Source: Limnohabitans sp. Rim8 (GTDB taxonomy: Bacteria; Pseudomonadota; Gammaproteobacteria; Burkholderiales; Burkholderiaceae_C). From it: a stretch of DNA of 64,000 nt. The notes beneath the pieces were generated by a model. It did no database searches. It worked only from the letters and a program-made list of their open reading frames with translations, and was not told the origin of the DNA. The translations under genes were made by a program, and so were the position numbers. Shown here one piece after another: positions 1-64,000 of the stretch. Every line of letters begins with the position of its first letter. Positions within the stretch are counted from its first letter, which is position 1. Location of the stretch: contig NZ_CAMBNZ010000005.1 of assembly GCF_945869175.1 (NCBI RefSeq), positions 1 to 64,000 on the forward strand, given 5' to 3'.

Positions 1-276
1 CGAATGGGTGGCGCCGGGCCGGGTCACGTATTGGGTGATGCCAGGAGAAGCTGGGCGCATTTGCAGTTGCTGGCGTGCGATTTGCTCAACGCGCAAAGGC
101 GTGGCCTGGGCGCGTCGCTCGACCTGCAGGCGGTCGTGGTCCACTTCCAGGCGTTTGGCTTCTTTGTTGGCCGATTCGAGCGCCATGAACAAACGGCGGG
201 TTTCATACTGGCTGTGCACCAGCACCAGCGCACTGGCCAACACGGCCAACAACAAGAAAATACTCAAACGGGTCAT
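1..276 (-). CDS. ftsL: Cell division protein FtsL (partial, runs off the window start)
   Basis: Minus-strand reading from ATG at 276 gives [30 protein letters not shown]..., a short TM + coiled-coil protein; directly downstream of rsmH with ATGA overlap. Confidence 0.8.
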
Positions 277-1202
277 GCCGGCACCTCGGTGCGCTCGGCC
301 ATGCGCATGATCGCGCTGCGCGAGCGGGGGTTGCCGCGCACCTCGGTCTCGCTGGGGCGAATGCGGCCATGCGTCTTCAAGCGCATCTTGACCGGCTCGG
401 CAAACGGCACACGCCGGTCGACCACCTCTTTGGAGTGCTTGGCCATGAACTGTTTGACGATGCGGTCTTCTAGCGAATGGAAACTGATCACCACCAAACG
501 ACCACCCGGTGCCAACACATGCAGACTGGCTTCTAACGCTTGTTCGAGCTCCGCAAGCTCTGCGTTGATGAAAATCCGAAAAGCCTGAAATGTCCGCGTT
601 GCAGGGTTCTGGCCCGGCTCGCGAGTTTTGACCGTGTCAGCCACGAGCTGGGCCAAATCGGTGGTGGTTGAAATTGGGCCCCGCTCTTGTCGGCGAGCCA
701 CAAGCGCCTTTGCAATCTGAAAAGCAAACCGTTCTTCGCCATAGTCACGTATCACCTCCGTGATTTGATCCACCTCTGCTGTGGTCAACCAATCGGCCAC
801 ACTTTGTCCGCGCGTGGTGTCCATGCGCATGTCCAGTGGGCCGTCAAAACGAAAAGAAAAACCCCTCTCGGGGCTGTCAATTTGGGGGGAGCTGATGCCC
901 AGGTCCATCAAGACGCCATCGACACTGCCGGGCGGCAGTTCACCCAGGTTAGAAAAGCCTTCATGACGGATCAGAAACCGGCTGTCTGCAATGCATTCAG
1001 CTTCGGCTATAGCTTCCAAGTCTTTGTCAAAAGCCTGCAAACGGCCTTGAGGTGACAAACGCGACAAAATCAAGCGGGAATGTCCGCCTCGACCGAATGT
1101 GGCATCCACATAGCGGCCGTCGGCACCGGCCGAAGCCTGCAGCAATTCGTCAACGGCCTCATTCAAAAGGACCGTGATGTGGGTCAGTTCAGAGGTGCTC
1201 AT
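273..1202 (-). CDS. rsmH: 16S rRNA (cytosine1402-N4)-methyltransferase RsmH
   Basis: [21 protein letters not shown]...[12 protein letters not shown]; start trimmed from the ORF track to MSTSEL. Confidence 0.96.
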
Positions 1203-1207
1203 GGCAT

Positions 1208-1636
1208 TCAGAACGAGAAGTCCTTGAACACATCGGGCATGTCGCCCTGCATGGCCTGCGCTTCTTGCGCGTCGTAGGTGGTTTTGTCCCACAACTCAAA
1301 GTGGTTGCCCATGCCCAAAAGCATGGTGTCTTTGGAAATGCCTGCGGCTTGGCGCAGCTCTGGGGAGATCAAAACGCGCCCGGTGCCATCCATCTCAACG
1401 TCCATGGCGTTGCCCAAAAAGATACGCTTCCACCACTGGGCCGACATGGGCAATGCGGCGATGCGTTCGCGGAACTTTTCCCACTCGGGGCGGGGGAACA
1501 CCATGAGGCAGCCGTGCGGGTGCTTGGTGATGGTCAGCTGGCCTTGGGCTGTCGCGCTCAGGACGTCACGGTGCCGGGTCGGTACAGACAACCGCCCTTT
1601 GGCATCCAGACTCAGCGATGAAGCGCCTTGAAACAC
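1208..1636 (-). CDS. mraZ: Transcriptional regulator MraZ
   Basis: (GTG)[23 protein letters not shown]...; AbrB/MraZ fold motif, upstream of rsmH. Confidence 0.95.
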
Positions 1637-1672
1637 AGCGAAGACCTTTTTCAGTTGAAATGCACCAGCGGA

Positions 1673-1708
1673 GACACTTTCCCCCACTTATTTGCACTTT
1701 TTTGCACT
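1673..1708 (-). promoter_or_regulatory. Putative MraZ operator (four AGTG units at 10-bp period)
   Basis: Minus strand CAGTGCAAAAAAGTGCAAATAAGTGGGGGAAAGTGTC; CAC on the + strand at 1675, 1685, 1695 and 1705. Confidence 0.7.
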
Positions 1709-1930
1709 GTATCAGGAATTCAGTGCAACTCAACTGGTTTAGATCATTTTTTTCAATGAAATCAATGGCTTAGCGCTGAAATTGAACCCAACCACGCGGA
1801 GAATTTCTTTGTAAATTAGGCACTTACAAGAGGCATTGAAAGTAAGCTGTGAAGGAAATTTAAATATGAAAATGAAGCCATGCCGTGACGGTCAGAAGCG
1901 TTTTTTCCAAGCTGTGCAGGCTTGGGCCGT

Positions 1931-1957
1931 AAAAAAACCCCTGAAAAGGGGTTTTTT
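1931..1957 (-). terminator. Rho-independent terminator (A/T tracts on both sides) downstream of the dksA-like gene
   Basis: aaaaaaaCCCCtgaaaaGGGGtttttt. Confidence 0.8.
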
Positions 1958-1981
1958 CGGCAACCGCGGGAGATACCGCGC

Positions 1982-3043
1982 TCAATCACCAAACATTTTT
2001 TGCTTCAACTCACGGCGCTGCTGCGCCTCAAGGGACAAAGTCGCGGTGGGCCGGGCCAACAAACGCCCCACGCCAATGGGTTCGCCAGTCTCGTCACAAT
2101 AGCCATATTCGCCGCCATCGATCAAGGCAATGGATTGCTCGATCTTCTTGAGCAGCTTGCGCTCACGGTCACGGGTGCGCAGCTCCAATGCATGCTCTTC
2201 TTCGATCGTGGCACGGTCTGCCGGATCCGGCACCACCACGGTGTCTTCACGCAAATGCTCGGTGGTGGCGCCTGCGCTGTTCAAGATCTCTTGCTTCAAA
2301 ATCGACAACTTGCGTCGAAAGTAAGCCAACTGCACGTTGTTCATGTAAGCATCGTCCGACATGGCCAAGATTTCGGCATCGATCAGCGCCTCAACAGGCT
2401 TGGTTTTCCAGTTGTTGGCCAGCTTGGGGTCTTTCTTGACCGGTGCAAACGGCGCAGACACGACGGCCACCGGCGTCGTGGGCATGAAACTGGATTTTGC
2501 AGCCGTAGAGGCCACTGCGGGAGGCAAAGAAGGCACCGTGATTTGGGCCAAGCGTGCAGAAGGACGTGTGGCACGCACCAATTGTTCAGGCGCTGCGGGT
2601 GCGGCCACGGTTGCCACCATTTCGGCCACTGGGGCGACCGGGGTGGTCGGTGTCGCCACTTTTTTAACTGTCATAGGTTTCACTTCAGGTACAGGAGTCG
2701 CCTTTTTAGTGGACGACACAGGCGCCACCTTGGCCTTGGAGGCTGGAGTTGGCTTGGGGGCTGTCACCACCGCTTTTCGAGCGACAGGGGCGACAGCTTT
2801 GCTTTTGACGGGCATGGATTTGGAAGCAGCCACCACCTTTTTGGGGCTCTTGCTTGTATTGCCTGCAGGTGGCACAGGTTTGTTTTTCACCACCGGCTTC
2901 GGGGCAGATGGGGCCACCTTCTTGGCCTTGCTCAAAGATTGAACTGGGGTTGCCGATTTGGCGGGCACAGGTTTCTTGGCGGGCACCGCTTTGGCCGAGG
3001 TGGTTTTCACAGGGGCCGCCACTTTTTTCTTCGGGGTCGTCAC
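1982..3043 (-). CDS. dksA: DksA/TraR family RNA polymerase-binding protein with long Lys/Ala/Pro-rich N-terminal extension
   Basis: C-terminal DPADRATIEEEHALELRTRDRERKLLKKIEQ...EYGYCDETGEPIGVGRLLARPTATLSLEAQQRRELKQKMFGD; GTG start (VTTPKKK) with AGGAG 8 nt upstream. Confidence 0.88.
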   Translation of the reverse strand: MTTPKKKVAAPVKTTSAKAVPAKKPVPAKSATPVQSLSKAKKVAPSAPKPVVKNKPVPPAGNTSKSPKKVVAASKSMPVKSKAVAPVARKAVVTAPKPTPASKAKVAPVSSTKKATPVPEVKPMTVKKVATPTTPVAPVAEMVATVAAPAAPEQLVRATRPSARLAQITVPSLPPAVASTAAKSSFMPTTPVAVVSAPFAPVKKDPKLANNWKTKPVEALIDAEILAMSDDAYMNNVQLAYFRRKLSILKQEILNSAGATTEHLREDTVVVPDPADRATIEEEHALELRTRDRERKLLKKIEQSIALIDGGEYGYCDETGEPIGVGRLLARPTATLSLEAQQRRELKQKMFGD

Positions 3044-3164
3044 GTCTTGTCTCCTAGCCGTGTGAAAAGGCAGGCCCACACCTTTTGCTACCAAGTAGCA
3101 AGCGATTGAAAAACCTGTTGATTTGGATTTCAAACCCCTGGTACAAATTGGTTGGGGTTGAACC

Positions 3165-3185
3165 GCCTCCCCGAAAGGGGGAGGC
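3165..3185 (-). other. Strong GC hairpin without U-tract in the dksA-COG0523 intergenic region
   Basis: GCCTCCCC-gaaa-GGGGGAGGC. Confidence 0.4.
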
Positions 3186-3315
3186 TTCAGGCGGGCGATT
3201 GTAACGACAAGAACGGTTAAAAATGCCCAGACCCAGATTAAATGACGGGTTCACCGTGCATTAAAGCACCCGAATGACAGCGGGCGTCGTGGACAGAAAC
3301 GGGTCCAAGAGCCGG

Positions 3316-4419
3316 TCAAACCAAGCACTGCTCCAGGCCTTGTAACAAGATGTCCTTGGGCAGATCAATGCCAATGAACACCATCTTGCTCGTTTTGGTT
3401 TCGCCATCGGCCCACATGGGGCCCAAATCGCTGCCCATGAGTTGGTGCACGCCTTGGAAAATCACCTTGCGCTCGGTACCGCGCATGTTCAACACCCCTT
3501 TGTAGCGCAGCATACGCGGGCCATAGATGTTGACAATGGCACCCAAAAAATCTTCCAGCTTGGCGGGGTCAAAGGCTTTGTCAGAGCGGAAAACAAAGCT
3601 TTTCACATCGTCATCGTGGTGATGGTGGTGACCCTGACCGTGGGCATGGTCGTTCTGGTGTGAGGGGTGGTCGCAGTGCTCACCGTGCTCATGGTCATGC
3701 GCGTGGTCATGTTGGTGTGAGGGGTGATCGCAATGCTCACCATGCGCATGGTCGTGGTCGTCTTCTTTCAGGAAGTCGGGATCGATGTCCAATTTCGCGT
3801 TCAAATTGAAGCCCTTGAGATCGAACACTTCAGACAAGGCCACGTCGCCAAAATGCACCACTTTTTGAGGGGCGCGCGGGTTCATGTGTTTCAGGCGGTG
3901 CTGCAAGGCATCCAACTCCTGAGGCGAGACCAGATCGGCCTTGCTGATGAAAATCTGATCGGCAAAACCCACCTGGCGACGCGCCTCTTGGCGGTCGTTG
4001 AGTTGTTGGGCGGCATGTTTGGCGTCCACCAGGGTCAAGATGGAGTCGAGCAAATAGGTCTCGGCGATCTCGTCGTCCATAAAAAAAGTCTGCGCCACGG
4101 GGCCAGGGTCGGCCAAGCCGGTGGTCTCGATCACGATGCGGTCAAAACTGAGCAAGCCTTTGCGCCGTTTGGCGGCCAGAAGCTGCAAAGTCACGCGCAA
4201 GTCTTCGCGGATGGTGCAACAGATGCAACCATTGCTCATTTGGATGATCTGCTCATCGGTTTCCGACACCAGGATATCGTTGTCGATGTTTTCCTCGCCG
4301 AACTCATTTTCAATCACGGCGATCTTCTGGCCATGGGCCTCGGTCAGCACGCGTTTGAGCAGGGTGGTTTTGCCCGAACCCAAAAAGCCGGTCAGGATGG
4401 TGGTGGGGATCAAGGACAT
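3316..4419 (-). CDS. COG0523/CobW-family GTPase, candidate zinc metallochaperone with His-rich insert
   Basis: MSLIPTTILTGFLGSGKTTLLKR (P-loop), CxCC motif NGCICCTIREDL, HGEHCDHPSHQHDHAHDHEHGEHCDHPSHQNDHAHGQGHHHHHDDD. Confidence 0.92.
   Translation of the reverse strand: MSLIPTTILTGFLGSGKTTLLKRVLTEAHGQKIAVIENEFGEENIDNDILVSETDEQIIQMSNGCICCTIREDLRVTLQLLAAKRRKGLLSFDRIVIETTGLADPGPVAQTFFMDDEIAETYLLDSILTLVDAKHAAQQLNDRQEARRQVGFADQIFISKADLVSPQELDALQHRLKHMNPRAPQKVVHFGDVALSEVFDLKGFNLNAKLDIDPDFLKEDDHDHAHGEHCDHPSHQHDHAHDHEHGEHCDHPSHQNDHAHGQGHHHHHDDDVKSFVFRSDKAFDPAKLEDFLGAIVNIYGPRMLRYKGVLNMRGTERKVIFQGVHQLMGSDLGPMWADGETKTSKMVFIGIDLPKDILLQGLEQCLV
3656..3769 (-). repeat. Two tandem ~57-bp repeats encoding a His-rich segment (HGEHCDHPSHQ[HN]DHAH)
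   Basis: tggtgtgaggggtgRtcgcaRtgctcaccRtgc repeated at 3656 and 3713. Confidence 0.75.
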
Positions 4420-4538
4420 GGCACGGTTCCGTTGCGGGTCAAAAAAGCACAAGGTGGGGAGTGTAGCGATGAATGCCAAGCCCGCGTATGCCTGTCCCGC
4501 ATGGCCTCACGCCACACAAGCCCAGCATCGCTGGGGCT

Positions 4539-5528
4539 TTATTTTCGTTTGGCGCGGGGATGCGCCGCGTCGTAGGTCTTGGCCAGGTGCTGAAAATCCA
4601 GCCGCGTATAGACCTGGGTGGTGCCGATGTTGGCATGGCCCAACAACTCTTGAACGGCCCGCAGATCGCCGCTGGACTGCAGCACATGGCTGGCAAACGA
4701 GTGGCGCAACATATGGGGGTGAACCGGCGTGGCCAGGCCCGCCAACAGACTGCGGCGCTTGAGGCGCTGGGCCACACCGCGGGGTGTCAGGCGCGTGCCG
4801 TGCTGCCCTGGAAACAGTGCCAAAGCCAAAGGGGAGGCGCCCCTTGCAGGCGCTGTCAGCATGCCGGGCAACTGAGGACGCACGGCCAGCCAATGCGTCA
4901 GCGCTTCCATGGCGCAACGGCCCAGGGGCACGGTTCGGCGCTTGCTGCCTTTGCCTTGCACATGCACTTCAGCATTGGGCAAGTCGATCCAGCCGCGGCC
5001 GGCACGCGCCGCATCGGTGCTCGCCACCACGTCCAGCCCGGTCAACTCGGCGATGCGCAAGCCGCAGCCATACAGCAACTCCACCATGGCCGCGTCACGG
5101 GCCTCCAGCCAAGGGTCGTCTTTGTCTTCTGCATGCTCGGCCAGTTGCACCGCTTCGTCCACGCCCAGTGCTTTGGGCAAGGGCTTGGCCACACGCGGTG
5201 CCCGCACATCGACCACCGGGTTTTGGGCGATCAGGCCCTCGCGCCCCAGCCAGGTGTAAAACCCGCGCCAGCCGGACAATATGAGGGCGATGCCGCGCCC
5301 ACTGCGTCCAGCGCTATGCATCTGCGCCACCCAACGGCGAACATGGCCGCTTTGCACCTGCAGCAAAGGCACTTTCGAGGCGGCCGACATCTGGGCCAAG
5401 CGGGTCAAATCCAACGCGTACAGCGTGCAGGTGCGTTCGGCCAAGCGTTTTTCAAAGCGCACATGGTCCAGATAACGCATGACGAGCGGATCGGGGGCCG
5501 CCGCGTCCGACATGGCAGCATCCGACAC
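4539..5528 (-). CDS. xerC: Tyrosine recombinase XerC
   Basis: Integrase C-terminus HMLRHSFASHVLQSSGDLRAVQELLGHANIGTTQVYTRLDFQHLAKTYDAAHPRAKRK. Confidence 0.94.
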   Translation of the reverse strand: MSDAAMSDAAAPDPLVMRYLDHVRFEKRLAERTCTLYALDLTRLAQMSAASKVPLLQVQSGHVRRWVAQMHSAGRSGRGIALILSGWRGFYTWLGREGLIAQNPVVDVRAPRVAKPLPKALGVDEAVQLAEHAEDKDDPWLEARDAAMVELLYGCGLRIAELTGLDVVASTDAARAGRGWIDLPNAEVHVQGKGSKRRTVPLGRCAMEALTHWLAVRPQLPGMLTAPARGASPLALALFPGQHGTRLTPRGVAQRLKRRSLLAGLATPVHPHMLRHSFASHVLQSSGDLRAVQELLGHANIGTTQVYTRLDFQHLAKTYDAAHPRAKRK

Positions 5529-5531
5529 AGT

Positions 5532-6221
5532 TCAGGCCTGCGGCTTTTGCAACACCGACAAGGCTGCGCCCGCCAGCTCGGCCAGGCGCTCCAGCAAGTC
5601 GGTACCCATCTGGCTGTTGAAGCGCTGCGCATCGGGTGAGGCCAACACCAACAGGCCAAAAGCAGCTTGACCCGGAGCCGGCCGCAATGCCAAAAGTGCC
5701 AAAGATGCGGCTTGGTTGGGTTCTGACAACCACTGCACGGCTTCGTAACCCGAATTGATCCCCACATAGGGCCGGTCCAGCGAAGTGGCCAGGACTTGCA
5801 CCGCCTCGGTCACACCCTGTGCGTAGGCTGCTTGGGCGTATTCCCCCTGCAGTGACCACAAACGCAAAGCCACCTGCGGCACCTGGAACAAATCCCGGAT
5901 GTTGTCGACCGCCGAATCCGCCAAATGGTCGTGCGGCGTGACCAGCAGTTCGCAGGACCAACGGTGAACTTTGTCGGTCAACACCATGTTTTCGCTGCCG
6001 TGGCGCATCATGTCCATGATGCGGTGCTCCAGACCCTTGATCTTGTCGCGCAGCATTTGTGCCTGACGCTCTTGCAATCCGACCGTGCGGTGGCTTTGAG
6101 GGTGGGTCAGTTGCACCGTCGCCAACAGCGAGGCGTGGCGCTCGAAAAAGTCAGGTGTGTTCACCAAGTAGTCGGCGATGTCGTCTTCGGTGATCGGGCT
6201 CATGGGGTCAGGGGTCTTCAT
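5532..6221 (-). CDS. DUF484 family protein
   Basis: MKTPDPMSPITEDDIADYLVNTPDFFERHASLLATVQLTHPQ...; DUF484 between xerC and dapF. Confidence 0.9.
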   Translation of the reverse strand: MKTPDPMSPITEDDIADYLVNTPDFFERHASLLATVQLTHPQSHRTVGLQERQAQMLRDKIKGLEHRIMDMMRHGSENMVLTDKVHRWSCELLVTPHDHLADSAVDNIRDLFQVPQVALRLWSLQGEYAQAAYAQGVTEAVQVLATSLDRPYVGINSGYEAVQWLSEPNQAASLALLALRPAPGQAAFGLLVLASPDAQRFNSQMGTDLLERLAELAGAALSVLQKPQA

Positions 6222-6239
6222 GCGGAGGGCTCCAGAAAT

Positions 6240-7109
6240 TCAAAGGTGGTCGGGCACATCGATGCTGCCCTCAAAAACAGAAGTGGCCGGGCCGGTCATC
6301 CACACCGGACTGTCGGGCTGCCCAGCCCACTCAATGGTCAACACGCCGCCGCGGGTCTGCACGTCCACAAGGGCGTCCAACCATCCCTGGCGTATGCCTG
6401 CAACCACGGCGGCACATGCGCCCGTGCCGCAAGCCAAGGTTTCGCCAGTGCCACGCTCGAACACGCGAAGCTTGATCTGGTGACGCGAAACGATCTGCAT
6501 GAAGCCCGCATTCACCCGCTTGGGGAAAGCCGGGTGGTTTTCAATCAGAGGGCCTTGGGCCAACACCGGAAAGCTGTCCACACTGTCCACGCGCTGCACG
6601 GCATGCGGATTGCCCATGGACACGACCCCGACCCGGGCAATACCCAGTTCGCCCAACACCAAATCAAAGACAGGCCAGCCGTTCACCTGGTCGCTGATGA
6701 GGCCCATGGGATTGAAAGGCACCAGCGCCCAATCGAACACAGGTGCGCCCATGTTCACCGTCACCCGACCATCGGGATTCATGCGCAGCTCGATCTCGCC
6801 TCTTTGCACCTTCACACGCACCGTGGTTTTGTCGGTCAAGCCTTTGTCGTTCACATAACGCACGAAGCACCGGGCCCCGTTGCCACAGTGCTCCACCTCG
6901 CCACCGTCGGCGTTGTGGATCACGTATTCAAAATCCAGGCCAGGGGCGGGCGATGGGCGAACGCTGAGGATCTGATCGGCCCCTACGCCAAAGTGTCGGT
7001 CGGCCAAAAAACGGTACTGCGCCGTGCTCAGGCCCAGACGACCTTGCGTCTCGTCGAGCACGACAAAGTCGTTGCCGGCCCCTTGCATTTTGGTAAAGCG
7101 GATGTGCAT
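6240..7109 (-). CDS. dapF: Diaminopimelate epimerase
   Basis: [20 protein letters not shown]...[17 protein letters not shown]...[12 protein letters not shown]: both catalytic Cys motifs. Confidence 0.97.
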
Positions 7110-7185
7110 GGTATAGATTATCGCCTTTGGCCTACCACATCTCAGCCGACAGGTCACACCGACACAAGTCAACAGATAATGGGAT

Positions 7186-8832
7186 ATGGCACGCACATCC
7201 CAACTCCTTTACCCCCAACGCGAACCTGCTTTGCTGCGCCCTGCCGCCACCGTGCTGCTGCTGCGCGACTGCCCGCAGGGCATTGAAGTGTTGATGACCC
7301 GCCGCTCGATGATGGCCAGCTTTGCACCCGGGGCCTATGTGTTCCCGGGTGGCGGCATCGACGCCGCCGACGCCAACAGCCACGGCATGGCCAAACGCCG
7401 CCCCACGCAAAGTGACTTGCACCTGACACAGGCTGTTGCGGCCATCCGCGAAAGTTTCGAGGAACTGGGCATTTTGTTCGCCCACCATGCCGATGGCCGA
7501 TGGGCTGACCCCAGCGACATCGCCGCCATCGACCGTCAAGGCCCATTTGCCGCGCAATGCCTGAACCGAGGCCTGACGCTGGCGGCCGACCAAGTGTTTG
7601 TGCTGGCCCACTGGATCACCGACCGCGACCTGCCGCGCCGATTTGACGTGCCCTTTTTGGTGGCCCGCATGCCCGAGGGCCAAACCCCAGTGGCGGACGA
7701 ATCCGAACAATTCGAGCCGGTTTGGGTGCGGCCGCAAGAGGCATTGGACCGCCATGCGCTGGGGCAGTTTTTCATCATTTTCCCGACCATCCGCACGCTG
7801 GATCGACTCCAAGCCTTTGCCACGGTGGACGCGGTGCTGAAAGCCTGCGCTGAAAACGACGAACCGCTGTGGACCAGTTGCCCCCGGGCAGGCTGGCTGG
7901 CGGGCCAGGAAGCGCGTTACATGGAGCACGAAGCGCCGTTTGGCGAACTGGCTCTGGTCACGCCTGACGGCCAAATCCACCACCACCTGGACTGGCAAAC
8001 CGAGCAAGCTGTTTCTTTGCTGAAAAACGTGCAACGCCTCACGGCCCCCAATCCCGGCGTGATGACCGGCCCTGGCACCAACAGCTATTTGGTGGGCGAC
8101 CCGAACACCGGCTTCGTGGTGATTGACCCGGGCCCAGCCGACGAGGCGCACCTGCAACGCCTGTGGCGTGCAACAGGCGGGCAAATCAAGGCCATTTTGT
8201 GCACCCATTCGCACCCGGACCACTCGCCTGGCGCAGCCCCGCTGCAAGCGTTGTGCACGCTCCAACCGCCGATTTTGGGCCTGGCCTCCAAAACCACCGC
8301 TCGCGCCAACAGCCGCTTCACACCCGATCGCGAATTGGCCGATGGTGAAAAATGGGTCTTGAACGGCACGGGGGTCGAGGGCGACATCACACACACCCTG
8401 CGGGTGCTGCACACGCCCGGCCATGCGGCCAACCACCTTTGCCTGGTGCTGGAGGAAGATGGCCTACTGTTTTCGGGCGACCATGTGCTCAATGGCAGCA
8501 CCACCGTGATCGACCCGCCTGACGGCCACATGGGCGACTACCTCGACTCGCTGGACAAACTGGCGGCAGCTTGCAAAGCCGGAAACATCGAATTCATCTT
8601 GCCCGCGCACGGCCATGTGCTGGGCTTTGCCCACCAGGCCATCACGCAGCTGCGGGCGCATCGCCTCAGGCGAGAGGCCAAAATTGCCGCGGCCATGCAG
8701 GCCCTGCCCCAGGGCAGCTTGCAAGAATGGGTGGAAAAAGCCTACGACGACGTACCGTCCCGCCTGTGGCCCGTCGCCGCACGGTCTTTGCAAGCGCACG
8801 TGGACCACATCCGGGAACAAGCCCTGCCTTGA
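7186..8832 (+). CDS. NUDIX hydrolase - metallo-beta-lactamase-fold hydrolase fusion
   Basis: N-terminal [10 protein letters not shown]...[13 protein letters not shown] (Nudix box with insertion); C-terminal [14 protein letters not shown] (MBL HxHxDH). Confidence 0.93.
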
Positions 8833-8860
8833 CCCTCACTGATCATGATTGAAAGCATTG

Positions 8861-9556
8861 ATGATTTCCTCTGAAGAAGGCATTCGGCTGGCCAAGCGTG
8901 TGGCAGCCGACCACAACTGCTCGCGCCGCGAAGCCGAAGCCCTGATCGTGGCCGGTGGCGTGCAGGTCACAGGCAAAATCGTCACCGATCCGGCCCGGCG
9001 CGTGCAGGATGAACAAGCCGTGACGGTCAACCGTTTGGTCTCGATGGCCGCACTCGCCCCCATGACCTTGGTGCTGTTCAAGCCTGCGGAACGGGTGGCC
9101 AACTTGGCCTGGCTGCAAGACACCGTGGGCCTCAAAGCCCCACAACCTGGTATTTGGGGACATGAGCGCTTGGCCAAAATGCACATGCCCTTGCCGCTGG
9201 CCAAGCCGGCCAGTGGGCTGTGCATTTTCACGGACGATGTGGCCGTGCTGCGCCACTTGGAAGACCGCCGCACCCCGATGGAGCAAGAATGGATGGCTAC
9301 AGTGGGTGGTGAAGTGTCCGAGGGACTTATCAAGGCCCTGAACGGCCCCGGGATCCGCGCCAGCATCAACCGCCAAACCGACGCCGTGACGGTATTGCGC
9401 ATCGCCGGCAAAGACATCGATGGCCTGGATTTAGGCCGCTGGCTGGACGAACAGTGCCCCCTGCAAGATCTGCGGCGTCAACGCGTGGGGCGCCTGAACC
9501 TGGCCCCGTTAGAGCCCCAGCAATGGCGGCAGTTGGAAAGTCACGAACGTTTTTAG
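8861..9556 (+). CDS. S4-domain pseudouridine synthase-like protein (RsuA/RluF family) apparently lacking the catalytic Asp
   Basis: S4 domain GIRLAKRVAADHNCSRREAEALIVAGGVQVTGKIVTDPARRVQ; catalytic-motif position reads PLAKPASGLCIFTDD instead of GRLDxxSxGLxxLTND. Confidence 0.8.
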   Translation: MISSEEGIRLAKRVAADHNCSRREAEALIVAGGVQVTGKIVTDPARRVQDEQAVTVNRLVSMAALAPMTLVLFKPAERVANLAWLQDTVGLKAPQPGIWGHERLAKMHMPLPLAKPASGLCIFTDDVAVLRHLEDRRTPMEQEWMATVGGEVSEGLIKALNGPGIRASINRQTDAVTVLRIAGKDIDGLDLGRWLDEQCPLQDLRRQRVGRLNLAPLEPQQWRQLESHERF

Positions 9557-9723
9557 TTGATTTCCGACAAAAATACACAGGATTTACCCTTGAAATCAAA
9601 CGGGCAATCGCCATCTGTGTCAAGAGTCTGAGAAAATTACCAATCAGTCACATTTGCGATTCGCGCATCCTGTGACCGGGGTAATGCCCTGTAAGGCTTG
9701 TCCATCGAAACAAGGAGCACACC

Positions 9724-10245
9724 ATGCGTTTGAGCACCAAAAGCCGATTTGCCGTCACCGCGATGATCGACGTTGCACTGCGCGAAGACCGCGGTCCCGT
9801 GTCCCTCGCAGCCATCGGCGTGCGCCATCAAATTTCGCTGTCCTATTTGGAACAGCTCTTCAGCAAGCTGCGCCAGCACGGTTTGGTCGAAAGCACCCGC
9901 GGCCCCGGTGGCGGCTATTCCCTGTCACGCCATGCCGAAAAAATCACCATGGCCGACATCGTGGGGGCAGTGGATGCGCCCTCGGACGAAGAAGCCGCTG
10001 CCGAAGGCGGCTGGATGAACAGCGAGCTGTGGGCCAGCCTGAACGAAAAAATGCTCACCCACCTGCAGTCCATCAGCCTGCGCCAATTGGTGGCCGAGCA
10101 ACGCACCAAAGGCGTCACCGTTGAGCCAGCTCCTCAGCCGGTGGTCAAGCGCGGCGTCTTTGCCAAGCCCAAAAGCACCTTGAAAATCACCGCGCCCAAT
10201 TCGGTGTTCGCCTTGGGGGCCAGTTTGATGCCGTCTCGCGGCTGA
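9724..10245 (+). CDS. Rrf2/IscR-like transcriptional regulator without any cysteine
   Basis: MRLSTKSRFAVTAMIDVALREDRGPVSLAAIGVRHQISLSYLEQLFSKLRQHGLVESTRGPGGGYSLSR. Confidence 0.92.
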   Translation: MRLSTKSRFAVTAMIDVALREDRGPVSLAAIGVRHQISLSYLEQLFSKLRQHGLVESTRGPGGGYSLSRHAEKITMADIVGAVDAPSDEEAAAEGGWMNSELWASLNEKMLTHLQSISLRQLVAEQRTKGVTVEPAPQPVVKRGVFAKPKSTLKITAPNSVFALGASLMPSRG

Positions 10246-10270
10246 TCTGTTCACGCCACAGACAACCCCC

Positions 10271-10292
10271 AACCCGCTTCGGCGGGTTTTTT
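10271..10292 (+). terminator. Rho-independent terminator after the Rrf2 gene
   Basis: aacccgc-ttc-ggcgggttttttt. Confidence 0.85.
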
Positions 10293-10320
10293 GTGGTTTG
10301 CCCACAGGAAAAAAGTGTGA

Positions 10321-10666
10321 AGCCCGCCGATAAGCCGGATTCTGTGCACAGCGGTTGCCCGCTGCGTGACCGCCATTACTCTGGGCCGGGGGTCGCCCAC
10401 CCGGCTCGATGCTACCTACCCGCCAACTCACCCCGCGGAACCACAGGGAGAAGGGATGCGGCGAACCACACCCATTCAGGAAGGCCTACTTGGTATTGCT
10501 GCGCGTAGAGATTGCCCGTTTCACCCGAACTCAATCGGCTCGTCTCTGTTGCTCTGATCCTCACCTCACGGTGGAGAGGCGTTACCTCCTACGCTGTCCT
10601 GTGCAGTCCGGACGTTCCTCCAGTGCTTCCTTTCGGAAATTGCACCAGCGACGGTCTGGCGTGCTT
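10321..10666 (-). ncRNA. rnpB: RNase P RNA (class A)
   Basis: Minus strand contains GAGGAACGTCCGGACTGCACAG near the 5' end and CACAGAATCCGGCTTATCGGCGGGCT at the 3' end, RNase P hallmarks; exact ends approximate. Confidence 0.95.
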
Positions 10667-10770
10667 CACCACTTGATTATCGCCTGCGGTCATGTGCTGA
10701 TGTCGCTCAGGGTCTGCCGTTTCGCGCACAATGGTTTTTTGCCCCTGCCATTTCTCATCGGAGACCGCCC

Positions 10771-11688
10771 ATGAAAGCACACACCATCCTCGAGACCATC
10801 GGCGACACCCCTCATGTGCGCATCAACCGCTTGTTTGGCGACCATGCCAACGTGTGGATCAAGTCCGAACGCAGCAACCCCGGCGGCTCCATCAAGGACC
10901 GCATCGCCTTGGCCATGGTCGAAGACGCCGAAAAGTCCGGCGCCTTGACACCAGGCGGCACCATCATCGAGCCCACCTCGGGCAACACGGGCATTGGCCT
11001 GGCCATGGTCGCGGCCGTCAAGGGCTATAAATTGGTGTTGGTGATGCCCGACAGCATGAGCATTGAGCGCCGCCGCCTGATGCTGGCCTACGGCGCCAGC
11101 TTCGACCTCACGCCCCGCGCAGAAGGCATGAAAGGGGCGATTGCCAGGGCCCAGGACTTGGTGGCCAGCACGCCCGGTGCCTGGATGCCCCAACAGTTTG
11201 AAAACTCCGCCAACATCGACGTGCATGTGCGCACCACCGCGCAGGAAATTTTGGCTGACTTTCCCGAGGGCATCGACGCGCTCATCACGGGTGTGGGCAC
11301 GGGCGGCCACCTCACTGGCACAGCCCGTGTACTCAAGGCCAAATTCCCAAACCTCCAAGTCTTTGCGGTCGAACCTGCCGCTTCGCCCGTGATTTCGGGC
11401 GGTGCACCAGCACCTCACCCCATCCAGGGCATTGGCGCGGGCTTCATTCCCAACAACCTGGATACCAGCGTGCTCGACGGCGTGATCCAGGTCGATGCCG
11501 AGGCGGCCCGTGAATACGCACGCCGCTCAGCGCGTGAAGAGGGCATCTTGGTGGGCATTTCGTCTGGGGCCACGCTGGCGGCCATTGCTCAAAAACTGGC
11601 CGATTTGCCTGCGGGCGCCACCGTGCTGGGGTTTAACTACGACACAGGTGAGCGCTATTTGTCGATTGAAGGGTTCTTGCCGGCTTGA
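10771..11688 (+). CDS. cysK: Cysteine synthase (O-acetylserine sulfhydrylase)
   Basis: [35 protein letters not shown]-enzyme motifs. Confidence 0.9.
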
Positions 11689-11761
11689 TCGCTGCGCAGT
11701 GCCATCTGCACGGCGATAATCACGGCTTCTTGCTTGATAACCACAAGCCACAGAGGTTGAC

Positions 11762-13582
11762 ATGATCCGGATTTCAGAACTCAAACTGCCCCTTTCCGCC
11801 GTTCCGGTGGAAGTCCGCCGCGCGGCCAATGCCCCGTCAGAAACCGACGCAGACCGACTGCCCACACCCCACCCCGATCAAGCCTTGCGCCAATTGGCCG
11901 CACAGGCACTGGGCATCGCAGAGAACGACATCGCCACTTTGCAGGTCTTCAAACGCAGCTTTGATGCGCGCAAGGCCGATTTGATGGCGGTCTACATCGT
12001 AGATCTCGCCCTCAGCCGGGTGGTCAACGAAGCGGCCTTGTTGCACCAGTTCAATGCCAACCCACACATCCAGGCCACCCCCGACATGGCGTGGCACGCG
12101 CCCTGCCAAGCCCCGGTCGGTTTTGGTGCAGAACAAGGCGAGCGCCCAGTGGTCGTCGGCTTCGGGCCTTGCGGCATGTTCGCAGCGCTGGCTTTGGCGC
12201 AAATGGGCTTCAAGCCCATTGTTCTGGAGCGCGGTAAGCCCGTGCGTGAACGAACCAAAGACACCTGGGGCCTGTGGCGCAAAAAAGTGCTCAACCCCGA
12301 AAGCAATGTGCAATTTGGCGAAGGCGGCGCAGGCACCTTCTCTGACGGCAAGCTCTACAGCCAGATCAAAGACCCGCGACATTTGGGCCGCAAGGTGATT
12401 CAGGAGTTCGTCAAGGCGGGTGCACCTGCCGACATCCTGTATGCGGCGCACCCGCACATTGGCACGTTCAAGCTGGTCAAAGTGGTCGAGCACATCCGTG
12501 AGCAGATCATCGCTTTGGGCGGTGAGATCCGCTTTGAGCAGCGGGTGAGCGATGTGCTGCTCGCGACCACCGCACAGGGCCATCAACTGACGGGCCTGCA
12601 AGTGCAGGACTTGCGCACCGGCCAAAGCCAGGCCCTGCACACGCGTCACGCGGTGATGGCCCTGGGCCACAGTTCGCGCGACACCTTTGTCATGCTGCAC
12701 CGTCGGGGCGTGGCCATGCAGGCCAAGGCGTTTTCGATCGGCGTGCGCATCGAGCACCCGCAAAGCGTGATCGACCAGGCGCGCTGGGGCCGCCACGCAG
12801 GCCACCCGCTGCTGGGGGCTGCCGACTACAAGCTGGTTCACCACGCGCAAAATGGCCGGGCGGTATACAGCTTTTGCATGTGCCCCGGTGGCACGGTGGT
12901 GGCGGCCACCAGCGAGCCGGGCCGCGTGGTCACCAACGGCATGAGCCAATACTCGCGCAACGAACGCAATGCCAATGCCGGCATGGTGGTGGCCATCGAC
13001 CCGCCCGACTACCCACTGGACACCGCCGCCTGGCAAGCCGCATTTGGCGAGTCAGACGGCGCGCAGCTGGCGCAAGAAGCCCGCAACTTGGCCGAACAAT
13101 TGCCTGCCCAATCACACCCGCTGGCGGGCATCGTGCTGCAACGCCAACTGGAAACGCGTGCCTTTGAAGTGGGCGGCAGCAACTACGAAGCCCCCGGGCA
13201 ATTGGTGGGGGACTTTCTGGCCCAACGTCCCTCCAGTCAGTGGGGCAGTGTGCAACCGTCTTACAAACCCGGCGTGAAACTGGTCGACTTGGCCGATGTC
13301 TTGCCCGACTACGCGGTCGCCGCCATGCGTGAAGCGCTGCCGGTGTTCGGCCGCAAGATCCGCGGCTACGACATGGCAGATGCGGTGATGACCGGGGTGG
13401 AAACACGCACCTCCTCGCCCCTGCGCATCCCGCGCGGCGAAGACCACCAAAGCACCAACACCCAAGGGCTGTACCCGGCGGGCGAGGGCGCAAGCTATGC
13501 GGGCGGCATCTTGTCGGCGGGGGTGGATGGCATCAAGGTGGCGGAATCTTTGGCCCGCCATATCATGGCGCCTGCAAGCTAG
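11762..13582 (+). CDS. NAD(P)/FAD-dependent oxidoreductase (COG2509-like)
   Basis: VVVGFGPCGMFAALALAQMGFKPIVLERG; C-terminal GLYPAGEGASYAGGILSAGVDGIKVAE. Confidence 0.88.
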   Translation: MIRISELKLPLSAVPVEVRRAANAPSETDADRLPTPHPDQALRQLAAQALGIAENDIATLQVFKRSFDARKADLMAVYIVDLALSRVVNEAALLHQFNANPHIQATPDMAWHAPCQAPVGFGAEQGERPVVVGFGPCGMFAALALAQMGFKPIVLERGKPVRERTKDTWGLWRKKVLNPESNVQFGEGGAGTFSDGKLYSQIKDPRHLGRKVIQEFVKAGAPADILYAAHPHIGTFKLVKVVEHIREQIIALGGEIRFEQRVSDVLLATTAQGHQLTGLQVQDLRTGQSQALHTRHAVMALGHSSRDTFVMLHRRGVAMQAKAFSIGVRIEHPQSVIDQARWGRHAGHPLLGAADYKLVHHAQNGRAVYSFCMCPGGTVVAATSEPGRVVTNGMSQYSRNERNANAGMVVAIDPPDYPLDTAAWQAAFGESDGAQLAQEARNLAEQLPAQSHPLAGIVLQRQLETRAFEVGGSNYEAPGQLVGDFLAQRPSSQWGSVQPSYKPGVKLVDLADVLPDYAVAAMREALPVFGRKIRGYDMADAVMTGVETRTSSPLRIPRGEDHQSTNTQGLYPAGEGASYAGGILSAGVDGIKVAESLARHIMAPAS

Positions 13583-13908
13583 ACCGACACCATCTGCTTG
13601 CGAACAGAGTAGCGTGTCAAGTCGGCCACCTTGTGCAGACCGATTTTACGCATGATGTTGCGCCGGTGCACTTCGACCGTGCTGGGCGCGATCAAAAGGT
13701 TGCGTGCAATTTCTTTGGACGAATACCCATCGGCAATCAGGCACAGCACCTGCTCCTCACGTGTACCCAAAAGGTTTTTGGCAGGGCTGTAGCCTGAGCG
13801 GACTTTTCTGAAGCAATCCATCATCTCTGATGCAGCCGATTGGCACAGATACACACGCCCTGATGCCGCCGCACATATTGCGGACATCAATTCGTCAATG
13901 CTGCTCAA
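13579..13908 (-). pseudogene. LuxR/NarL-type HTH protein, remnant of a response regulator (receiver mostly missing)
   Basis: SSIDELMSAICAAASGRVYL (receiver C-terminal tail) + LGTREEQVLCLIADGYSSKEIARNLLIAPSTVEVHRRNIMRKIGL; in-frame TAG just upstream; only a TTG start. Confidence 0.6.
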
Positions 13909-13964
13909 TGTGCGCTACACCTCATAAAGAACCATTAAGAGCCATTGAGATTTTTCCGTTCACC

Positions 13965-14245
13965 TCACGTCACACCTTGCTCCTGCATGCAGCGCTGCAA
14001 AGACATCCTCCCCGGACAGCTGAGCTTTTGGCAAATGTGGTGCAAATGCAACTTGGCCGTCTCCTCGCTGATGGCCAATTGGCTGGCAATTCTCTTGTTC
14101 GGCAAACCTTCGGTCACCATGCGGGCAACCGTCATTTCTCGGGGGGTCAACAAATGGGCCGAATAGACTGATGAACCTTAAACGCTTGGGTCAAGCCTTC
14201 GAGCATCATCGGGTAAGGGTCAGCCAGCACGAGGTTGATGCACAT
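13965..14245 (-). pseudogene. Decayed NarL-type response regulator (receiver N-terminus, deletion/frameshift, HTH)
   Basis: ATG at 14245 gives MCINLVLADPYPMMLEGLTQAFKVHQSIRPIC* (receiver start); HTH continues in another frame as ..HLLTPREMTVARMVTEGLPNKRIASQLAISEETAKLHLHHICQKL. Confidence 0.7.
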
Positions 14246-14488
14246 AGGTCACGTCTTCTTTCATCAATAACACGGACCGCAAACGCTTTTTCATCTCTCA
14301 AGCACGGGCCCATGGTCCATGAAGGATAGGGCCCAAAGTCTTCAACAACCATCCTCTTTATCGGTGATAACGACTACTCGTTTACCGTTAAATCCCATCC
14401 AACATATTGCATTGATGGATGATTCAACGCTTCGGGTGCGGGCCTGACCCTGACGGTGGGCACCCACGGCCCTGCGTAAAATCAAGCC

Positions 14489-14743
14489 ATGTCACTTTCA
14501 TCGCCAGACAATCCGCAAGCCCGCAACCCTTTGCATGGCATGACCCTAGAGGCCATCGTGACCCAACTGGCCGATTTTTATGGCTGGGACGATCTGGGTC
14601 AACGCATTCAGATCCGCTGTTTCACGCACGACCCCAGTGTGGGCTCGAGCCTCAAGTTTTTGCGCAAAACGCTTTGGGCGCGTGACAAAGTTGAAAGCCT
14701 TTACCTGTTCATGCTGCGCGAACAAAAAAAACAAGGTCATTGA
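14489..14743 (+). CDS. VF530 family (DUF2132) putative DNA-binding protein
   Basis: [61 protein letters not shown]. Confidence 0.9.
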
Positions 14744-14766
14744 GGTGCACGGTCTGAGCAAACCGC

Positions 14767-15222
14767 TCAATCCGACAACATCGTGCCCCGGCACTTGGAC
14801 GCCCCACATCGGCAGACATAGCGGGCTCTCAAGGCCTCGGTCATCGGCTCGTCACTGTACAAGCCATAGTCAAAAGTCAATTCTTCACCTTTGAACACAG
14901 GCCTGCGTGTCATGATGAAAATTCGCCCTTGGCGTTCATCGGGTTCGCAATTGGGACGGCACGAATGGTTGATCCATTTCGAGTCGTTACCGCCGTAAAG
15001 CGCATCGATCACTGTGCCGTCGTCCAAGTGAAAATAAAATGTGTGATCAGGGTTGCTGGGGTCATGGGGGTGGCGGCGTATCGCCTCGGCCATGCTGATG
15101 ACCTCGCCCACGTACTCGATCACCGTCTCGCCTGCGGCGATGTGACGGGTCGCGAATACGCCTTTGCCATGCACCTCAGATGAATGCACATGGATCAGTC
15201 TGGGGACAGGCAGGTGGCTCAA
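14767..15222 (-). CDS. SET domain protein (putative protein-lysine methyltransferase) with post-SET Cys motif
   Basis: WINHSCRPNCEP, GEELTFDYG, YVCRCGASKCRGTML. Confidence 0.92.
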   Translation of the reverse strand: MSHLPVPRLIHVHSSEVHGKGVFATRHIAAGETVIEYVGEVISMAEAIRRHPHDPSNPDHTFYFHLDDGTVIDALYGGNDSKWINHSCRPNCEPDERQGRIFIMTRRPVFKGEELTFDYGLYSDEPMTEALRARYVCRCGASKCRGTMLSD

Positions 15223-15355
15223 AGTGGCTTTTTCAACGGGACGTGATGAGGTGAGGCCTGACTATAAAGTGCCAGTGCAACATCGCGACAGCGACAGCCC
15301 CACCAAGCTGACTCTGTTTTAATTTATCCAGACCTCAGCAAAAAGGCAAAACGCT

Positions 15356-16840
15356 ATGTCACTCGTCATGGGTTGGGAAGAATGGGCCGGTCACGATGCC
15401 GTGGGCCTGGCCGAACGTGTGCAGCGTGGCGAACTGACACCCACCGAACTGGCTCGCCAAACAGTGGCCGGCATCGCCTTGGTCAACCCGACGCTCAGCG
15501 CCGTGGTCGAGGTGTTTGACGACCTGGTGAGCGAGCCGACCCGAGATGGCATGAACCCCCATGGGCCCTTTGCGGGCGTGCCCTACCTGATGAAAGACCT
15601 GGGGCCCACGCTCAAAGGCCGTTTACAGGAAATGGGCTCGCTCTTGATGCGCGGCAACCGCGCCACTGCCGACAGCTACCTGGCCGGGCGCATCAAGCAA
15701 GCCGGCCTGAACGTGATGGGCCGCACCACCACGCCCGAGTTTGGGGTGTGCAGCTCGGCAGAGAACCCCGCCGTGTATGTGACGCGCAACCCCTGGGACT
15801 TGCAGTACACCACCTGCGGCTCGTCGGCAGGCACAGCGGCGGCCGTGGCGGCGGGTGTCTTGCCCTTGTCGCACGCCACCGACGGCGGTGGATCAATCCG
15901 CATCCCGGCAGGCTTCAACGGCAACATTGGCCTCAAGGCCTCGCGCGGCGTGTTTTCGATCGCGCCTGCAGCCTCAGACCTCACGGGCTTGGTGTCGACT
16001 CAGGGCTGCCACAGCCGCACCGTGCGGGACACCGCCGCCTTTGTGGACCATTGCCGGGGCGGCGCGCCTGGTGAATTCATGCCCTATTGGTCAACGCCCG
16101 AGACCTACAGCACGCTCATCAAGCGCGACCCGGCTCGGCTACGCATCGCCTTGTCGCACGAATGGGGACATTACCGCGCGGTGCCGCACTTTGTAGCCGA
16201 GTTGGAAAAAGCCGGACGTTTTCTGGAGAGCCTGGGCCACCACGTCGAATGGGCCCTGCCCGATGTGGACTTGGAAGCCGCCTTTGCTGCCCAAACCACC
16301 TGCTACATCAGCAACTTTGCGCAAACCATCACCAATCTGCTCAAGCCTTTGGGGCTGGAGAGGCCCCCTGCCGATCTGGTGGAGCCGATCAACATCAAAA
16401 TCTGGGAAGAAGGTCTGAAAACCAGCTACGCCGAACGCGCCCGAATGCAGGCTGTGTTCAACACCACCTCACGCAGTTTTGGCGAGTTCTTTGAGCATTG
16501 GGACATCATCCTCACGCCCATCACCGCATTGCCCACGCCCCTGCTGGGCACCACCGAATACCTGACGACCAGCGACAACCCTTCGGTGCACGACTGGTTT
16601 GAAAACCTCTGGCAAAACTTCGCCTACACCCCCCTGTCCAACCTGTGCGGCATCCCCGGCATCTCACTGCCGATGGCCACACAAGAGAACGGCTTGCCTT
16701 TGGGCATCCAAGCACAGGCCCGCCAGGCCAACGATGGGCTTTTGCTGCAACTGGCCGCACAGATCGAGCGGGCGCTGGGAGGAAAGTGGAACGATGGGCG
16801 CAGGCCAGGGGTCCATGTGGCGCAAGTCACGTCACAGTGA
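15356..16840 (+). CDS. Amidase (amidase signature family)
   Basis: VPYLMKDLG, TTCGSSAGTAAAVAAGVLPLSHATDGGGSIRIPAGFNGNIGLKASRG. Confidence 0.94.
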   Translation: MSLVMGWEEWAGHDAVGLAERVQRGELTPTELARQTVAGIALVNPTLSAVVEVFDDLVSEPTRDGMNPHGPFAGVPYLMKDLGPTLKGRLQEMGSLLMRGNRATADSYLAGRIKQAGLNVMGRTTTPEFGVCSSAENPAVYVTRNPWDLQYTTCGSSAGTAAAVAAGVLPLSHATDGGGSIRIPAGFNGNIGLKASRGVFSIAPAASDLTGLVSTQGCHSRTVRDTAAFVDHCRGGAPGEFMPYWSTPETYSTLIKRDPARLRIALSHEWGHYRAVPHFVAELEKAGRFLESLGHHVEWALPDVDLEAAFAAQTTCYISNFAQTITNLLKPLGLERPPADLVEPINIKIWEEGLKTSYAERARMQAVFNTTSRSFGEFFEHWDIILTPITALPTPLLGTTEYLTTSDNPSVHDWFENLWQNFAYTPLSNLCGIPGISLPMATQENGLPLGIQAQARQANDGLLLQLAAQIERALGGKWNDGRRPGVHVAQVTSQ

Positions 16841-16925
16841 CTTCTGGTTTATTGAGTAAGGTATCTTGGTTGGTGTCAAATCCAGCACTGACCCGACTTC
16901 CACCTGCCAAACAACTGAGACTTGG

Positions 16926-17279
16926 CTACTCATAAGAGATCACATCAGGAGCCGTGAGTCCACTTGTCCCTGTCAAGCCAACCATGCCAATGACTCCAGT
17001 CAATCCCACTGTTCCGGCCACTCCTGCTGTACCGTTTTGGCCATTGCACATGTATTGCGTGGCCGTGATCTCTGTATCTTGCAGAACCAGATCATCACTG
17101 AAATCAGTGCCGGAGTTGATCGTTACGCCCCCGATCGAGCAATCGCTCAAGGGTGCTCCGTTGAGGATGGAGATTTTGGTGGCATGCGCTGGCGCTTCAC
17201 CGGACTCGCCCCCTCCACAGGCGGTGAGGATGACCATCAAAAAAAACATGGCCGCCCGTTGGAAACTGCTTGTTGACAT
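16926..17279 (-). CDS. Small putative lipoprotein with DUF7151-like motif and C-terminal collagen-like Gly-X-Y repeats
   Basis: Lipobox MVILTACGGG; ITATQYMCNGQNGTAGVAGTVGLTGVIGMVGLTGTSGLT. Confidence 0.65.
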   Translation of the reverse strand: MSTSSFQRAAMFFLMVILTACGGGESGEAPAHATKISILNGAPLSDCSIGGVTINSGTDFSDDLVLQDTEITATQYMCNGQNGTAGVAGTVGLTGVIGMVGLTGTSGLTAPDVISYE

Positions 17280-17517
17280 GTGGCGCATGGAAGATGAAAT
17301 CAAATTGAAAAAGATTTCAATGACCCATCTTGAACGTCCAAACGGTGTGTTTCTGTAATTCTTCTAACCGAATAGGTCTAACGAGCGCTGTGATCCGATA
17401 CCTGCCCAAACTGCCCGGTCAGGGCACCAGGCCTGATCTGTGGGTCGCCATTGGCAGCCAAACACAAGTTTGTTGGTCAGGACCCTTCGACCCTTCGGGA
17501 GGCAAAAGCGAGCTGAA

Positions 17518-19380
17518 TTACTCCACGGTCACGCTCTTGGCCAAATTCCTCGGCTTGTCCACATCCGTCCCCCGCGCACACGCCGTGTGGTAGCTCAGCA
17601 ACTGCAACGGCACCACATGCAAGATGGGTGAGAGCACGCCATAGTGCTCGGGCATGCGGATGACGTTGACGCCTTCGCTGCTCTCGATCTTCGTGCCGCC
17701 GTCGGCCAGCACATAGAGCACGCCGCCACGCGCGCGGACTTCCTGCATGTTGCTCTTGAGCTTTTCCAGCAGTTGGTCATTGGGAGCCACGGTGACCACG
17801 GGCATGGCGCTGGTCACCAGGGCCAGCGGGCCGTGTTTCAACTCACCTGCCGCATAGGCTTCGGCGTGGATGTAAGTGATTTCTTTGAGTTTGAGCGCGC
17901 CTTCCAGCGCAATCGGGTAGTGCGTGCCCCGTCCCAGGAAGAGCGCGTTTTCTTTGCTGGCGAATTCTTGTGACCAGGCGATGATTTGAGGCTCCAGCGC
18001 CAGCACGGCTTGCAGCGCGGCGGGCAGGCGGCGCATGGCTTTGATGTGGGCGGCTTCTTCGGCATCACTGAGGCGACCCTTGGTCTGCGCCAGCGCCAGC
18101 GTCAGCAAAAACAAGCCGGCCAGTTGTGTGGTGAAGGCCTTGGTCGAGGCCACACCGATCTCGGTCCCTGCGCGGGTCACGTAGGCGTGTTTGCATTCGC
18201 GCACCATGGCGCTGGTGGACACATTGCAGATCGTCAGCGTGTGCAGTTGCCCCAAGCTTTGTGCGTGGCGCAAAGCCGCCAGGGTGTCGGCGGTCTCGCC
18301 GCTTTGGGTGATGGTGACGATCAGGGTGCTCGGGTTGGGCACCGATTCACGGTAGCGGTATTCGCTGGCGATCTCCACCTGACAGGGCACTTTGGCGATC
18401 GCTTCAATCCAGTACTTGGCCACACAGCCGCTGTAGTAACTGGTGCCGCACGCCAAGATCAGCACATTGTCGATGGCCTTGAACGTTGAATAAGCGCCGT
18501 CGCCAAACAGCTCGGGCGTGATGCCCTCCACGCCTTCGAGCGTATCGGCAATGGCGCGGGGTTGCTCGAAAATTTCCTTTTGCATGTAGTGGCGGTAAGG
18601 GCCGAGTTCGGCCGCACCACTGTGGGCGTGCACGGTTTTCACAGTGCGGGTCACGGCCTTGTGTTCGCGGTCCACCACCCAGTATTTGCCCAGCTGGATG
18701 TCGACCACGTCGCCCTCTTCCAGGTAGACGATCTGGTCGGTCACACCCGCCAAAGCCATGGCGTCGCTGGCCAAAAAGGTTTCGCCCTGGCCCACACCCA
18801 AAATGAGCGGCGAGCCTGCGCGTGCACCGATCACGCGCTGGGGCTCATCTTTGTGGAACACGGCAATCGCATAGGCACCATGGAGCTGACGAATGGCGGT
18901 CTTGACGGCTTCAAACAAATCACCGTCGTACAAACTGTCCACCAGGTGGGCGATGACCTCGGTGTCGGTCTGGCTCAAAAACAGATAGCCCTTGGCTTGC
19001 AGGGCGGCACGCAGTTCTTCGTGGTTTTCGATGATGCCGTTGTGCACCAAAGCCACCTTGCCCGGCTTGGTGTCTGCTGCGCCCGTGCCGTGACTGAAGT
19101 GCGGGTGGGCGTTGTGCACGGCAGGTGCGCCGTGCGTGGCCCAGCGGGTATGGGCGATGCCGGTGCCGCCTTCGATGTGGTCGGCCGTGACTTGGTCTAT
19201 GAGTTCGGCCACGCGTGAAGTGCTGCGGGCACGCTGCAGGCCTCCCGTGCCGCCGTTCAGACTGGCCGAGTGCACAGCCACCCCGCAGGAGTCATAACCC
19301 CGGTATTCGAGCCGCTGCAGGCCCTGCACCAAGATGGGAACGATGTTGCGGGAAGAAACGGCGCCGACGATGCCACACCT
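17518..19380 (-). CDS. glmS: Glutamine-fructose-6-phosphate aminotransferase (isomerizing); codon preceding Cys1 is AGG rather than ATG
   Basis: [35 protein letters not shown]...; tandem SIS domains; C-terminal [18 protein letters not shown]. Confidence 0.95.
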
Positions 19381-19453
19381 GGGGATGCTCCTGAAAGGGT
19401 GGATGAGCGATGGTAGGCAGACTTCACTAAAATATCCGATCAATTTTTGGAAC

Positions 19454-19531
19454 TTAATGGATTTTTATTTCACTATAATTCATTAATGGAATTTAATTTC
19501 AATAAAATTTAATTTATGGAATCCAATGAAC
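19454..19531. repeat. Three ~16-19 bp direct repeats (ATGGAWTTTWATTTCA-like) in the glmS-lrp intergenic region; candidate regulator-binding array
   Basis: TTAATGGATTTTTATTTCA (19454), TTAATGGAATTTAATTTCA (19483), degenerate ATGGAATCCAATGAAC (19516); spacing 29 and 30 bp. Confidence 0.6.
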
Positions 19532-19995
19532 TCGATGCGATCGACCTGCAACTGCTCGACAGCTTGCAGCACGACGCCAGCCTGAGCAATGTGGCGCTGG
19601 CCGACAAGGTCAATGTCTCACCCCCCACCTGCCTGCGCCGTGTCAAGCGCTTGATCGAAGGTGGGTGGGTTGAGCGGCAGGTGGCTGTGCTCAGCACCGA
19701 CCTGCTCGCCGCCACCTTGGGCTACGGCCTCACGGCATTGGTCGAGGTGTCACTGGACAAGCAAGGCAGTGAACACTTGGACGCCTTTGAAGCCCGCGCC
19801 GTGGCGAACGAAGCGGTGCAACAGTGCTGGCGCGTGTCGCCAGGCCCCGACTTCATGCTGGTGCTGCAGGCCCGTGACATGCCGCATTACCTGGCCTTGA
19901 GCCAAACGCTGTTCACACAGGATGCCAATGTGCGCAATGTGAAGGCATTCTTTGCAACCAAACGGGCAAAGTTCACCACCACTTGGCCTATTTGA
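19516..19995 (+). CDS. Lrp/AsnC family transcriptional regulator
   Basis: ELDAIDLQLLDSLQHDASLSNVALADKVNVSPPTCLRRVKRLIEGGWV. Confidence 0.93.
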   Translation: MESNELDAIDLQLLDSLQHDASLSNVALADKVNVSPPTCLRRVKRLIEGGWVERQVAVLSTDLLAATLGYGLTALVEVSLDKQGSEHLDAFEARAVANEAVQQCWRVSPGPDFMLVLQARDMPHYLALSQTLFTQDANVRNVKAFFATKRAKFTTTWPI

Positions 19996-20103
19996 TGACG
20001 CACTTTTCTCGAAAGTGCCAATAACTTTCATCAATTTGTCGCAATTGAATGATTTCATGGCGTTTTGGAATGCAACGTACAGGTAATTAAACCGATCATC
20101 ACC

Positions 20104-21960
20104 ATGAATAAAATTCATTTCGCAAAATCTTTTCTCAGTGTGAGCTTGTTGGCCGTTGTTTTGACTGGCTGTGGAGGCGAATCTGAAGTCACTACCCCAC
20201 CCATCAGCTTGACATTGCTGCACATCAACGACCACCATTCGCGCCTTGATGAGGAAAGCACAACACTTCAACTGCCTAATGCTGCAGGGGCAACCAAGTC
20301 GGTGACCTTGCCAATGGGTGGGTTTGCGCGCGTCGCAGCAGCCATGAGCGAAGAATCAGCAAAAAGCACCAACGTCATCAAACTGCATGCTGGCGATGCC
20401 CTGACTGGAGACTTGTACTTTACCCAAAGTGAAGGCGAGGCGGATGCGATTGCCATGAATACCGTTTGTTTCGACGCCATGTCTTTTGGCAACCACGAGT
20501 TTGATACTGGCGATACAGGCTTGTCCAAGTTCATCGGTTTTTTGAACAAGGACCCCAAAAAGTGCCAAACACCCTTGCTGTCGTCCAACGTCAGCACCAG
20601 CACAACATCCCCTATCGCAGGAAAATTTCTGCCCTACACCACTGTGACCCGTGATGGTCAAAAAATTGGCATTGTGGGTGTGACGATTTCACAGAAAACC
20701 AAAAATGCGTCACGCCCCGACGTCACCACCATGTTCAGCGATGAGGTCATCAGCACCCAAAGTGCCATTGACACACTCACCAGCCAAGGCGTCAACAAAA
20801 TCATTGTCATGAGCCATGTGGGCTATGAGTTCGACGTCACGAAATTAGCGACAAAGCTCAGAGGAGTCGATGTGGTGGTGGGTGGTGACTCCCACACACT
20901 GCTGGGTCCAGACAGCATGAAAAGTTTTGGTTTATCACCCGAGGGCTCCTACCCCACCAAGTTGACCAATGCGGGTGGTCAGCCTGTTTGTGTGGTTCAA
21001 GCTTGGCAATACAGCTACGTGGTCGGGAAACTCAAGGTGGAATTCGACAGCAAGGGCAATGTGAGCGCTTGTCAAGGTGCGCCCATGGTGCTGGTAGGCG
21101 ACACATTCAAAGAGGGCTCAACCGTCTCCAATGCGAGCGATGCCGCTGCGTATAAAAAAGCTTTGACTGATTCAGGCGTCTTCAGGTTGACAACGCCTTT
21201 GACCGAAACGGTGACGGCTTTGAAGCCATTCAGCGATGCCAAAGTCGCTTTGGGTTCGGTTTTGGTGGGTAAATCATCCGAAAACCTGTGCTTGCGTCGT
21301 GTCCCTGGCATTGGTGCCAAAAGCGATGTCACACGCTCTAGCTTGGGCGACATCTGCAACAAAGATGCCGGTGTCGTTGCCCGTGGTGGCGACATACAAC
21401 AACTCGTAGCGCAAGCCTTTTTGTTGCAAGGCCAAACTTTTGGTGGCGCTGACATCGCATTGCAAAACGCTGGAGGTGTTCGCATTGACATTGCATCAGG
21501 CGACATCACCGTTGGCAAGGTCTACACACTTTTACCCTTCAAAAACGTTTTGGTTCGCATCCCTATGACGGGTCAGCAGGTGAAAGACACTGTTGAAGAC
21601 GGCATTGACTCGATGTTGGGTAACAACGGGGGCACGGGCTCCGGTGCATATCCCTACACTGCAGGTTTGCGTTTTGACGTGGATATCACCAAAGTCAAAG
21701 GCTCACGTGCAAGCAATCTTGAAATCCAGAGCAATGGTCAGTGGGTCAGCTTTGATTTGAGCAAAACCTACAAAGTCATCACCAACGACTTTACAGCGGG
21801 TGGCGGCGACAACTATTTGACTCTCAAAGGTATTGACAAGAGCCTCAAGGAAAACACCTTCTTGGATTATGCGGACTCCTTTCTGCAGTACGTCAAGAAG
21901 AACCCGGCCTTGTCAAAGCCAGCGACCAGCACTTTCAGCACAAAAAGCTATCGTGAGTAA
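20104..21960 (+). CDS. Bifunctional metallophosphatase/5'-nucleotidase (UshA family), putative lipoprotein
   Basis: Lipobox AVVLTGCGG; TLLHINDHHSRLDE; FDAMSFGNHEFDTG. Confidence 0.9.
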   Translation: MNKIHFAKSFLSVSLLAVVLTGCGGESEVTTPPISLTLLHINDHHSRLDEESTTLQLPNAAGATKSVTLPMGGFARVAAAMSEESAKSTNVIKLHAGDALTGDLYFTQSEGEADAIAMNTVCFDAMSFGNHEFDTGDTGLSKFIGFLNKDPKKCQTPLLSSNVSTSTTSPIAGKFLPYTTVTRDGQKIGIVGVTISQKTKNASRPDVTTMFSDEVISTQSAIDTLTSQGVNKIIVMSHVGYEFDVTKLATKLRGVDVVVGGDSHTLLGPDSMKSFGLSPEGSYPTKLTNAGGQPVCVVQAWQYSYVVGKLKVEFDSKGNVSACQGAPMVLVGDTFKEGSTVSNASDAAAYKKALTDSGVFRLTTPLTETVTALKPFSDAKVALGSVLVGKSSENLCLRRVPGIGAKSDVTRSSLGDICNKDAGVVARGGDIQQLVAQAFLLQGQTFGGADIALQNAGGVRIDIASGDITVGKVYTLLPFKNVLVRIPMTGQQVKDTVEDGIDSMLGNNGGTGSGAYPYTAGLRFDVDITKVKGSRASNLEIQSNGQWVSFDLSKTYKVITNDFTAGGGDNYLTLKGIDKSLKENTFLDYADSFLQYVKKNPALSKPATSTFSTKSYRE

Positions 21961-21979
21961 TTGATCGCGACCGATCCAG

Positions 21980-22012
21980 CGCCAAGCCTTTGCAGGCTTG
22001 GCGTTCTTTTTT
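21980..22012 (+). terminator. Rho-independent terminator downstream of the 5'-nucleotidase
   Basis: CGCCAAGCCT-ttgc-AGGCTTGGCGttctttttt. Confidence 0.85.
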
Positions 22013-22023
22013 GACCACGATCT

Positions 22024-23442
22024 TTAGCCAAAATGTTTTTTTGAAGTTTTGTCAGGCCGCTTCCAGTTGGCAATGCTGACCTGTTTGCCCCGCCCCACGC
22101 TCAATGCGCCGGGATCGGTGCTCTTGGTGATCGTCGAGCCACCGCCTACAGTGCCGCCCGCCCCAATCGTCACCGGTGCCACCAGCACGCAGTTGCTGCC
22201 AATGTGCACATCGGCCTCGATCACGGTGCGGTGTTTGTTGGCACCGTCGTAATTGGCGGTGATGCTGCCCGCGCCGTAGTTCACACGCTCGCCCACGGTG
22301 GCATCGCCCAAATAGGCCAGGTGGTTGGCTTTGGCCCCAGCGGCCATCGTTGAATTTTTGACCTCGACAAAGTTGCCGATGTGCACCTCAGGGCCGAGCT
22401 GCGCACCGGGGCGCAGGCGAGCAAATGGGCCAACCAGCGCACGCTCACCCACCGACACACCTGATTTCTCGCCGTCGATGTGCGTGAAGGGGTGAATGAC
22501 CGCACCCGCCGCGATGGTGCAATTGGCGATGACACAGTGCGCGCCGACCTTCACGCCCTCGCCCAAGGACACCTGGCCTTCAAAAATGCAATTCACGTCG
22601 ATCTCGACATCTTGCGCACAATCGAGTTGTCCGCGCAGGTCAAAGCGGGACGGGTCTTTCAGGCGCACACCCTGTTCCATCAGGCGGTTCGCCTGGCGCA
22701 GTTGGTGGGCGCGCTCCAGCTCGGCCAGTTGCAAGGGGCTGTTGATGCCCGCCACCTGCAGCGGGTCCTTGATCTTGTGCGCCACCACAGGCACGCCGTC
22801 TGCCACGGCCAACTTGACCACATCGGTCAGGTAATACTCGCCCTGAGCGTTCTGGTTGTCGATGCGACTGAGCCAGCTTTTGAGAAGCTCGGTGGGCACG
22901 GCCATGATGCCGCTGTACACCTCCTGAATTTGACGTTGGGCGTCGGTGGCGTCTTTGTGCTCCACGATGGCTTGCACCGCATCGCCCTGCCGCACGATGC
23001 GACCATAACCCGTCGGGTCAACGAAGTCGATGGTGAGCAGCGCCAATTTGTCACCGCCACACATGGCGATCAGTGCTTGCAGGGTATCGGCCTCGGTCAA
23101 AGGCACATCGCCCGATAAAACAATCACCACCCCATCGTTGGCCAGCACGGGGACCGCCTGCTGCACGGCATGGCCTGTGCCCAACTGGGGCTCTTGGCGG
23201 ACGCATTGCACCGCCAACGCCTGACCCGGTGCCAACACCCAAGGCTCCACCTGGTCAGCGCCATGGCCGGTGATGACCACGGCCGAGCGGGCATTCAGCT
23301 GGGCTGCTGTGTTCAGCACATGCTGTACCAGTGGCACGCCTGCCAGACGCTGCAACACTTTGGGCAAGCGGCTTTTCATGCGGGTGCCTTTGCCGGCGGC
23401 CATCACGACGACATCAACGGGAAACGGGATGCTCAAGCTCAT
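22024..23442 (-). CDS. glmU: Bifunctional UDP-GlcNAc diphosphorylase / GlcN-1-P N-acetyltransferase
   Basis: VDVVVMAAGKGTRMKSRLPKVLQRLAG; left-handed beta-helix C-terminus. Confidence 0.97.
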   Translation of the reverse strand: MSLSIPFPVDVVVMAAGKGTRMKSRLPKVLQRLAGVPLVQHVLNTAAQLNARSAVVITGHGADQVEPWVLAPGQALAVQCVRQEPQLGTGHAVQQAVPVLANDGVVIVLSGDVPLTEADTLQALIAMCGGDKLALLTIDFVDPTGYGRIVRQGDAVQAIVEHKDATDAQRQIQEVYSGIMAVPTELLKSWLSRIDNQNAQGEYYLTDVVKLAVADGVPVVAHKIKDPLQVAGINSPLQLAELERAHQLRQANRLMEQGVRLKDPSRFDLRGQLDCAQDVEIDVNCIFEGQVSLGEGVKVGAHCVIANCTIAAGAVIHPFTHIDGEKSGVSVGERALVGPFARLRPGAQLGPEVHIGNFVEVKNSTMAAGAKANHLAYLGDATVGERVNYGAGSITANYDGANKHRTVIEADVHIGSNCVLVAPVTIGAGGTVGGGSTITKSTDPGALSVGRGKQVSIANWKRPDKTSKKHFG

Positions 23443-23770
23443 GGGTCTCTTTCTGAGGCTGTCCTCAGTTCGGTTTCAGCCAACAAGTCTGGATTATCAC
23501 CAGACTGTGCCAAGCTGAGCGGCAACGATGGGCTGGATCCTCTGCAGGATTTTGTAAAAGGTACACAATGAGTAAAAAAGTGGCTTGGCTCAGCCCCAAA
23601 CCAAATCCACGACCGGGAACGGGCAAACCCTACTTTGCGAACCATTGCATGCGATCACCCCCCTCGAACCTGACTTGGAATACCAGCGCCCAATGTTCAG
23701 TCTCGTCCTTTCAGAGTTTGAACGGAACGGGCACACCGATTCAGTGGCCTGTCCTTTTGGCGGGCAACAC

Positions 23771-24628
23771 ATGACACGCCTTTGGCTCTCGCTCATTGGG
23801 TTTCTGCTGCTGCAAGGCTGCAGCGCCATCAAACTGGGCTACCAGCAACTGCCTACCTTGTCTTATTGGTGGCTCGACAGCACGGTGTCGTTCAGTGGCT
23901 CGCAAACGGCGGGGGCCAAACAGGCCATAGACAACCTCTACCAATGGCACCGCAGCGAAGAGTTAACAGCTTATGCCGAACTGCTTCAGCGCGCCCAGGT
24001 TTTGTCTGCCGGCCCTGTGCAGACAGAACAAGTGTGTCGTGTGTGGTCCGACGTGCAAACCCGACTGGACACTCTGATGCGCGAGGCTGTGGTGCAGGCG
24101 GCCCCAGTCGCCATGGCCTTGGGCCCTCGGCAGCTGAGCCATTTGGCTCGGCGCTGGGAAAGCCAAAACGAAGAATGGGAAAAAGAATGGTTGCTGGGCA
24201 GCGTCAGTGAGCGTCTTGAACGTCGTTTGGACAAAACACTGGAGCGCTACCGCTCCTTTTATGGTGAATTGACGCCAACTCAGGTCAGCTTGGTCAAGAC
24301 GCAATTGGCCCAATCCCCTTGGACGGCGGAGTGGGGCCGACAAGACCGCCAACGCCGACAACAAGACTTGCTCTCCACCTTACAGGGCATCAGCCAATAC
24401 AAGCTTTCGCAGGTCGAGGTGGAAGCCCAGCTTTGGGGGGTGTGGCAACGCTGGATGAAGCCGCCAGAGGCCGCTCAGCGTGCTGTGGTGCAAAACTTGT
24501 CGCAACGTGCCTGCGAGAACTTGGCTCAACTGCACAACGCCGCGACACCTGAGCAGCGCCAGCAGGCCACGCGCAGGCTGCGTGCCTATGAAAAAGATGT
24601 CAAAGACCTGGTCAAACCCAAACAGTGA
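23771..24628 (+). CDS. DUF6279-like lipoprotein
   Basis: MTRLWLSLIGFLLLQGCSAIKLGYQQLPTLSYWWLD; lipobox LLQGC. Confidence 0.75.
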   Translation: MTRLWLSLIGFLLLQGCSAIKLGYQQLPTLSYWWLDSTVSFSGSQTAGAKQAIDNLYQWHRSEELTAYAELLQRAQVLSAGPVQTEQVCRVWSDVQTRLDTLMREAVVQAAPVAMALGPRQLSHLARRWESQNEEWEKEWLLGSVSERLERRLDKTLERYRSFYGELTPTQVSLVKTQLAQSPWTAEWGRQDRQRRQQDLLSTLQGISQYKLSQVEVEAQLWGVWQRWMKPPEAAQRAVVQNLSQRACENLAQLHNAATPEQRQQATRRLRAYEKDVKDLVKPKQ

Positions 24629-24736
24629 TCCGCTCGAACACCTTGAATACTCCTGTCAATCCAAAAGTTTCAAGCCGTCTGAATTGATTGAATAAATCGT
24701 TTTTCAGTGTTTTTTGCATTTCGACCCTTGCCCTTG

Positions 24737-24764
24737 TTGCACCGCAGCAAAATTCACGTAGAAT
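24737..24764 (+). promoter_or_regulatory. Candidate sigma70 promoter for the sRNA/leader upstream of ilvA
   Basis: TTGCAC - 16 nt - TAGAAT. Confidence 0.5.
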
Positions 24765-24770
24765 TGTGAA

Positions 24771-24860
24771 CAAGCGTGCTTTTTTGCACGCACCTGTTGT
24801 CTCCTCCACCCTCTGAAAAGGTGGATTTGCCCCAAGCCGCAAGGCTTGGGGCATTTTTTT
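24771..24860 (+). ncRNA. Candidate ~90-nt sRNA (or ilvA 5' leader/attenuator) with three stem-loops and an anti-SD motif
   Basis: Stem 1 GCGTGC-T6-GCACGC; linker ...TGTTGTCTCCTCC; stem 2 TCCACC..GGTGGA; terminator GCCCCAAGCC-GCAA-GGCTTGGGGC-aTTTTTTT. Confidence 0.55.
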
Positions 24861-24921
24861 GGCCGCTATGATCAAGGCCACTCTCTTTTGGAGGCGGGGC
24901 TTGCCTTCGCCTGCGCTGGCC

Positions 24922-26469
24922 ATGACCACCAAACACCTCAAACCCGCCGACTACCTGATCAAAATTCTGAACGCCAAGGTCTATGACGTCGCCACCGAGT
25001 CGGCTTTGGAGTTCGCCCCCAACCTCTCTCGCCGCTTGGGAAACCAGGTGCTGTTGAAGCGTGAAGACCAGCAACCCGTGCACAGTTTCAAGCTGCGCGG
25101 GGCTTACAACAAAATGGCGCACTTGACGCCCGCCCAGCTGAAAAAAGGCGTGATCTGCGCCTCGGCTGGCAACCACGCCCAGGGCGTGGCGCTCAGCGCA
25201 AGCCGCCTGGGCACCAAGGCGGTGATCGTGATGCCCACCACCACACCGCAGGTCAAGGTCGACGCGGTCAAAGGCTTTGGGGGCCATGTGGTGCTGTTCG
25301 GCGACAGCTATTCCGATGCCCACAACCATGCATTGAGTCTGCAAAAAAAACAGGGCCTGACCTTTGTACACCCCTTTGACGACCCGGATGTCATCGCGGG
25401 CCAGGGCACCATTGCCATGGAAATGCTGAGCCAGCACCAAGGTCCGCTCGATGCGGTGTTTGTGGCCATTGGCGGTGGTGGTCTGATCAGTGGCGTGGCC
25501 AACTACATCAAGGCGGTGCGCCCCAAGGTGAAGGTGATCGGCGTACAAATGAACGACTCGAATGCCATGATGCAATCGGTTGCCGCCAACAAACGCTTGA
25601 CCTTGACGGACGTGGGCTTGTTCTCTGACGGCACGGCCGTGAAGCTGGTGGGCGAAGAAACTTTCCGGGTGGCCCGCAACTTGGTGGACGCTTACATGAC
25701 GGTGGACACCGACGCGGTGTGCGCGGCCATCAAAGATGTGTTTGTCGACACCCGCTCGATCGTGGAGCCCGCGGGGGCCCTGGCCGTGGCCGCCATCAAG
25801 CAGTATGTGGCCACACACAAAACCAAAGGCGAGACCTACGCCGCTATTTTGTGCGGCGCTAACATGAACTTTGACCGCCTGCGCTTTGTGGCCGAGCGGG
25901 CCGATGTGGGCGAAGAAAAAGAAGGGCTCTTTGCCGTGACCATTCCCGAAGAGCGGGGCAGTTTCAAGCGCTTTTTGGAGTTGATCGGTAGCCTGCCAGG
26001 CGGGCCGCGCAACGTGACCGAGTTCAATTACCGCATGAGCGACTCCGATCAAGCCCATGTGTTTTTGGGCCTGGGCACGCACGGCAAGGGCGAGAGCACC
26101 CAGATCACCGCCAACTTCAACAAGCAACAATTCAAGGCGCTGGACCTGACGCACGATGAACTGGCCAAAGAGCACATCCGCCATATGGTGGGCGGGCACT
26201 CGGATTTGTCACAAGACGAACGGTTGCTGCGCTTTGAGTTCCCGGAGCGTCCCGGGGCACTGCTGAAATTTTTGAGCCTGATGCGCCCGGGCTGGAACAT
26301 CAGCCTGTTTCATTACCGCAACCAAGGCGCCGACTACGGCCGCATTTTGGTGGGCATTCAGGTACCCAAACGAGACCACAAGGCCTTTGACAAATTTTTG
26401 CAGGCTTTAGGTTATCCCTACGCAGAGGAAACAGACAACCCGGTTTATCGTTTGTTTTTAAGGGCTTGA
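24922..26469 (+). CDS. ilvA: Threonine ammonia-lyase, biosynthetic (two C-terminal ACT-like domains)
   Basis: MTTKHLKPADYLIKILNAKVYDVATES...HSFKLRGAYNKM; ACT region FPERPGALLKFLSLM. Confidence 0.96.
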   Translation: MTTKHLKPADYLIKILNAKVYDVATESALEFAPNLSRRLGNQVLLKREDQQPVHSFKLRGAYNKMAHLTPAQLKKGVICASAGNHAQGVALSASRLGTKAVIVMPTTTPQVKVDAVKGFGGHVVLFGDSYSDAHNHALSLQKKQGLTFVHPFDDPDVIAGQGTIAMEMLSQHQGPLDAVFVAIGGGGLISGVANYIKAVRPKVKVIGVQMNDSNAMMQSVAANKRLTLTDVGLFSDGTAVKLVGEETFRVARNLVDAYMTVDTDAVCAAIKDVFVDTRSIVEPAGALAVAAIKQYVATHKTKGETYAAILCGANMNFDRLRFVAERADVGEEKEGLFAVTIPEERGSFKRFLELIGSLPGGPRNVTEFNYRMSDSDQAHVFLGLGTHGKGESTQITANFNKQQFKALDLTHDELAKEHIRHMVGGHSDLSQDERLLRFEFPERPGALLKFLSLMRPGWNISLFHYRNQGADYGRILVGIQVPKRDHKAFDKFLQALGYPYAEETDNPVYRLFLRA

Positions 26470-26483
26470 AGCCGGCTTGGGGA

Positions 26484-26951
26484 CTAGCCACCCGTTGCGG
26501 CTGCTGGCAACTCCAGGGTCCACAGGACTGGGCCGTTTGCAGCGGAGCCCAGCTCGGCCTGCCGGGCCTTCAGACGCTGCAACACCACGCCGTCGGTCAA
26601 GGTCTGACCCACCTTGAAGGCTTTAGGTGGCTGACCACCCACTGAGATCAGCGCACTGCCTGCGCCCGAGCCCCCAGCGATCACCCCCAGCAGCTGAAAC
26701 TGCAAATCGGCAGCCACCGGTGAACTGGGGTTGACTGCCCGGTGCCCCAATGACCGGGCCACATCGCTCGACAACCGATCACCAGACGGCCCAGCAGGTG
26801 TCAGCGCCAATGCCGCGGGCACCCCGCTGGACGGCACAGGGAACTTCAGGGTCCAAATCACTGCCCCCGCTGCGGCCAAAGCCCACACCAGCAAAGTGAG
26901 CCCTTTGACCACCCAGCGCGATGGTTTGGATGATGATGGAAAGTGCAACAT
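26484..26951 (-). CDS. gspC: Type II secretion system protein C-like (short, no PDZ domain)
   Basis: MLHFPSSSKPSRWVVKGLTLLVWALAAAGAVIW (single TM) + LQFQLLGVIAGGSGAGSALISVGGQPPKAFKVGQTLTDGVVLQRL (HR-domain-like). Confidence 0.75.
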   Translation of the reverse strand: MLHFPSSSKPSRWVVKGLTLLVWALAAAGAVIWTLKFPVPSSGVPAALALTPAGPSGDRLSSDVARSLGHRAVNPSSPVAADLQFQLLGVIAGGSGAGSALISVGGQPPKAFKVGQTLTDGVVLQRLKARQAELGSAANGPVLWTLELPAAATGG

Positions 26952-26957
26952 GTGCAG

Positions 26958-26965
26958 ATTATGAT
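26958..26965. promoter_or_regulatory. Candidate symmetric bidirectional -10 element between gspC and gspG
   Basis: ATTATGAT reads TATGAT on + (26960-26965) and CATAAT on - (26963-26958). Confidence 0.4.
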
Positions 26966-27410
26966 GTATGGCATGCACACAACCGACTACGCCCCCTCCC
27001 GCCGCCAACGCGGTTTTACCCTGATCGAGCTGATGGTGGTGCTGGCCATCATCGGCGTGTTGGCCGCCATGATCGTGCCCAATGTGCTGGGACGCGCGGA
27101 CGATGCGCGCATCACGGCCGCACGCACCGACGTGGGCAACCTCATGCAAGCGCTCAAGCTCTACAAACTGGACAACCAGCGCTTTCCAAGCGGCGAGCAA
27201 GGCCTGAACGCCCTCATCCTCAAGCCAACCACCGAGCCTGTCCCTGGCAACTGGAAACCGTATTTGGACAAACTGCCCAATGACCCTTGGGGCCGCGCTT
27301 ACCAATACATGAACCCGGGCATCAAGGGCGAGGTGGATGTGCTGTCCTTTGGCGCTGACGGACAAGCCGGCGGCGAGGGCAACAATGCGGACGTTGGCAG
27401 CTGGCAGTAA
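26961..27410 (+). CDS. gspG: Type II secretion major pseudopilin GspG
   Basis: RQRGFTLIELMVVLAIIGVLAAMIVPNVLGRADDARITAARTDVGNLMQALKLYKLDNQRFPSGEQGLNAL. Confidence 0.95.
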   Translation: MMYGMHTTDYAPSRRQRGFTLIELMVVLAIIGVLAAMIVPNVLGRADDARITAARTDVGNLMQALKLYKLDNQRFPSGEQGLNALILKPTTEPVPGNWKPYLDKLPNDPWGRAYQYMNPGIKGEVDVLSFGADGQAGGEGNNADVGSWQ

Positions 27411-27867
27411 ACAACTGCTGGCCTCCGGGTTCACCTTGCTGGAGATGCTGGTGGTGGTGGCCTTGATCGCTGTGGCCACAGCGGGGGTGAGTTGGTCAAT
27501 GCGTGACAGTGCCGACAGCGCACTGGCACGCGATGCCCAGCGGCTGGCCAGCCTGCTGGAAGCGGCCAGAGCCCAAGCCAGGGCCAGTGGTGTCGCCGCC
27601 CAATGGCAACCCACGGCGTCTGGGTTTGAGTTCATCGGCCTGCCAAGCCGCAACTTGCCTTCGCAATGGCTGAACGACAGCACCCGAGCATTTGTCAATG
27701 CCCCCCTCCTCTTGGGGCCAGAGCCCATGATCGGCCCACAAACGGTGGCTTTGAGCCATGTGCCACCCAATGCACAAAGCCCCCCGAAGCGCTTGTGGGT
27801 GGTGACCGATGGCTTGCGCCCCTTCAGCGTACAAAACCTCGCTGCCTCCCTAGAGGTGCAACCTTGA
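27385..27867 (+). CDS. gspH: Type II secretion minor pseudopilin GspH
   Basis: ASGFTLLEMLVVVALIAVATAGVSWSM; position after gspG. Confidence 0.85.
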   Translation: MRTLAAGSKQLLASGFTLLEMLVVVALIAVATAGVSWSMRDSADSALARDAQRLASLLEAARAQARASGVAAQWQPTASGFEFIGLPSRNLPSQWLNDSTRAFVNAPLLLGPEPMIGPQTVALSHVPPNAQSPPKRLWVVTDGLRPFSVQNLAASLEVQP

Positions 27868-27881
27868 TCCGGCTCAGCGCC

Positions 27882-28238
27882 ATGATTGCGCCTCGCGGCT
27901 TCACCTTGATCGAGGTCCTGGTGGCATTGAGCATCACGGCTGTGGCATTGCTCGCGGGCTTGAAGGCCACCGGGTCTCTGAGCCGCAATGCCGACAGGCA
28001 AAGCACCAGCCTCTTGGGGCAAATTTGCGCTGAAAACGAACTGATCCGTTTGCGCCTCTTGCGGCAATTGCCCGATACCGGCAACAAGCTGGTGACCTGT
28101 GTCCAAGCCGGCCAAACCCTGCAGGTGGACCTGTCGGTGCGCCCAACGCCCAATCCGAATTTCAGGCGTGTCGATGCACGGGTACTGAGCCAAGGCGACT
28201 ACGTGCTGCAACTGTCCACCGTGATGGGGCGCAACTGA
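27882..28238 (+). CDS. gspI: Type II secretion minor pseudopilin GspI
   Basis: MIAPRGFTLIEVLVALSITAVALLAGLKATGSL. Confidence 0.87.
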   Translation: MIAPRGFTLIEVLVALSITAVALLAGLKATGSLSRNADRQSTSLLGQICAENELIRLRLLRQLPDTGNKLVTCVQAGQTLQVDLSVRPTPNPNFRRVDARVLSQGDYVLQLSTVMGRN

Positions 28239-28933
28239 TGCGAACTTCGCCAAATCGCGGCTTCACTTTGATCGAGGTGCTGGTGGTCATCGGCGTGATG
28301 GCCTTGATGGCCCTCATGGCCTGGCGCGGCATAGACGGCATGCTGCGCACCCAAACCGGCCTGCAACAACGCAGTGACCAGATTCGCACCTTGCAAGCGG
28401 GTTTGGCCCAATGGCAAGCCGACCTGGACCAATTGACCGAATTGTCCGGCACCCCCAGTTGGGATTGGAACGGGCAGGTGCTGCGCCTGACTCGGCGCAC
28501 CGCCATCGGCAACGATGTGCAAGTGGTGGCCTGGACCTGGCGCAGCAACCCATCCAGCGTCGATGGCGGGCAATGGCAGCGTTGGCAATCGCAACCCCTG
28601 CACAAAGTCAACGACTGGCAAACGGCCTGGCAAATGGCGGCCCAATGGGGGCAAACGCCCGACGACAGCACCCGGGCCGGGCAAACCCCAATCCACCCTT
28701 TGCAGGGCTGGCAAATTTTTGTCCACCGCGGCGGCAGCTGGGCCAACCCTTTGTCCAGTGAGGTCGTGGCGGTCAACGGTGCAAACCAACCCGGCAAACC
28801 CGCGACAGGGCTTATTCCAGATGGGATGCGCCTGGTTTTGAACTTGCCGGCTTCCTCGCCTTTGGCCTCGGGTGCAGGTGGCCCTCTCACACTGGACTGG
28901 GTGAGGCCCACGTTTTCGGGCCCCAAGTCATGA
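28238..28933 (+). CDS. gspJ: Type II secretion minor pseudopilin GspJ
   Basis: MRTSPNRGFTLIEVLVVIGVMALMALMAWRGIDGM. Confidence 0.88.
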   Translation: MRTSPNRGFTLIEVLVVIGVMALMALMAWRGIDGMLRTQTGLQQRSDQIRTLQAGLAQWQADLDQLTELSGTPSWDWNGQVLRLTRRTAIGNDVQVVAWTWRSNPSSVDGGQWQRWQSQPLHKVNDWQTAWQMAAQWGQTPDDSTRAGQTPIHPLQGWQIFVHRGGSWANPLSSEVVAVNGANQPGKPATGLIPDGMRLVLNLPASSPLASGAGGPLTLDWVRPTFSGPKS

Positions 28934-29886
28934 GGCGCTCGGAACAAGGCGCAGCGCTGCTGACGGCCATGCTGACGGTCACTTTGGTGGCCACCATGGC
29001 CTCGGCCGCCCTGTGGCAGCAATGGCGGCAAGTCGAGATCGAAACCGCCGAACGAGGCCGCAGCCAAACCGCCTGGATGATGACAGGGGCACTGGATTGG
29101 ACCCGCTTGATCCTGCGCGAGGATGCGGTGTCTGCTCAGGGCGCCGGGGTCGACCATTTGGGAGAACCCTGGGCCTTGCCCGTACAAGAGTCCAAACTCT
29201 CGACCTTTTTGTCGCAAGACCAGCAATGGCGTGAAGGCGATGCCGAGGTTTTTTTGTCTGGCCAAATCAGCGATGCCCAATCGCGCCTGAATGTGATGAA
29301 CCTGCTGGACAACGGGCAAATTTCAGTGCCAGCCCTGCAGCGCTTTGGGCGTTTGTTTGAGCGGCTGAACCTGCCTGTGCAAGAGTTGCAAACCCTGGCA
29401 CGCGAGCTGCAGGCCGCCTTTGCCGCCACGAAGTCACCAGGCGGGTCGTCAACATCGGCCCCGCTGATGCCACAGCAAACCGCTCAACTGGTCTGGCTGG
29501 GTCTGAGCCCTGGCACTTTGGCGGCGCTGGAGAACTTCATCACCGTATTGCCTGAGGCCACCGCCGTGAATTTGAACACCGCACCCGCCGAGGTGTTGAT
29601 GGCCAGCCTGCCGGGACTGGAACTGTCCGCCGCACGGCAATTGGTGGCCTTGCGTGAGCGCGGACATTGGCCATCCGTGGAAGCCGCCCGCAAAGCCATG
29701 GGGGCTGTGGGTCAAAATTTACAGGCCGGACAACACGAGGTGCAAAGCCGTTATTTTGAAGTGATCGGCCGCATGCGCATCGACGACGTGGTGCAAGTCG
29801 AGCAACTGCTGGTCAAACGCGAAGGCAACCAGGTCAACATGGTGTGGCGCGTGCGCAGGCCAGTACTTGTCACGCGCGCCCCCTAA
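28930..29886 (+). CDS. gspK: Type II secretion minor pseudopilin GspK
   Basis: EQGAALLTAMLTVTLVATMASAALWQQWRQVEIETAERGRSQ...AVNLNTAPAEVLMASLPGL. Confidence 0.9.
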   Translation: MRRSEQGAALLTAMLTVTLVATMASAALWQQWRQVEIETAERGRSQTAWMMTGALDWTRLILREDAVSAQGAGVDHLGEPWALPVQESKLSTFLSQDQQWREGDAEVFLSGQISDAQSRLNVMNLLDNGQISVPALQRFGRLFERLNLPVQELQTLARELQAAFAATKSPGGSSTSAPLMPQQTAQLVWLGLSPGTLAALENFITVLPEATAVNLNTAPAEVLMASLPGLELSAARQLVALRERGHWPSVEAARKAMGAVGQNLQAGQHEVQSRYFEVIGRMRIDDVVQVEQLLVKREGNQVNMVWRVRRPVLVTRAP

Positions 29887-29898
29887 AATGAACTTTCC

Positions 29899-31137
29899 AT
29901 GCTTACTTTGATTGTTCAGCTGCCCTTGGGCTCCCCCTCACCCAGCACGGTTTATACGTATGCCGAGGTGCAAACAGACGCGTCTGCGCCCGACTGCACC
30001 CTGAAATGGGCGGCGGCCGCTTTATTGCCCTCGGCCGATCGGGGAACCGATGTTATGGTTTTGGTGCCTGCACAGGCCCTGTCATGGCACCGGGTGAGCC
30101 TGCCTGCGGGCTTGCACAAGCACAGCAGCCGACGCCAAGCCGCCTTGCAAGGTTTGTTGGAAGACCGCCTGCTGGACGACCCCACCAGTTTGCACATGGC
30201 CCTGGCCCCCGATTGGCAACGCAGCGAACAACCCTGGGTGGCCGTGTGTGACCGCGAATGGCTGAGCGCTCACCTGCAGGTCTTGGAATCCGTGGGCCTG
30301 ACGGTGCACCGCATCGTGCCTGAATTCGCCCCCACCTCCGCAACCCTTCAGTTGCATGCCCTGGGTGATGCTGAACAGGGCTGGCTGTGGTGCAGCCAAG
30401 TCGAGCGAGGCGTTTGGGGAATGCCCTTGAGCGATCTGCGCACCGATGGCCACGGCTTGTGGCGCACAGAAGAAGAACGCGCTGTGGCCAATGTGCAAGC
30501 CGAACCCGCAGTGGTGGCCTCGGTTTCACAACTTTTGGGCTTGCAAGCCCAGCTCATGGCACCTGGACAACACTGGTTAAGCGCTGCAGCCAATGGCTGG
30601 GATTTGGCGCAATTTGACTTCCAAGCCCTTGCGCAAAGCCGCCGCGTCAAACAAGTGCAGCGTGCGGCCAGCCATTTTTGGCGCCACAGCACTTGGCGGC
30701 CTGTGCGTTGGGGCCTCTACCTGCTGCTGGCCACCCAAGTTGTGGGCCTGAATGCATGGGCCTGGAAAACGCGGACTGATTGGCAAAACCAACAAGCAAG
30801 TTGGAACCAAATGCTGAAGGACTCTTTTCCACAAACCCGCGTGGTGGTGGACGCACCCGTGCAAATGGCCAAAGAAGTGGCCCGCTTGCAACAAGGCTCG
30901 GGCCAATTGGCACCGCAAGACCTCGAAGCCATGTTGGCCGCATGGGGGCAAGCCTTGCCCCCCAACATGGCTGCCCCAACGGCTTGGCGTTACCAAACCG
31001 GACAACTTCATGTGCAAGATTTCAAGGCCAGCGCCAGCGAGCAAAACACCATCACGCAAGCCCTGAACACCCTGGGTTACCAATGGCGCGCGGATGGCAC
31101 TGCCTGGGTCATGCGACCCCAAGAAGGGAAGCAATGA
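29899..31137 (+). CDS. gspL: Type II secretion protein GspL
   Basis: Position plus actin-like cytoplasmic domain and single TM (WGLYLLLATQVVGLNAWAWK). Confidence 0.85.
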   Translation: MLTLIVQLPLGSPSPSTVYTYAEVQTDASAPDCTLKWAAAALLPSADRGTDVMVLVPAQALSWHRVSLPAGLHKHSSRRQAALQGLLEDRLLDDPTSLHMALAPDWQRSEQPWVAVCDREWLSAHLQVLESVGLTVHRIVPEFAPTSATLQLHALGDAEQGWLWCSQVERGVWGMPLSDLRTDGHGLWRTEEERAVANVQAEPAVVASVSQLLGLQAQLMAPGQHWLSAAANGWDLAQFDFQALAQSRRVKQVQRAASHFWRHSTWRPVRWGLYLLLATQVVGLNAWAWKTRTDWQNQQASWNQMLKDSFPQTRVVVDAPVQMAKEVARLQQGSGQLAPQDLEAMLAAWGQALPPNMAAPTAWRYQTGQLHVQDFKASASEQNTITQALNTLGYQWRADGTAWVMRPQEGKQ

Positions 31138-31721
31138 GTTCGCCCTCAACAGAGCAAAAGGCCACAACGCTCACCGCCCTTCGCGCCGCATTGGACCGAG
31201 CTTGGCAGCAACGCTCGGTGCGTGAGCGCCAATTGATGCTTGCCGCTGCTTGGCTTGTGCTGGCGTCTGCGCTTTGGAGTCTGGCCTTGGCCCCCGCGTT
31301 GCGCACTTGGCATGAAGCGCCCACACGCCAAGCCTCATTGGACGTCACATCCAGTCAAATGCAGCAACTGCAAGCGCAAGCAAAATCCTTTAAAAAACCC
31401 TCCACCGTAACCCGGGCTGAAGCGCTTCGCTGGCTGGAAGAAAACATCCCGACACAGCTGGGCAAAGAAACCCGATGGCAGTTGCAAGGTGAGCGCTTGA
31501 GCGTGCAGTTGTCTGGGACATCGCCTGAACGGCTGGCCTCTTGGTTGACACAAGCGCGTGAGCGTGCACAAGCCTTGCCTGTGCAAGCCCAGCTCAACCA
31601 AGCGAATGCTGAAAACACCCAACCCAACGCGTCCAGCAAAAAGCCTAGCCCCTCCAGCGAACCTGAGACCGTCAGCAACGGTATCCGATGGAACGGCACC
31701 TTGCTGTTGAGCCTGCCATGA
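31134..31721 (+). CDS. gspM: Type II secretion protein GspM
   Basis: RSVRERQLMLAAAWLVLASALWSLALAPAL; between gspL and gspN. Confidence 0.82.
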   Translation: MSSPSTEQKATTLTALRAALDRAWQQRSVRERQLMLAAAWLVLASALWSLALAPALRTWHEAPTRQASLDVTSSQMQQLQAQAKSFKKPSTVTRAEALRWLEENIPTQLGKETRWQLQGERLSVQLSGTSPERLASWLTQARERAQALPVQAQLNQANAENTQPNASSKKPSPSSEPETVSNGIRWNGTLLLSLP

Positions 31722-32554
31722 GCGCGCCACGCCACACCATGCCCGCCCTCCCCTTTCGCCCTGCACGACAACAGCAGCCAGCGCCTTGGGCTTGGGCCGG
31801 ACTGGGCACTTTGGCAGGCTTGCTGGTGGCTTTGCTGTTGTGGGCGCCGGCTCAATGGCTGGCTTGGGGTGTGGCACAGGCCAGCCAACACCGCCTGGTG
31901 CTGCAATCGGTCAGAGGCACCCTGTGGAATGGCTCGGCACAACTGCTGCTCAGTGGCGGCGAGGGCAGTCGCGACGCACAGGCGCTGCCCGGGCGGGTTC
32001 AGTGGAAAATTCAACTTGGCTGGCTATCGGCTGCGCTCAGCTTCAACGCCGATTGCTGCATGAGCGCACCCACACAGTGGGTGGTTCGCGCAGATGGCAC
32101 CTCCCTGCGCTTGAGTACCAACAACCACCGCTCACAATGGCCCGCCGTTTTACTGAGCGGATTGGGTGCCCCCTGGAACAGCCTGCAAGCGACTGGTCAA
32201 CTGACTCTCCAAGCCGATGGGCTTGGCCTCCAATGGGCCGCTGGCCGCTGGCTGCTGCAAGGCCAAATGGAGCTCCAAGCGCAGCAAATGGCTTCACGGC
32301 TGAGCACCCTCAAACCCATGGGCAGTTACCGCATCGTTCTGCGTGGCACCCCCGAGGGCAGCCCCACACCCGAGTTGCAACTCAGCACCATGCAAGGGCC
32401 GTTACATCTGACGGGCCAAGGCCAATGGGTGGGGGCCCGTTTGCGATTCACCGGCGAAGCCAGCGCCGAAGAGGGCAGCGAAAGCGCCTTGACCAATTTG
32501 CTCAACATCATCGGCCGCCGCCAAGGCGGCAAAAGCCTGCTTTCATTGGGATAA
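31718..32554 (+). CDS. gspN: Type II secretion protein GspN
   Basis: GLGTLAGLLVALLLWAPAQWLAWGVAQASQHRLVLQSVRGTLWNGSAQLLLSGG. Confidence 0.82.
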   Translation: MSAPRHTMPALPFRPARQQQPAPWAWAGLGTLAGLLVALLLWAPAQWLAWGVAQASQHRLVLQSVRGTLWNGSAQLLLSGGEGSRDAQALPGRVQWKIQLGWLSAALSFNADCCMSAPTQWVVRADGTSLRLSTNNHRSQWPAVLLSGLGAPWNSLQATGQLTLQADGLGLQWAAGRWLLQGQMELQAQQMASRLSTLKPMGSYRIVLRGTPEGSPTPELQLSTMQGPLHLTGQGQWVGARLRFTGEASAEEGSESALTNLLNIIGRRQGGKSLLSLG

Positions 32555-32557
32555 GCC

Positions 32558-34648
32558 ATGCACTCGCCTCACTTTCTGACCACCTCTCGTCTTTCAACCT
32601 TGGCATTCGCCTTGGCATTGGCCTTGACTTGCTGGGGGCCCATGGCCATGGCGCAAACTGTCAAGCCAAAAACCACCCGGGCCAAGGAGCCGGTCACACT
32701 CAATTTCGTCAATGCCGAGATCGAGGCTGTGGCGCGCACTTTGGCGACCTTGTCGGGCCACAACGTTGTGGTTGACCCGCGCGTCAAAGGCACCATGAAC
32801 TTGTCCAGCACCGTGGCGGTGCCCCCCGCGCAAGCACTGCGCTTGTTTGCCTCACAACTGAGAACCCAAGGTTTTGCTCTGGTCGAATCAGGCGGTTTGT
32901 ACACCGTGTTGCCAGAAGCCGAAGCCAAACTGCAAAGCAGTTCAGTCTCTGCAGGTGCTGTACCGGCCAGCAGTGGTCAAATCGTGACCCAAATTTTCAA
33001 GCTCAACCACGAAAATGCCAACAACCTGGTACCCGTGCTGCGCCCCCTCATCAGTCCCAACAACACCATCAACGTGAACCCCGGCACCAACGCGCTGGTC
33101 ATCACCGATTACGGCGACAACCTGCAAAGGCTGGGCCGCATCATTGCCGCGCTGGATGTGGCCAACGCCACAGGGGTGGAAATCATTCGTCTGAAACACG
33201 GCATCGCGGCTGACCTGGCCCCCATGTTGCAACGCCTGATCGATTCCGGTGCCGCTGCCGGAGCGCCCGCAGCCCAAGGCCAAACAGACAACAGTTTCAA
33301 AACCACTGTGCTGGCAGAAGCGCGCACCAACTCGCTGATCGTGCGTGCGGCCAACCCGGCCCGTTTGGCCCTCACGCGTGCTTTGGCCGATCAACTGGAC
33401 CAGCCCAATGCGACGGGCGCAGGCGCCGCCAGTGGCAATATCCATGTGGTCTATTTGAAAAACGCAGACGCCACCAAACTGGCGGTGACTTTGCGCGCTG
33501 CCATCACCGGCCAAGGCGGCGCTACCGGCACGGCGTCCAGTGCATCGCCCACGCCACCACCCTCGGCCACACCAACGGCGACTGCCGGCAGCAGCACAAG
33601 CCCGAACGCGTCGGCACCTTCCACTGGCGGTCAAGTGCAAGCCGATCCGGCCACCAATTCGCTCATCATCACCGCGCCCGAGCCCCAATACCGACAACTG
33701 CGCAGTGTGATCGACATGTTGGACCAACGCCGCGCGCAGGTTTTTGTCGAAAGCCTGATCGCCGAAGTCAGCGCTGACAAAGCGGCCGAATTTGGCGTGC
33801 AATGGATGAGCGGCACAGGCACCGGCAGCAACACCGTGGGTGTGCTGGGGACCAACTTCTCGGTGGGAGGCACCAACCTGTTCACCTTGGCAGCAGGTGC
33901 TGCCGCGGGTCAAATCACTCCGTCGACCGGATTGAACCTGGCCATTGGGCAACAGCGCAACGGGGTTTTGGCCTTAGGCGCGCTGGCGCGGTTTCTACAG
34001 TCCAATGGCGATGCCAACGTGCTGTCGACGCCAAACTTGCTGACACTGGACAACGAAGAAGCCAAAATCGTGATCGGCCAAAACGTGCCTTTTGTGACGG
34101 GCCAATACACCGCCAACAACAGCAGCAGTGGGGCAGTCAACCCATTCCAGACCATCGAGCGCAAAGACGTGGGCTTGACCTTGCGGGTCAAACCGCAGAT
34201 CAGCGAAAGCGGCACAGTCAAACTGCAAATATTTCAAGAAGTCAGCAGCATCGACAGCAAAAGCTCTTCGTCCGCTGGCTTGATCACCAACAAACGCTCC
34301 ATCGAATCCAGCGTGTTGGTCGATGACGGCTCGATTGTGGTGCTGGGTGGACTGCTGCAAGACGACACCACCAACAGCCAAGAGAGAGTCCCTGGTTTGG
34401 GTGACCTGCCCATTTTCGGCAACCTGTTCAAGTCCGAAGCACGCAGCCGCAAAAAAACCAACCTGATGGTGTTTCTGCGCCCTGTGGTCGTGCGCGACGG
34501 TGCGGCCACCGAAGCCTTGTCCATGGGCCGTTATGAGCAAATGCGTTTGAACCAACAGGGCTTCCAGCCCACCGCCACAGGCGCCTTGCCCTTGAATGGC
34601 TCGGCCGTTTTGCCCGACATGGCCGAACCGGCCAAACGTCAGCCCTGA
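32558..34648 (+). CDS. gspD: Type II secretion secretin GspD
   Basis: VTLNFVNAEIEAVARTLATLSGHNVVVDPRVKG; secretin core VPFVTGQYT...SSVLVDDGSIVVLGGLLQD. Confidence 0.95.
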   Translation: MHSPHFLTTSRLSTLAFALALALTCWGPMAMAQTVKPKTTRAKEPVTLNFVNAEIEAVARTLATLSGHNVVVDPRVKGTMNLSSTVAVPPAQALRLFASQLRTQGFALVESGGLYTVLPEAEAKLQSSSVSAGAVPASSGQIVTQIFKLNHENANNLVPVLRPLISPNNTINVNPGTNALVITDYGDNLQRLGRIIAALDVANATGVEIIRLKHGIAADLAPMLQRLIDSGAAAGAPAAQGQTDNSFKTTVLAEARTNSLIVRAANPARLALTRALADQLDQPNATGAGAASGNIHVVYLKNADATKLAVTLRAAITGQGGATGTASSASPTPPPSATPTATAGSSTSPNASAPSTGGQVQADPATNSLIITAPEPQYRQLRSVIDMLDQRRAQVFVESLIAEVSADKAAEFGVQWMSGTGTGSNTVGVLGTNFSVGGTNLFTLAAGAAAGQITPSTGLNLAIGQQRNGVLALGALARFLQSNGDANVLSTPNLLTLDNEEAKIVIGQNVPFVTGQYTANNSSSGAVNPFQTIERKDVGLTLRVKPQISESGTVKLQIFQEVSSIDSKSSSSAGLITNKRSIESSVLVDDGSIVVLGGLLQDDTTNSQERVPGLGDLPIFGNLFKSEARSRKKTNLMVFLRPVVVRDGAATEALSMGRYEQMRLNQQGFQPTATGALPLNGSAVLPDMAEPAKRQP

Positions 34649-34656
34649 AACTGATC

Positions 34657-36063
34657 ATGCGATACCCCCTGCCCTACGCTTTCGCCCGCGCCAGCCGCTT
34701 GTTGCTGGAGGACGATGGCAAGCGCCTGACCCTTTGCTGGTGCGACGAGAGTGACCAGTCGGCCCAATCCGAAGTCACACGCAAATTTGCTGGCCAAGGG
34801 TTACAGATGCAGCACAGCGCCTCAAATGAATTGGCACAACGCATCAACCAAGCCTATTCGGGGGGGCAGGCCAACAGCTCTTCAAGCGCTGCAGCCGTGG
34901 TCAACGAAGTCGAGTCCGAAGCCGACTTGTCACGCATGATGCAAGAGTTGCCCGCGGTAGAAGACCTGCTGGAAGCCAGCGACGACGCGCCCATCATCCG
35001 CATGCTCAACGCTTTGCTGACGCAAGCGGCGCGCGACGGCGCGAGCGACATCCACATCGAACCCTACGAACGCCACAGCAGCGTGCGTTTTCGGGTAGAT
35101 GGCACCTTGCGCGAAGTGGTGCAACCCAACCGCGCCCTGCACGCCGCGCTGATTTCTCGCCTCAAAATCATGGCCGAGTTGGACATCGCCGAAAAACGCC
35201 TGCCCCAAGACGGGCGCATCAGCTTGCGCTTGGGCACGCGCGCGGTCGATGTGCGCGTGTCCACCCTGCCCAGCGCGCATGGCGAACGCGCCGTTTTGCG
35301 CCTTTTGGACAAAAGCGAAGCCCGATTGACCTTGGAGGCTGTGGGCATGCAGGGCAGTGTGTTGCAACAGGTGGACCAACTCATTGGCCAGCCGCACGGC
35401 ATTTTGTTGGTCACCGGCCCCACCGGTTCCGGTAAAACCACCAGCCTTTACGCCGCATTGCAACGGCTGGACGCGGCACGCAACAACATCATGACGGTGG
35501 AAGACCCGATCGAATACGAACTGTCGGGCGTGGGTCAGACACAAGTCAACGCCAAGATCGATTTGAGCTTTGCCAAAGCCTTGCGCGCCATCCTGCGGCA
35601 AGACCCGGACGTGATCATGATCGGCGAGATCCGAGACTTCGAGACGGCGCAAATCGCCATCCAGGCTTCGCTCACGGGCCACCTGGTCTTGGCCACGCTG
35701 CACACCAACGACGCGGCCAGCGCCGTGACGCGCTTGACCGACATGGGCGTGGAGCCGTTTTTGCTGAGCTCATCCCTCTTGGGGGTGCTCGCGCAGCGCT
35801 TGGTCCGCAAACGTTGTACCGCTTGCCATGGAGCCGGTTGCGAGGCCTGCGGTCACACGGGCTATGCTGGGCGCACGGGCATTTTTGAACTGCTGGTGGC
35901 CAGTGATGAGATCCGCGCTCAGATCCACAACCGCGCCGCCGAATCCGATTTGCGAACCACCGCCTTGCAACAAGGCATGGTGCTGATGCGTGACGATGGA
36001 CAACGCCTGGTAGACGCAGGCATCACCAGCACCGAAGAACTGCTGCGTGTGACGCGCGACTGA
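34657..36063 (+). CDS. gspE: Type II secretion ATPase GspE
   Basis: GPTGSGKTTSLYAAL, HIEPYE, short zinc motif RCTACHGAGCEACGHTGYAGRTGIFE. Confidence 0.95.
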   Translation: MRYPLPYAFARASRLLLEDDGKRLTLCWCDESDQSAQSEVTRKFAGQGLQMQHSASNELAQRINQAYSGGQANSSSSAAAVVNEVESEADLSRMMQELPAVEDLLEASDDAPIIRMLNALLTQAARDGASDIHIEPYERHSSVRFRVDGTLREVVQPNRALHAALISRLKIMAELDIAEKRLPQDGRISLRLGTRAVDVRVSTLPSAHGERAVLRLLDKSEARLTLEAVGMQGSVLQQVDQLIGQPHGILLVTGPTGSGKTTSLYAALQRLDAARNNIMTVEDPIEYELSGVGQTQVNAKIDLSFAKALRAILRQDPDVIMIGEIRDFETAQIAIQASLTGHLVLATLHTNDAASAVTRLTDMGVEPFLLSSSLLGVLAQRLVRKRCTACHGAGCEACGHTGYAGRTGIFELLVASDEIRAQIHNRAAESDLRTTALQQGMVLMRDDGQRLVDAGITSTEELLRVTRD

Positions 36064-36070
36064 GCACCCC

Positions 36071-37306
36071 ATGCCCGCCTACCGCTTTGAAGCCCTGCAA
36101 GCCGACGGTGCCACGCGCAAAGGCGTAGTGGAAGCCGACAGCTTGAAATCGGCCCGCACGCAACTGCGCGCCCAATCGCTGGTGCCTCTGGTGGTCGAGG
36201 TCATCTCAGCCGGCACGTCTGACCCCCATTCCAACTTGCCTTGGTGGCAACGCCCGGTGGGTGCAAGCCGCGCTTTCAGCACCAGCCAACGCGCCGTCTG
36301 GACCCGCCAATTGGCAGGTCTGGTCAGCAGCGGCTTGCCGATTGAACGCGCGCTCTCGGCCTTGTCTGATGAGTCCGAACACGACAAACAGCGCCAACTC
36401 ATGGCCGCCATACGCGCCGAAGTCAATTCCGGCAGCAGCCTGGGCCGTGCCTTGGGTCTGCACCCCGGTGAGTTTCCGGCGATTGACCGGGCCGTGATCG
36501 CCGCTGGCGAAGAAAGCGGGCATTTGGGCGATGTGCTGAACCAACTGGCCAACGACCTGGAGGATCAACAGCTCTTGCGCTCTAAACTGTTGTCGGCTTC
36601 GCTTTACCCCGCCATCGTCAGCCTGGTGGCCCTGGCCATCGTGATTTTTTTGGTCACCTCGGTGGTGCCACAGGTGGCGGGTGTGTTTGCCGGCACCAAG
36701 CGCCAGCTGCCTTTACTCACGCTGGCCATGCTGGCCATCAGCGACTTTGTGCGCACATGGGGCTGGCTGGTGATTTTGGCCTTGGCTGGTGGCACTTTCA
36801 GTTTCCGCTTGGCCTTGAAACAAACCGCATTCCGTTTGAAATTTGACGCCGCGTGGTTGCGCCTGCCCTTGATCGGTCGGCTGGCCCGTGGCTACAACAG
36901 TGCCCGCTTTGCCTCCACCTTGGCCATGCTCACAGCTGCGGGGGTGCCCATCCTGAAAGCCCTACAGGCGGCGGCCGACACGCTGTCCAACCAAGCCTTG
37001 CGGGCCGATGCGCTGGAAGCTTTGGTGCGGGTGCGCGAAGGGGCGCCGCTGGGCACCGCCTTGGCACAAAATGCCCGTTTTCCCGGCCTGCTGTCCATGT
37101 TTGCCCGGCTGGGCGAACAGACCGGCCAGCTGCCGGTGATGCTGCAACGGGCGGCCACGCAGTTGTCGTCTGAGGTGCAGCGCCGCGCCATGGCCTTGGC
37201 CACCGTGCTCGAACCCTTGTTGATCGTGGGCATGGGGGGTATGGTCATGTTGATCGTGCTGGCGGTGCTGATGCCGATCATGGAACTCAACCAATGGGTG
37301 AAGTAA
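36071..37306 (+). CDS. gspF: Type II secretion inner-membrane protein GspF
   Basis: MPAYRFEALQADGATRKGVVEADS...; WTRQLAGLVSSGLPIERAL. Confidence 0.95.
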   Translation: MPAYRFEALQADGATRKGVVEADSLKSARTQLRAQSLVPLVVEVISAGTSDPHSNLPWWQRPVGASRAFSTSQRAVWTRQLAGLVSSGLPIERALSALSDESEHDKQRQLMAAIRAEVNSGSSLGRALGLHPGEFPAIDRAVIAAGEESGHLGDVLNQLANDLEDQQLLRSKLLSASLYPAIVSLVALAIVIFLVTSVVPQVAGVFAGTKRQLPLLTLAMLAISDFVRTWGWLVILALAGGTFSFRLALKQTAFRLKFDAAWLRLPLIGRLARGYNSARFASTLAMLTAAGVPILKALQAAADTLSNQALRADALEALVRVREGAPLGTALAQNARFPGLLSMFARLGEQTGQLPVMLQRAATQLSSEVQRRAMALATVLEPLLIVGMGGMVMLIVLAVLMPIMELNQWVK

Positions 37307-37321
37307 GCCCGAGGAGCACGC

Positions 37322-38221
37322 ATGCCCGCTTCCCTTGAAGGCCAACTCGTCGTCGCGATTTCATCGCGCGCCCTCTTCGACTTTGAAGAAGAAAACCTGG
37401 TGTTCGAGCAAGGCGACGACCGGGCTTACATGAAGTTGCAGCTCGATCGGCTGGAGGCGCCTGCCAAACCGGGCGTGGCTTTCTCTCTCGTGCGCAAGCT
37501 GCTGGCTTTCAACGACGCCGATGCGCAGCGGGTGGAAGTGGTCATCTTGTCGCGCAACGACCCGGTATCGGGCATGCGGGTGTTCCGCTCGGCGCAGCAT
37601 TACGGCCTGCCCATCCAGCGCGGCAGTTTCACCCGAGGTCAGCCACCGTGGCGTTACCTCAAACCACTGAACGCCAACCTCTTTTTGTCCACCCACTTGT
37701 CGGATGTGCGTGCGGCTCTGGGTGCGGGTGTGCCCGCCGCGCAGGTGTACCCGCATTCGGCGCTGGCCTCAGAGGCACACCCCCACGAAGTGCGCATCGC
37801 CTTTGACGGCGATGCGGTGCTGTTCTCTGACGAGGCCGAGCGGGTGTTCCAAGCCGAGGGCCTGTCCGCCTTTCAAGCGCATGAGCGCGACAAGGCGGGA
37901 CAACCCTTGCTGGCCGGCCCGTTCAAGCCCTTGCTGGCGGCCCTGCAGCGGCTTCAGCAAGAAGGCACCCCTGCCATGCGGATCCGCACCGCGCTGGTCA
38001 CAGCCCGCAGCGCCCCGGCCCATGAACGTGCCATCCGCACGCTGATGGACTGGAACATCGAAGTGGACGAAGCCATGTTTTTGGGCGGCTTGCCCAAAGG
38101 CGAATTTCTGCGTGAGTTCGAGCCTGATTTTTTCTTTGATGACCAAACCGGTCACATCGAATCGGCGGCCAAGCATGTCCCTTCGGGGCATGTAGCATCA
38201 GGTGTTTCGAACCCGGACTGA
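37322..38221 (+). CDS. 5'-nucleotidase (cytosolic NT5C/cN-I-like family)
   Basis: LVVAISSRALFDFEEENLVFEQGDDRAYMKLQ...RVEVVILSRNDPVSGMRVF. Confidence 0.85.
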   Translation: MPASLEGQLVVAISSRALFDFEEENLVFEQGDDRAYMKLQLDRLEAPAKPGVAFSLVRKLLAFNDADAQRVEVVILSRNDPVSGMRVFRSAQHYGLPIQRGSFTRGQPPWRYLKPLNANLFLSTHLSDVRAALGAGVPAAQVYPHSALASEAHPHEVRIAFDGDAVLFSDEAERVFQAEGLSAFQAHERDKAGQPLLAGPFKPLLAALQRLQQEGTPAMRIRTALVTARSAPAHERAIRTLMDWNIEVDEAMFLGGLPKGEFLREFEPDFFFDDQTGHIESAAKHVPSGHVASGVSNPD

Positions 38222-38225
38222 GCCT

Positions 38226-38849
38226 TCACTTTTTGTCCGCATACGGTGCCACCATTTTCGCGTCGATCCGGTAACTGGACACTCCCATGTGCGTATCGGT
38301 TTGGGTGGCACTCAAAGGGCCGGTGACCCACAAGGAGTCCATCATGCGAAAACGCTTGGTGGGTTTGTCCAGCACCACATGCACGATCTGGTTGGCGGGC
38401 GGCGGCGGCGAATGCACGCAAGCGCCCAAATAGGGCACGAGCAAAAACTCCTTGGTGCCTTCGGGCAAGTCCTCCAGCGGCACCATGTAACCAGGCAAGC
38501 GCACGCTCTGCCCCAGGATCAGCGGGTTGATGGGCGCGTTGTCCCACATCTTGCGCAATTTTTTAAGTGCCTCATCGGCCCTGGGGTCGTTGTCATTGAG
38601 CGCATTGAGGTTCAGGGCTTTGAGGTCTTTGTAAGGGTCCCAGCCCGCTGGAATCAACTGTTCCCAACCGATGGTGCGCGTCTGTCCGGGCATGCTGGTG
38701 CCGGGCGGTGGGGATTCGCCTGACAAGGCGGGCTGCACCTGAGGCACGGTTGCGCGCACCGTGTCACGCACACTTTGGGCCCAAGCTTGGCCCGCGAGCC
38801 CAAGGCCCAAAACAAACAGCCCCCACTTCATCATGGTGTTGCGTTTCAT
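38226..38849 (-). CDS. DUF3299 domain exported protein
   Basis: Signal MKWGLFVLGLGLAGQAWAQ; IGWEQLIPAGWDP...LILGQSVRLPGYMVPLE...FLLVPYLGACVHSPPPPANQIV. Confidence 0.88.
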   Translation of the reverse strand: MKRNTMMKWGLFVLGLGLAGQAWAQSVRDTVRATVPQVQPALSGESPPPGTSMPGQTRTIGWEQLIPAGWDPYKDLKALNLNALNDNDPRADEALKKLRKMWDNAPINPLILGQSVRLPGYMVPLEDLPEGTKEFLLVPYLGACVHSPPPPANQIVHVVLDKPTKRFRMMDSLWVTGPLSATQTDTHMGVSSYRIDAKMVAPYADKK

Positions 38850-38865
38850 CCCTGATCCTTTTTGT

Positions 38866-40164
38866 TCATACCCGTGGCGACAAGCCATCGGCCAAGGACA
38901 AGCGGTAAGCCCGCCAGGCCGGCCCCAAACTGGCCAACAAACCGGCCAATAAAACACCGACAGCCAAAGCCCATTGTGTGGGCAAAGGCATGGCCAATTG
39001 CAAGCGGATACCCAGCGACTGCTGCAGCCAAGGCGTGGCCAAGGCCATCCCCGCATGGGCCAACAGCACACCCAAGAAAACGCCTGAACAGGTGACCCAT
39101 AAGCCTTCGAGTGTGAGCAGGCTCAGGACATGGCGCGGCGCAGCCCCCACGGCGCGCAGCACCGCCAGTTCGCGGCGGCGCTCGTTCAGGCCCGCCAGCA
39201 CCACCGCCATGAGCGAGACCACACTCACCAACGCCACCAAAGCCGAGACAGCAAGCAAGGCATTCTCACCCAAGCCCAGCACCGACCATAACTCACCCAG
39301 AGCCACGCCGGGCATGACGCCCATCAGGGCTTCTGCTTCGTAGAGATTCACAAAGCGCTGCACATTGAATACCGCCGCCCGGCTTTTCAGGCCCACCAGG
39401 GCAGCCGTGACTTCTTCGGGCTGCAAATTGAATTTGCGCGCCTGATCGGCCGGGATTTGCCCACCCGGCATGGGCGTGCCCGCGACCCAGCCCAGGTGCA
39501 AGGCCTCCAGCGCTTGCAGGCTCACATGCACTGTTCGGTCCACCGGGGTGCCCGTGGGCGCCAGAATACCGACCACCTTGAAGGGCTTGTCGGCGTGCTC
39601 GTCGGTCTGCTGACCTTCCTGGTCATGGCCATGATCGTCGTGCAGCCCATGGCCCAGGGTGATGCTCTGGCCCAGGCCGTAACCCATTTGATGTGCCACC
39701 TCGGCGCCAATCACCGCCTCGTACAAACCGTCAAGGGTGTCTGCAAACACCGCGCCGTGTTGCAAGACCAGCGGCTGTTTGTCGCCATAGGCAAAGTGCT
39801 GAAAATAGGCGGGCGTGGTGCCCATCACGGGAAACCCCCGGTGCGAGTCCCCCAGGCTCAAGGGCACAACCCAGGACACGGAGCGGTGCTGTGCCAGTTG
39901 GCGCACGCTGTCCATGGACATGCTTTGCGGAACGCTGCCGATGTGAAACACAGAAAACAACATCAACTGCACCGGGCTGCTGCGTGCCCCCACGATCAAG
40001 TCGACGCCGCTGACCGATTGCGAAAAACTGCTGCGAATGTCGTGGCGCAGGCGCTCCAGCGTCCACAACAATGCGGTGGCCAGCGCCAGCGACACCACCA
40101 CCCACACCAAGGTGCTGCGTCGGTTCCAGGCGCTTTGCCGGGCGATGCTCAGCAGTCTGTTCAT
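38866..40164 (-). CDS. ABC transporter permease (FtsX/MacB type) with His-rich periplasmic loop
   Basis: MNRLLSIARQSAWNRRSTLVWVVVSLALATALLW; TLGHGLHDDHGHDQEGQQTDEHADKPFKVVGIL; C-terminal FtsX-type TM helices. Confidence 0.9.
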   Translation of the reverse strand: MNRLLSIARQSAWNRRSTLVWVVVSLALATALLWTLERLRHDIRSSFSQSVSGVDLIVGARSSPVQLMLFSVFHIGSVPQSMSMDSVRQLAQHRSVSWVVPLSLGDSHRGFPVMGTTPAYFQHFAYGDKQPLVLQHGAVFADTLDGLYEAVIGAEVAHQMGYGLGQSITLGHGLHDDHGHDQEGQQTDEHADKPFKVVGILAPTGTPVDRTVHVSLQALEALHLGWVAGTPMPGGQIPADQARKFNLQPEEVTAALVGLKSRAAVFNVQRFVNLYEAEALMGVMPGVALGELWSVLGLGENALLAVSALVALVSVVSLMAVVLAGLNERRRELAVLRAVGAAPRHVLSLLTLEGLWVTCSGVFLGVLLAHAGMALATPWLQQSLGIRLQLAMPLPTQWALAVGVLLAGLLASLGPAWRAYRLSLADGLSPRV

Positions 40165-40850
40165 GAGCGCACCTCCACTTGCTGCATGTCGGGCAATGAC
40201 CACCGCACATCAAAGTGCATCGCCTGTTGCTCGTCGTGGCTCACGCACACCAAGGTGCTGCCCGCGTCGCGTGCGGCCTGCAGCAGCAAGTCCATGAAGC
40301 TCTGGCGCAAGGCGGAGTCGAGCGCCGAAGTGGGCTCGTCGGCCAGGATCAGTTCGGGCTGCCCCATCAAGGCGCGGGCAGCGGCCACGCGCTGCTGCTG
40401 ACCTACCGACAAGGCGTCGGCGCGGCGGCTCCACAGAGCTTCGGGCAAGCCCATGCGCTGCAACCAGCTTTGGGCCGCAGCCTCGGGGCCACCTGCGGCC
40501 TGGCATCGTTCGCGGCGCAATTTGGAAAAGCGGCAAGGCAGTGTCACATTGTCCAGCACGCTCAGGTAAGGCAGCAAATTGAACTGCTGAAACATCACGC
40601 CCACATGGTCGGCCCGAAAGGTGTCGCGATGGCCACCCTTCAAGGCCCCCCAGTCCTGCCCCAACAAGGCCACGCGGCCTTGGTTGGGCGACAAAACACC
40701 CGCCAACAAGCCCAGCAAAGTGCTCTTGCCACAACCACTGGGGCCATGCAAAAAAACAGTCTGGCCACGTTCCACATGCAAACGCCCCAGCACCAGTGTG
40801 TCAGGCCCCCCCAGAGTCCAGGCAAAGCGCAATGGCTCGATGTCGATCAC
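40161..40850 (-). CDS. ABC transporter ATP-binding protein (LolD/MacB type)
   Basis: Walker A GPSGCGKSTLLGLL; signature ALSVGQQQRVAAARAL; Walker B LILADEPTSALDS. Confidence 0.93.
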   Translation of the reverse strand: MIDIEPLRFAWTLGGPDTLVLGRLHVERGQTVFLHGPSGCGKSTLLGLLAGVLSPNQGRVALLGQDWGALKGGHRDTFRADHVGVMFQQFNLLPYLSVLDNVTLPCRFSKLRRERCQAAGGPEAAAQSWLQRMGLPEALWSRRADALSVGQQQRVAAARALMGQPELILADEPTSALDSALRQSFMDLLLQAARDAGSTLVCVSHDEQQAMHFDVRWSLPDMQQVEVRS

Positions 40851-40885
40851 TCAGTTCTCCCTGTTGAGCAGAGCAATATACCCCG

Positions 40886-41836
40886 TCAATCGGGCACAAC
40901 GGTCTTTCTGCTGCTTTCCCTGCGGGCAATCCAGACGGTAGAGCCCAAGATGACCAAGGCCCCGGCCCAAGTCCATTCGCTGGGCACATCGCCAAACACC
41001 AGCCAACCCAAGACCGAGGCCCAGACCAGGTCGAGAAAGCGCAGCGACTGGGTGGCCGAGATCTCGGACAGCGCGAACGCCCGCGTCAGGCTGTAGTGGG
41101 CCAAGGTGCCCAGCACCCCGGTGGCTGCAAAACCCAGCCATTGAACAGGCGTGGGCATTTGCCAGTGTGGCAAGGCCATTGGCAAGCTGAGCACGGTCAC
41201 GGTGATGGCTTGCCACAGCACGATGACGCCGGGTTTCTCGTACCGGGTCAGGGCTTTGGTGATGAGAAAAGAAGCCGCAAAAACCGGCGACGAAGCCAGC
41301 ATCACCAGGTTGTACCAACCGCCATCCCCGGACATCTTGGGCAAGACCACCACCAACACGCCGGCAAACCCAATGATGGCGGCGATCCAGCGGTCTTTGC
41401 GCATGGGTTCACCCAAAAACCAGGCCGCGCCAATCATGATGAAAATCGGCCCGGTAAAACCAATGGCCGTCATGTCGGCCAAGGAAATCTTGGGCAGGGC
41501 TGTGAACCACAAAATAAGGCCCAAGGTGTGCACCCCGCCGCGCCAAAACTGCCCTGCCATGTTCACCGGCATGTAGGCGCGCCAGCCATCACGAAACACC
41601 CAGGGCAAGATCACCAACAGGCCGAACAAGTACCGCAAGAACTGCGACTGGTAAACGTCCAATTGCAAAGTCAATTCACGGGCGACGGTGTTGAGCAGGG
41701 AAAAAAGCAAGCCACCCAAAACCATCCAGACCATGCCTTGTACCGCCAGGGGCCAAGACGAAAAAGCACGGCTACTACGGTGCTGCGCCAAGCGCCACAG
41801 GCGAGGGATGGAGAAAAAGGCTTTGCGCGGTTTCAT
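40886..41836 (-). CDS. DMT superfamily (EamA) transporter
   Basis: Two EamA repeats, about 10 TM helices. Confidence 0.88.
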   Translation of the reverse strand: MKPRKAFFSIPRLWRLAQHRSSRAFSSWPLAVQGMVWMVLGGLLFSLLNTVARELTLQLDVYQSQFLRYLFGLLVILPWVFRDGWRAYMPVNMAGQFWRGGVHTLGLILWFTALPKISLADMTAIGFTGPIFIMIGAAWFLGEPMRKDRWIAAIIGFAGVLVVVLPKMSGDGGWYNLVMLASSPVFAASFLITKALTRYEKPGVIVLWQAITVTVLSLPMALPHWQMPTPVQWLGFAATGVLGTLAHYSLTRAFALSEISATQSLRFLDLVWASVLGWLVFGDVPSEWTWAGALVILGSTVWIARRESSRKTVVPD

Positions 41837-41918
41837 GCGCAGCCTGAGGGCTTGAGGTCAATCACCCAACCATCTTAGGCCCAGTCAGCGACCCACGGGG
41901 TCGCTTGGGTTACGTCAT

Positions 41919-42797
41919 TCAGCGCTCAGCGCTGTTTTGCAAAGCGGCAATGCGCTCTTCGATCGGTGGGTGGGTGCTGAACAACTGACCAATGCCACCG
42001 GCAATGCCCATGGCCGCCATGGTCTTGGGCAATTCGGCCGTGTGCACACCACCCAAACGGGCCAAAGCGTTGATCATCGGCTGCTTGCGACCCATCAATT
42101 GGGCAGCGCTGGCATCGGCTCGAAACTCGCGCTGACGGCTGAACCAGGCCACAATGATCGCGGCCACAAAGCCCAGCAGGATGTCCATCACGATGGTAGT
42201 GATGTAGTAGCCCATGCCAGGGCCTGTGTTTTCTTCGTCGTTTTTGCGCAAAAAGCTGTCCACGGCATAACCCACAATGCGCGAGATGAAGACCACAAAG
42301 GTGTTCATCACGCCCTGGATCAGGGTCATGGTGACCATGTCACCGTTGGCAATGTGCGCCACTTCATGGGCGAGCACGGCCTCAATTTCTTCGTGGGTCA
42401 TGTTTTGCAGCAAACCTGTGGACACGGCCACCAAGGCCGAATCGCGGAATGCGCCAGTTGCAAAGGCGTTCGGATCGCCTTCAAAAATACCAACTTCGGG
42501 CATGCCGATGCCCGATTTGTCAGCCAGTTTGCGCACGGTGTCCACGATCCATGCTTCGTCTGCATTGGCCGGTTGGGCGATGACTTGAACGCCCGATGAC
42601 CACTTGGCCAAGGGTTTGCTGATGAGCAAAGAAATGATGGCACCGCCAAAACCCATGATCAGCGCAAAGCCCAGCAAAGCGCCCAGGTTCAGGCCGTTGG
42701 CCGTCAAAAAGCGGTTGACGCCCAGCAAATTGGCAACGATCCCCAACACCAGCACCACGGCCAGGTTGGTCATGACAAAAAGAAAAATGCGTTTCAT
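41919..42797 (-). CDS. htpX: Membrane zinc metalloprotease HtpX
   Basis: [32 protein letters not shown]. Confidence 0.96.
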
Positions 42798-42866
42798 GTT
42801 GAGTTTCACTTTCACCCGAAAGACGCGGGCACGTTGGAACGGATATTAGGGGGTCCGAATCCAAAA

Positions 42867-43697
42867 TCAAGCCGGGGGTTCGATTTCCGAATTGGCGTAC
42901 GGTTTTTCAGGGGCGGCAGTCCAGCGGCGCGGGCGAAACACGCTCGCATCGCGATAAAAGGCGGGGTCCTCGTTGGCAGGCCACCAGCCGGGCACACCCA
43001 ACAAAGGCAAGGGGCTGAAGGGTTTGCTGGCCAGTTTGTCCGGCGACAGGTCTTGCGCCAGCCAGGCATCAAGATCGGCCGCACCCACCTCTTGCGGCAC
43101 CCGCCACAGGTGCACGGTGATCGATTTGTAAGGCTGCACGGCTTTCTCAAGCGCGGCATGGCCAAAGGCCCACAGGCGGGTGTGCGCCCATTGGGCACGC
43201 CCATCGACCAAAGCCTCGGTCCACCGGTGTTCGGTCAATGCGGTCCACAACGCGTCCGAAGGCTGAATAAGCCAAGCGTTTTCGTCGAACACGGTGGCTG
43301 CGTCTCGCACCGGACCGCGCTCTTGGCCCACGCCGGCACGGGCGATCTCGCTGGCCTGCAATTGGTTCAAACGCTTTTTGGCCAGCGGGAAGTGCATCCA
43401 GCACAAAGCATTGAAGAAGTCGTGCAAACCCTCGCGGGTGGGCACCTGGCCGTGGGCAAAGATGAAGTCTTCGTAGGCCTGACCCTCGGGCAAGTCGGCT
43501 TGCGGCACGAAGCGCACGGGCAGGTGGTCACGCGCTTGATTCAAGGCTTGAGCTTGAGGGCAACCGGCAGCGACTTGCTGGGCGATGGGTTTGCCCAAGG
43601 CCCGCCAGTCGGCCAGCCAAGGGGCTTGCCAATCGATGTCGGGCACGCTCAGGGCAGATGACGGGACGCACCTGCGCCCCGTCCGGTTCGGATTCAC
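42867..43697 (-). CDS. DUF3025 domain-containing protein
   Basis: PLPVRFVPQAD-like region, GLHDFFNALCWMHFPLAKKRLNQLQ. Confidence 0.82.
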   Translation of the reverse strand: MNPNRTGRRCVPSSALSVPDIDWQAPWLADWRALGKPIAQQVAAGCPQAQALNQARDHLPVRFVPQADLPEGQAYEDFIFAHGQVPTREGLHDFFNALCWMHFPLAKKRLNQLQASEIARAGVGQERGPVRDAATVFDENAWLIQPSDALWTALTEHRWTEALVDGRAQWAHTRLWAFGHAALEKAVQPYKSITVHLWRVPQEVGAADLDAWLAQDLSPDKLASKPFSPLPLLGVPGWWPANEDPAFYRDASVFRPRRWTAAPEKPYANSEIEPPA

Positions 43698-43705
43698 GCT
43701 GTGGC

Positions 43706-44743
43706 TCAGGGGTTCACCATCCGCCAGGGCAGGCTTTCACCCGAGCGCAGCGGCTTGAGCTCGGCCTCCCCAAAAGCAAAGCTTTCGGCCGGTGTCCAGC
43801 TTTCGCGGCGCAGCGTGACGGTGCCGCTGTTGCGCGGCAGGCCATAAAAGTCAGCGCCGAAGAAACTGGCAAAACCCTCGAGTTGGCCCAAGGCACCGGC
43901 TTGGTCAAAGGCCTCGGCGTACAGCTCAATGGCCGCGTGCGCGGTGTAGCAACCCGCGCAACCGCTGGCGTGTTCTTTGAGGTGGGCTGGATGCGGGGCA
44001 CTGTCGGTCCCCAAAAAGAACCGGGCGTTGCCGCCGGTGGCCGCTTGCACCAGGGCCAGCCGGTGCGTCTCGCGCTTGAGCACGGGAAGGCAATAGTAAT
44101 GCGGACGCATGCCCCCCAAAAACAGGGCATTGCGGTTGTACAGCAGGTGGTGGGCGGTGATGGTCGCGCCCAGGTTCGCGTCGCCTGCGGCCACGTACTG
44201 CGCGGCTTCTTTCGTGGTGATGTGCTCCATCACGATTTTGAGGCCCGGAAAGTCGCGGCGCAGGGGGATCAATTGCTGCTCAATGAACACGGCTTCGCGG
44301 TCAAACAGATCGATGTCGGAGGAGGTGACCTCGCCGTGCACCAGCAGCAGCACACCTTCGCGTTGCATGGCTTCGAGCACGGGGTAGATCTTGCGCAAAT
44401 CGGTCACACCCGCGTCGCTGTTGGTGGTGGCACCCGCCGGGTACAGCTTGCAGGCCACCACGCCAGCGGCTTTGGCGCGGGCGATTTCGGCCGGGGCCAA
44501 GTTGTCGGTCAGGTACAGCGTCATCAAAGGCTCAAAGCTCAAGCCATGGGGCACAGCGGCCAGGATGCGCGCCTTGTAGGCCAAGGCCTGTTCGGCAGTG
44601 GTCACCGGCGGCTTGAGGTTGGGCATGATGACCGCGCGGCCAAACTGCGCGGCGGTGTGGGGCACCACCACGCTCAGGGCGGCGCCGTCGCGCACGTGCA
44701 GATGCCAGTCGTCAGGGCGGGTGAAGGTGATTTCTTGAGTCAT
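43706..44743 (-). CDS. pyrC: Dihydroorotase
   Basis: [45 protein letters not shown]. Confidence 0.96.
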
Positions 44744-44776
44744 GGAGAGTATTGTCGCAAACCTCGAAACCTCGCC

Positions 44777-45532
44777 TCAATGCCCCAAAATTTTGGACAG
44801 AAAGTCTTGTGCCCGGTCGGTCTGAGGTGAGTCAAAGAACTGCTGCGGAGGCGCTTGTTCAACCACTTGGCCTTGATCCATGAAAATGACGCGGTCAGCC
44901 ACGGCCTTGGCAAAGCCCATTTCATGCGTCACGCACAGCATGGTCATGCCCTGGCCGGTCAGCTCGATCATCACGTCCAGCACTTCCTTGATCATCTCGG
45001 GGTCCAGCGCCGAAGTGGGCTCATCGAACAGCATGATCTTGGGTGTGAGACACAGCGCACGCGCAATGGCCACGCGTTGCTGCTGCCCGCCGGACAATTG
45101 CAAGGGGTACTTATGGGCATGCTCCGAAATGCGCACACGCTCGAGCTGCACCATGGCTTTGTCCACCGCTTCCTTGCGCGGCATCTTGGCCACCCAAGTG
45201 GGCGACAAAATCAGGTTTTCCAAGACCGTCAGGTGCGGGAACAGGTTGAACTGCTGGAACACCATGCCCACCTCGCGGCGCACTTTGTCAATACCTTTGA
45301 GATCATCACCCAGCAAGGTGCCATCCACGGTCAGCGTGCCTTCTTGGTATTCCTCGAGGGCGTTGATGCAACGGATCAGGGTGGACTTACCCGAGCCCGA
45401 AGGACCGCAAATGACGACTTTTTCGCCTTTGGCAAATTGCAGGTTCACATCGCGCAGCACATGGTAGCCATTGCTGGCATACCACTTGTTCACGCCTTTG
45501 AATTCAATCAGGGGGGTAGCGTTGGAGGTCAT
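44777..45532 (-). CDS. aapP: Amino-acid ABC transporter ATP-binding protein (AapP/GlnQ type)
   Basis: NKWYASNGYHVLRDVNLQFAKGEKVVICGPSGSGKSTLIRCINALE. Confidence 0.92.
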   Translation of the reverse strand: MTSNATPLIEFKGVNKWYASNGYHVLRDVNLQFAKGEKVVICGPSGSGKSTLIRCINALEEYQEGTLTVDGTLLGDDLKGIDKVRREVGMVFQQFNLFPHLTVLENLILSPTWVAKMPRKEAVDKAMVQLERVRISEHAHKYPLQLSGGQQQRVAIARALCLTPKIMLFDEPTSALDPEMIKEVLDVMIELTGQGMTMLCVTHEMGFAKAVADRVIFMDQGQVVEQAPPQQFFDSPQTDRAQDFLSKILGH

Positions 45533-45546
45533 AGAAGGTCTTTCGT

Positions 45547-46650
45547 TCAACGGACTTTGCTCACAGCTGTGCGGTCTTCAATCCACAAGCTGTAGCGCGA
45601 CATGGCAAAGCAGAACGCGAAATAAATGAAGGTGATGAAGAGGTAGGCTTCGATCTTGAAGGGACGCCAGTCGGCATCGGAGTTGAGCGCCAGACCCAAG
45701 GCACCCGTCAACTCGTACAGCGACACAATGGTCACCAAAGAAGTGTCTTTGAACAAGCCGATGAAGGTGTTCATGATGGAAGGCACCACGGTGGCCAGCG
45801 CCTGCGGCAGCACAATCATGCGTTGGGTCTGCCAGTAGCTCAGCCCCAGGGTGGCCGCCGCTTCGGTCTGCCCTTTGGGCAAAGCCTGCAAGCCGCCGCG
45901 GATGACTTCGGCCATGTAAGCCCCTGAAAACAGGGTGATGCCCACCACCACACGCACAAGCACGTCGATCTTCACGCCTTCGGGCATGAACAGCGGCAGC
46001 ATGAAGGAAGCCATGAACAGCACAGTGATCAGCGGCACGCCCCGCACCAACTCCACGTAAAGCGTGCACAAGGTCTTGATGGCCGGCATGTTGGAGCGCC
46101 GACCCAGCGCCACGAAGATGGCCAGAGGAAAGGCCAGCGTCATGGAAATCACCGTGAGCATCACCGTCAGCGGCAAGCCGCCCCACTGGTCGGTGTCGAC
46201 CGGGGTCAGACCCCCAAAGCCACCCTTCATGAGCACGAAGTAAACGGACAGCATGACCAACCAGACCAGCGGCAAAGCCTTGTTCCAAAAACGCGGCATG
46301 CAACTGATAACCACCACGCCCAACATCAGGGCTGTGGCGATCACCGGCCGCCAGTGCTCTGCTTCGGGGTAGCGGCCCATGACGATCAAGCGGCCTTTTT
46401 CGGAGATCACACCCCAGCAAGCCCCCACACCGCGCATGTCGTTACAGGCTTGCAAATGACTGCCGAAAACAGCCTGAAACAAGGCCCAGTCAAGCGAAGA
46501 CACCAGGGCCAGAAAGCCCAGAGCCAGCAAGACCAGCGACAAAACAGCGTTACCTACACTGGAGAACAGATTGGCACGCAACCAAGCCAGAGGACCTGAG
46601 CTGCGACCAGGCATAGGCCTGGCATCCAAGGATTTGAAAACATTGCTCAT
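45547..46650 (-). CDS. aapM: Amino-acid ABC transporter permease (AapM type)
   Basis: Long N-terminus, WGGLPLTVMLTVISMTLAFPLAIFVALGRRS; YVELVRGVPLITVLFM. Confidence 0.88.
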   Translation of the reverse strand: MSNVFKSLDARPMPGRSSGPLAWLRANLFSSVGNAVLSLVLLALGFLALVSSLDWALFQAVFGSHLQACNDMRGVGACWGVISEKGRLIVMGRYPEAEHWRPVIATALMLGVVVISCMPRFWNKALPLVWLVMLSVYFVLMKGGFGGLTPVDTDQWGGLPLTVMLTVISMTLAFPLAIFVALGRRSNMPAIKTLCTLYVELVRGVPLITVLFMASFMLPLFMPEGVKIDVLVRVVVGITLFSGAYMAEVIRGGLQALPKGQTEAAATLGLSYWQTQRMIVLPQALATVVPSIMNTFIGLFKDTSLVTIVSLYELTGALGLALNSDADWRPFKIEAYLFITFIYFAFCFAMSRYSLWIEDRTAVSKVR

Positions 46651-46651
46651 G

Positions 46652-47851
46652 TCAGCGCTCCTGAATGGCGGCACTGGCATTGAACCAGTTCATGAGGGCC
46701 GAAGTGATGAGGGACAGCGTCAAATACACCAACATCACGATGGACAAGGCCTCGATGGCCCGGCCTGTCTGGTTCAGTGTGGTGTTGGCAATCGACACCA
46801 GTTCGGGATAGCCGATGGCCACCGCCAAAGAAGAATTTTTCGTCAGGTTCAGGTATTGGCTGGTGAGCGGAGGAATGATCACCCGCAGCGCCTGGGGCAA
46901 GACCACCAAACGCATGGATTGGCTTTTGCTCAAGCCCAAAGAAGCCGAGGCTTCATGCTGACCCAAGGACACGGAGGCGATGCCAGACCGGACCACCTCG
47001 GCAATAAAGGACGCGGTGTAGAAAACCAAGCCGCACAGCAAGGCCATGAACTCGGGGCTGAACACGCCTCCGTCTTCAATCTGGAAGTCGCCCACTTTGG
47101 GAACATTCCACTCGGAAGGCGCACCCCCAGCCAACCAGCCCAAGACCATCAAGGCCAAGCTGACTGCCAAAGACACTCCCCAAACCGGACGGGTTTGACC
47201 TGTTTGGTCGAAATAAGCTTTGGCCTTGCGGCGGTAATAGATGGCAAACACCCCCCCCAAAGCAGCACCCAAAAGGGCCAGCGTTTGTCCGAGTTGCCAT
47301 TCGGGCCAAGGGAATGAAACTCCGTTTTTACTGAGGTAAAAATTGCCCAACTTCCAGGCCTTGTCGAAATCGGGCAATGCTTCGGTGAACACCAAATACC
47401 AAATCAACAACTGCAGGTAAACCGGGACATTGCGAAAGAACTCAACGTAGACATAGCAAACCTTGCGCACCAAGTAGTTGGCGGAAAACCGCCCCACACC
47501 CAACAGCACGCCCAACACAGTTGCCAACACTATGCCGATCACAGCCACCTTGAGCGTGTTGAGCATGCCAATGAAAAAGGCCACCAGATAAGTGCTGTTG
47601 GACGCGTACTCGATCATCGTTTCACTGATGTCAAAGCCAAACGGTTGGAACAAAAAGTCGTAACCGCTTTGGATGCCACGCAATCGCATGTTCGTCAGCG
47701 TGTTGCGCACCAGCAAGCCCACCAAGGCCAGAGCGGACAAAATCGCGACGATCTGGTAAAGGACCGATCGCCCTTCGCGGCTGCGCCAAGAAATGGATCG
47801 GTTTTTCTTGCCAGGCAAAGGCCTGGCCTCGATCATGGAAAAATGGGACAT
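46652..47851 (-). CDS. aapQ: Amino-acid ABC transporter permease (AapQ type)
   Basis: NTLKVAVIGIVLATVLGVLLGVGRFSANYLVRKVCYVYVEFFRNVPVYLQLLIWY. Confidence 0.9.
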   Translation of the reverse strand: MSHFSMIEARPLPGKKNRSISWRSREGRSVLYQIVAILSALALVGLLVRNTLTNMRLRGIQSGYDFLFQPFGFDISETMIEYASNSTYLVAFFIGMLNTLKVAVIGIVLATVLGVLLGVGRFSANYLVRKVCYVYVEFFRNVPVYLQLLIWYLVFTEALPDFDKAWKLGNFYLSKNGVSFPWPEWQLGQTLALLGAALGGVFAIYYRRKAKAYFDQTGQTRPVWGVSLAVSLALMVLGWLAGGAPSEWNVPKVGDFQIEDGGVFSPEFMALLCGLVFYTASFIAEVVRSGIASVSLGQHEASASLGLSKSQSMRLVVLPQALRVIIPPLTSQYLNLTKNSSLAVAIGYPELVSIANTTLNQTGRAIEALSIVMLVYLTLSLITSALMNWFNASAAIQER

Positions 47852-47880
47852 GGACAGGGCCTGAAGAAAACCACGGTTAC

Positions 47881-47909
47881 AAAAGATACGCCCCGAGAAG
47901 GGGCGTATC
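47881..47909 (-). terminator. Hairpin/partial terminator between aapJ and aapQ
   Basis: Minus strand GATACGCCCC-TTCTC-GGGGCGTATC-TTTT. Confidence 0.6.
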
Positions 47910-47933
47910 CAAAGTCTTTAAGTCAGACTGAAA

Positions 47934-48962
47934 TCAACGAAGGGGGGCTGCGTACATCAAGCCACCTTTGCTCCACTGATTGTTCAGGCCGCGTGGCAAG
48001 TTGATGGCCGTCTTGGGGCCCACGTTGCGCTCAAACATCTCGCCATAGTTGCCCGTGGTCTTGATGGCGCGGGCCAACCATTCTTTGTCCAGACCCAGGT
48101 GTTTGCCCAAATCTTCTGTGGCGCCCAACAAACGGCCCACTTGGGGGTTGTCGCTGGTTTTCATCTGGTCCACATTGGCTTGGGTGATGCCATACTCTTC
48201 GGCTTCGACCAAGCCACTCAAGACCCATTTGTTGATGGCAAACCACTCGTCATCGCCGCGGCGAACCATAGGGCCCAAAGGCTCTTTGGAGATCAAGTCA
48301 GGCAAAACAACGTGTGCCGCTGGATCTTTGGCTTCTTTGGCGCGAACCGAAGCGAGACCCGATGCGTCGGTGGTGTAAGCCTGGCAACGGCCAGAGAAGT
48401 AAGCGCCAGTGGCCGCTTCCACTTTCTCAAACACCACGGGCTTGAGGTTCAGCTTGTTGGCACGGGAGAAATCGGTCAGGTTTTTCTCGGTGGTGGTGCC
48501 AGACTGCACGCAAATCGTTGCACCCTTGAGTTGCTTGGCGCTGGTGATTTTGCCTTTTGGCACCATGAAGCCTTGGCCGTCATAGTAATTGGCACCGATG
48601 AAATGCAAACCCAAAGAGCCATCGCGGTTCAAGGTGTTGGTGGTATTGCGAGCCAACACATCCACTTCACCGGACTGCAAAGCGGTGAAGCGCTGTTGCG
48701 CTGTCAAAGGCACGTATTTGACTTTGGTGGCGTCGCTCAGCACGGCTGCGGCCAGCGCACGGCAATGGTCGACATCCAGACCTGACCAGTTGCCGCTGGA
48801 GTCAGCCGCAGAAAAGCCTGCCAAGCCCGTGTTGACGCCGCAAACGATTTGTCCGCGTTGCTTGATCTGGTCCAGTGTTTTGCCCGCCATGGCCGAAGTG
48901 CCGGCCATCAAGCCGGCGGTTGCCAATACGGCAGCGATCACGGTATGCGCATGATTTTTCAT
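47934..48962 (-). CDS. aapJ: Amino-acid ABC transporter substrate-binding protein (AapJ type)
   Basis: TLDQIKQRGQIVCGVNTGLAGFSAADSSGNWSGLDVDHCRALAAAVL. Confidence 0.93.
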   Translation of the reverse strand: MKNHAHTVIAAVLATAGLMAGTSAMAGKTLDQIKQRGQIVCGVNTGLAGFSAADSSGNWSGLDVDHCRALAAAVLSDATKVKYVPLTAQQRFTALQSGEVDVLARNTTNTLNRDGSLGLHFIGANYYDGQGFMVPKGKITSAKQLKGATICVQSGTTTEKNLTDFSRANKLNLKPVVFEKVEAATGAYFSGRCQAYTTDASGLASVRAKEAKDPAAHVVLPDLISKEPLGPMVRRGDDEWFAINKWVLSGLVEAEEYGITQANVDQMKTSDNPQVGRLLGATEDLGKHLGLDKEWLARAIKTTGNYGEMFERNVGPKTAINLPRGLNNQWSKGGLMYAAPLR

Positions 48963-49235
48963 GGTTTGTTCCTCTTTCCAATGTTGAGCGGCAAAACGCC
49001 ACTTGATGATTAAAAGCCAAATCTGAGACCGAACTGCCTAGGAGCTTCCCTAGGTGGGGTCCGCACTCAAAAAACCGAAAGGCCGCACCATCTTGATGCA
49101 AGGACCCAACCCGCAGTCCTTCAAAGCACAAAACGCGCCCGAATCGCGGCTTGGAAGGATTGTGCGGTAAAAAGCGGCCGCCCCCCGTAGCCCCTTGAAA
49201 TGAATAGGGTCTCTCTGCACAGCGTCCCAACTGTT

Positions 49236-49505
49236 TCAAGAGGCCGCATCTTGATCACGCAGCAAGACCCGCATGTTTTGCAGCGCCTGCAGAAATCCCA
49301 AAGCCTGGGCATACAAGATCTGCCCTGCCGGTGTCAATTGGGTGGGGTAAGAACTGCGGTCCACCAAATCGGTCCCCGCCCATGCCTCCAGCGACTGGAT
49401 GCGCCGCGAAAAAGCCGGCTGCGTGACATGCCGTAACTGAGCCGAGCGGCTGAAACTGCGGGTTTCAGCCAAACTCACAAAATCTTCAAGCCACTTGGTT
49501 TCCAT
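49236..49505 (-). pseudogene. Truncated LysR-type regulator (wHTH + linker only)
   Basis: METKWLEDFVSLAETRSFSRSAQLRHVTQPAFSRRIQSLEAWAGTDLVDRSSYPTQLTPAGQILYAQALGFLQALQNMRVLLRDQDAAS*; no effector domain follows. Confidence 0.75.
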
Positions 49506-49533
49506 CGGTGATGGGTTCCTGTCCTTGTGCGGT

Positions 49534-51366
49534 TCAATCCGTGGATTGTTGCAGCGCCCACATGCTGGCGTAGCGCCCGTTTTGGGCCAACAAGGCCACG
49601 TGGTTGCCGCGTTCAATGATCTGCCCGGCGTCCATCACCAAAATCTCGTGCGCATCGACCACGGTGGACAGGCGGTGCGCGATCACCAAGGTCGTTTTGT
49701 TTTGTGCCACGCTGGCCAACTCGGCCTGAATGGCACGTTCGTTGGCCGAGTCCAGCGCCGAAGTGGCTTCGTCGAACACCAAAATCGGCGGATCTTTGAG
49801 CAGGGTACGGGCGATGGCCACGCGCTGCTTTTCCCCACCTGAGAGCTTCAAGCCCCGCTCACCCACCGAAGTCTGGTAGCCCTTGGGCGTGGAAGCAATG
49901 AAGTCGTGGATGCGGGCCGCACGGGCTGCGCCTTCGATCTCGACCTGACTGGCCCCGGGACGGCCATACGCAATGTTGTAGGCCACGCTGTCATTGAAGA
50001 GCACGGTGTCTTGCGGCACGATGCCCAAGGCTTGGCGCACACTGCTTTGTGTCACTTGGCGAATGTCCTGCGCGGCGATGCGAATAAAACCTTGCTGCAC
50101 GTCGTAAAAACGGAACATCAAGCGCGCCAGTGTCGACTTGCCTGAGCCCGACGGGCCCACGACCGCCACGGTTTTTCCGGCAGGAATGGTGAAACTGATG
50201 TCTTTGAGGATCGGGCGGTCGCTTTCGTAGGCAAAGGACACCCGGTCAAACACCACATCAGGCGCGCCTTGCAAAGCGAGCGCCTGCGCACCGGGTGCAT
50301 CGGCCACTTCGCGTTCGCGGTCCATCAGCACAAACATCTTGTCCAAATCGGTCAGGCTTTGCTTGATCTCCCTGTAAAGCACGCCCAAAAAGTTGAGTGG
50401 AATGTAAAGCTGGATCATGAAGGCGTTGATCATCACCAGATCGCCCAACGTCATGCGCCCGGCCACCACGCCTTCGGTGGCTCGCCAGAGCATCGCCACC
50501 AAAGCTGAAGCGATGATGAGCTGCTGCCCGGTGTTGAGCACCGACAAGGTGGTCTGCGCCTTGAGCCGGGCCAGGCGCAGGCGCTCCAGGCTTTCGTCGT
50601 AACGTCCCGCCTCAAAATGTTCATTGCCAAAATACTTGACGGTTTCGTAGTTCAAGAGCGAATCGATGGCCCGGGTGTGTGCGGCCGAATCGAACTCGTT
50701 GGCCTGTTTGCGAAACTGGGTGCGCCACTCGGTGATGCGCACCGTGAAAAAGATGTACAGCGCCAAAGCCAACAGCGTGATGCCCGCAAACCAGGCATCG
50801 AATTTCACGGCCAGAATCGTCAACACCAAACCCACCTCGACCAGGGTGGGGATGATGCTGTACAAAGAATAAGAGATCAGCGATTCAATGCCACGCACCC
50901 CACGCTCGATGTCGCGCGTCATCCCCCCTGTCTGCCGCGCCAAGTGAAAGCGCAGACTCAGGGCATGCAGGTGTTCAAAAGTTTGCAAGGCGATGCTGCG
51001 CGAGGCCCCCTGGGTGGCTTTGGCAAACACCAACTCGCGCAGCTCGGTGAACGCCGAAGTCAGCAAACGCAAAGCACCATAACCCACCAACAAGGCCACC
51101 GGCACCACCAGCACGGCTTGCGGATCGCCCGGCTTGAGGCTCATGGCATCGACCAATTCCTTGAGCAGCAAGGGCACGCTCACATTCGCCAACTTCGCGC
51201 TCACCATCAGGCTCAAAGCGATGACCACACGCCACTTGTATTGCCAAAGGTAGGGCAAAAGTCGGGACAGGGTTTGCCAGTCACCGCCGGCAGGGGGCTG
51301 TGCGGCCTGACCTGAAGGTTTGCCGGGCGGAGCAGCAGAAGGAGCGGTTTCGCCGTGGTGGCGCAT
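49534..51366 (-). CDS. Atm1/HMT1-type ABC exporter (fused TMD-NBD)
   Basis: LLNYETVKYFGNEHFEAGRYDESLERL; GPSGSGKSTLARLMFRFYD; LSGGEKQRVAIARTLLKDPPILVFDEATSALDSANE. Confidence 0.9.
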   Translation of the reverse strand: MRHHGETAPSAAPPGKPSGQAAQPPAGGDWQTLSRLLPYLWQYKWRVVIALSLMVSAKLANVSVPLLLKELVDAMSLKPGDPQAVLVVPVALLVGYGALRLLTSAFTELRELVFAKATQGASRSIALQTFEHLHALSLRFHLARQTGGMTRDIERGVRGIESLISYSLYSIIPTLVEVGLVLTILAVKFDAWFAGITLLALALYIFFTVRITEWRTQFRKQANEFDSAAHTRAIDSLLNYETVKYFGNEHFEAGRYDESLERLRLARLKAQTTLSVLNTGQQLIIASALVAMLWRATEGVVAGRMTLGDLVMINAFMIQLYIPLNFLGVLYREIKQSLTDLDKMFVLMDREREVADAPGAQALALQGAPDVVFDRVSFAYESDRPILKDISFTIPAGKTVAVVGPSGSGKSTLARLMFRFYDVQQGFIRIAAQDIRQVTQSSVRQALGIVPQDTVLFNDSVAYNIAYGRPGASQVEIEGAARAARIHDFIASTPKGYQTSVGERGLKLSGGEKQRVAIARTLLKDPPILVFDEATSALDSANERAIQAELASVAQNKTTLVIAHRLSTVVDAHEILVMDAGQIIERGNHVALLAQNGRYASMWALQQSTD

Positions 51367-51401
51367 AAGGGACAATCCAGTCTTGATGTTAACCACCGAT
51401 T

Positions 51402-51818
51402 GTGCCCATGTCCGACGCCCCACACCCCCAAGCCGTGTCTTTGCCCACCGACCAAGAGCTGGTGCTGAAGGTCATTCCCATGCCGGCCGACTGCAATGCC
51501 AGCGGGGACATCTTTGGCGGCTGGGTCATGGCGCAAGTCGACTTGGCTGGTGCTGTTTTGCCGGCCCGGCGCGTGCGCGGGCGCATGGTGACCGTGGCGG
51601 TGAACGAGTTCATTTTTAAGCAGGCCGTCAAGGTCGGCGACATCTTGTCATTCTTTTCCCGGATCGTGCGTGTAGGCCGCACCTCGGTCACGGTGAAGGT
51701 CGAGGTGTTTGCCGAACGCTTTCAGTTGCAAGGCCAGTACATCAAGGTGACAGAAGCCAGCCTGACCTACGTGGCGGTAGACGACCAGGGCAAGCCGAGG
51801 TTGGTGCCCGCCGAGTGA
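51402..51818 (+). CDS. Acyl-CoA thioesterase (YciA-like hotdog fold)
   Basis: MPADCNASGDIFGGWVMAQVDLAGAVLPARRVRGRMVTVAVNEFIFKQAVKVGD. Confidence 0.9.
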   Translation: MPMSDAPHPQAVSLPTDQELVLKVIPMPADCNASGDIFGGWVMAQVDLAGAVLPARRVRGRMVTVAVNEFIFKQAVKVGDILSFFSRIVRVGRTSVTVKVEVFAERFQLQGQYIKVTEASLTYVAVDDQGKPRLVPAE

Positions 51819-51848
51819 TGCACGTGTTCTGGGCGCAGGCTCAGACCG

Positions 51849-52331
51849 TCAAGAGACGATGTAAGCGGCAGCGCCCGTCGACATCAAGGTGCCATCGGGC
51901 CCACAAAACTCCATGCGCGATGAGCCCACACGCGAGCCCACGCGCAAAGCATTGGCCGTGATGGTGAAGTGCTCGCCAATACCCGGGCGCAAATAATCCA
52001 CGCGCAAGTCGATGGTGCCCAGCTTGGCAAAACGCTCCAGGCGCTTGGCTGGCGGCTCGTCCATGTGCTTGGCCGCCAGCGCGGCCATGACGGCGGCGCT
52101 GCCGATGGCGTCCAGCACCGCACTGATGACCCCGCCGTGGATGCGGTTGTAGGCAAAATGCCCAACCAACTCCGGCCGCATGTCGACGCGGGCCACCACA
52201 CCCTCAGGTGTCACCTTGACGAGCTTGAGGCCCAAGGTTTTGTTGAAGACAATTTTGTCTTCAAAAATCTGGCGGAAACCTTCGATGTATTCGGGCTCAA
52301 GAACGACAGGGGTGGAGTGGCTGTGGGGCAT
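51849..52331 (-). CDS. Thioesterase family protein (PaaI/YigI-like hotdog fold)
   Basis: ELVGHFAYNRIHGGVISAVLDAIGSAAVMAAL. Confidence 0.85.
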   Translation of the reverse strand: MPHSHSTPVVLEPEYIEGFRQIFEDKIVFNKTLGLKLVKVTPEGVVARVDMRPELVGHFAYNRIHGGVISAVLDAIGSAAVMAALAAKHMDEPPAKRLERFAKLGTIDLRVDYLRPGIGEHFTITANALRVGSRVGSSRMEFCGPDGTLMSTGAAAYIVS

Positions 52332-52379
52332 GCACTCGATTCTATGGAAAGAAAAGCCCCGCCCAGCAAGATCCCGAGG

Positions 52380-53141
52380 TCAAACTTTGCTGAAGTCGGG
52401 TTTGCGTTTTTCCATGAAAGCGCCGAAGGCCTCTTTGGCAGCGGGCTCGCGCAGCATGCGGCCAAAGCTCTTGCCCTCTTCGTCCATCTTTTGCAACACG
52501 GCTTGGGTGTCGCCTTTCATCAACCGTTTGGTCTCAATCAAAGAAGGCAGCGGTTTTCCTGCCAACTTGCGGGCTTGCGCTTGCGCATAGCCGTTGACTT
52601 CGGTAGGCGGCACCACCCGGTTGACCAAACCCACCTCTTGCGCCGCCTCAGCAAAAAAGGGCTCACCCATGAGCAACGCTTCTGCGGCGCGGTGGTAGCC
52701 GAACATGCGCGGGGCCAACAGGCTCGAAGCCGCCTCAGGGCACAAACCCAAATTCACGAAAGGCATGGAAAACGCGGCGTTGTCACCTGCATAGACCAAG
52801 TCGCAGTGGAACAGCATGGTGGTGCCAATGCCCACCGCAGGGCCAGCCACAGCGGCCAGCAAGGGCTTTTCAAAGGTGGCGATGCCCCTCAGGAATCGGA
52901 ACACAGGCGATTCTTGTGTGCTGGGCGGCTGGTTCAAAAAGTCGCCAATGTCGTTGCCCGCGCTGAAGATGCTTTCATGTCCTTGGAACAACACCACGCG
53001 CACATTGGCGTCTGCAGCCGCTTGGTCAACAGCGTCGGCCATGGCCGCGTACATGCTGGAAGTGATGGAGTTTTTTTTGTCCAGACGGTTGAAGGTGATC
53101 GTCATCACCCCCGCGTCGATGTGGGTCAGGATGTCAGACAT
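52380..53141 (-). CDS. Enoyl-CoA hydratase/isomerase family protein
   Basis: MSDILTHIDAGVMTITFNRLDKKNSITSSMYAAMADAVDQAAADANVRVVLFQGHESIFSAGNDIGDFL. Confidence 0.92.
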   Translation of the reverse strand: MSDILTHIDAGVMTITFNRLDKKNSITSSMYAAMADAVDQAAADANVRVVLFQGHESIFSAGNDIGDFLNQPPSTQESPVFRFLRGIATFEKPLLAAVAGPAVGIGTTMLFHCDLVYAGDNAAFSMPFVNLGLCPEAASSLLAPRMFGYHRAAEALLMGEPFFAEAAQEVGLVNRVVPPTEVNGYAQAQARKLAGKPLPSLIETKRLMKGDTQAVLQKMDEEGKSFGRMLREPAAKEAFGAFMEKRKPDFSKV

Positions 53142-53178
53142 GGCGTTCCTTGTGGTGTGTCGTGCAGAGTGATAAGCG

Positions 53179-53628
53179 TTACTGAATACGAATCCAGGTT
53201 TGCGAGCGTCCCAAAAGAGGGGTACCGATGTAGCCGCGAACTTCGAGCTTTTTGCCGCCCTCAATGGGGGTCAGGCGCAGGCTGTAGTTTTTGCCGTTTT
53301 CAGGATCAAGGATTTTCCCACCTTCCCACACCGCTTTGCCGTCACCTTGTTGACCGCCACGGATGATTTCCATGCCCAGTTTGGGCTTGCCCTTGCGGTC
53401 ATCGGTGCACAGATTGCAAATGGGGTCGGTATTGGGGTTGTTTTGCAGTGAGCGCTCCACCACGCCTGAGAGGCCCGCACTGGCCGTTTGGGTGATGCGG
53501 ATTTCTGCTTTGGGCTGCTTGCTCTCATCGTCGATGCTGCGCCACAGGCCCACAGGGCTCATTTGAGCCTGCGCCAGCAAAGTGAACAAACCGAGGGTCA
53601 GTGCGGTTGTTTGTTTGACCATGTTCAT
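53179..53628 (-). CDS. DUF2147 domain exported protein
   Basis: Signal TTALTLGLFTLLAQAQ; SPVGLWRSIDDESKQPKAEIRI...GGKILDPENGKNYSLRLTPIEGGKKLEVRGYIG. Confidence 0.9.
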   Translation of the reverse strand: MNMVKQTTALTLGLFTLLAQAQMSPVGLWRSIDDESKQPKAEIRITQTASAGLSGVVERSLQNNPNTDPICNLCTDDRKGKPKLGMEIIRGGQQGDGKAVWEGGKILDPENGKNYSLRLTPIEGGKKLEVRGYIGTPLLGRSQTWIRIQ

Positions 53629-53641
53629 GCCGTGCCGTTGA

Positions 53642-55453
53642 TCAAGCCAGCGCGGCCTCGGTGTCCATCAGCACATCGCTGCCGGCGCGGATGCGGCGCA
53701 TCAAGCTCGAGGTCTCGGGCATCAGGCGGGTGAAGTAAAAACGCGCCGTCTGTAACTTGGCTTGGTAGAAGGGATCGGGGCGCTGGGCTTCTTCTTCGGC
53801 TTCGGCCAATTTCTTGAGGGCGATCTGCGCCGAGCGGGCCCAGAAGTAAGCCAAGACCAAATGTCCCACCACGCGCAGGTAGTCCACAGCCGCAGCGCCC
53901 ACTTCGTCGGCGTTGCTCATGGCTTTCATACCCACTTCGCCCGTCAATTGCGTGAGCTTTTGGCCCAGATCGGCCAGCGGCTTGATGAACTCGGCCATGG
54001 CTTCGTTGGCCATTTCGGCTTTCACCAATTTTTCAATCTGCTTGCCAAACTTTTGCAGCGAGGCACCCTGGTTGCCCAGCACCTTGCGGCCCAGCAGGTC
54101 CAAAGACTGGATGGTGTTGGTGCCCTCGTAGATCATGTTGATGCGGGCATCGCGCACATGCTGCTCCATGCCCCACTCCTTGATGTAGCCGTGGCCACCA
54201 AACACTTGCATACAGGCCGAGGTGGCTTCCCACGCGTTGTCGGTGGTGAAGGCTTTGACAATGGGGGTGAGCAAAGCCACCAACTCGGCCGACTCCTGAC
54301 GCACAGCCTCGTCAGGGTGGTTGAATTCCTTGTCCAGCAGCAAGGCGCAGTAGCAAGCCAGTGCGCGTCCGCCTTCGGCATAAGCCTTGGCCGTCATCAG
54401 CATGCGGCGCACATCGGGGTGCACGATGATCGGATCGGCCGGTTTGCCGGGCGCTTTCACACCGGTGAGCGAACGCATTTGCACGCGGTCTTTGGCATAA
54501 GCGAGTGCGTTTTGGTAAGCCACTTCGGTCAGCCCCAGCGACTGGTTGCCCACGCCCAAGCGCGCAGCGTTCATCATCACGAACATCGCAGCCAAACCTT
54601 TGTTGGGCTGCCCCACCAAAGTGCCCACGGCTTCGTCCAAAACCATCTGGCAAGTGGCGTTGCCGTGGATGCCCATCTTGTGCTCGAGACCACCACAGTA
54701 AATGCCGTTGCGCGCTCCCATGATGCCATCGGCCGCCACCTTGAACTTGGGCACCAAAAACAGGCTGATGCCCTTGTTGCCAGGAGGCGCATCGGGCAAA
54801 CGGGCCAGCACCAGGTGCACGATGTTGGGGGCCAGGTCGTGCTCACCGGCGCTGATGAAAATCTTTTGGCCACTGATGCGGTAAGTGCCATCGGCTTGGG
54901 GCTCGGCCTTGGACCGCAAAAGGCCCAAATCGGTACCGCAGTGTGGCTCCGTCAGGCACATGGTGCCAGTCCACTCGCCGCTGGTGAGTTTGGGCAAATA
55001 CAAGGCTTTTTGCTCTGCAGTCCCATGCGCGTGCAGGGCTTCATAAGCGCCATGCGACAAGCCGGGGTACATCGTCCAAGCCTGGTTGGACGAGTTGAGC
55101 ATTTCATAGAAACACTGGTTGACCACGAAGGGCAGGCCTTGCCCGCCGAACTGAGGGTCGCAGCTGAGGGAGGGCCAGCCACCGGCCACATACTGCGCGT
55201 AGGCGGCTTTGAAACCGTCAGGGGCTTTGACTTCGTGCGTGTCGCGGTTGAGCGTACAGCCCTGGGTGTCCCCTGAAATATTCAAAGGAAAAATTACTTC
55301 AGATGCGAACTTGCCCCCTTCTTCGAGCACCGCATTGATGGTGTCGGCATCGGTTTCAGCGTGCTTGGGCAAGGCCTTGAATTCCTCGGCGACATCGAGC
55401 AACTCGTGCAAAACAAACTGCATGTCGCGAATGGGCGGGTTGTAGACGGGCAT
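53642..55453 (-). CDS. Acyl-CoA dehydrogenase (~600 aa FadE-like)
   Basis: MCLTEPHCGTDLGLLRSKAEPQADGTYRISGQKIFISAGEHDL; QVFGGHGYIKEWGMEQHVRDARINMIYEGTN. Confidence 0.95.
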   Translation of the reverse strand: MPVYNPPIRDMQFVLHELLDVAEEFKALPKHAETDADTINAVLEEGGKFASEVIFPLNISGDTQGCTLNRDTHEVKAPDGFKAAYAQYVAGGWPSLSCDPQFGGQGLPFVVNQCFYEMLNSSNQAWTMYPGLSHGAYEALHAHGTAEQKALYLPKLTSGEWTGTMCLTEPHCGTDLGLLRSKAEPQADGTYRISGQKIFISAGEHDLAPNIVHLVLARLPDAPPGNKGISLFLVPKFKVAADGIMGARNGIYCGGLEHKMGIHGNATCQMVLDEAVGTLVGQPNKGLAAMFVMMNAARLGVGNQSLGLTEVAYQNALAYAKDRVQMRSLTGVKAPGKPADPIIVHPDVRRMLMTAKAYAEGGRALACYCALLLDKEFNHPDEAVRQESAELVALLTPIVKAFTTDNAWEATSACMQVFGGHGYIKEWGMEQHVRDARINMIYEGTNTIQSLDLLGRKVLGNQGASLQKFGKQIEKLVKAEMANEAMAEFIKPLADLGQKLTQLTGEVGMKAMSNADEVGAAAVDYLRVVGHLVLAYFWARSAQIALKKLAEAEEEAQRPDPFYQAKLQTARFYFTRLMPETSSLMRRIRAGSDVLMDTEAALA

Positions 55454-55498
55454 GAAAGCTCCTTGAGCAATGGGGTAAATGGACCTGAGAATTGAAAA

Positions 55499-56227
55499 TC
55501 AAATGACTTTGTTCTTTCGCCGTGGTTTGACCAGCGCGTTGGTGGCGCTGGCTTGGCCACTGCTGGGCGCACGGTCGGCGGCGTAGCGAGACAGAATGTG
55601 GGCAAACCCGCGGCGTGCGCGATCGGTAGCGTCGGGGTTGCGTAAAAATCGGGCTTCGTAATGCAAGGCCAAAATCAAGCCATGAATTTCAAAGGCGATC
55701 TGGCGGGCGTCCGACTCCAAGCTCAATTGCCCTTCGACTTGCGCCAACTCCACCGCTCGGCGCAAGGCGGTTTGCCATGTGGCCACCGAAGAAGCCAGGG
55801 CATCGCGCACAGGGCCCGTGCGGTCATCGAACTCGACTGCGCCGCTGATGTATATGCAACCCGAATCAATTTCGGCCGAGGTCTGGACCATCCAGCTGTC
55901 AAACATGGCCTGCAAGCGCGGCACCCCTCGGGGATGCTGCATGGCGGCGTAAAAGACCTCGGCTTCAAAACGGTCGTGGTATTCACGGATCACGGAAATT
56001 TGCAACTCTTCGCGTGAACCAAAATGGGCGAACACGCCCGACTTGCTCATGCCGGTGACCTCGGCCAGCGCCCCGATGGACAAGCCTTCGAGACCAATTT
56101 GCGAAGCCAGCCCCAAAGCGGCCTCGATGATCACCGCCTTGGTTTGCTGCCCCTTGATCAAAACCCGACGGCCCGTCTCGGGAACGGGCAGGCTTTCAAG
56201 GTGGGATGTTTTTTGGAAATGGGTCAT
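55499..56227 (-). CDS. TetR/AcrR family regulator
   Basis: IIEAALGLASQIGLEGLSIGALAEVTGMSKSGVFAHFGSREELQ. Confidence 0.93.
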   Translation of the reverse strand: MTHFQKTSHLESLPVPETGRRVLIKGQQTKAVIIEAALGLASQIGLEGLSIGALAEVTGMSKSGVFAHFGSREELQISVIREYHDRFEAEVFYAAMQHPRGVPRLQAMFDSWMVQTSAEIDSGCIYISGAVEFDDRTGPVRDALASSVATWQTALRRAVELAQVEGQLSLESDARQIAFEIHGLILALHYEARFLRNPDATDRARRGFAHILSRYAADRAPSSGQASATNALVKPRRKNKVI

Positions 56228-56231
56228 GATG

Positions 56232-56259
56232 GCAAAATAGAACGTCCGTTCTATTTTGC
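56232..56259. promoter_or_regulatory. Perfect 13-bp-arm palindrome: putative TetR operator
   Basis: GCAAAATAGAACG-TC-CGTTCTATTTTGC immediately upstream of the tetR ATG. Confidence 0.85.
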
Positions 56260-56348
56260 ACCAAACCTAACCCCAATCCAACAAAACCTGCGTGTGTCAG
56301 GGTAAATCAGGGGGCCATCACGACGCGGCCTGATTCAAAGCATGTGCA

Positions 56349-57212
56349 TCAAGCCTTGAAAGCCACCACTTTTTGGGTTTGCTCGCCCAGACCGTCGATG
56401 CCCAGACGCATGACATCGCCGCGCTTCAAGTACACAGGCGATGGCTTGCCATCGACCTTGACGCCCATGCCCACGCCCGGAGGCGTGCCGGTGGTGATGA
56501 TGTCGCCGGGCTCGAGCGTCATGAACTGGCTCACATAGCTCACCAGCTTGGCCACGCCAAAGATCATGGTCTTGGTGTTGCCAGTTTGGTAACGCACGCC
56601 GTTCACGTCCAGCCACATGCCCAAAGCTTGAGGGTTGGGCACTTCGTCACGCGTGACCAGCCAAGGACCCACCGGGCCGAAAGTGTCGCAACCCTTGCCC
56701 TTGTCCCAGGTGGCGCCGCGCTCCAGTTGGTATTCACGCTCGCTCACGTCGTTGACCACGCAGTAACCCGCGACATGGTTGAGCGCGTCTTTTTGCGTGA
56801 CATAACGTGTGCGGGTGCCGATCACAATGCCCAACTCGACTTCCCAGTCGGTTTTCTTGGAGCCTTTGGGCAACATGACGTCGTCGTCAGCGCCTTGGAT
56901 GCTTGAAATGGCTTTGGTGAACACGATCGGCTCGGACGGAATCGGCATCCCCGCTTCGGCTGCGTGGTCGGCATAGTTCAAACCAATGGCGATGAACTTG
57001 CTGGTGTAAGAGATGGGGGTGCCAAAACGCTTTTTGCCGCGCACCAAGGGCAGCTTGTCGGTCTTGACTTTGGCCAGTTTGGCCAAGGCCTTGTCGTTCA
57101 GTTGGTCTGGCGAAATGTCTTTGACCACGCTGCTGAGGTCACGCAAGCGGCCTTCGGCGTCGATCAAGCCTGGTTTTTCTTTGCCGGGTTGGCCATAGCG
57201 AACGAGTTTCAT
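56349..57212 (-). CDS. Fumarylacetoacetate hydrolase family protein (2,4-diketo-3-deoxy-L-fuconate hydrolase-like)
   Basis: MKLVRYGQPGKEKPGLIDAEGRLRDLS...FIAIGLNYADHAAEAGMPIPSEPIVFTKA; GDIITTGTPPGVGMG. Confidence 0.92.
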   Translation of the reverse strand: MKLVRYGQPGKEKPGLIDAEGRLRDLSSVVKDISPDQLNDKALAKLAKVKTDKLPLVRGKKRFGTPISYTSKFIAIGLNYADHAAEAGMPIPSEPIVFTKAISSIQGADDDVMLPKGSKKTDWEVELGIVIGTRTRYVTQKDALNHVAGYCVVNDVSEREYQLERGATWDKGKGCDTFGPVGPWLVTRDEVPNPQALGMWLDVNGVRYQTGNTKTMIFGVAKLVSYVSQFMTLEPGDIITTGTPPGVGMGVKVDGKPSPVYLKRGDVMRLGIDGLGEQTQKVVAFKA

Positions 57213-57235
57213 AAAACCTCTCAGTGTGAAAAAAA

Positions 57236-57994
57236 TCAATACGTGGAACGTCCACCAGACAAGTCAAAAACCGCGCCAGTGGAAAAGGAACATTCTTCGG
57301 TGCTCAGCCAAGTCACCATGGCGGCCACTTCTTCGGGCTCCCCAAAACGTGCCATTGGAATCTTGGACAACATGAACTGGATGTGCTCGGGCGTCATTTG
57401 ATCAAAAATCGCGGTTTTCACAGCCGCGGGGGTGACACAGTTCACCCGCACGCCCGTGTCGGCCAGCTCTTTGCCCAGCGACTTGGTCAGACCGATGACC
57501 GCCGCCTTGCTGGCACTGTAAGCGCTGGCGTTGGGGTTGCCATCCTTGCCCGCCACCGAGGCGATGTTGACAATGCGCCCATAGTTGCGCGCTTTCATGT
57601 GGGCGCTCAGTTCTCGGCAGCAATAGAACAGGCCGTGCACGTTCACATCGAAGACCTGCTGCCAAGCGTCGATCGGGTAGTCCCACACCTTGGTGTTGGG
57701 GCCCGTCACACCAGCGCTGTTGACCAACACATCGACACCCGCCAGTGCGGTGGTTTGCGCCGTGGCTTGCACCACCGAATCGTGATTCGCCACATCCACC
57801 TGCACCGTGTTGACCACTGCACCCAATTGGCCTTGACGCAATTGTTCAGCGGCTTTGGCCATGCCCGCGGCATCGCGGTCCCAGACCGTGACGCGTGCGC
57901 CCGAGGCCAGCATGCGCTGCGCAATGGCAAATCCCAAACCGGTAGCGCCTCCGGTGATGACCGCGTGACGGCCTTTCATGTCGAGCAAATTCAT
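57236..57994 (-). CDS. SDR family oxidoreductase
   Basis: GRHAVITGGATGLGFAIAQRML; YSASKAAVIGLTKSLG. Confidence 0.93.
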   Translation of the reverse strand: MNLLDMKGRHAVITGGATGLGFAIAQRMLASGARVTVWDRDAAGMAKAAEQLRQGQLGAVVNTVQVDVANHDSVVQATAQTTALAGVDVLVNSAGVTGPNTKVWDYPIDAWQQVFDVNVHGLFYCCRELSAHMKARNYGRIVNIASVAGKDGNPNASAYSASKAAVIGLTKSLGKELADTGVRVNCVTPAAVKTAIFDQMTPEHIQFMLSKIPMARFGEPEEVAAMVTWLSTEECSFSTGAVFDLSGGRSTY

Positions 57995-58022
57995 GCGTTC
58001 TTTCTGCGGTTGAACTGTGGCC

Positions 58023-58772
58023 TCAGATGGTCATGCCACCGTCCACCATGTAGGCGTTGCCCGTGGCGAAGATGGATTCATCGGAAGCAAGGAAGGTGAC
58101 GATGGGCGCGATCTCAGAGGCCTGCGCCAAACGCCCCATGGGCTGACGGTTGATGAAGTCCTTGCGCGCCTGAACCGGGTCGGCATAGCTGTTGATGCGG
58201 TCCTGCAAAGAAGGTGTGTCCACCGTACCGGGACAAATGCAGTTGCATCGCACACCTTGGCGCACATAGTCGGCCGCCACGCTTTTGGTCAAGCCAATCA
58301 CAGCCGCCTTGCTGCTGCCGTAAATGAAACGGTTGGGCAAGCCCTTGACGCTGGAACACACGCTGGCCATGTTGATGATGCTGCCGCCCCTACCGTCTTT
58401 CTCGAACTGCGCCACCATTTTGGGAATGACCGCCTGGATCATCCAGAACTGCGAGCGCACGTTGAGGTTGAAGGCAAACTCCCACTCCTCGTCTTGGGCC
58501 TGCTCGATGTTGCCGTTGTGCACAAAACCCGCGCAGTTGAAGACGATATCGATGCGCGGCAAGCTGGCCACTTGTGCGGCAATGGCCGACTTGTCGAGCA
58601 CATTCAGGACAGCGGTGTGCAGGTTCGCCACCCCCTGGTAACTCTTCAACAAATCGGCATTCACATCGGTGGCGTAGACGGTTGCGCCCTCTGCGGCCAT
58701 GGCCAGTGCGGCCGCTTGGCCAATGCCTTGTCCGGCAGCGGTGACCAGCGCGATTTTTCCTTTGAGTCTCAT
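58023..58772 (-). CDS. SDR family oxidoreductase (2-keto-3-deoxy-L-fuconate dehydrogenase-like)
   Basis: MRLKGKIALVTAAGQGIGQAAALAMAAEGATVYATDVNADLL; YGSSKAAVIGLTKSVAADYVRQGVRCNCICPGTVDTPSL. Confidence 0.9.
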   Translation of the reverse strand: MRLKGKIALVTAAGQGIGQAAALAMAAEGATVYATDVNADLLKSYQGVANLHTAVLNVLDKSAIAAQVASLPRIDIVFNCAGFVHNGNIEQAQDEEWEFAFNLNVRSQFWMIQAVIPKMVAQFEKDGRGGSIINMASVCSSVKGLPNRFIYGSSKAAVIGLTKSVAADYVRQGVRCNCICPGTVDTPSLQDRINSYADPVQARKDFINRQPMGRLAQASEIAPIVTFLASDESIFATGNAYMVDGGMTI

Positions 58773-59884
58773 GTTGTCTTGATCTCCATTTGGGTGATTT
58801 GTCTGCTGGATATGGCCGACCAGTCCCAGGCAATGCCCAAGCCGGGGGTGTCGGGTGGCATGGCAAAGCCATCTTTGACTTGCATGCGCGAGGTGGTGAT
58901 GTCGTCCAGCTGCGGGATGTACTCCACCCAAGTGGCATTGGGCACGGCAGCGCACAGGCTCACATGCAACTCCATCAAAAAATGTGGGCACACTGCCACA
59001 TCAAAGGTTTCAGCCAGGTGGGCGGTCTTGATCCAGGGCGTGATGCCACCGATGCGAGCCACATCGGGTTGCACGATGGAACATGCGCCCTGCTCCAGGT
59101 ATTCGCGGAACTGCATCGGGTGGTACATGGACTCACCCACCGCCACGGGAATGGTGGTGTGCTCGCGCAACTGACGGTGGCCCGACACATCCTCTGCAGG
59201 CAGCGGCTCCTCGATCCAGGCCAGACCGAGCCCATCAAAAGCGCGCGCACGTCGAACGACTTCTGCACGGTTGAAGCCCTGGTTGGCATCAGTCATCAGC
59301 TCAAAGCCCGGCCCCACGGCGTCGCGCACCGCGCTCAGGCGGGCCACATCTTCGCTCACATGCGGTCGTCCGATCTTGATCTTGGCGCCTTTGAAGCCCT
59401 GGGCTTTCGCCTCCAAAGTTTGGTCCACCAGCGCTTCGGGCGACAAATGTAACCAGCCGCCTTCGGTGGTGTACAGCGGCACACGCGACTGAGCCCCACC
59501 CAGCAACTGCCACAGTGGCAGGCCCTGGCTTTTCGCACGCCAGTCCCACAACGCGGTGTCCACGCAGGCCAGCGCCAAACTGGTCATGGCCCCAACAGCG
59601 GTGGCGTGGGTGTGAAAAAACAGGTCTTTCCAAATCGCTTCAACCTTGACTGGGTCGCGCCCGATCAAACGCGGCGCCAAATGGTCTTTGAGCAAGGCAA
59701 TGACCGAAGAGCCGCCCGTGCCAATCGTGTAGGCGTAACCGGTGGCTTCCAGCCCATCACTGCAGTGCAGCGTGAGCAAGATGGTCTCTTGCGTCACAAA
59801 CGACTGAATGGCGTCGGTGCGCAGCACCTTGGGCGGCAAGTTGACTTGACGAAGGCTGACACGGTCAATGGTGACTGAAGGCAT
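58769..59884 (-). CDS. Mandelate racemase/enolase-superfamily acid-sugar dehydratase
   Basis: GAKIKIGRP (KxK), ELMTDANQGF, WIEEPLPAEDVSGHRQL; conserved C-terminal PHFLMELH. Confidence 0.9.
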   Translation of the reverse strand: MPSVTIDRVSLRQVNLPPKVLRTDAIQSFVTQETILLTLHCSDGLEATGYAYTIGTGGSSVIALLKDHLAPRLIGRDPVKVEAIWKDLFFHTHATAVGAMTSLALACVDTALWDWRAKSQGLPLWQLLGGAQSRVPLYTTEGGWLHLSPEALVDQTLEAKAQGFKGAKIKIGRPHVSEDVARLSAVRDAVGPGFELMTDANQGFNRAEVVRRARAFDGLGLAWIEEPLPAEDVSGHRQLREHTTIPVAVGESMYHPMQFREYLEQGACSIVQPDVARIGGITPWIKTAHLAETFDVAVCPHFLMELHVSLCAAVPNATWVEYIPQLDDITTSRMQVKDGFAMPPDTPGLGIAWDWSAISSRQITQMEIKTT

Positions 59885-59969
59885 GCAAGTAGCGGCTGAG
59901 GAATGAGGGTTTATGCGGGGCTAAAAAAGCTTGACCGCTGAAAACTGACCGTGTGATGATTGTGCAACT

Positions 59970-59980
59970 GGTCAGACCAC
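59970..59980. promoter_or_regulatory. Putative FadR/GntR operator
   Basis: Perfect palindrome TGGTC-A-GACCA (fits TnGTnnnACnA) in the divergent intergenic region. Confidence 0.75.
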
Positions 59981-60014
59981 TTGTCCAATTCACGTTATCC
60001 CTGATCCACACCCC

Positions 60015-60743
60015 ATGCCCTTGCACACCGTGGCCCCGCAGCGCCTGTACCGACAGATTGCCGAACAACTTCGGCAACTGATGGTGGCGGGCGAATTCGC
60101 ATTGGGCTCGCGCTTGCCCGCCGAACGGGACTTGGCCACGCAGTTGGGTGTGAGCCGCCCCTCTGTGCGTGAAGCCCTGATCGCGCTCGAGGTGGAAGGC
60201 ATGATCGAGGTGCGCACAGGCTCTGGCATTTATGTGCAGCGCCCAGATGCGCCTAGCAAGCCCACTGCGCATCTTGAGGTCGACACCGATACCCCTGCCG
60301 ACTGGGGACCTCTGGAAGTGATGAGTGCCCGTTTGTTGATCGAAGCCGAGGTCGCTGCATTGGCGGCCACCCATGCACAAAAGACAGACCTCAAAGCCAT
60401 CAAAGCCGGTTTGCAGCAAATGAAACTGGAAGCCGCCCGCGACGAGGTGCCCCGCGATGGCGACGAAGCCTTTCACGCGGCCATCGCCAAGGCCTGCGGC
60501 AACAGCGTCTTGCTCGACACCGTGCAGCGCTACTGGCAAGCCCGCAACGGCCCATTGTTTGAGCGTTTGGGTGACTATTTTGAACACCCCGAATCGTGGC
60601 AAGCCGCCATCGCCGAACACCAGCAGGTCTTGCTGGCGATCGAGGCGCACGACGCCGCGGCCGCCCGCAAAGCCATGCAAAAGCACCTGAAACAAGCCCA
60701 CAAAAGATACAGCGCGAGCTGGCGCCGCGCTCCCGCCCGATAG
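60015..60743 (+). CDS. FadR-subfamily GntR regulator
   Basis: RLYRQIAEQLRQLMVAGEFALGSRLPAERDLATQLGVSRPSVREALIALEVEGMIEVRTGSGIYV. Confidence 0.94.
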   Translation: MPLHTVAPQRLYRQIAEQLRQLMVAGEFALGSRLPAERDLATQLGVSRPSVREALIALEVEGMIEVRTGSGIYVQRPDAPSKPTAHLEVDTDTPADWGPLEVMSARLLIEAEVAALAATHAQKTDLKAIKAGLQQMKLEAARDEVPRDGDEAFHAAIAKACGNSVLLDTVQRYWQARNGPLFERLGDYFEHPESWQAAIAEHQQVLLAIEAHDAAAARKAMQKHLKQAHKRYSASWRRAPAR

Positions 60744-60795
60744 GGGTATGCAGATTTTTCGCGTCAGCATTTTTTAAACCACCGAGGAGACAACG

Positions 60796-61785
60796 ATGAG
60801 CAAACGATTCACCCTGAAAACCCTGGCGGCCTTGGGCGCCGCAGCACTGGGCACGCTGCTGGTCAGCACAGGTGCACAAGCCCAACAAAAACTCAAATGG
60901 GCCCACGTCTACGAGACGTCTGAGCCCTATCACACCGAGTCAGTGTGGGCTGCCGAAGAAATCAAAAAGCGCAGCAACGGCAAGTTCGACATCCAGGTCT
61001 TCCCCGCGTCCACATTGGGCAAAGAAACCGACATCAACCAGGGCCTGACCCTGGGTACGGTGGACATGATCATCAGTGGCCCTTCATTTGCGGCGCGAAC
61101 CTACCCGCGCTTTGGCATTGCTTACTACCCCTTCATCTTCCGCGATGGCGACCACCTGATCGCTTATTCCAAAAGCCCCGTGTTCCAGGAAATGGTCAGT
61201 GAGTTCCGCGCCAAGACAGGTATCCAGGTCACGGCCTACACCTACTACGGTGCCCGTCACACCACCGCACAAAAAGCCTTCACCAACTGCGCTGGCATGA
61301 AGGGCATCAAGATCCGCGTGCCCGATGTACCGGCTTACCGCGCCACACCCGAAGCCTGCGGCGCCAACCCTACCCCCATTGCTTTTGCTGAGGTGTATCT
61401 GGCCCTGCAAAACGGCACTGTGGAGGCCCAGGAAAACCCCCTGACCACGATTGAAGCCAAAAAGTTCTTTGAAGTCCAAAAGGCCATCATGCTGACAGGC
61501 CACATTGTGGACGGACTGACCACCCAGATTGCGCCTCATCTTTGGAACAAGCTCTCAGATGCCGAGAAGAAAGTCTTCACCGATGTGACGCAAGAAGCAG
61601 CCGTGCGGGCCACAGCCAAAATCAAAGCACGCGAAGCCGAGTTGGTGGACGAGTTCAAGAAAAAAGGTCTGCAGATTGTGCAAGTCGACCGCAAGTCCTT
61701 CCAGGACGCTGTGCTCAAAAACAAGCCTCTGACTTCGATGGGCTTCACGCAGGCTGACTTCGACAAAATCCAAGCGGCCAAGTGA
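60796..61785 (+). CDS. TRAP transporter substrate-binding protein (DctP family)
   Basis: LKWAHVYETSEPYHTESVWAAEEIKKRSNGKFDIQVFPASTLGKETDINQGLTLGTVDM. Confidence 0.95.
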   Translation: MSKRFTLKTLAALGAAALGTLLVSTGAQAQQKLKWAHVYETSEPYHTESVWAAEEIKKRSNGKFDIQVFPASTLGKETDINQGLTLGTVDMIISGPSFAARTYPRFGIAYYPFIFRDGDHLIAYSKSPVFQEMVSEFRAKTGIQVTAYTYYGARHTTAQKAFTNCAGMKGIKIRVPDVPAYRATPEACGANPTPIAFAEVYLALQNGTVEAQENPLTTIEAKKFFEVQKAIMLTGHIVDGLTTQIAPHLWNKLSDAEKKVFTDVTQEAAVRATAKIKAREAELVDEFKKKGLQIVQVDRKSFQDAVLKNKPLTSMGFTQADFDKIQAAK

Positions 61786-61882
61786 GTGGCTGACTGTGCC
61801 TGTGCACAGTCCTGATGTGGCGGGTCTGCCTCCAAGCAGGCCCGCTTCTCTTCCCCTGCACGATTGAATTCAAGGACAAGCC

Positions 61883-62458
61883 ATGAGCAACACCCCCGAT
61901 CTGGATGCCATGCCCAAAGTCATGGGCGACGATGGGCAGTTTCACGCCACCGACGACGAAGTGGACCTGTCGGGCACCCCCATCGAGGCTTGGGTCGCAC
62001 TGGCTTTTTTCTGGACCTTGGGCCTGACGGTTTTCTACCAATTTTTCACGCGGTATGTGATGAACAACTCGGCTTCCTGGACCGAGGAAATTGCCCGCTA
62101 TTTGCTGATCGCCGCCGTATTCACAGGCGCGTCGATTGGCGTGGCCAAAAACAACCACATCCAGGTCGATTTTTTCTACCGCTTCATGCCCAACTGGCTG
62201 TCCAGTGGCATGGGCAAGGTGGTGGACGTGATGCGCGTGGCTTTTTTCGCCTCTGCGACTTATCTCACATGGCAAATGATGGAAAAGCTGGGCAGCTACA
62301 AGATGACCATCATCGATTTGCCCATGAACCTGGTTTATGGCGTCGTGCTGGCCGGGTTTGCCTCCATGTGCCTGCGCTCGATCTGGGTGGCCCGTGTGCA
62401 TTGGCAGCGCGGCTACACCGTGCTGCAACGCCCTGAGTCCGAGATGACCGACCGCTGA
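61883..62458 (+). CDS. TRAP transporter small permease (DctQ family)
   Basis: 4-TM protein, FTRYVMNNSASWTEEIARYLLI. Confidence 0.92.
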   Translation: MSNTPDLDAMPKVMGDDGQFHATDDEVDLSGTPIEAWVALAFFWTLGLTVFYQFFTRYVMNNSASWTEEIARYLLIAAVFTGASIGVAKNNHIQVDFFYRFMPNWLSSGMGKVVDVMRVAFFASATYLTWQMMEKLGSYKMTIIDLPMNLVYGVVLAGFASMCLRSIWVARVHWQRGYTVLQRPESEMTDR

Positions 62459-62485
62459 TCGCACCCGACTATCCGAAAGATTGCC

Positions 62486-63880
62486 ATGCTGAAAATACTT
62501 TTTTTAATCCTCATGAGTGGCGGTATCCCGGTGGCGATTGCCATGGCGGGTGCGTCGCTGATTTACCTGTTCTTTGTACAAAGCTCCCCCCCCTTTGTGG
62601 TGATTCACCGGATGGTCTCCGGCATTGACAGCTTTCCCTTGTTGGCCGTGCCCTTCTTCATCCTGGCCGGCAACCTGATGAACAACGCGGGCATCACCAA
62701 CCGCATTTACAACTACGCGCTGGCCTTGGTGGGTTGGCTCAAAGGGGGCTTAGGCCATGTCAACGTGGTGGGCTCGGTCGTGTTCGCAGGCATGAGCGGC
62801 ACAGCGATTGCCGATGCAGCTGGTCTGGGCACCATCGAAATCAAAGCCATGAAAGACCATGGTTACAGCACCGAATTTGCAGTGGGCGTCACGGCGGCAT
62901 CGGCCACACTCGGCCCCATCATTCCGCCCAGCCTGCCCTTTGTGATCTACGGCATGATGGCCAACGTCTCGGTGGGTGCGCTGTTCTTGGCAGGCATTTT
63001 GCCGGGCATCCTGATGGCCCTGCTGATGATGCTGACAGTGGCCTATTTCGCGCACAAAAACGGCTGGGGCGCTGATGTGAAATTCGAGTGGCCCAAAGTC
63101 ATCAAGGCACTGATTGAAACCGCCGTGGTCATTGGTTGGCCCATGGCCATCTGGTGGTTGGTCACCGACATGGGCACACCGGCTCAAATCACCGTCTTCG
63201 TGGCTTTGTTCGTTTTGTTCATGGCCGACAAAATTTTTAAATTCCAAGCGGTCTTGCCCATCATGACCCCGGTCATTTTGATTGGCGGCATGACCACGGG
63301 GGTGTTCACCCCCACCGAAGGGGCGATTGCAGCCTGTGTCTGGGCCATCGTCTTGGGCTTCTTCTGGTACCGCACACTGAACTTCAAGATGTTCGTCAAA
63401 ATCAGTCTGGACACCGTGGAAACCACGGCGACGGTGCTGTTCATTGTGGCTGCTGCGAGCATTTTTGGCTGGATGCTCACGGCCACAGGCGTGACCTCGG
63501 CCATCAGCGAATGGGTCTTGGGCTTTACGAAAGAGCCTTGGGTGTTCTTGCTGCTGGCGAATGCGCTGATGTTGTTTGTGGGCTGCTTCCTGGAGCCTAC
63601 TGCGGCCATCACCATCCTTGTACCCATCCTCGTGCCGATTTGCCTAAAGCTGGGCATCGACCTGGTGCACTTTGGTCTGGTCATGGTGCTGAACTTGATG
63701 ATCGGTCTGCTGCACCCGCCCATGGGCATGGTGCTGTTTGTGCTGGCTCGTGTCGCCAAACTCAGTGTAGAACGCACGACGATTGCCATCTTGCCCTGGC
63801 TGTTCCCCTTGATCGGAAGCTTGGCCGTCATCACCTACTTCCCCAACTTGGTGTTGTGGTTGCCCAAACAATTTTATTAA
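62486..63880 (+). CDS. TRAP transporter large permease (DctM family)
   Basis: Multi-TM, IPVAIAMAGASLIYL...SGTAIADAAGLGTIEIKAMKDHGYSTEFAVGVTAASATLGPIIPPS. Confidence 0.95.
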   Translation: MLKILFLILMSGGIPVAIAMAGASLIYLFFVQSSPPFVVIHRMVSGIDSFPLLAVPFFILAGNLMNNAGITNRIYNYALALVGWLKGGLGHVNVVGSVVFAGMSGTAIADAAGLGTIEIKAMKDHGYSTEFAVGVTAASATLGPIIPPSLPFVIYGMMANVSVGALFLAGILPGILMALLMMLTVAYFAHKNGWGADVKFEWPKVIKALIETAVVIGWPMAIWWLVTDMGTPAQITVFVALFVLFMADKIFKFQAVLPIMTPVILIGGMTTGVFTPTEGAIAACVWAIVLGFFWYRTLNFKMFVKISLDTVETTATVLFIVAAASIFGWMLTATGVTSAISEWVLGFTKEPWVFLLLANALMLFVGCFLEPTAAITILVPILVPICLKLGIDLVHFGLVMVLNLMIGLLHPPMGMVLFVLARVAKLSVERTTIAILPWLFPLIGSLAVITYFPNLVLWLPKQFY

Positions 63881-63889
63881 GACCTTGAC

Positions 63890-64000
63890 ATGAGCTCTTT
63901 CATTCGCCTTCACCCAGCCGATGACGTGGTCATCGCACGTGCCCAGCTCATGAGCGGCAGCACCGTCGACGGCGTGGCCGTGCGCGGCCTCATTCCACCC
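63890..64000 (+). CDS. UxaA-family hydratase/dehydratase, N-terminus (partial at window end)
   Basis: MSSFIRLHPADDVVIARAQLMSGSTVDGVAVRGLIPP. Confidence 0.75.
   Translation, partial: MSSFIRLHPADDVVIARAQLMSGSTVDGVAVRGLIPP

What the first reader, a model, noticed from the sequence alone, without database searches (positions are those of the whole stretch)
24737..24860. Candidate sRNA with exposed anti-Shine-Dalgarno CUCCUCC directly upstream of ilvA
Seen: a sigma70-like promoter (TTGCAC-16-TAGAAT), a perfect 6-bp hairpin with U6 loop, a linker containing UGUUGUCUCCUCC, a second hairpin (UCCACC/GGUGGA) partly occluding that motif, then a perfect 10-bp terminator with GCAA loop and U7. The unit ends before the ilvA start at 24922. 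CUCCUCC-bearing sRNAs are known to block ribosome binding sites in several proteobacteria; this could be a trans-acting sRNA or an ilvA attenuator. No Ile-rich leader peptide was seen, which favours the sRNA.
Basis: partly seen in the sequence, partly recalled or inferred. Interest (0 to 1): 0.68.

Follow-up and report, generated by a model that had tools for sequence, protein, structure and literature searches.

The report
PHB-regulator-controlled anti-Shine-Dalgarno small RNA
The sequence upstream of ilvA is a member of an already described bacterial family of small RNAs that block ribosome-binding sites, and its promoter carries a conserved binding site for PhaR, the repressor that senses stored bioplastic (PHB), which suggests, untested, that carbon storage switches this RNA on to shut off carbon uptake.

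Summary
Promoter, 6-bp hairpin, UGUCUCCUCC linker, second hairpin and terminator lie where stated, and the unit folds far better than shuffles. The small-RNA reading is right, but the family is known: Rfam RF02278, "Betaproteobacteria toxic sRNA" (58.2 bits, cut-off 50), which includes B. cenocepacia ncS27 and resembles B. pertussis S17. It is not an ilvA attenuator: ilvA has its own conserved -10 element behind the sRNA terminator.

New here is the control region. The -35 box lies inside a palindrome, TGTTGCACCGCAGCA, matching the operator of the PHB-granule repressor PhaR/PhbF. It is kept (0-1 mismatch of 15) in 85 of 96 family loci, 9-10 bp before the -10; no shuffle matched exactly. In this genus the same palindrome precedes phaR, phasin genes, the PHB depolymerase gene and kup. 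Outside the family it is common upstream of the sRNA in genomes with PhaR and almost absent without (38/73 vs 1/36 at two mismatches or fewer).

GGAGACA, complementary to the RNA's exposed UGUCUCC, marks ribosome sites of carboxylate-transport binding proteins (10/19 vs 13/729 other genes).

Best model: PHB granules titrate PhaR; the RNA is derepressed and curbs carboxylate uptake. Binding, transcript and targets are untested.

The parts
24735..24749 (+). PhaR-type operator TGTTGCACCGCAGCA (with flanks TTGTTGCACCGCAGCAA 24734-24750), overlapping the -35
   Evidence: PhbF motif TG[N]TGC[N]3GCAA footprinted in H. seropedicae (PMC3206438)
24737..24742 (+). -35 box TTGCAC
   Evidence: sequence; the mapped B. 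pertussis S17 promoter has -35 TTGCAT (PMC11722255)
24759..24764 (+). -10 box TAGAAT
   Evidence: sequence; TANNNT 8-11 bp behind the operator in 84 of 85 operator-bearing relatives
24770..24860 (+). predicted primary transcript, about 90 nt (start inferred from the -10, not mapped)
   Evidence: inference from promoter and terminator positions
24774..24791 (+). 5' leader hairpin GCGUGC-U6-GCACGC, conserved in most of the genus only; probably removed by processing as in S17
   Evidence: RNase E processing of S17L (PMC11722255)
24798..24859 (+). RF02278 Betaproteobacteria toxic sRNA core (predicted mature double-hairpin RNA, about 62 nt)
   Evidence: Rfam 58.2 bits, gathering score 50
24798..24807 (+). 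anti-Shine-Dalgarno UGUCUCCUCC; UGUCUCC 24798-24804 unpaired
24805..24825 (+). second hairpin UCCACC/GGUGGA
   Evidence: compensatory changes
24828..24860 (+). intrinsic terminator with GCAA loop and T7
24867..24872 (+). TATGAT, conserved -10-like element of ilvA's own promoter
24922..26469 (+). ilvA, biosynthetic threonine ammonia-lyase (independent downstream gene)
   Evidence: TIGR01124, 795 bits
60796..61785 (+). predicted target: TRAP solute-binding protein DctP with RBS GAGGAGACAACGATG
   Evidence: PF03480; strongest duplex of 735 genes, -20.8 kcal/mol

Best explanation
The unit is the RF02278 (double-hairpin, 'toxic') sRNA of this Limnohabitans-like bacterium. Its promoter is repressed by PhaR, the regulator that leaves DNA when it binds PHB granules. 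When the cell stores PHB, PhaR is titrated away and the roughly 90-nt RNA is made. It is probably cut to a roughly 62-nt form that starts near UGUCUCCUCC, and its unpaired UGUCUCC pairs with GGAGACA ribosome-binding sites, mainly of TTT (Bug/TctC) and TRAP (DctP) carboxylate-binding proteins and some catabolic genes, lowering their translation. Shown by sequence: family membership, structure conservation, operator match, position, conservation and co-distribution with PhaR, and the presence and enrichment of matching RBSs. Inferred: PhaR binding and repression, processing, Hfq use, repression of targets, and the storage-to-uptake feedback.
For: RF02278 at 58.2 bits; one copy in the own genome; in 35/36 good genomes of the genus and 117/134 of the family. 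Operator 0-1 mismatch of 15 in 28/30 genus, 26/30 family and 31/36 named loci; 960 shuffles gave 0 exact and 4 with one mismatch. Fixed spacing to the -10. Own genome encodes PhaR; its exact intergenic palindromes are at this sRNA, two phasin genes and kup; in sister genomes also phaR and phaZ. Outside the family, operator with at most 2 mismatches upstream of 38/73 sRNA copies in PhaR+ genomes against 1/36 in PhaR- genomes, p = 9e-8; core TTGCRNYGCA 40/73 against 1/36. The PhbF motif is footprinted and repressing in H. seropedicae (PMC3206438). Targets: GGAGACA is the commonest GGAG+NNN in the RBS zone (23, against 8 and 2 for permuted letters) and marks 10/19 TctC/DctP genes against 13/729 others, p = 6e-12. 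ncS03 and ncS05 rise 7-8 fold in glucose medium, and S17's promoter was postulated to be repressed by an unnamed factor (PMC11722255).
Against: No binding, expression or phenotype data. The window operator differs from the PhbF consensus at its last base (GCAG, not GCAA). PhaR is near-universal in the family (146/151), so the presence/absence contrast rests on other families and is not corrected for phylogeny. Nearly half the sRNA copies in PhaR+ genomes outside the family lack a close match. Enrichment of GGAGACA could reflect a general RBS habit; summed duplex energies of the seed were not above permuted-flank seeds (7 of 40 equalled or beat it at -14 kcal/mol, 23 of 40 at -16). Known family relatives are also reported to respond to BvgA (S17).
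Confidence: 0.74

Rival explanations
1. An ordinary RF02278 sRNA responding to starvation or growth phase, with the palindrome being the site of some other regulator or only part of a strong promoter.
For: B. cenocepacia members respond to biofilm, starvation and glucose without PhaR being implicated; S17 is tied to Bvg; about half of the sRNA copies in PhaR+ genomes outside the family lack a close operator.
Against: The same palindrome precedes phaR, phasins and phaZ in this genus, equals the footprinted PhbF motif but for one base, and is nearly absent upstream of the sRNA in PhaR- genomes.
Confidence: 0.2
2. A cis-acting attenuator or 5' leader that controls ilvA by termination.
For: Same strand, directly upstream of ilvA in most of the family; strong terminator between promoter and gene.
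Against: ilvA has its own conserved TATCAT/TATGAT box after the terminator (55/59); the sRNA with operator occurs without ilvA beside it (L007, L017, L020, L035) and elsewhere in other families; no Ile-rich leader ORF; no alternative antiterminator hairpin seen in the minimum-energy or centroid fold.
Confidence: 0.04
3. Only the terminator of the upstream gene (lipoprotein-like ORF ending at 24628).
For: An intrinsic terminator is present and the upstream gene is co-oriented.
Against: A conserved promoter and operator, UGUCUCCUCC and the second hairpin lie between the gene and the terminator; the upstream lipoprotein-like gene is recognisable in only a few of the relatives.
Confidence: 0.02

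Closest known systems
RF02278 Betaproteobacteria toxic sRNA; B. cenocepacia double-hairpin RNAs ncS03, ncS05, ncS27, ncS62
   Same: Covariance-model match; anti-SD linker, short second hairpin, terminator; predicted pairing to ribosome sites.
   Different: Here a leader hairpin precedes the core; a single copy beside ilvA; a PhaR-type operator overlaps the promoter, a control not described in the papers read.
Bordetella pertussis S17 (S17L/S17S)
   Same: Same conserved 5' anti-SD region and terminator; a leader removed by RNase E; mapped promoter -35 TTGCAT, -10 TACTAT, 17-bp spacer. A locus with the same promoter boxes (L154) reads TTGCATCGCACAA, the core of the operator.
   Different: Located by coq7; described as derepressed in the Bvg+ mode, repressor not named; long (~120 nt) leader.
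Sinorhizobium meliloti MmgR (alpha-r8)
   Same: Small RNA tied to PHB storage, reported to be negatively controlled by AniA (PhaR).
   Different: Different Rfam family (17.5 bits against a cut-off of 41), alphaproteobacterial; lowers phasins, whereas targets predicted here are carboxylate-binding proteins.
Neisseria NmsRb / NgncR_163 (RF02877)
   Same: Hairpin, UCUCCUC linker, hairpin, terminator; metabolic targets.
   Different: 30.6 bits against a cut-off of 52; tandem copies in Neisseria; PhaR operator not tested there.

Membership tests
RF02278 Betaproteobacteria toxic sRNA | covariance-model score at or above the gathering score | tested here: met
   58.2 against 50 bits
RF02278 Betaproteobacteria toxic sRNA | UGUCUCCUCC, second hairpin and intrinsic terminator conserved in relatives | tested here: met
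   anti-SD columns invariant but for the first base in 60 sequences; first extension pair canonical in 178/181 against at most 154 in 1000 shuffles; terminator in 175/181
RF02278 Betaproteobacteria toxic sRNA | discrete expressed RNA | not testable with these tools
   needs Northern blot or RNA-seq
RF02278 Betaproteobacteria toxic sRNA | growth inhibition of E. coli when overexpressed | not testable with these tools
   reported for other members, not for S17S in E. coli BL21
PhaR (PhbF) regulon | operator matching the PhaR/PhbF site | tested here: met
   fits the genus consensus TGYTGCNNNGCARCA exactly; one base off TG[N]TGC[N]3GCAA
PhaR (PhbF) regulon | PhaR encoded in the genome and the same site at known PhaR targets | tested here: met
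   PF07879 100 bits; sites at phasins in the own genome, at phaR and phaZ in sister genomes
PhaR (PhbF) regulon | site distribution follows presence of PhaR | tested here: met
   38/73 against 1/36; not phylogeny-corrected
PhaR (PhbF) regulon | protein binding and repression in vivo | not testable with these tools
   needs EMSA/ChIP and a phaR deletion
ilvA attenuator | Ile/Val/Leu-rich leader peptide | tested here: not met
   small ORFs across the unit are not branched-chain-rich
ilvA attenuator | ilvA transcribed only through the element | tested here: not met
   conserved -10 box behind the terminator in 55/59 loci; sequence evidence only
MmgR / RF00519 | gathering score | tested here: not met
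   17.5 against 41 bits
NmsRb / RF02877 | gathering score | tested here: not met
   30.6 against 52 bits

The most novel reading that the evidence does not exclude
Across PHB-making Betaproteobacteria the RF02278 sRNAs are a riboregulatory arm of PhaR: stored PHB derepresses an anti-SD RNA that shuts down carboxylate uptake and catabolism, and PhaR is the unnamed repressor inferred for Bordetella S17. PhaR-lacking lineages have rewired the same RNA to another palindrome (ATTAGATAATTCTAAT type).
Probability: 0.5. Interest if true: 0.76.

Novelty: new variant of a known kind. Interest (0 to 1): 0.57.

Why it matters
These 'toxic' or double-hairpin sRNAs are widespread in Betaproteobacteria, yet what switches them on is not settled: the S17 authors postulate repression by an unidentified factor and the B. 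cenocepacia work reports an unexplained shared upstream motif. A PhaR operator overlapping the promoter gives a specific candidate that one gel shift and one deletion strain can test. If true, it links carbon storage to translational control of carbon uptake, with a parallel in alphaproteobacteria (AniA/PhaR and MmgR), and it matters for engineering PHB producers. The sRNA itself is not a discovery.

Tried and rejected
Attenuator and upstream-terminator readings rejected (see rivals). A within-family PhaR-presence contrast was not possible because PhaR is in 146/151 genomes. Total duplex energy did not separate the real seed from permuted-flank seeds; only the specific GGAGACA motif and its gene class did. 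RNAalifold on the MAFFT alignment missed the terminator because its stem slides; it was tested without alignment. NmsRb, anti-hemB, Spot 42 and mmgR matches are below their cut-offs. The core TTGCNNNGCA alone also occurs at some PhaR- copies (4/36), so the fuller pattern was used. The non-adjacent class is unreliable, since many of those loci do carry ilvA by tblastn; only the 55/59 figure is used. The MmgR primary paper is not held, so its control by AniA is cited from a review.

Full report
Observation. The RNA folds at -45.5 kcal/mol, z = -6.5 against dinucleotide shuffles, and the terminator is found independently. UGUCUCC (24798-24804) is unpaired; the following UCC is in the second hairpin.

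Identity. Rfam recognises 24798-24859 as RF02278, Betaproteobacteria toxic sRNA, at 58.2 bits (gathering score 50). It is a described family: four B. cenocepacia double-hairpin RNAs, named toxic because they inhibit E. coli growth, with overexpression of ncS27 slowing and silencing speeding growth (PMC5688073); four Herbaspirillum members; and the related B. pertussis S17, cut by RNase E to a 67-nt form that is thought to block ribosome sites (PMC11722255). The window comes from a Limnohabitans-like Comamonadaceae genome (nearest IlvA proteins). The own genome has one copy.

Conservation. RF02278 occurs in 35 of 36 good genomes of the genus and 117 of 134 of the family. Among the fetched best-scoring copies nearly all lie just upstream of ilvA on the same strand, but L007, L017, L020 and L035 have the unit without ilvA within reach. 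In 181 distinct sequences the anti-SD stretch is fixed (by the search pattern) while the first pair beyond UCCA/UGGA changes in a compensated way (178 canonical; shuffle mean 142, maximum 154), and 175 have a terminator hairpin with 130 different 5' arms. The 5' leader hairpin is genus-level, with one compensated closing pair.

Not an ilvA attenuator. A TATCAT/TATGAT box follows the sRNA terminator in 55 of 59 loci where ilvA starts nearby (24867-24872 in the window); in several relatives it is only a few bases before the ilvA ATG. No branched-chain-rich leader ORF is present.

The control region. Upstream sequences showed a palindrome over the -35. TGYTGCNNNGCARCA is matched with 0-1 mismatch in 85 of 96 sRNA promoters (28/30 genus, 26/30 family, 31/36 named loci); 960 shuffles gave no exact match and four with one mismatch. 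In 84 of 85 the -10-like TANNNT follows 8-11 bp later, 80 of them at 9 or 10. The H. seropedicae regulator PhbF (PhaR) footprints on TG[N]TGC[N]3GCAA and represses phaP1 and phbF (PMC3206438). The own genome encodes PhaR. Its seven exact palindromes include this sRNA, two phasin genes and kup; the other three look incidental. In sister genomes the sites lie before phaR, phasin genes (PF09361), phaZ (TIGR01849), kup and the sRNA. This is the main reason to call it the PhaR operator.

Co-distribution. PhaR is in 146 of 151 family genomes, so the contrast was sought across the order: 160 of 250 genomes have RF02278 and 172 have PhaR. Of 109 sRNA copies examined (one of them from the window's own family), those in PhaR+ genomes have the operator with at most one mismatch in 19/73 and at most two in 38/73; those in PhaR- genomes in 0/36 and 1/36 (Fisher p = 3e-4 and 9e-8). 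Genomes with the core TTGCRNYGCA at one copy or more: 37 of 52 against 1 of 28. Related genomes are not independent, so these p values overstate the support. A Bordetella-like locus, L154, reads TTGCATCGCACAAAAAAACTCGGTACTAT, the same -35, spacer length (17 bp) and -10 as the mapped S17 promoter, whose authors postulate repression by an unidentified factor.

Targets. In 864 kb of the own genome (735 genes) GGAG in the RBS zone is followed by ACA 23 times, against 8 for AAC and 2 for CAA; in coding sequence ACA is rare, 8 of 1363. GGAGACA is the exact complement of UGUCUCC. It marks 10 of 19 TctC (Bug) and DctP binding-protein genes and 13 of 729 others (p = 6e-12; Pfam identities of examples). 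Others include aceE and AMP-binding enzymes. The strongest duplex is with the window's own DctP gene at 60796 (-20.8 kcal/mol). General duplex scores did not beat permuted seeds, so the target claim rests on the motif and the gene class.

Mechanism and status. Shown by sequence: family, structure, operator, its conservation and co-distribution, matching RBSs. Inferred: PhaR repression, release by PHB granules, processing, target repression. The precedent that PhaR-type regulators control an sRNA exists in S. meliloti (AniA and MmgR; PMC8401924), in a different RNA family by Rfam score. In the literature held here no paper linking PhaR to RF02278 was found; that is absence from this library only.

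Noticed in passing
L194, L197, L198, L201, L203, L204, L205, L209, L210 (PhaR-lacking genomes): RF02278 copies in several PhaR-lacking lineages share a different palindrome-like promoter element, ATTAGATAATTCTAAT, close upstream of the sRNA; possible site of another regulator.
   Followed up: no
L143, L262, L270, L297, L306, L309, L312: The PhaR-type palindrome is conserved upstream of kup (K+ transporter) in this genus, suggesting kup is in the PhaR regulon.
   Followed up: partly
L314: A PhaR-type palindrome precedes a TerC-family membrane protein gene in one sister genome.
   Followed up: no
window 24867-24922; L002-L006, L008: In several relatives the ilvA ATG lies only a few nt behind its TATCAT box, suggesting a leaderless ilvA mRNA.
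   Followed up: no
genome G214; L239, L240: Some genomes of family f7 carry up to 9 RF02278 matches, two of them in tandem (G214:C1:1646160 and 1646538), with differing promoters.
   Followed up: no
window 10315-10667 (-): RNase P RNA class A (RF00010, 193 bits).
   Followed up: no
window about 3043 (-): Lys/Ala/Pro-rich ORF (VTTPKKKVAAPVK...) with a GGAGACA ribosome site; no Pfam match in its first 150 residues.
   Followed up: partly
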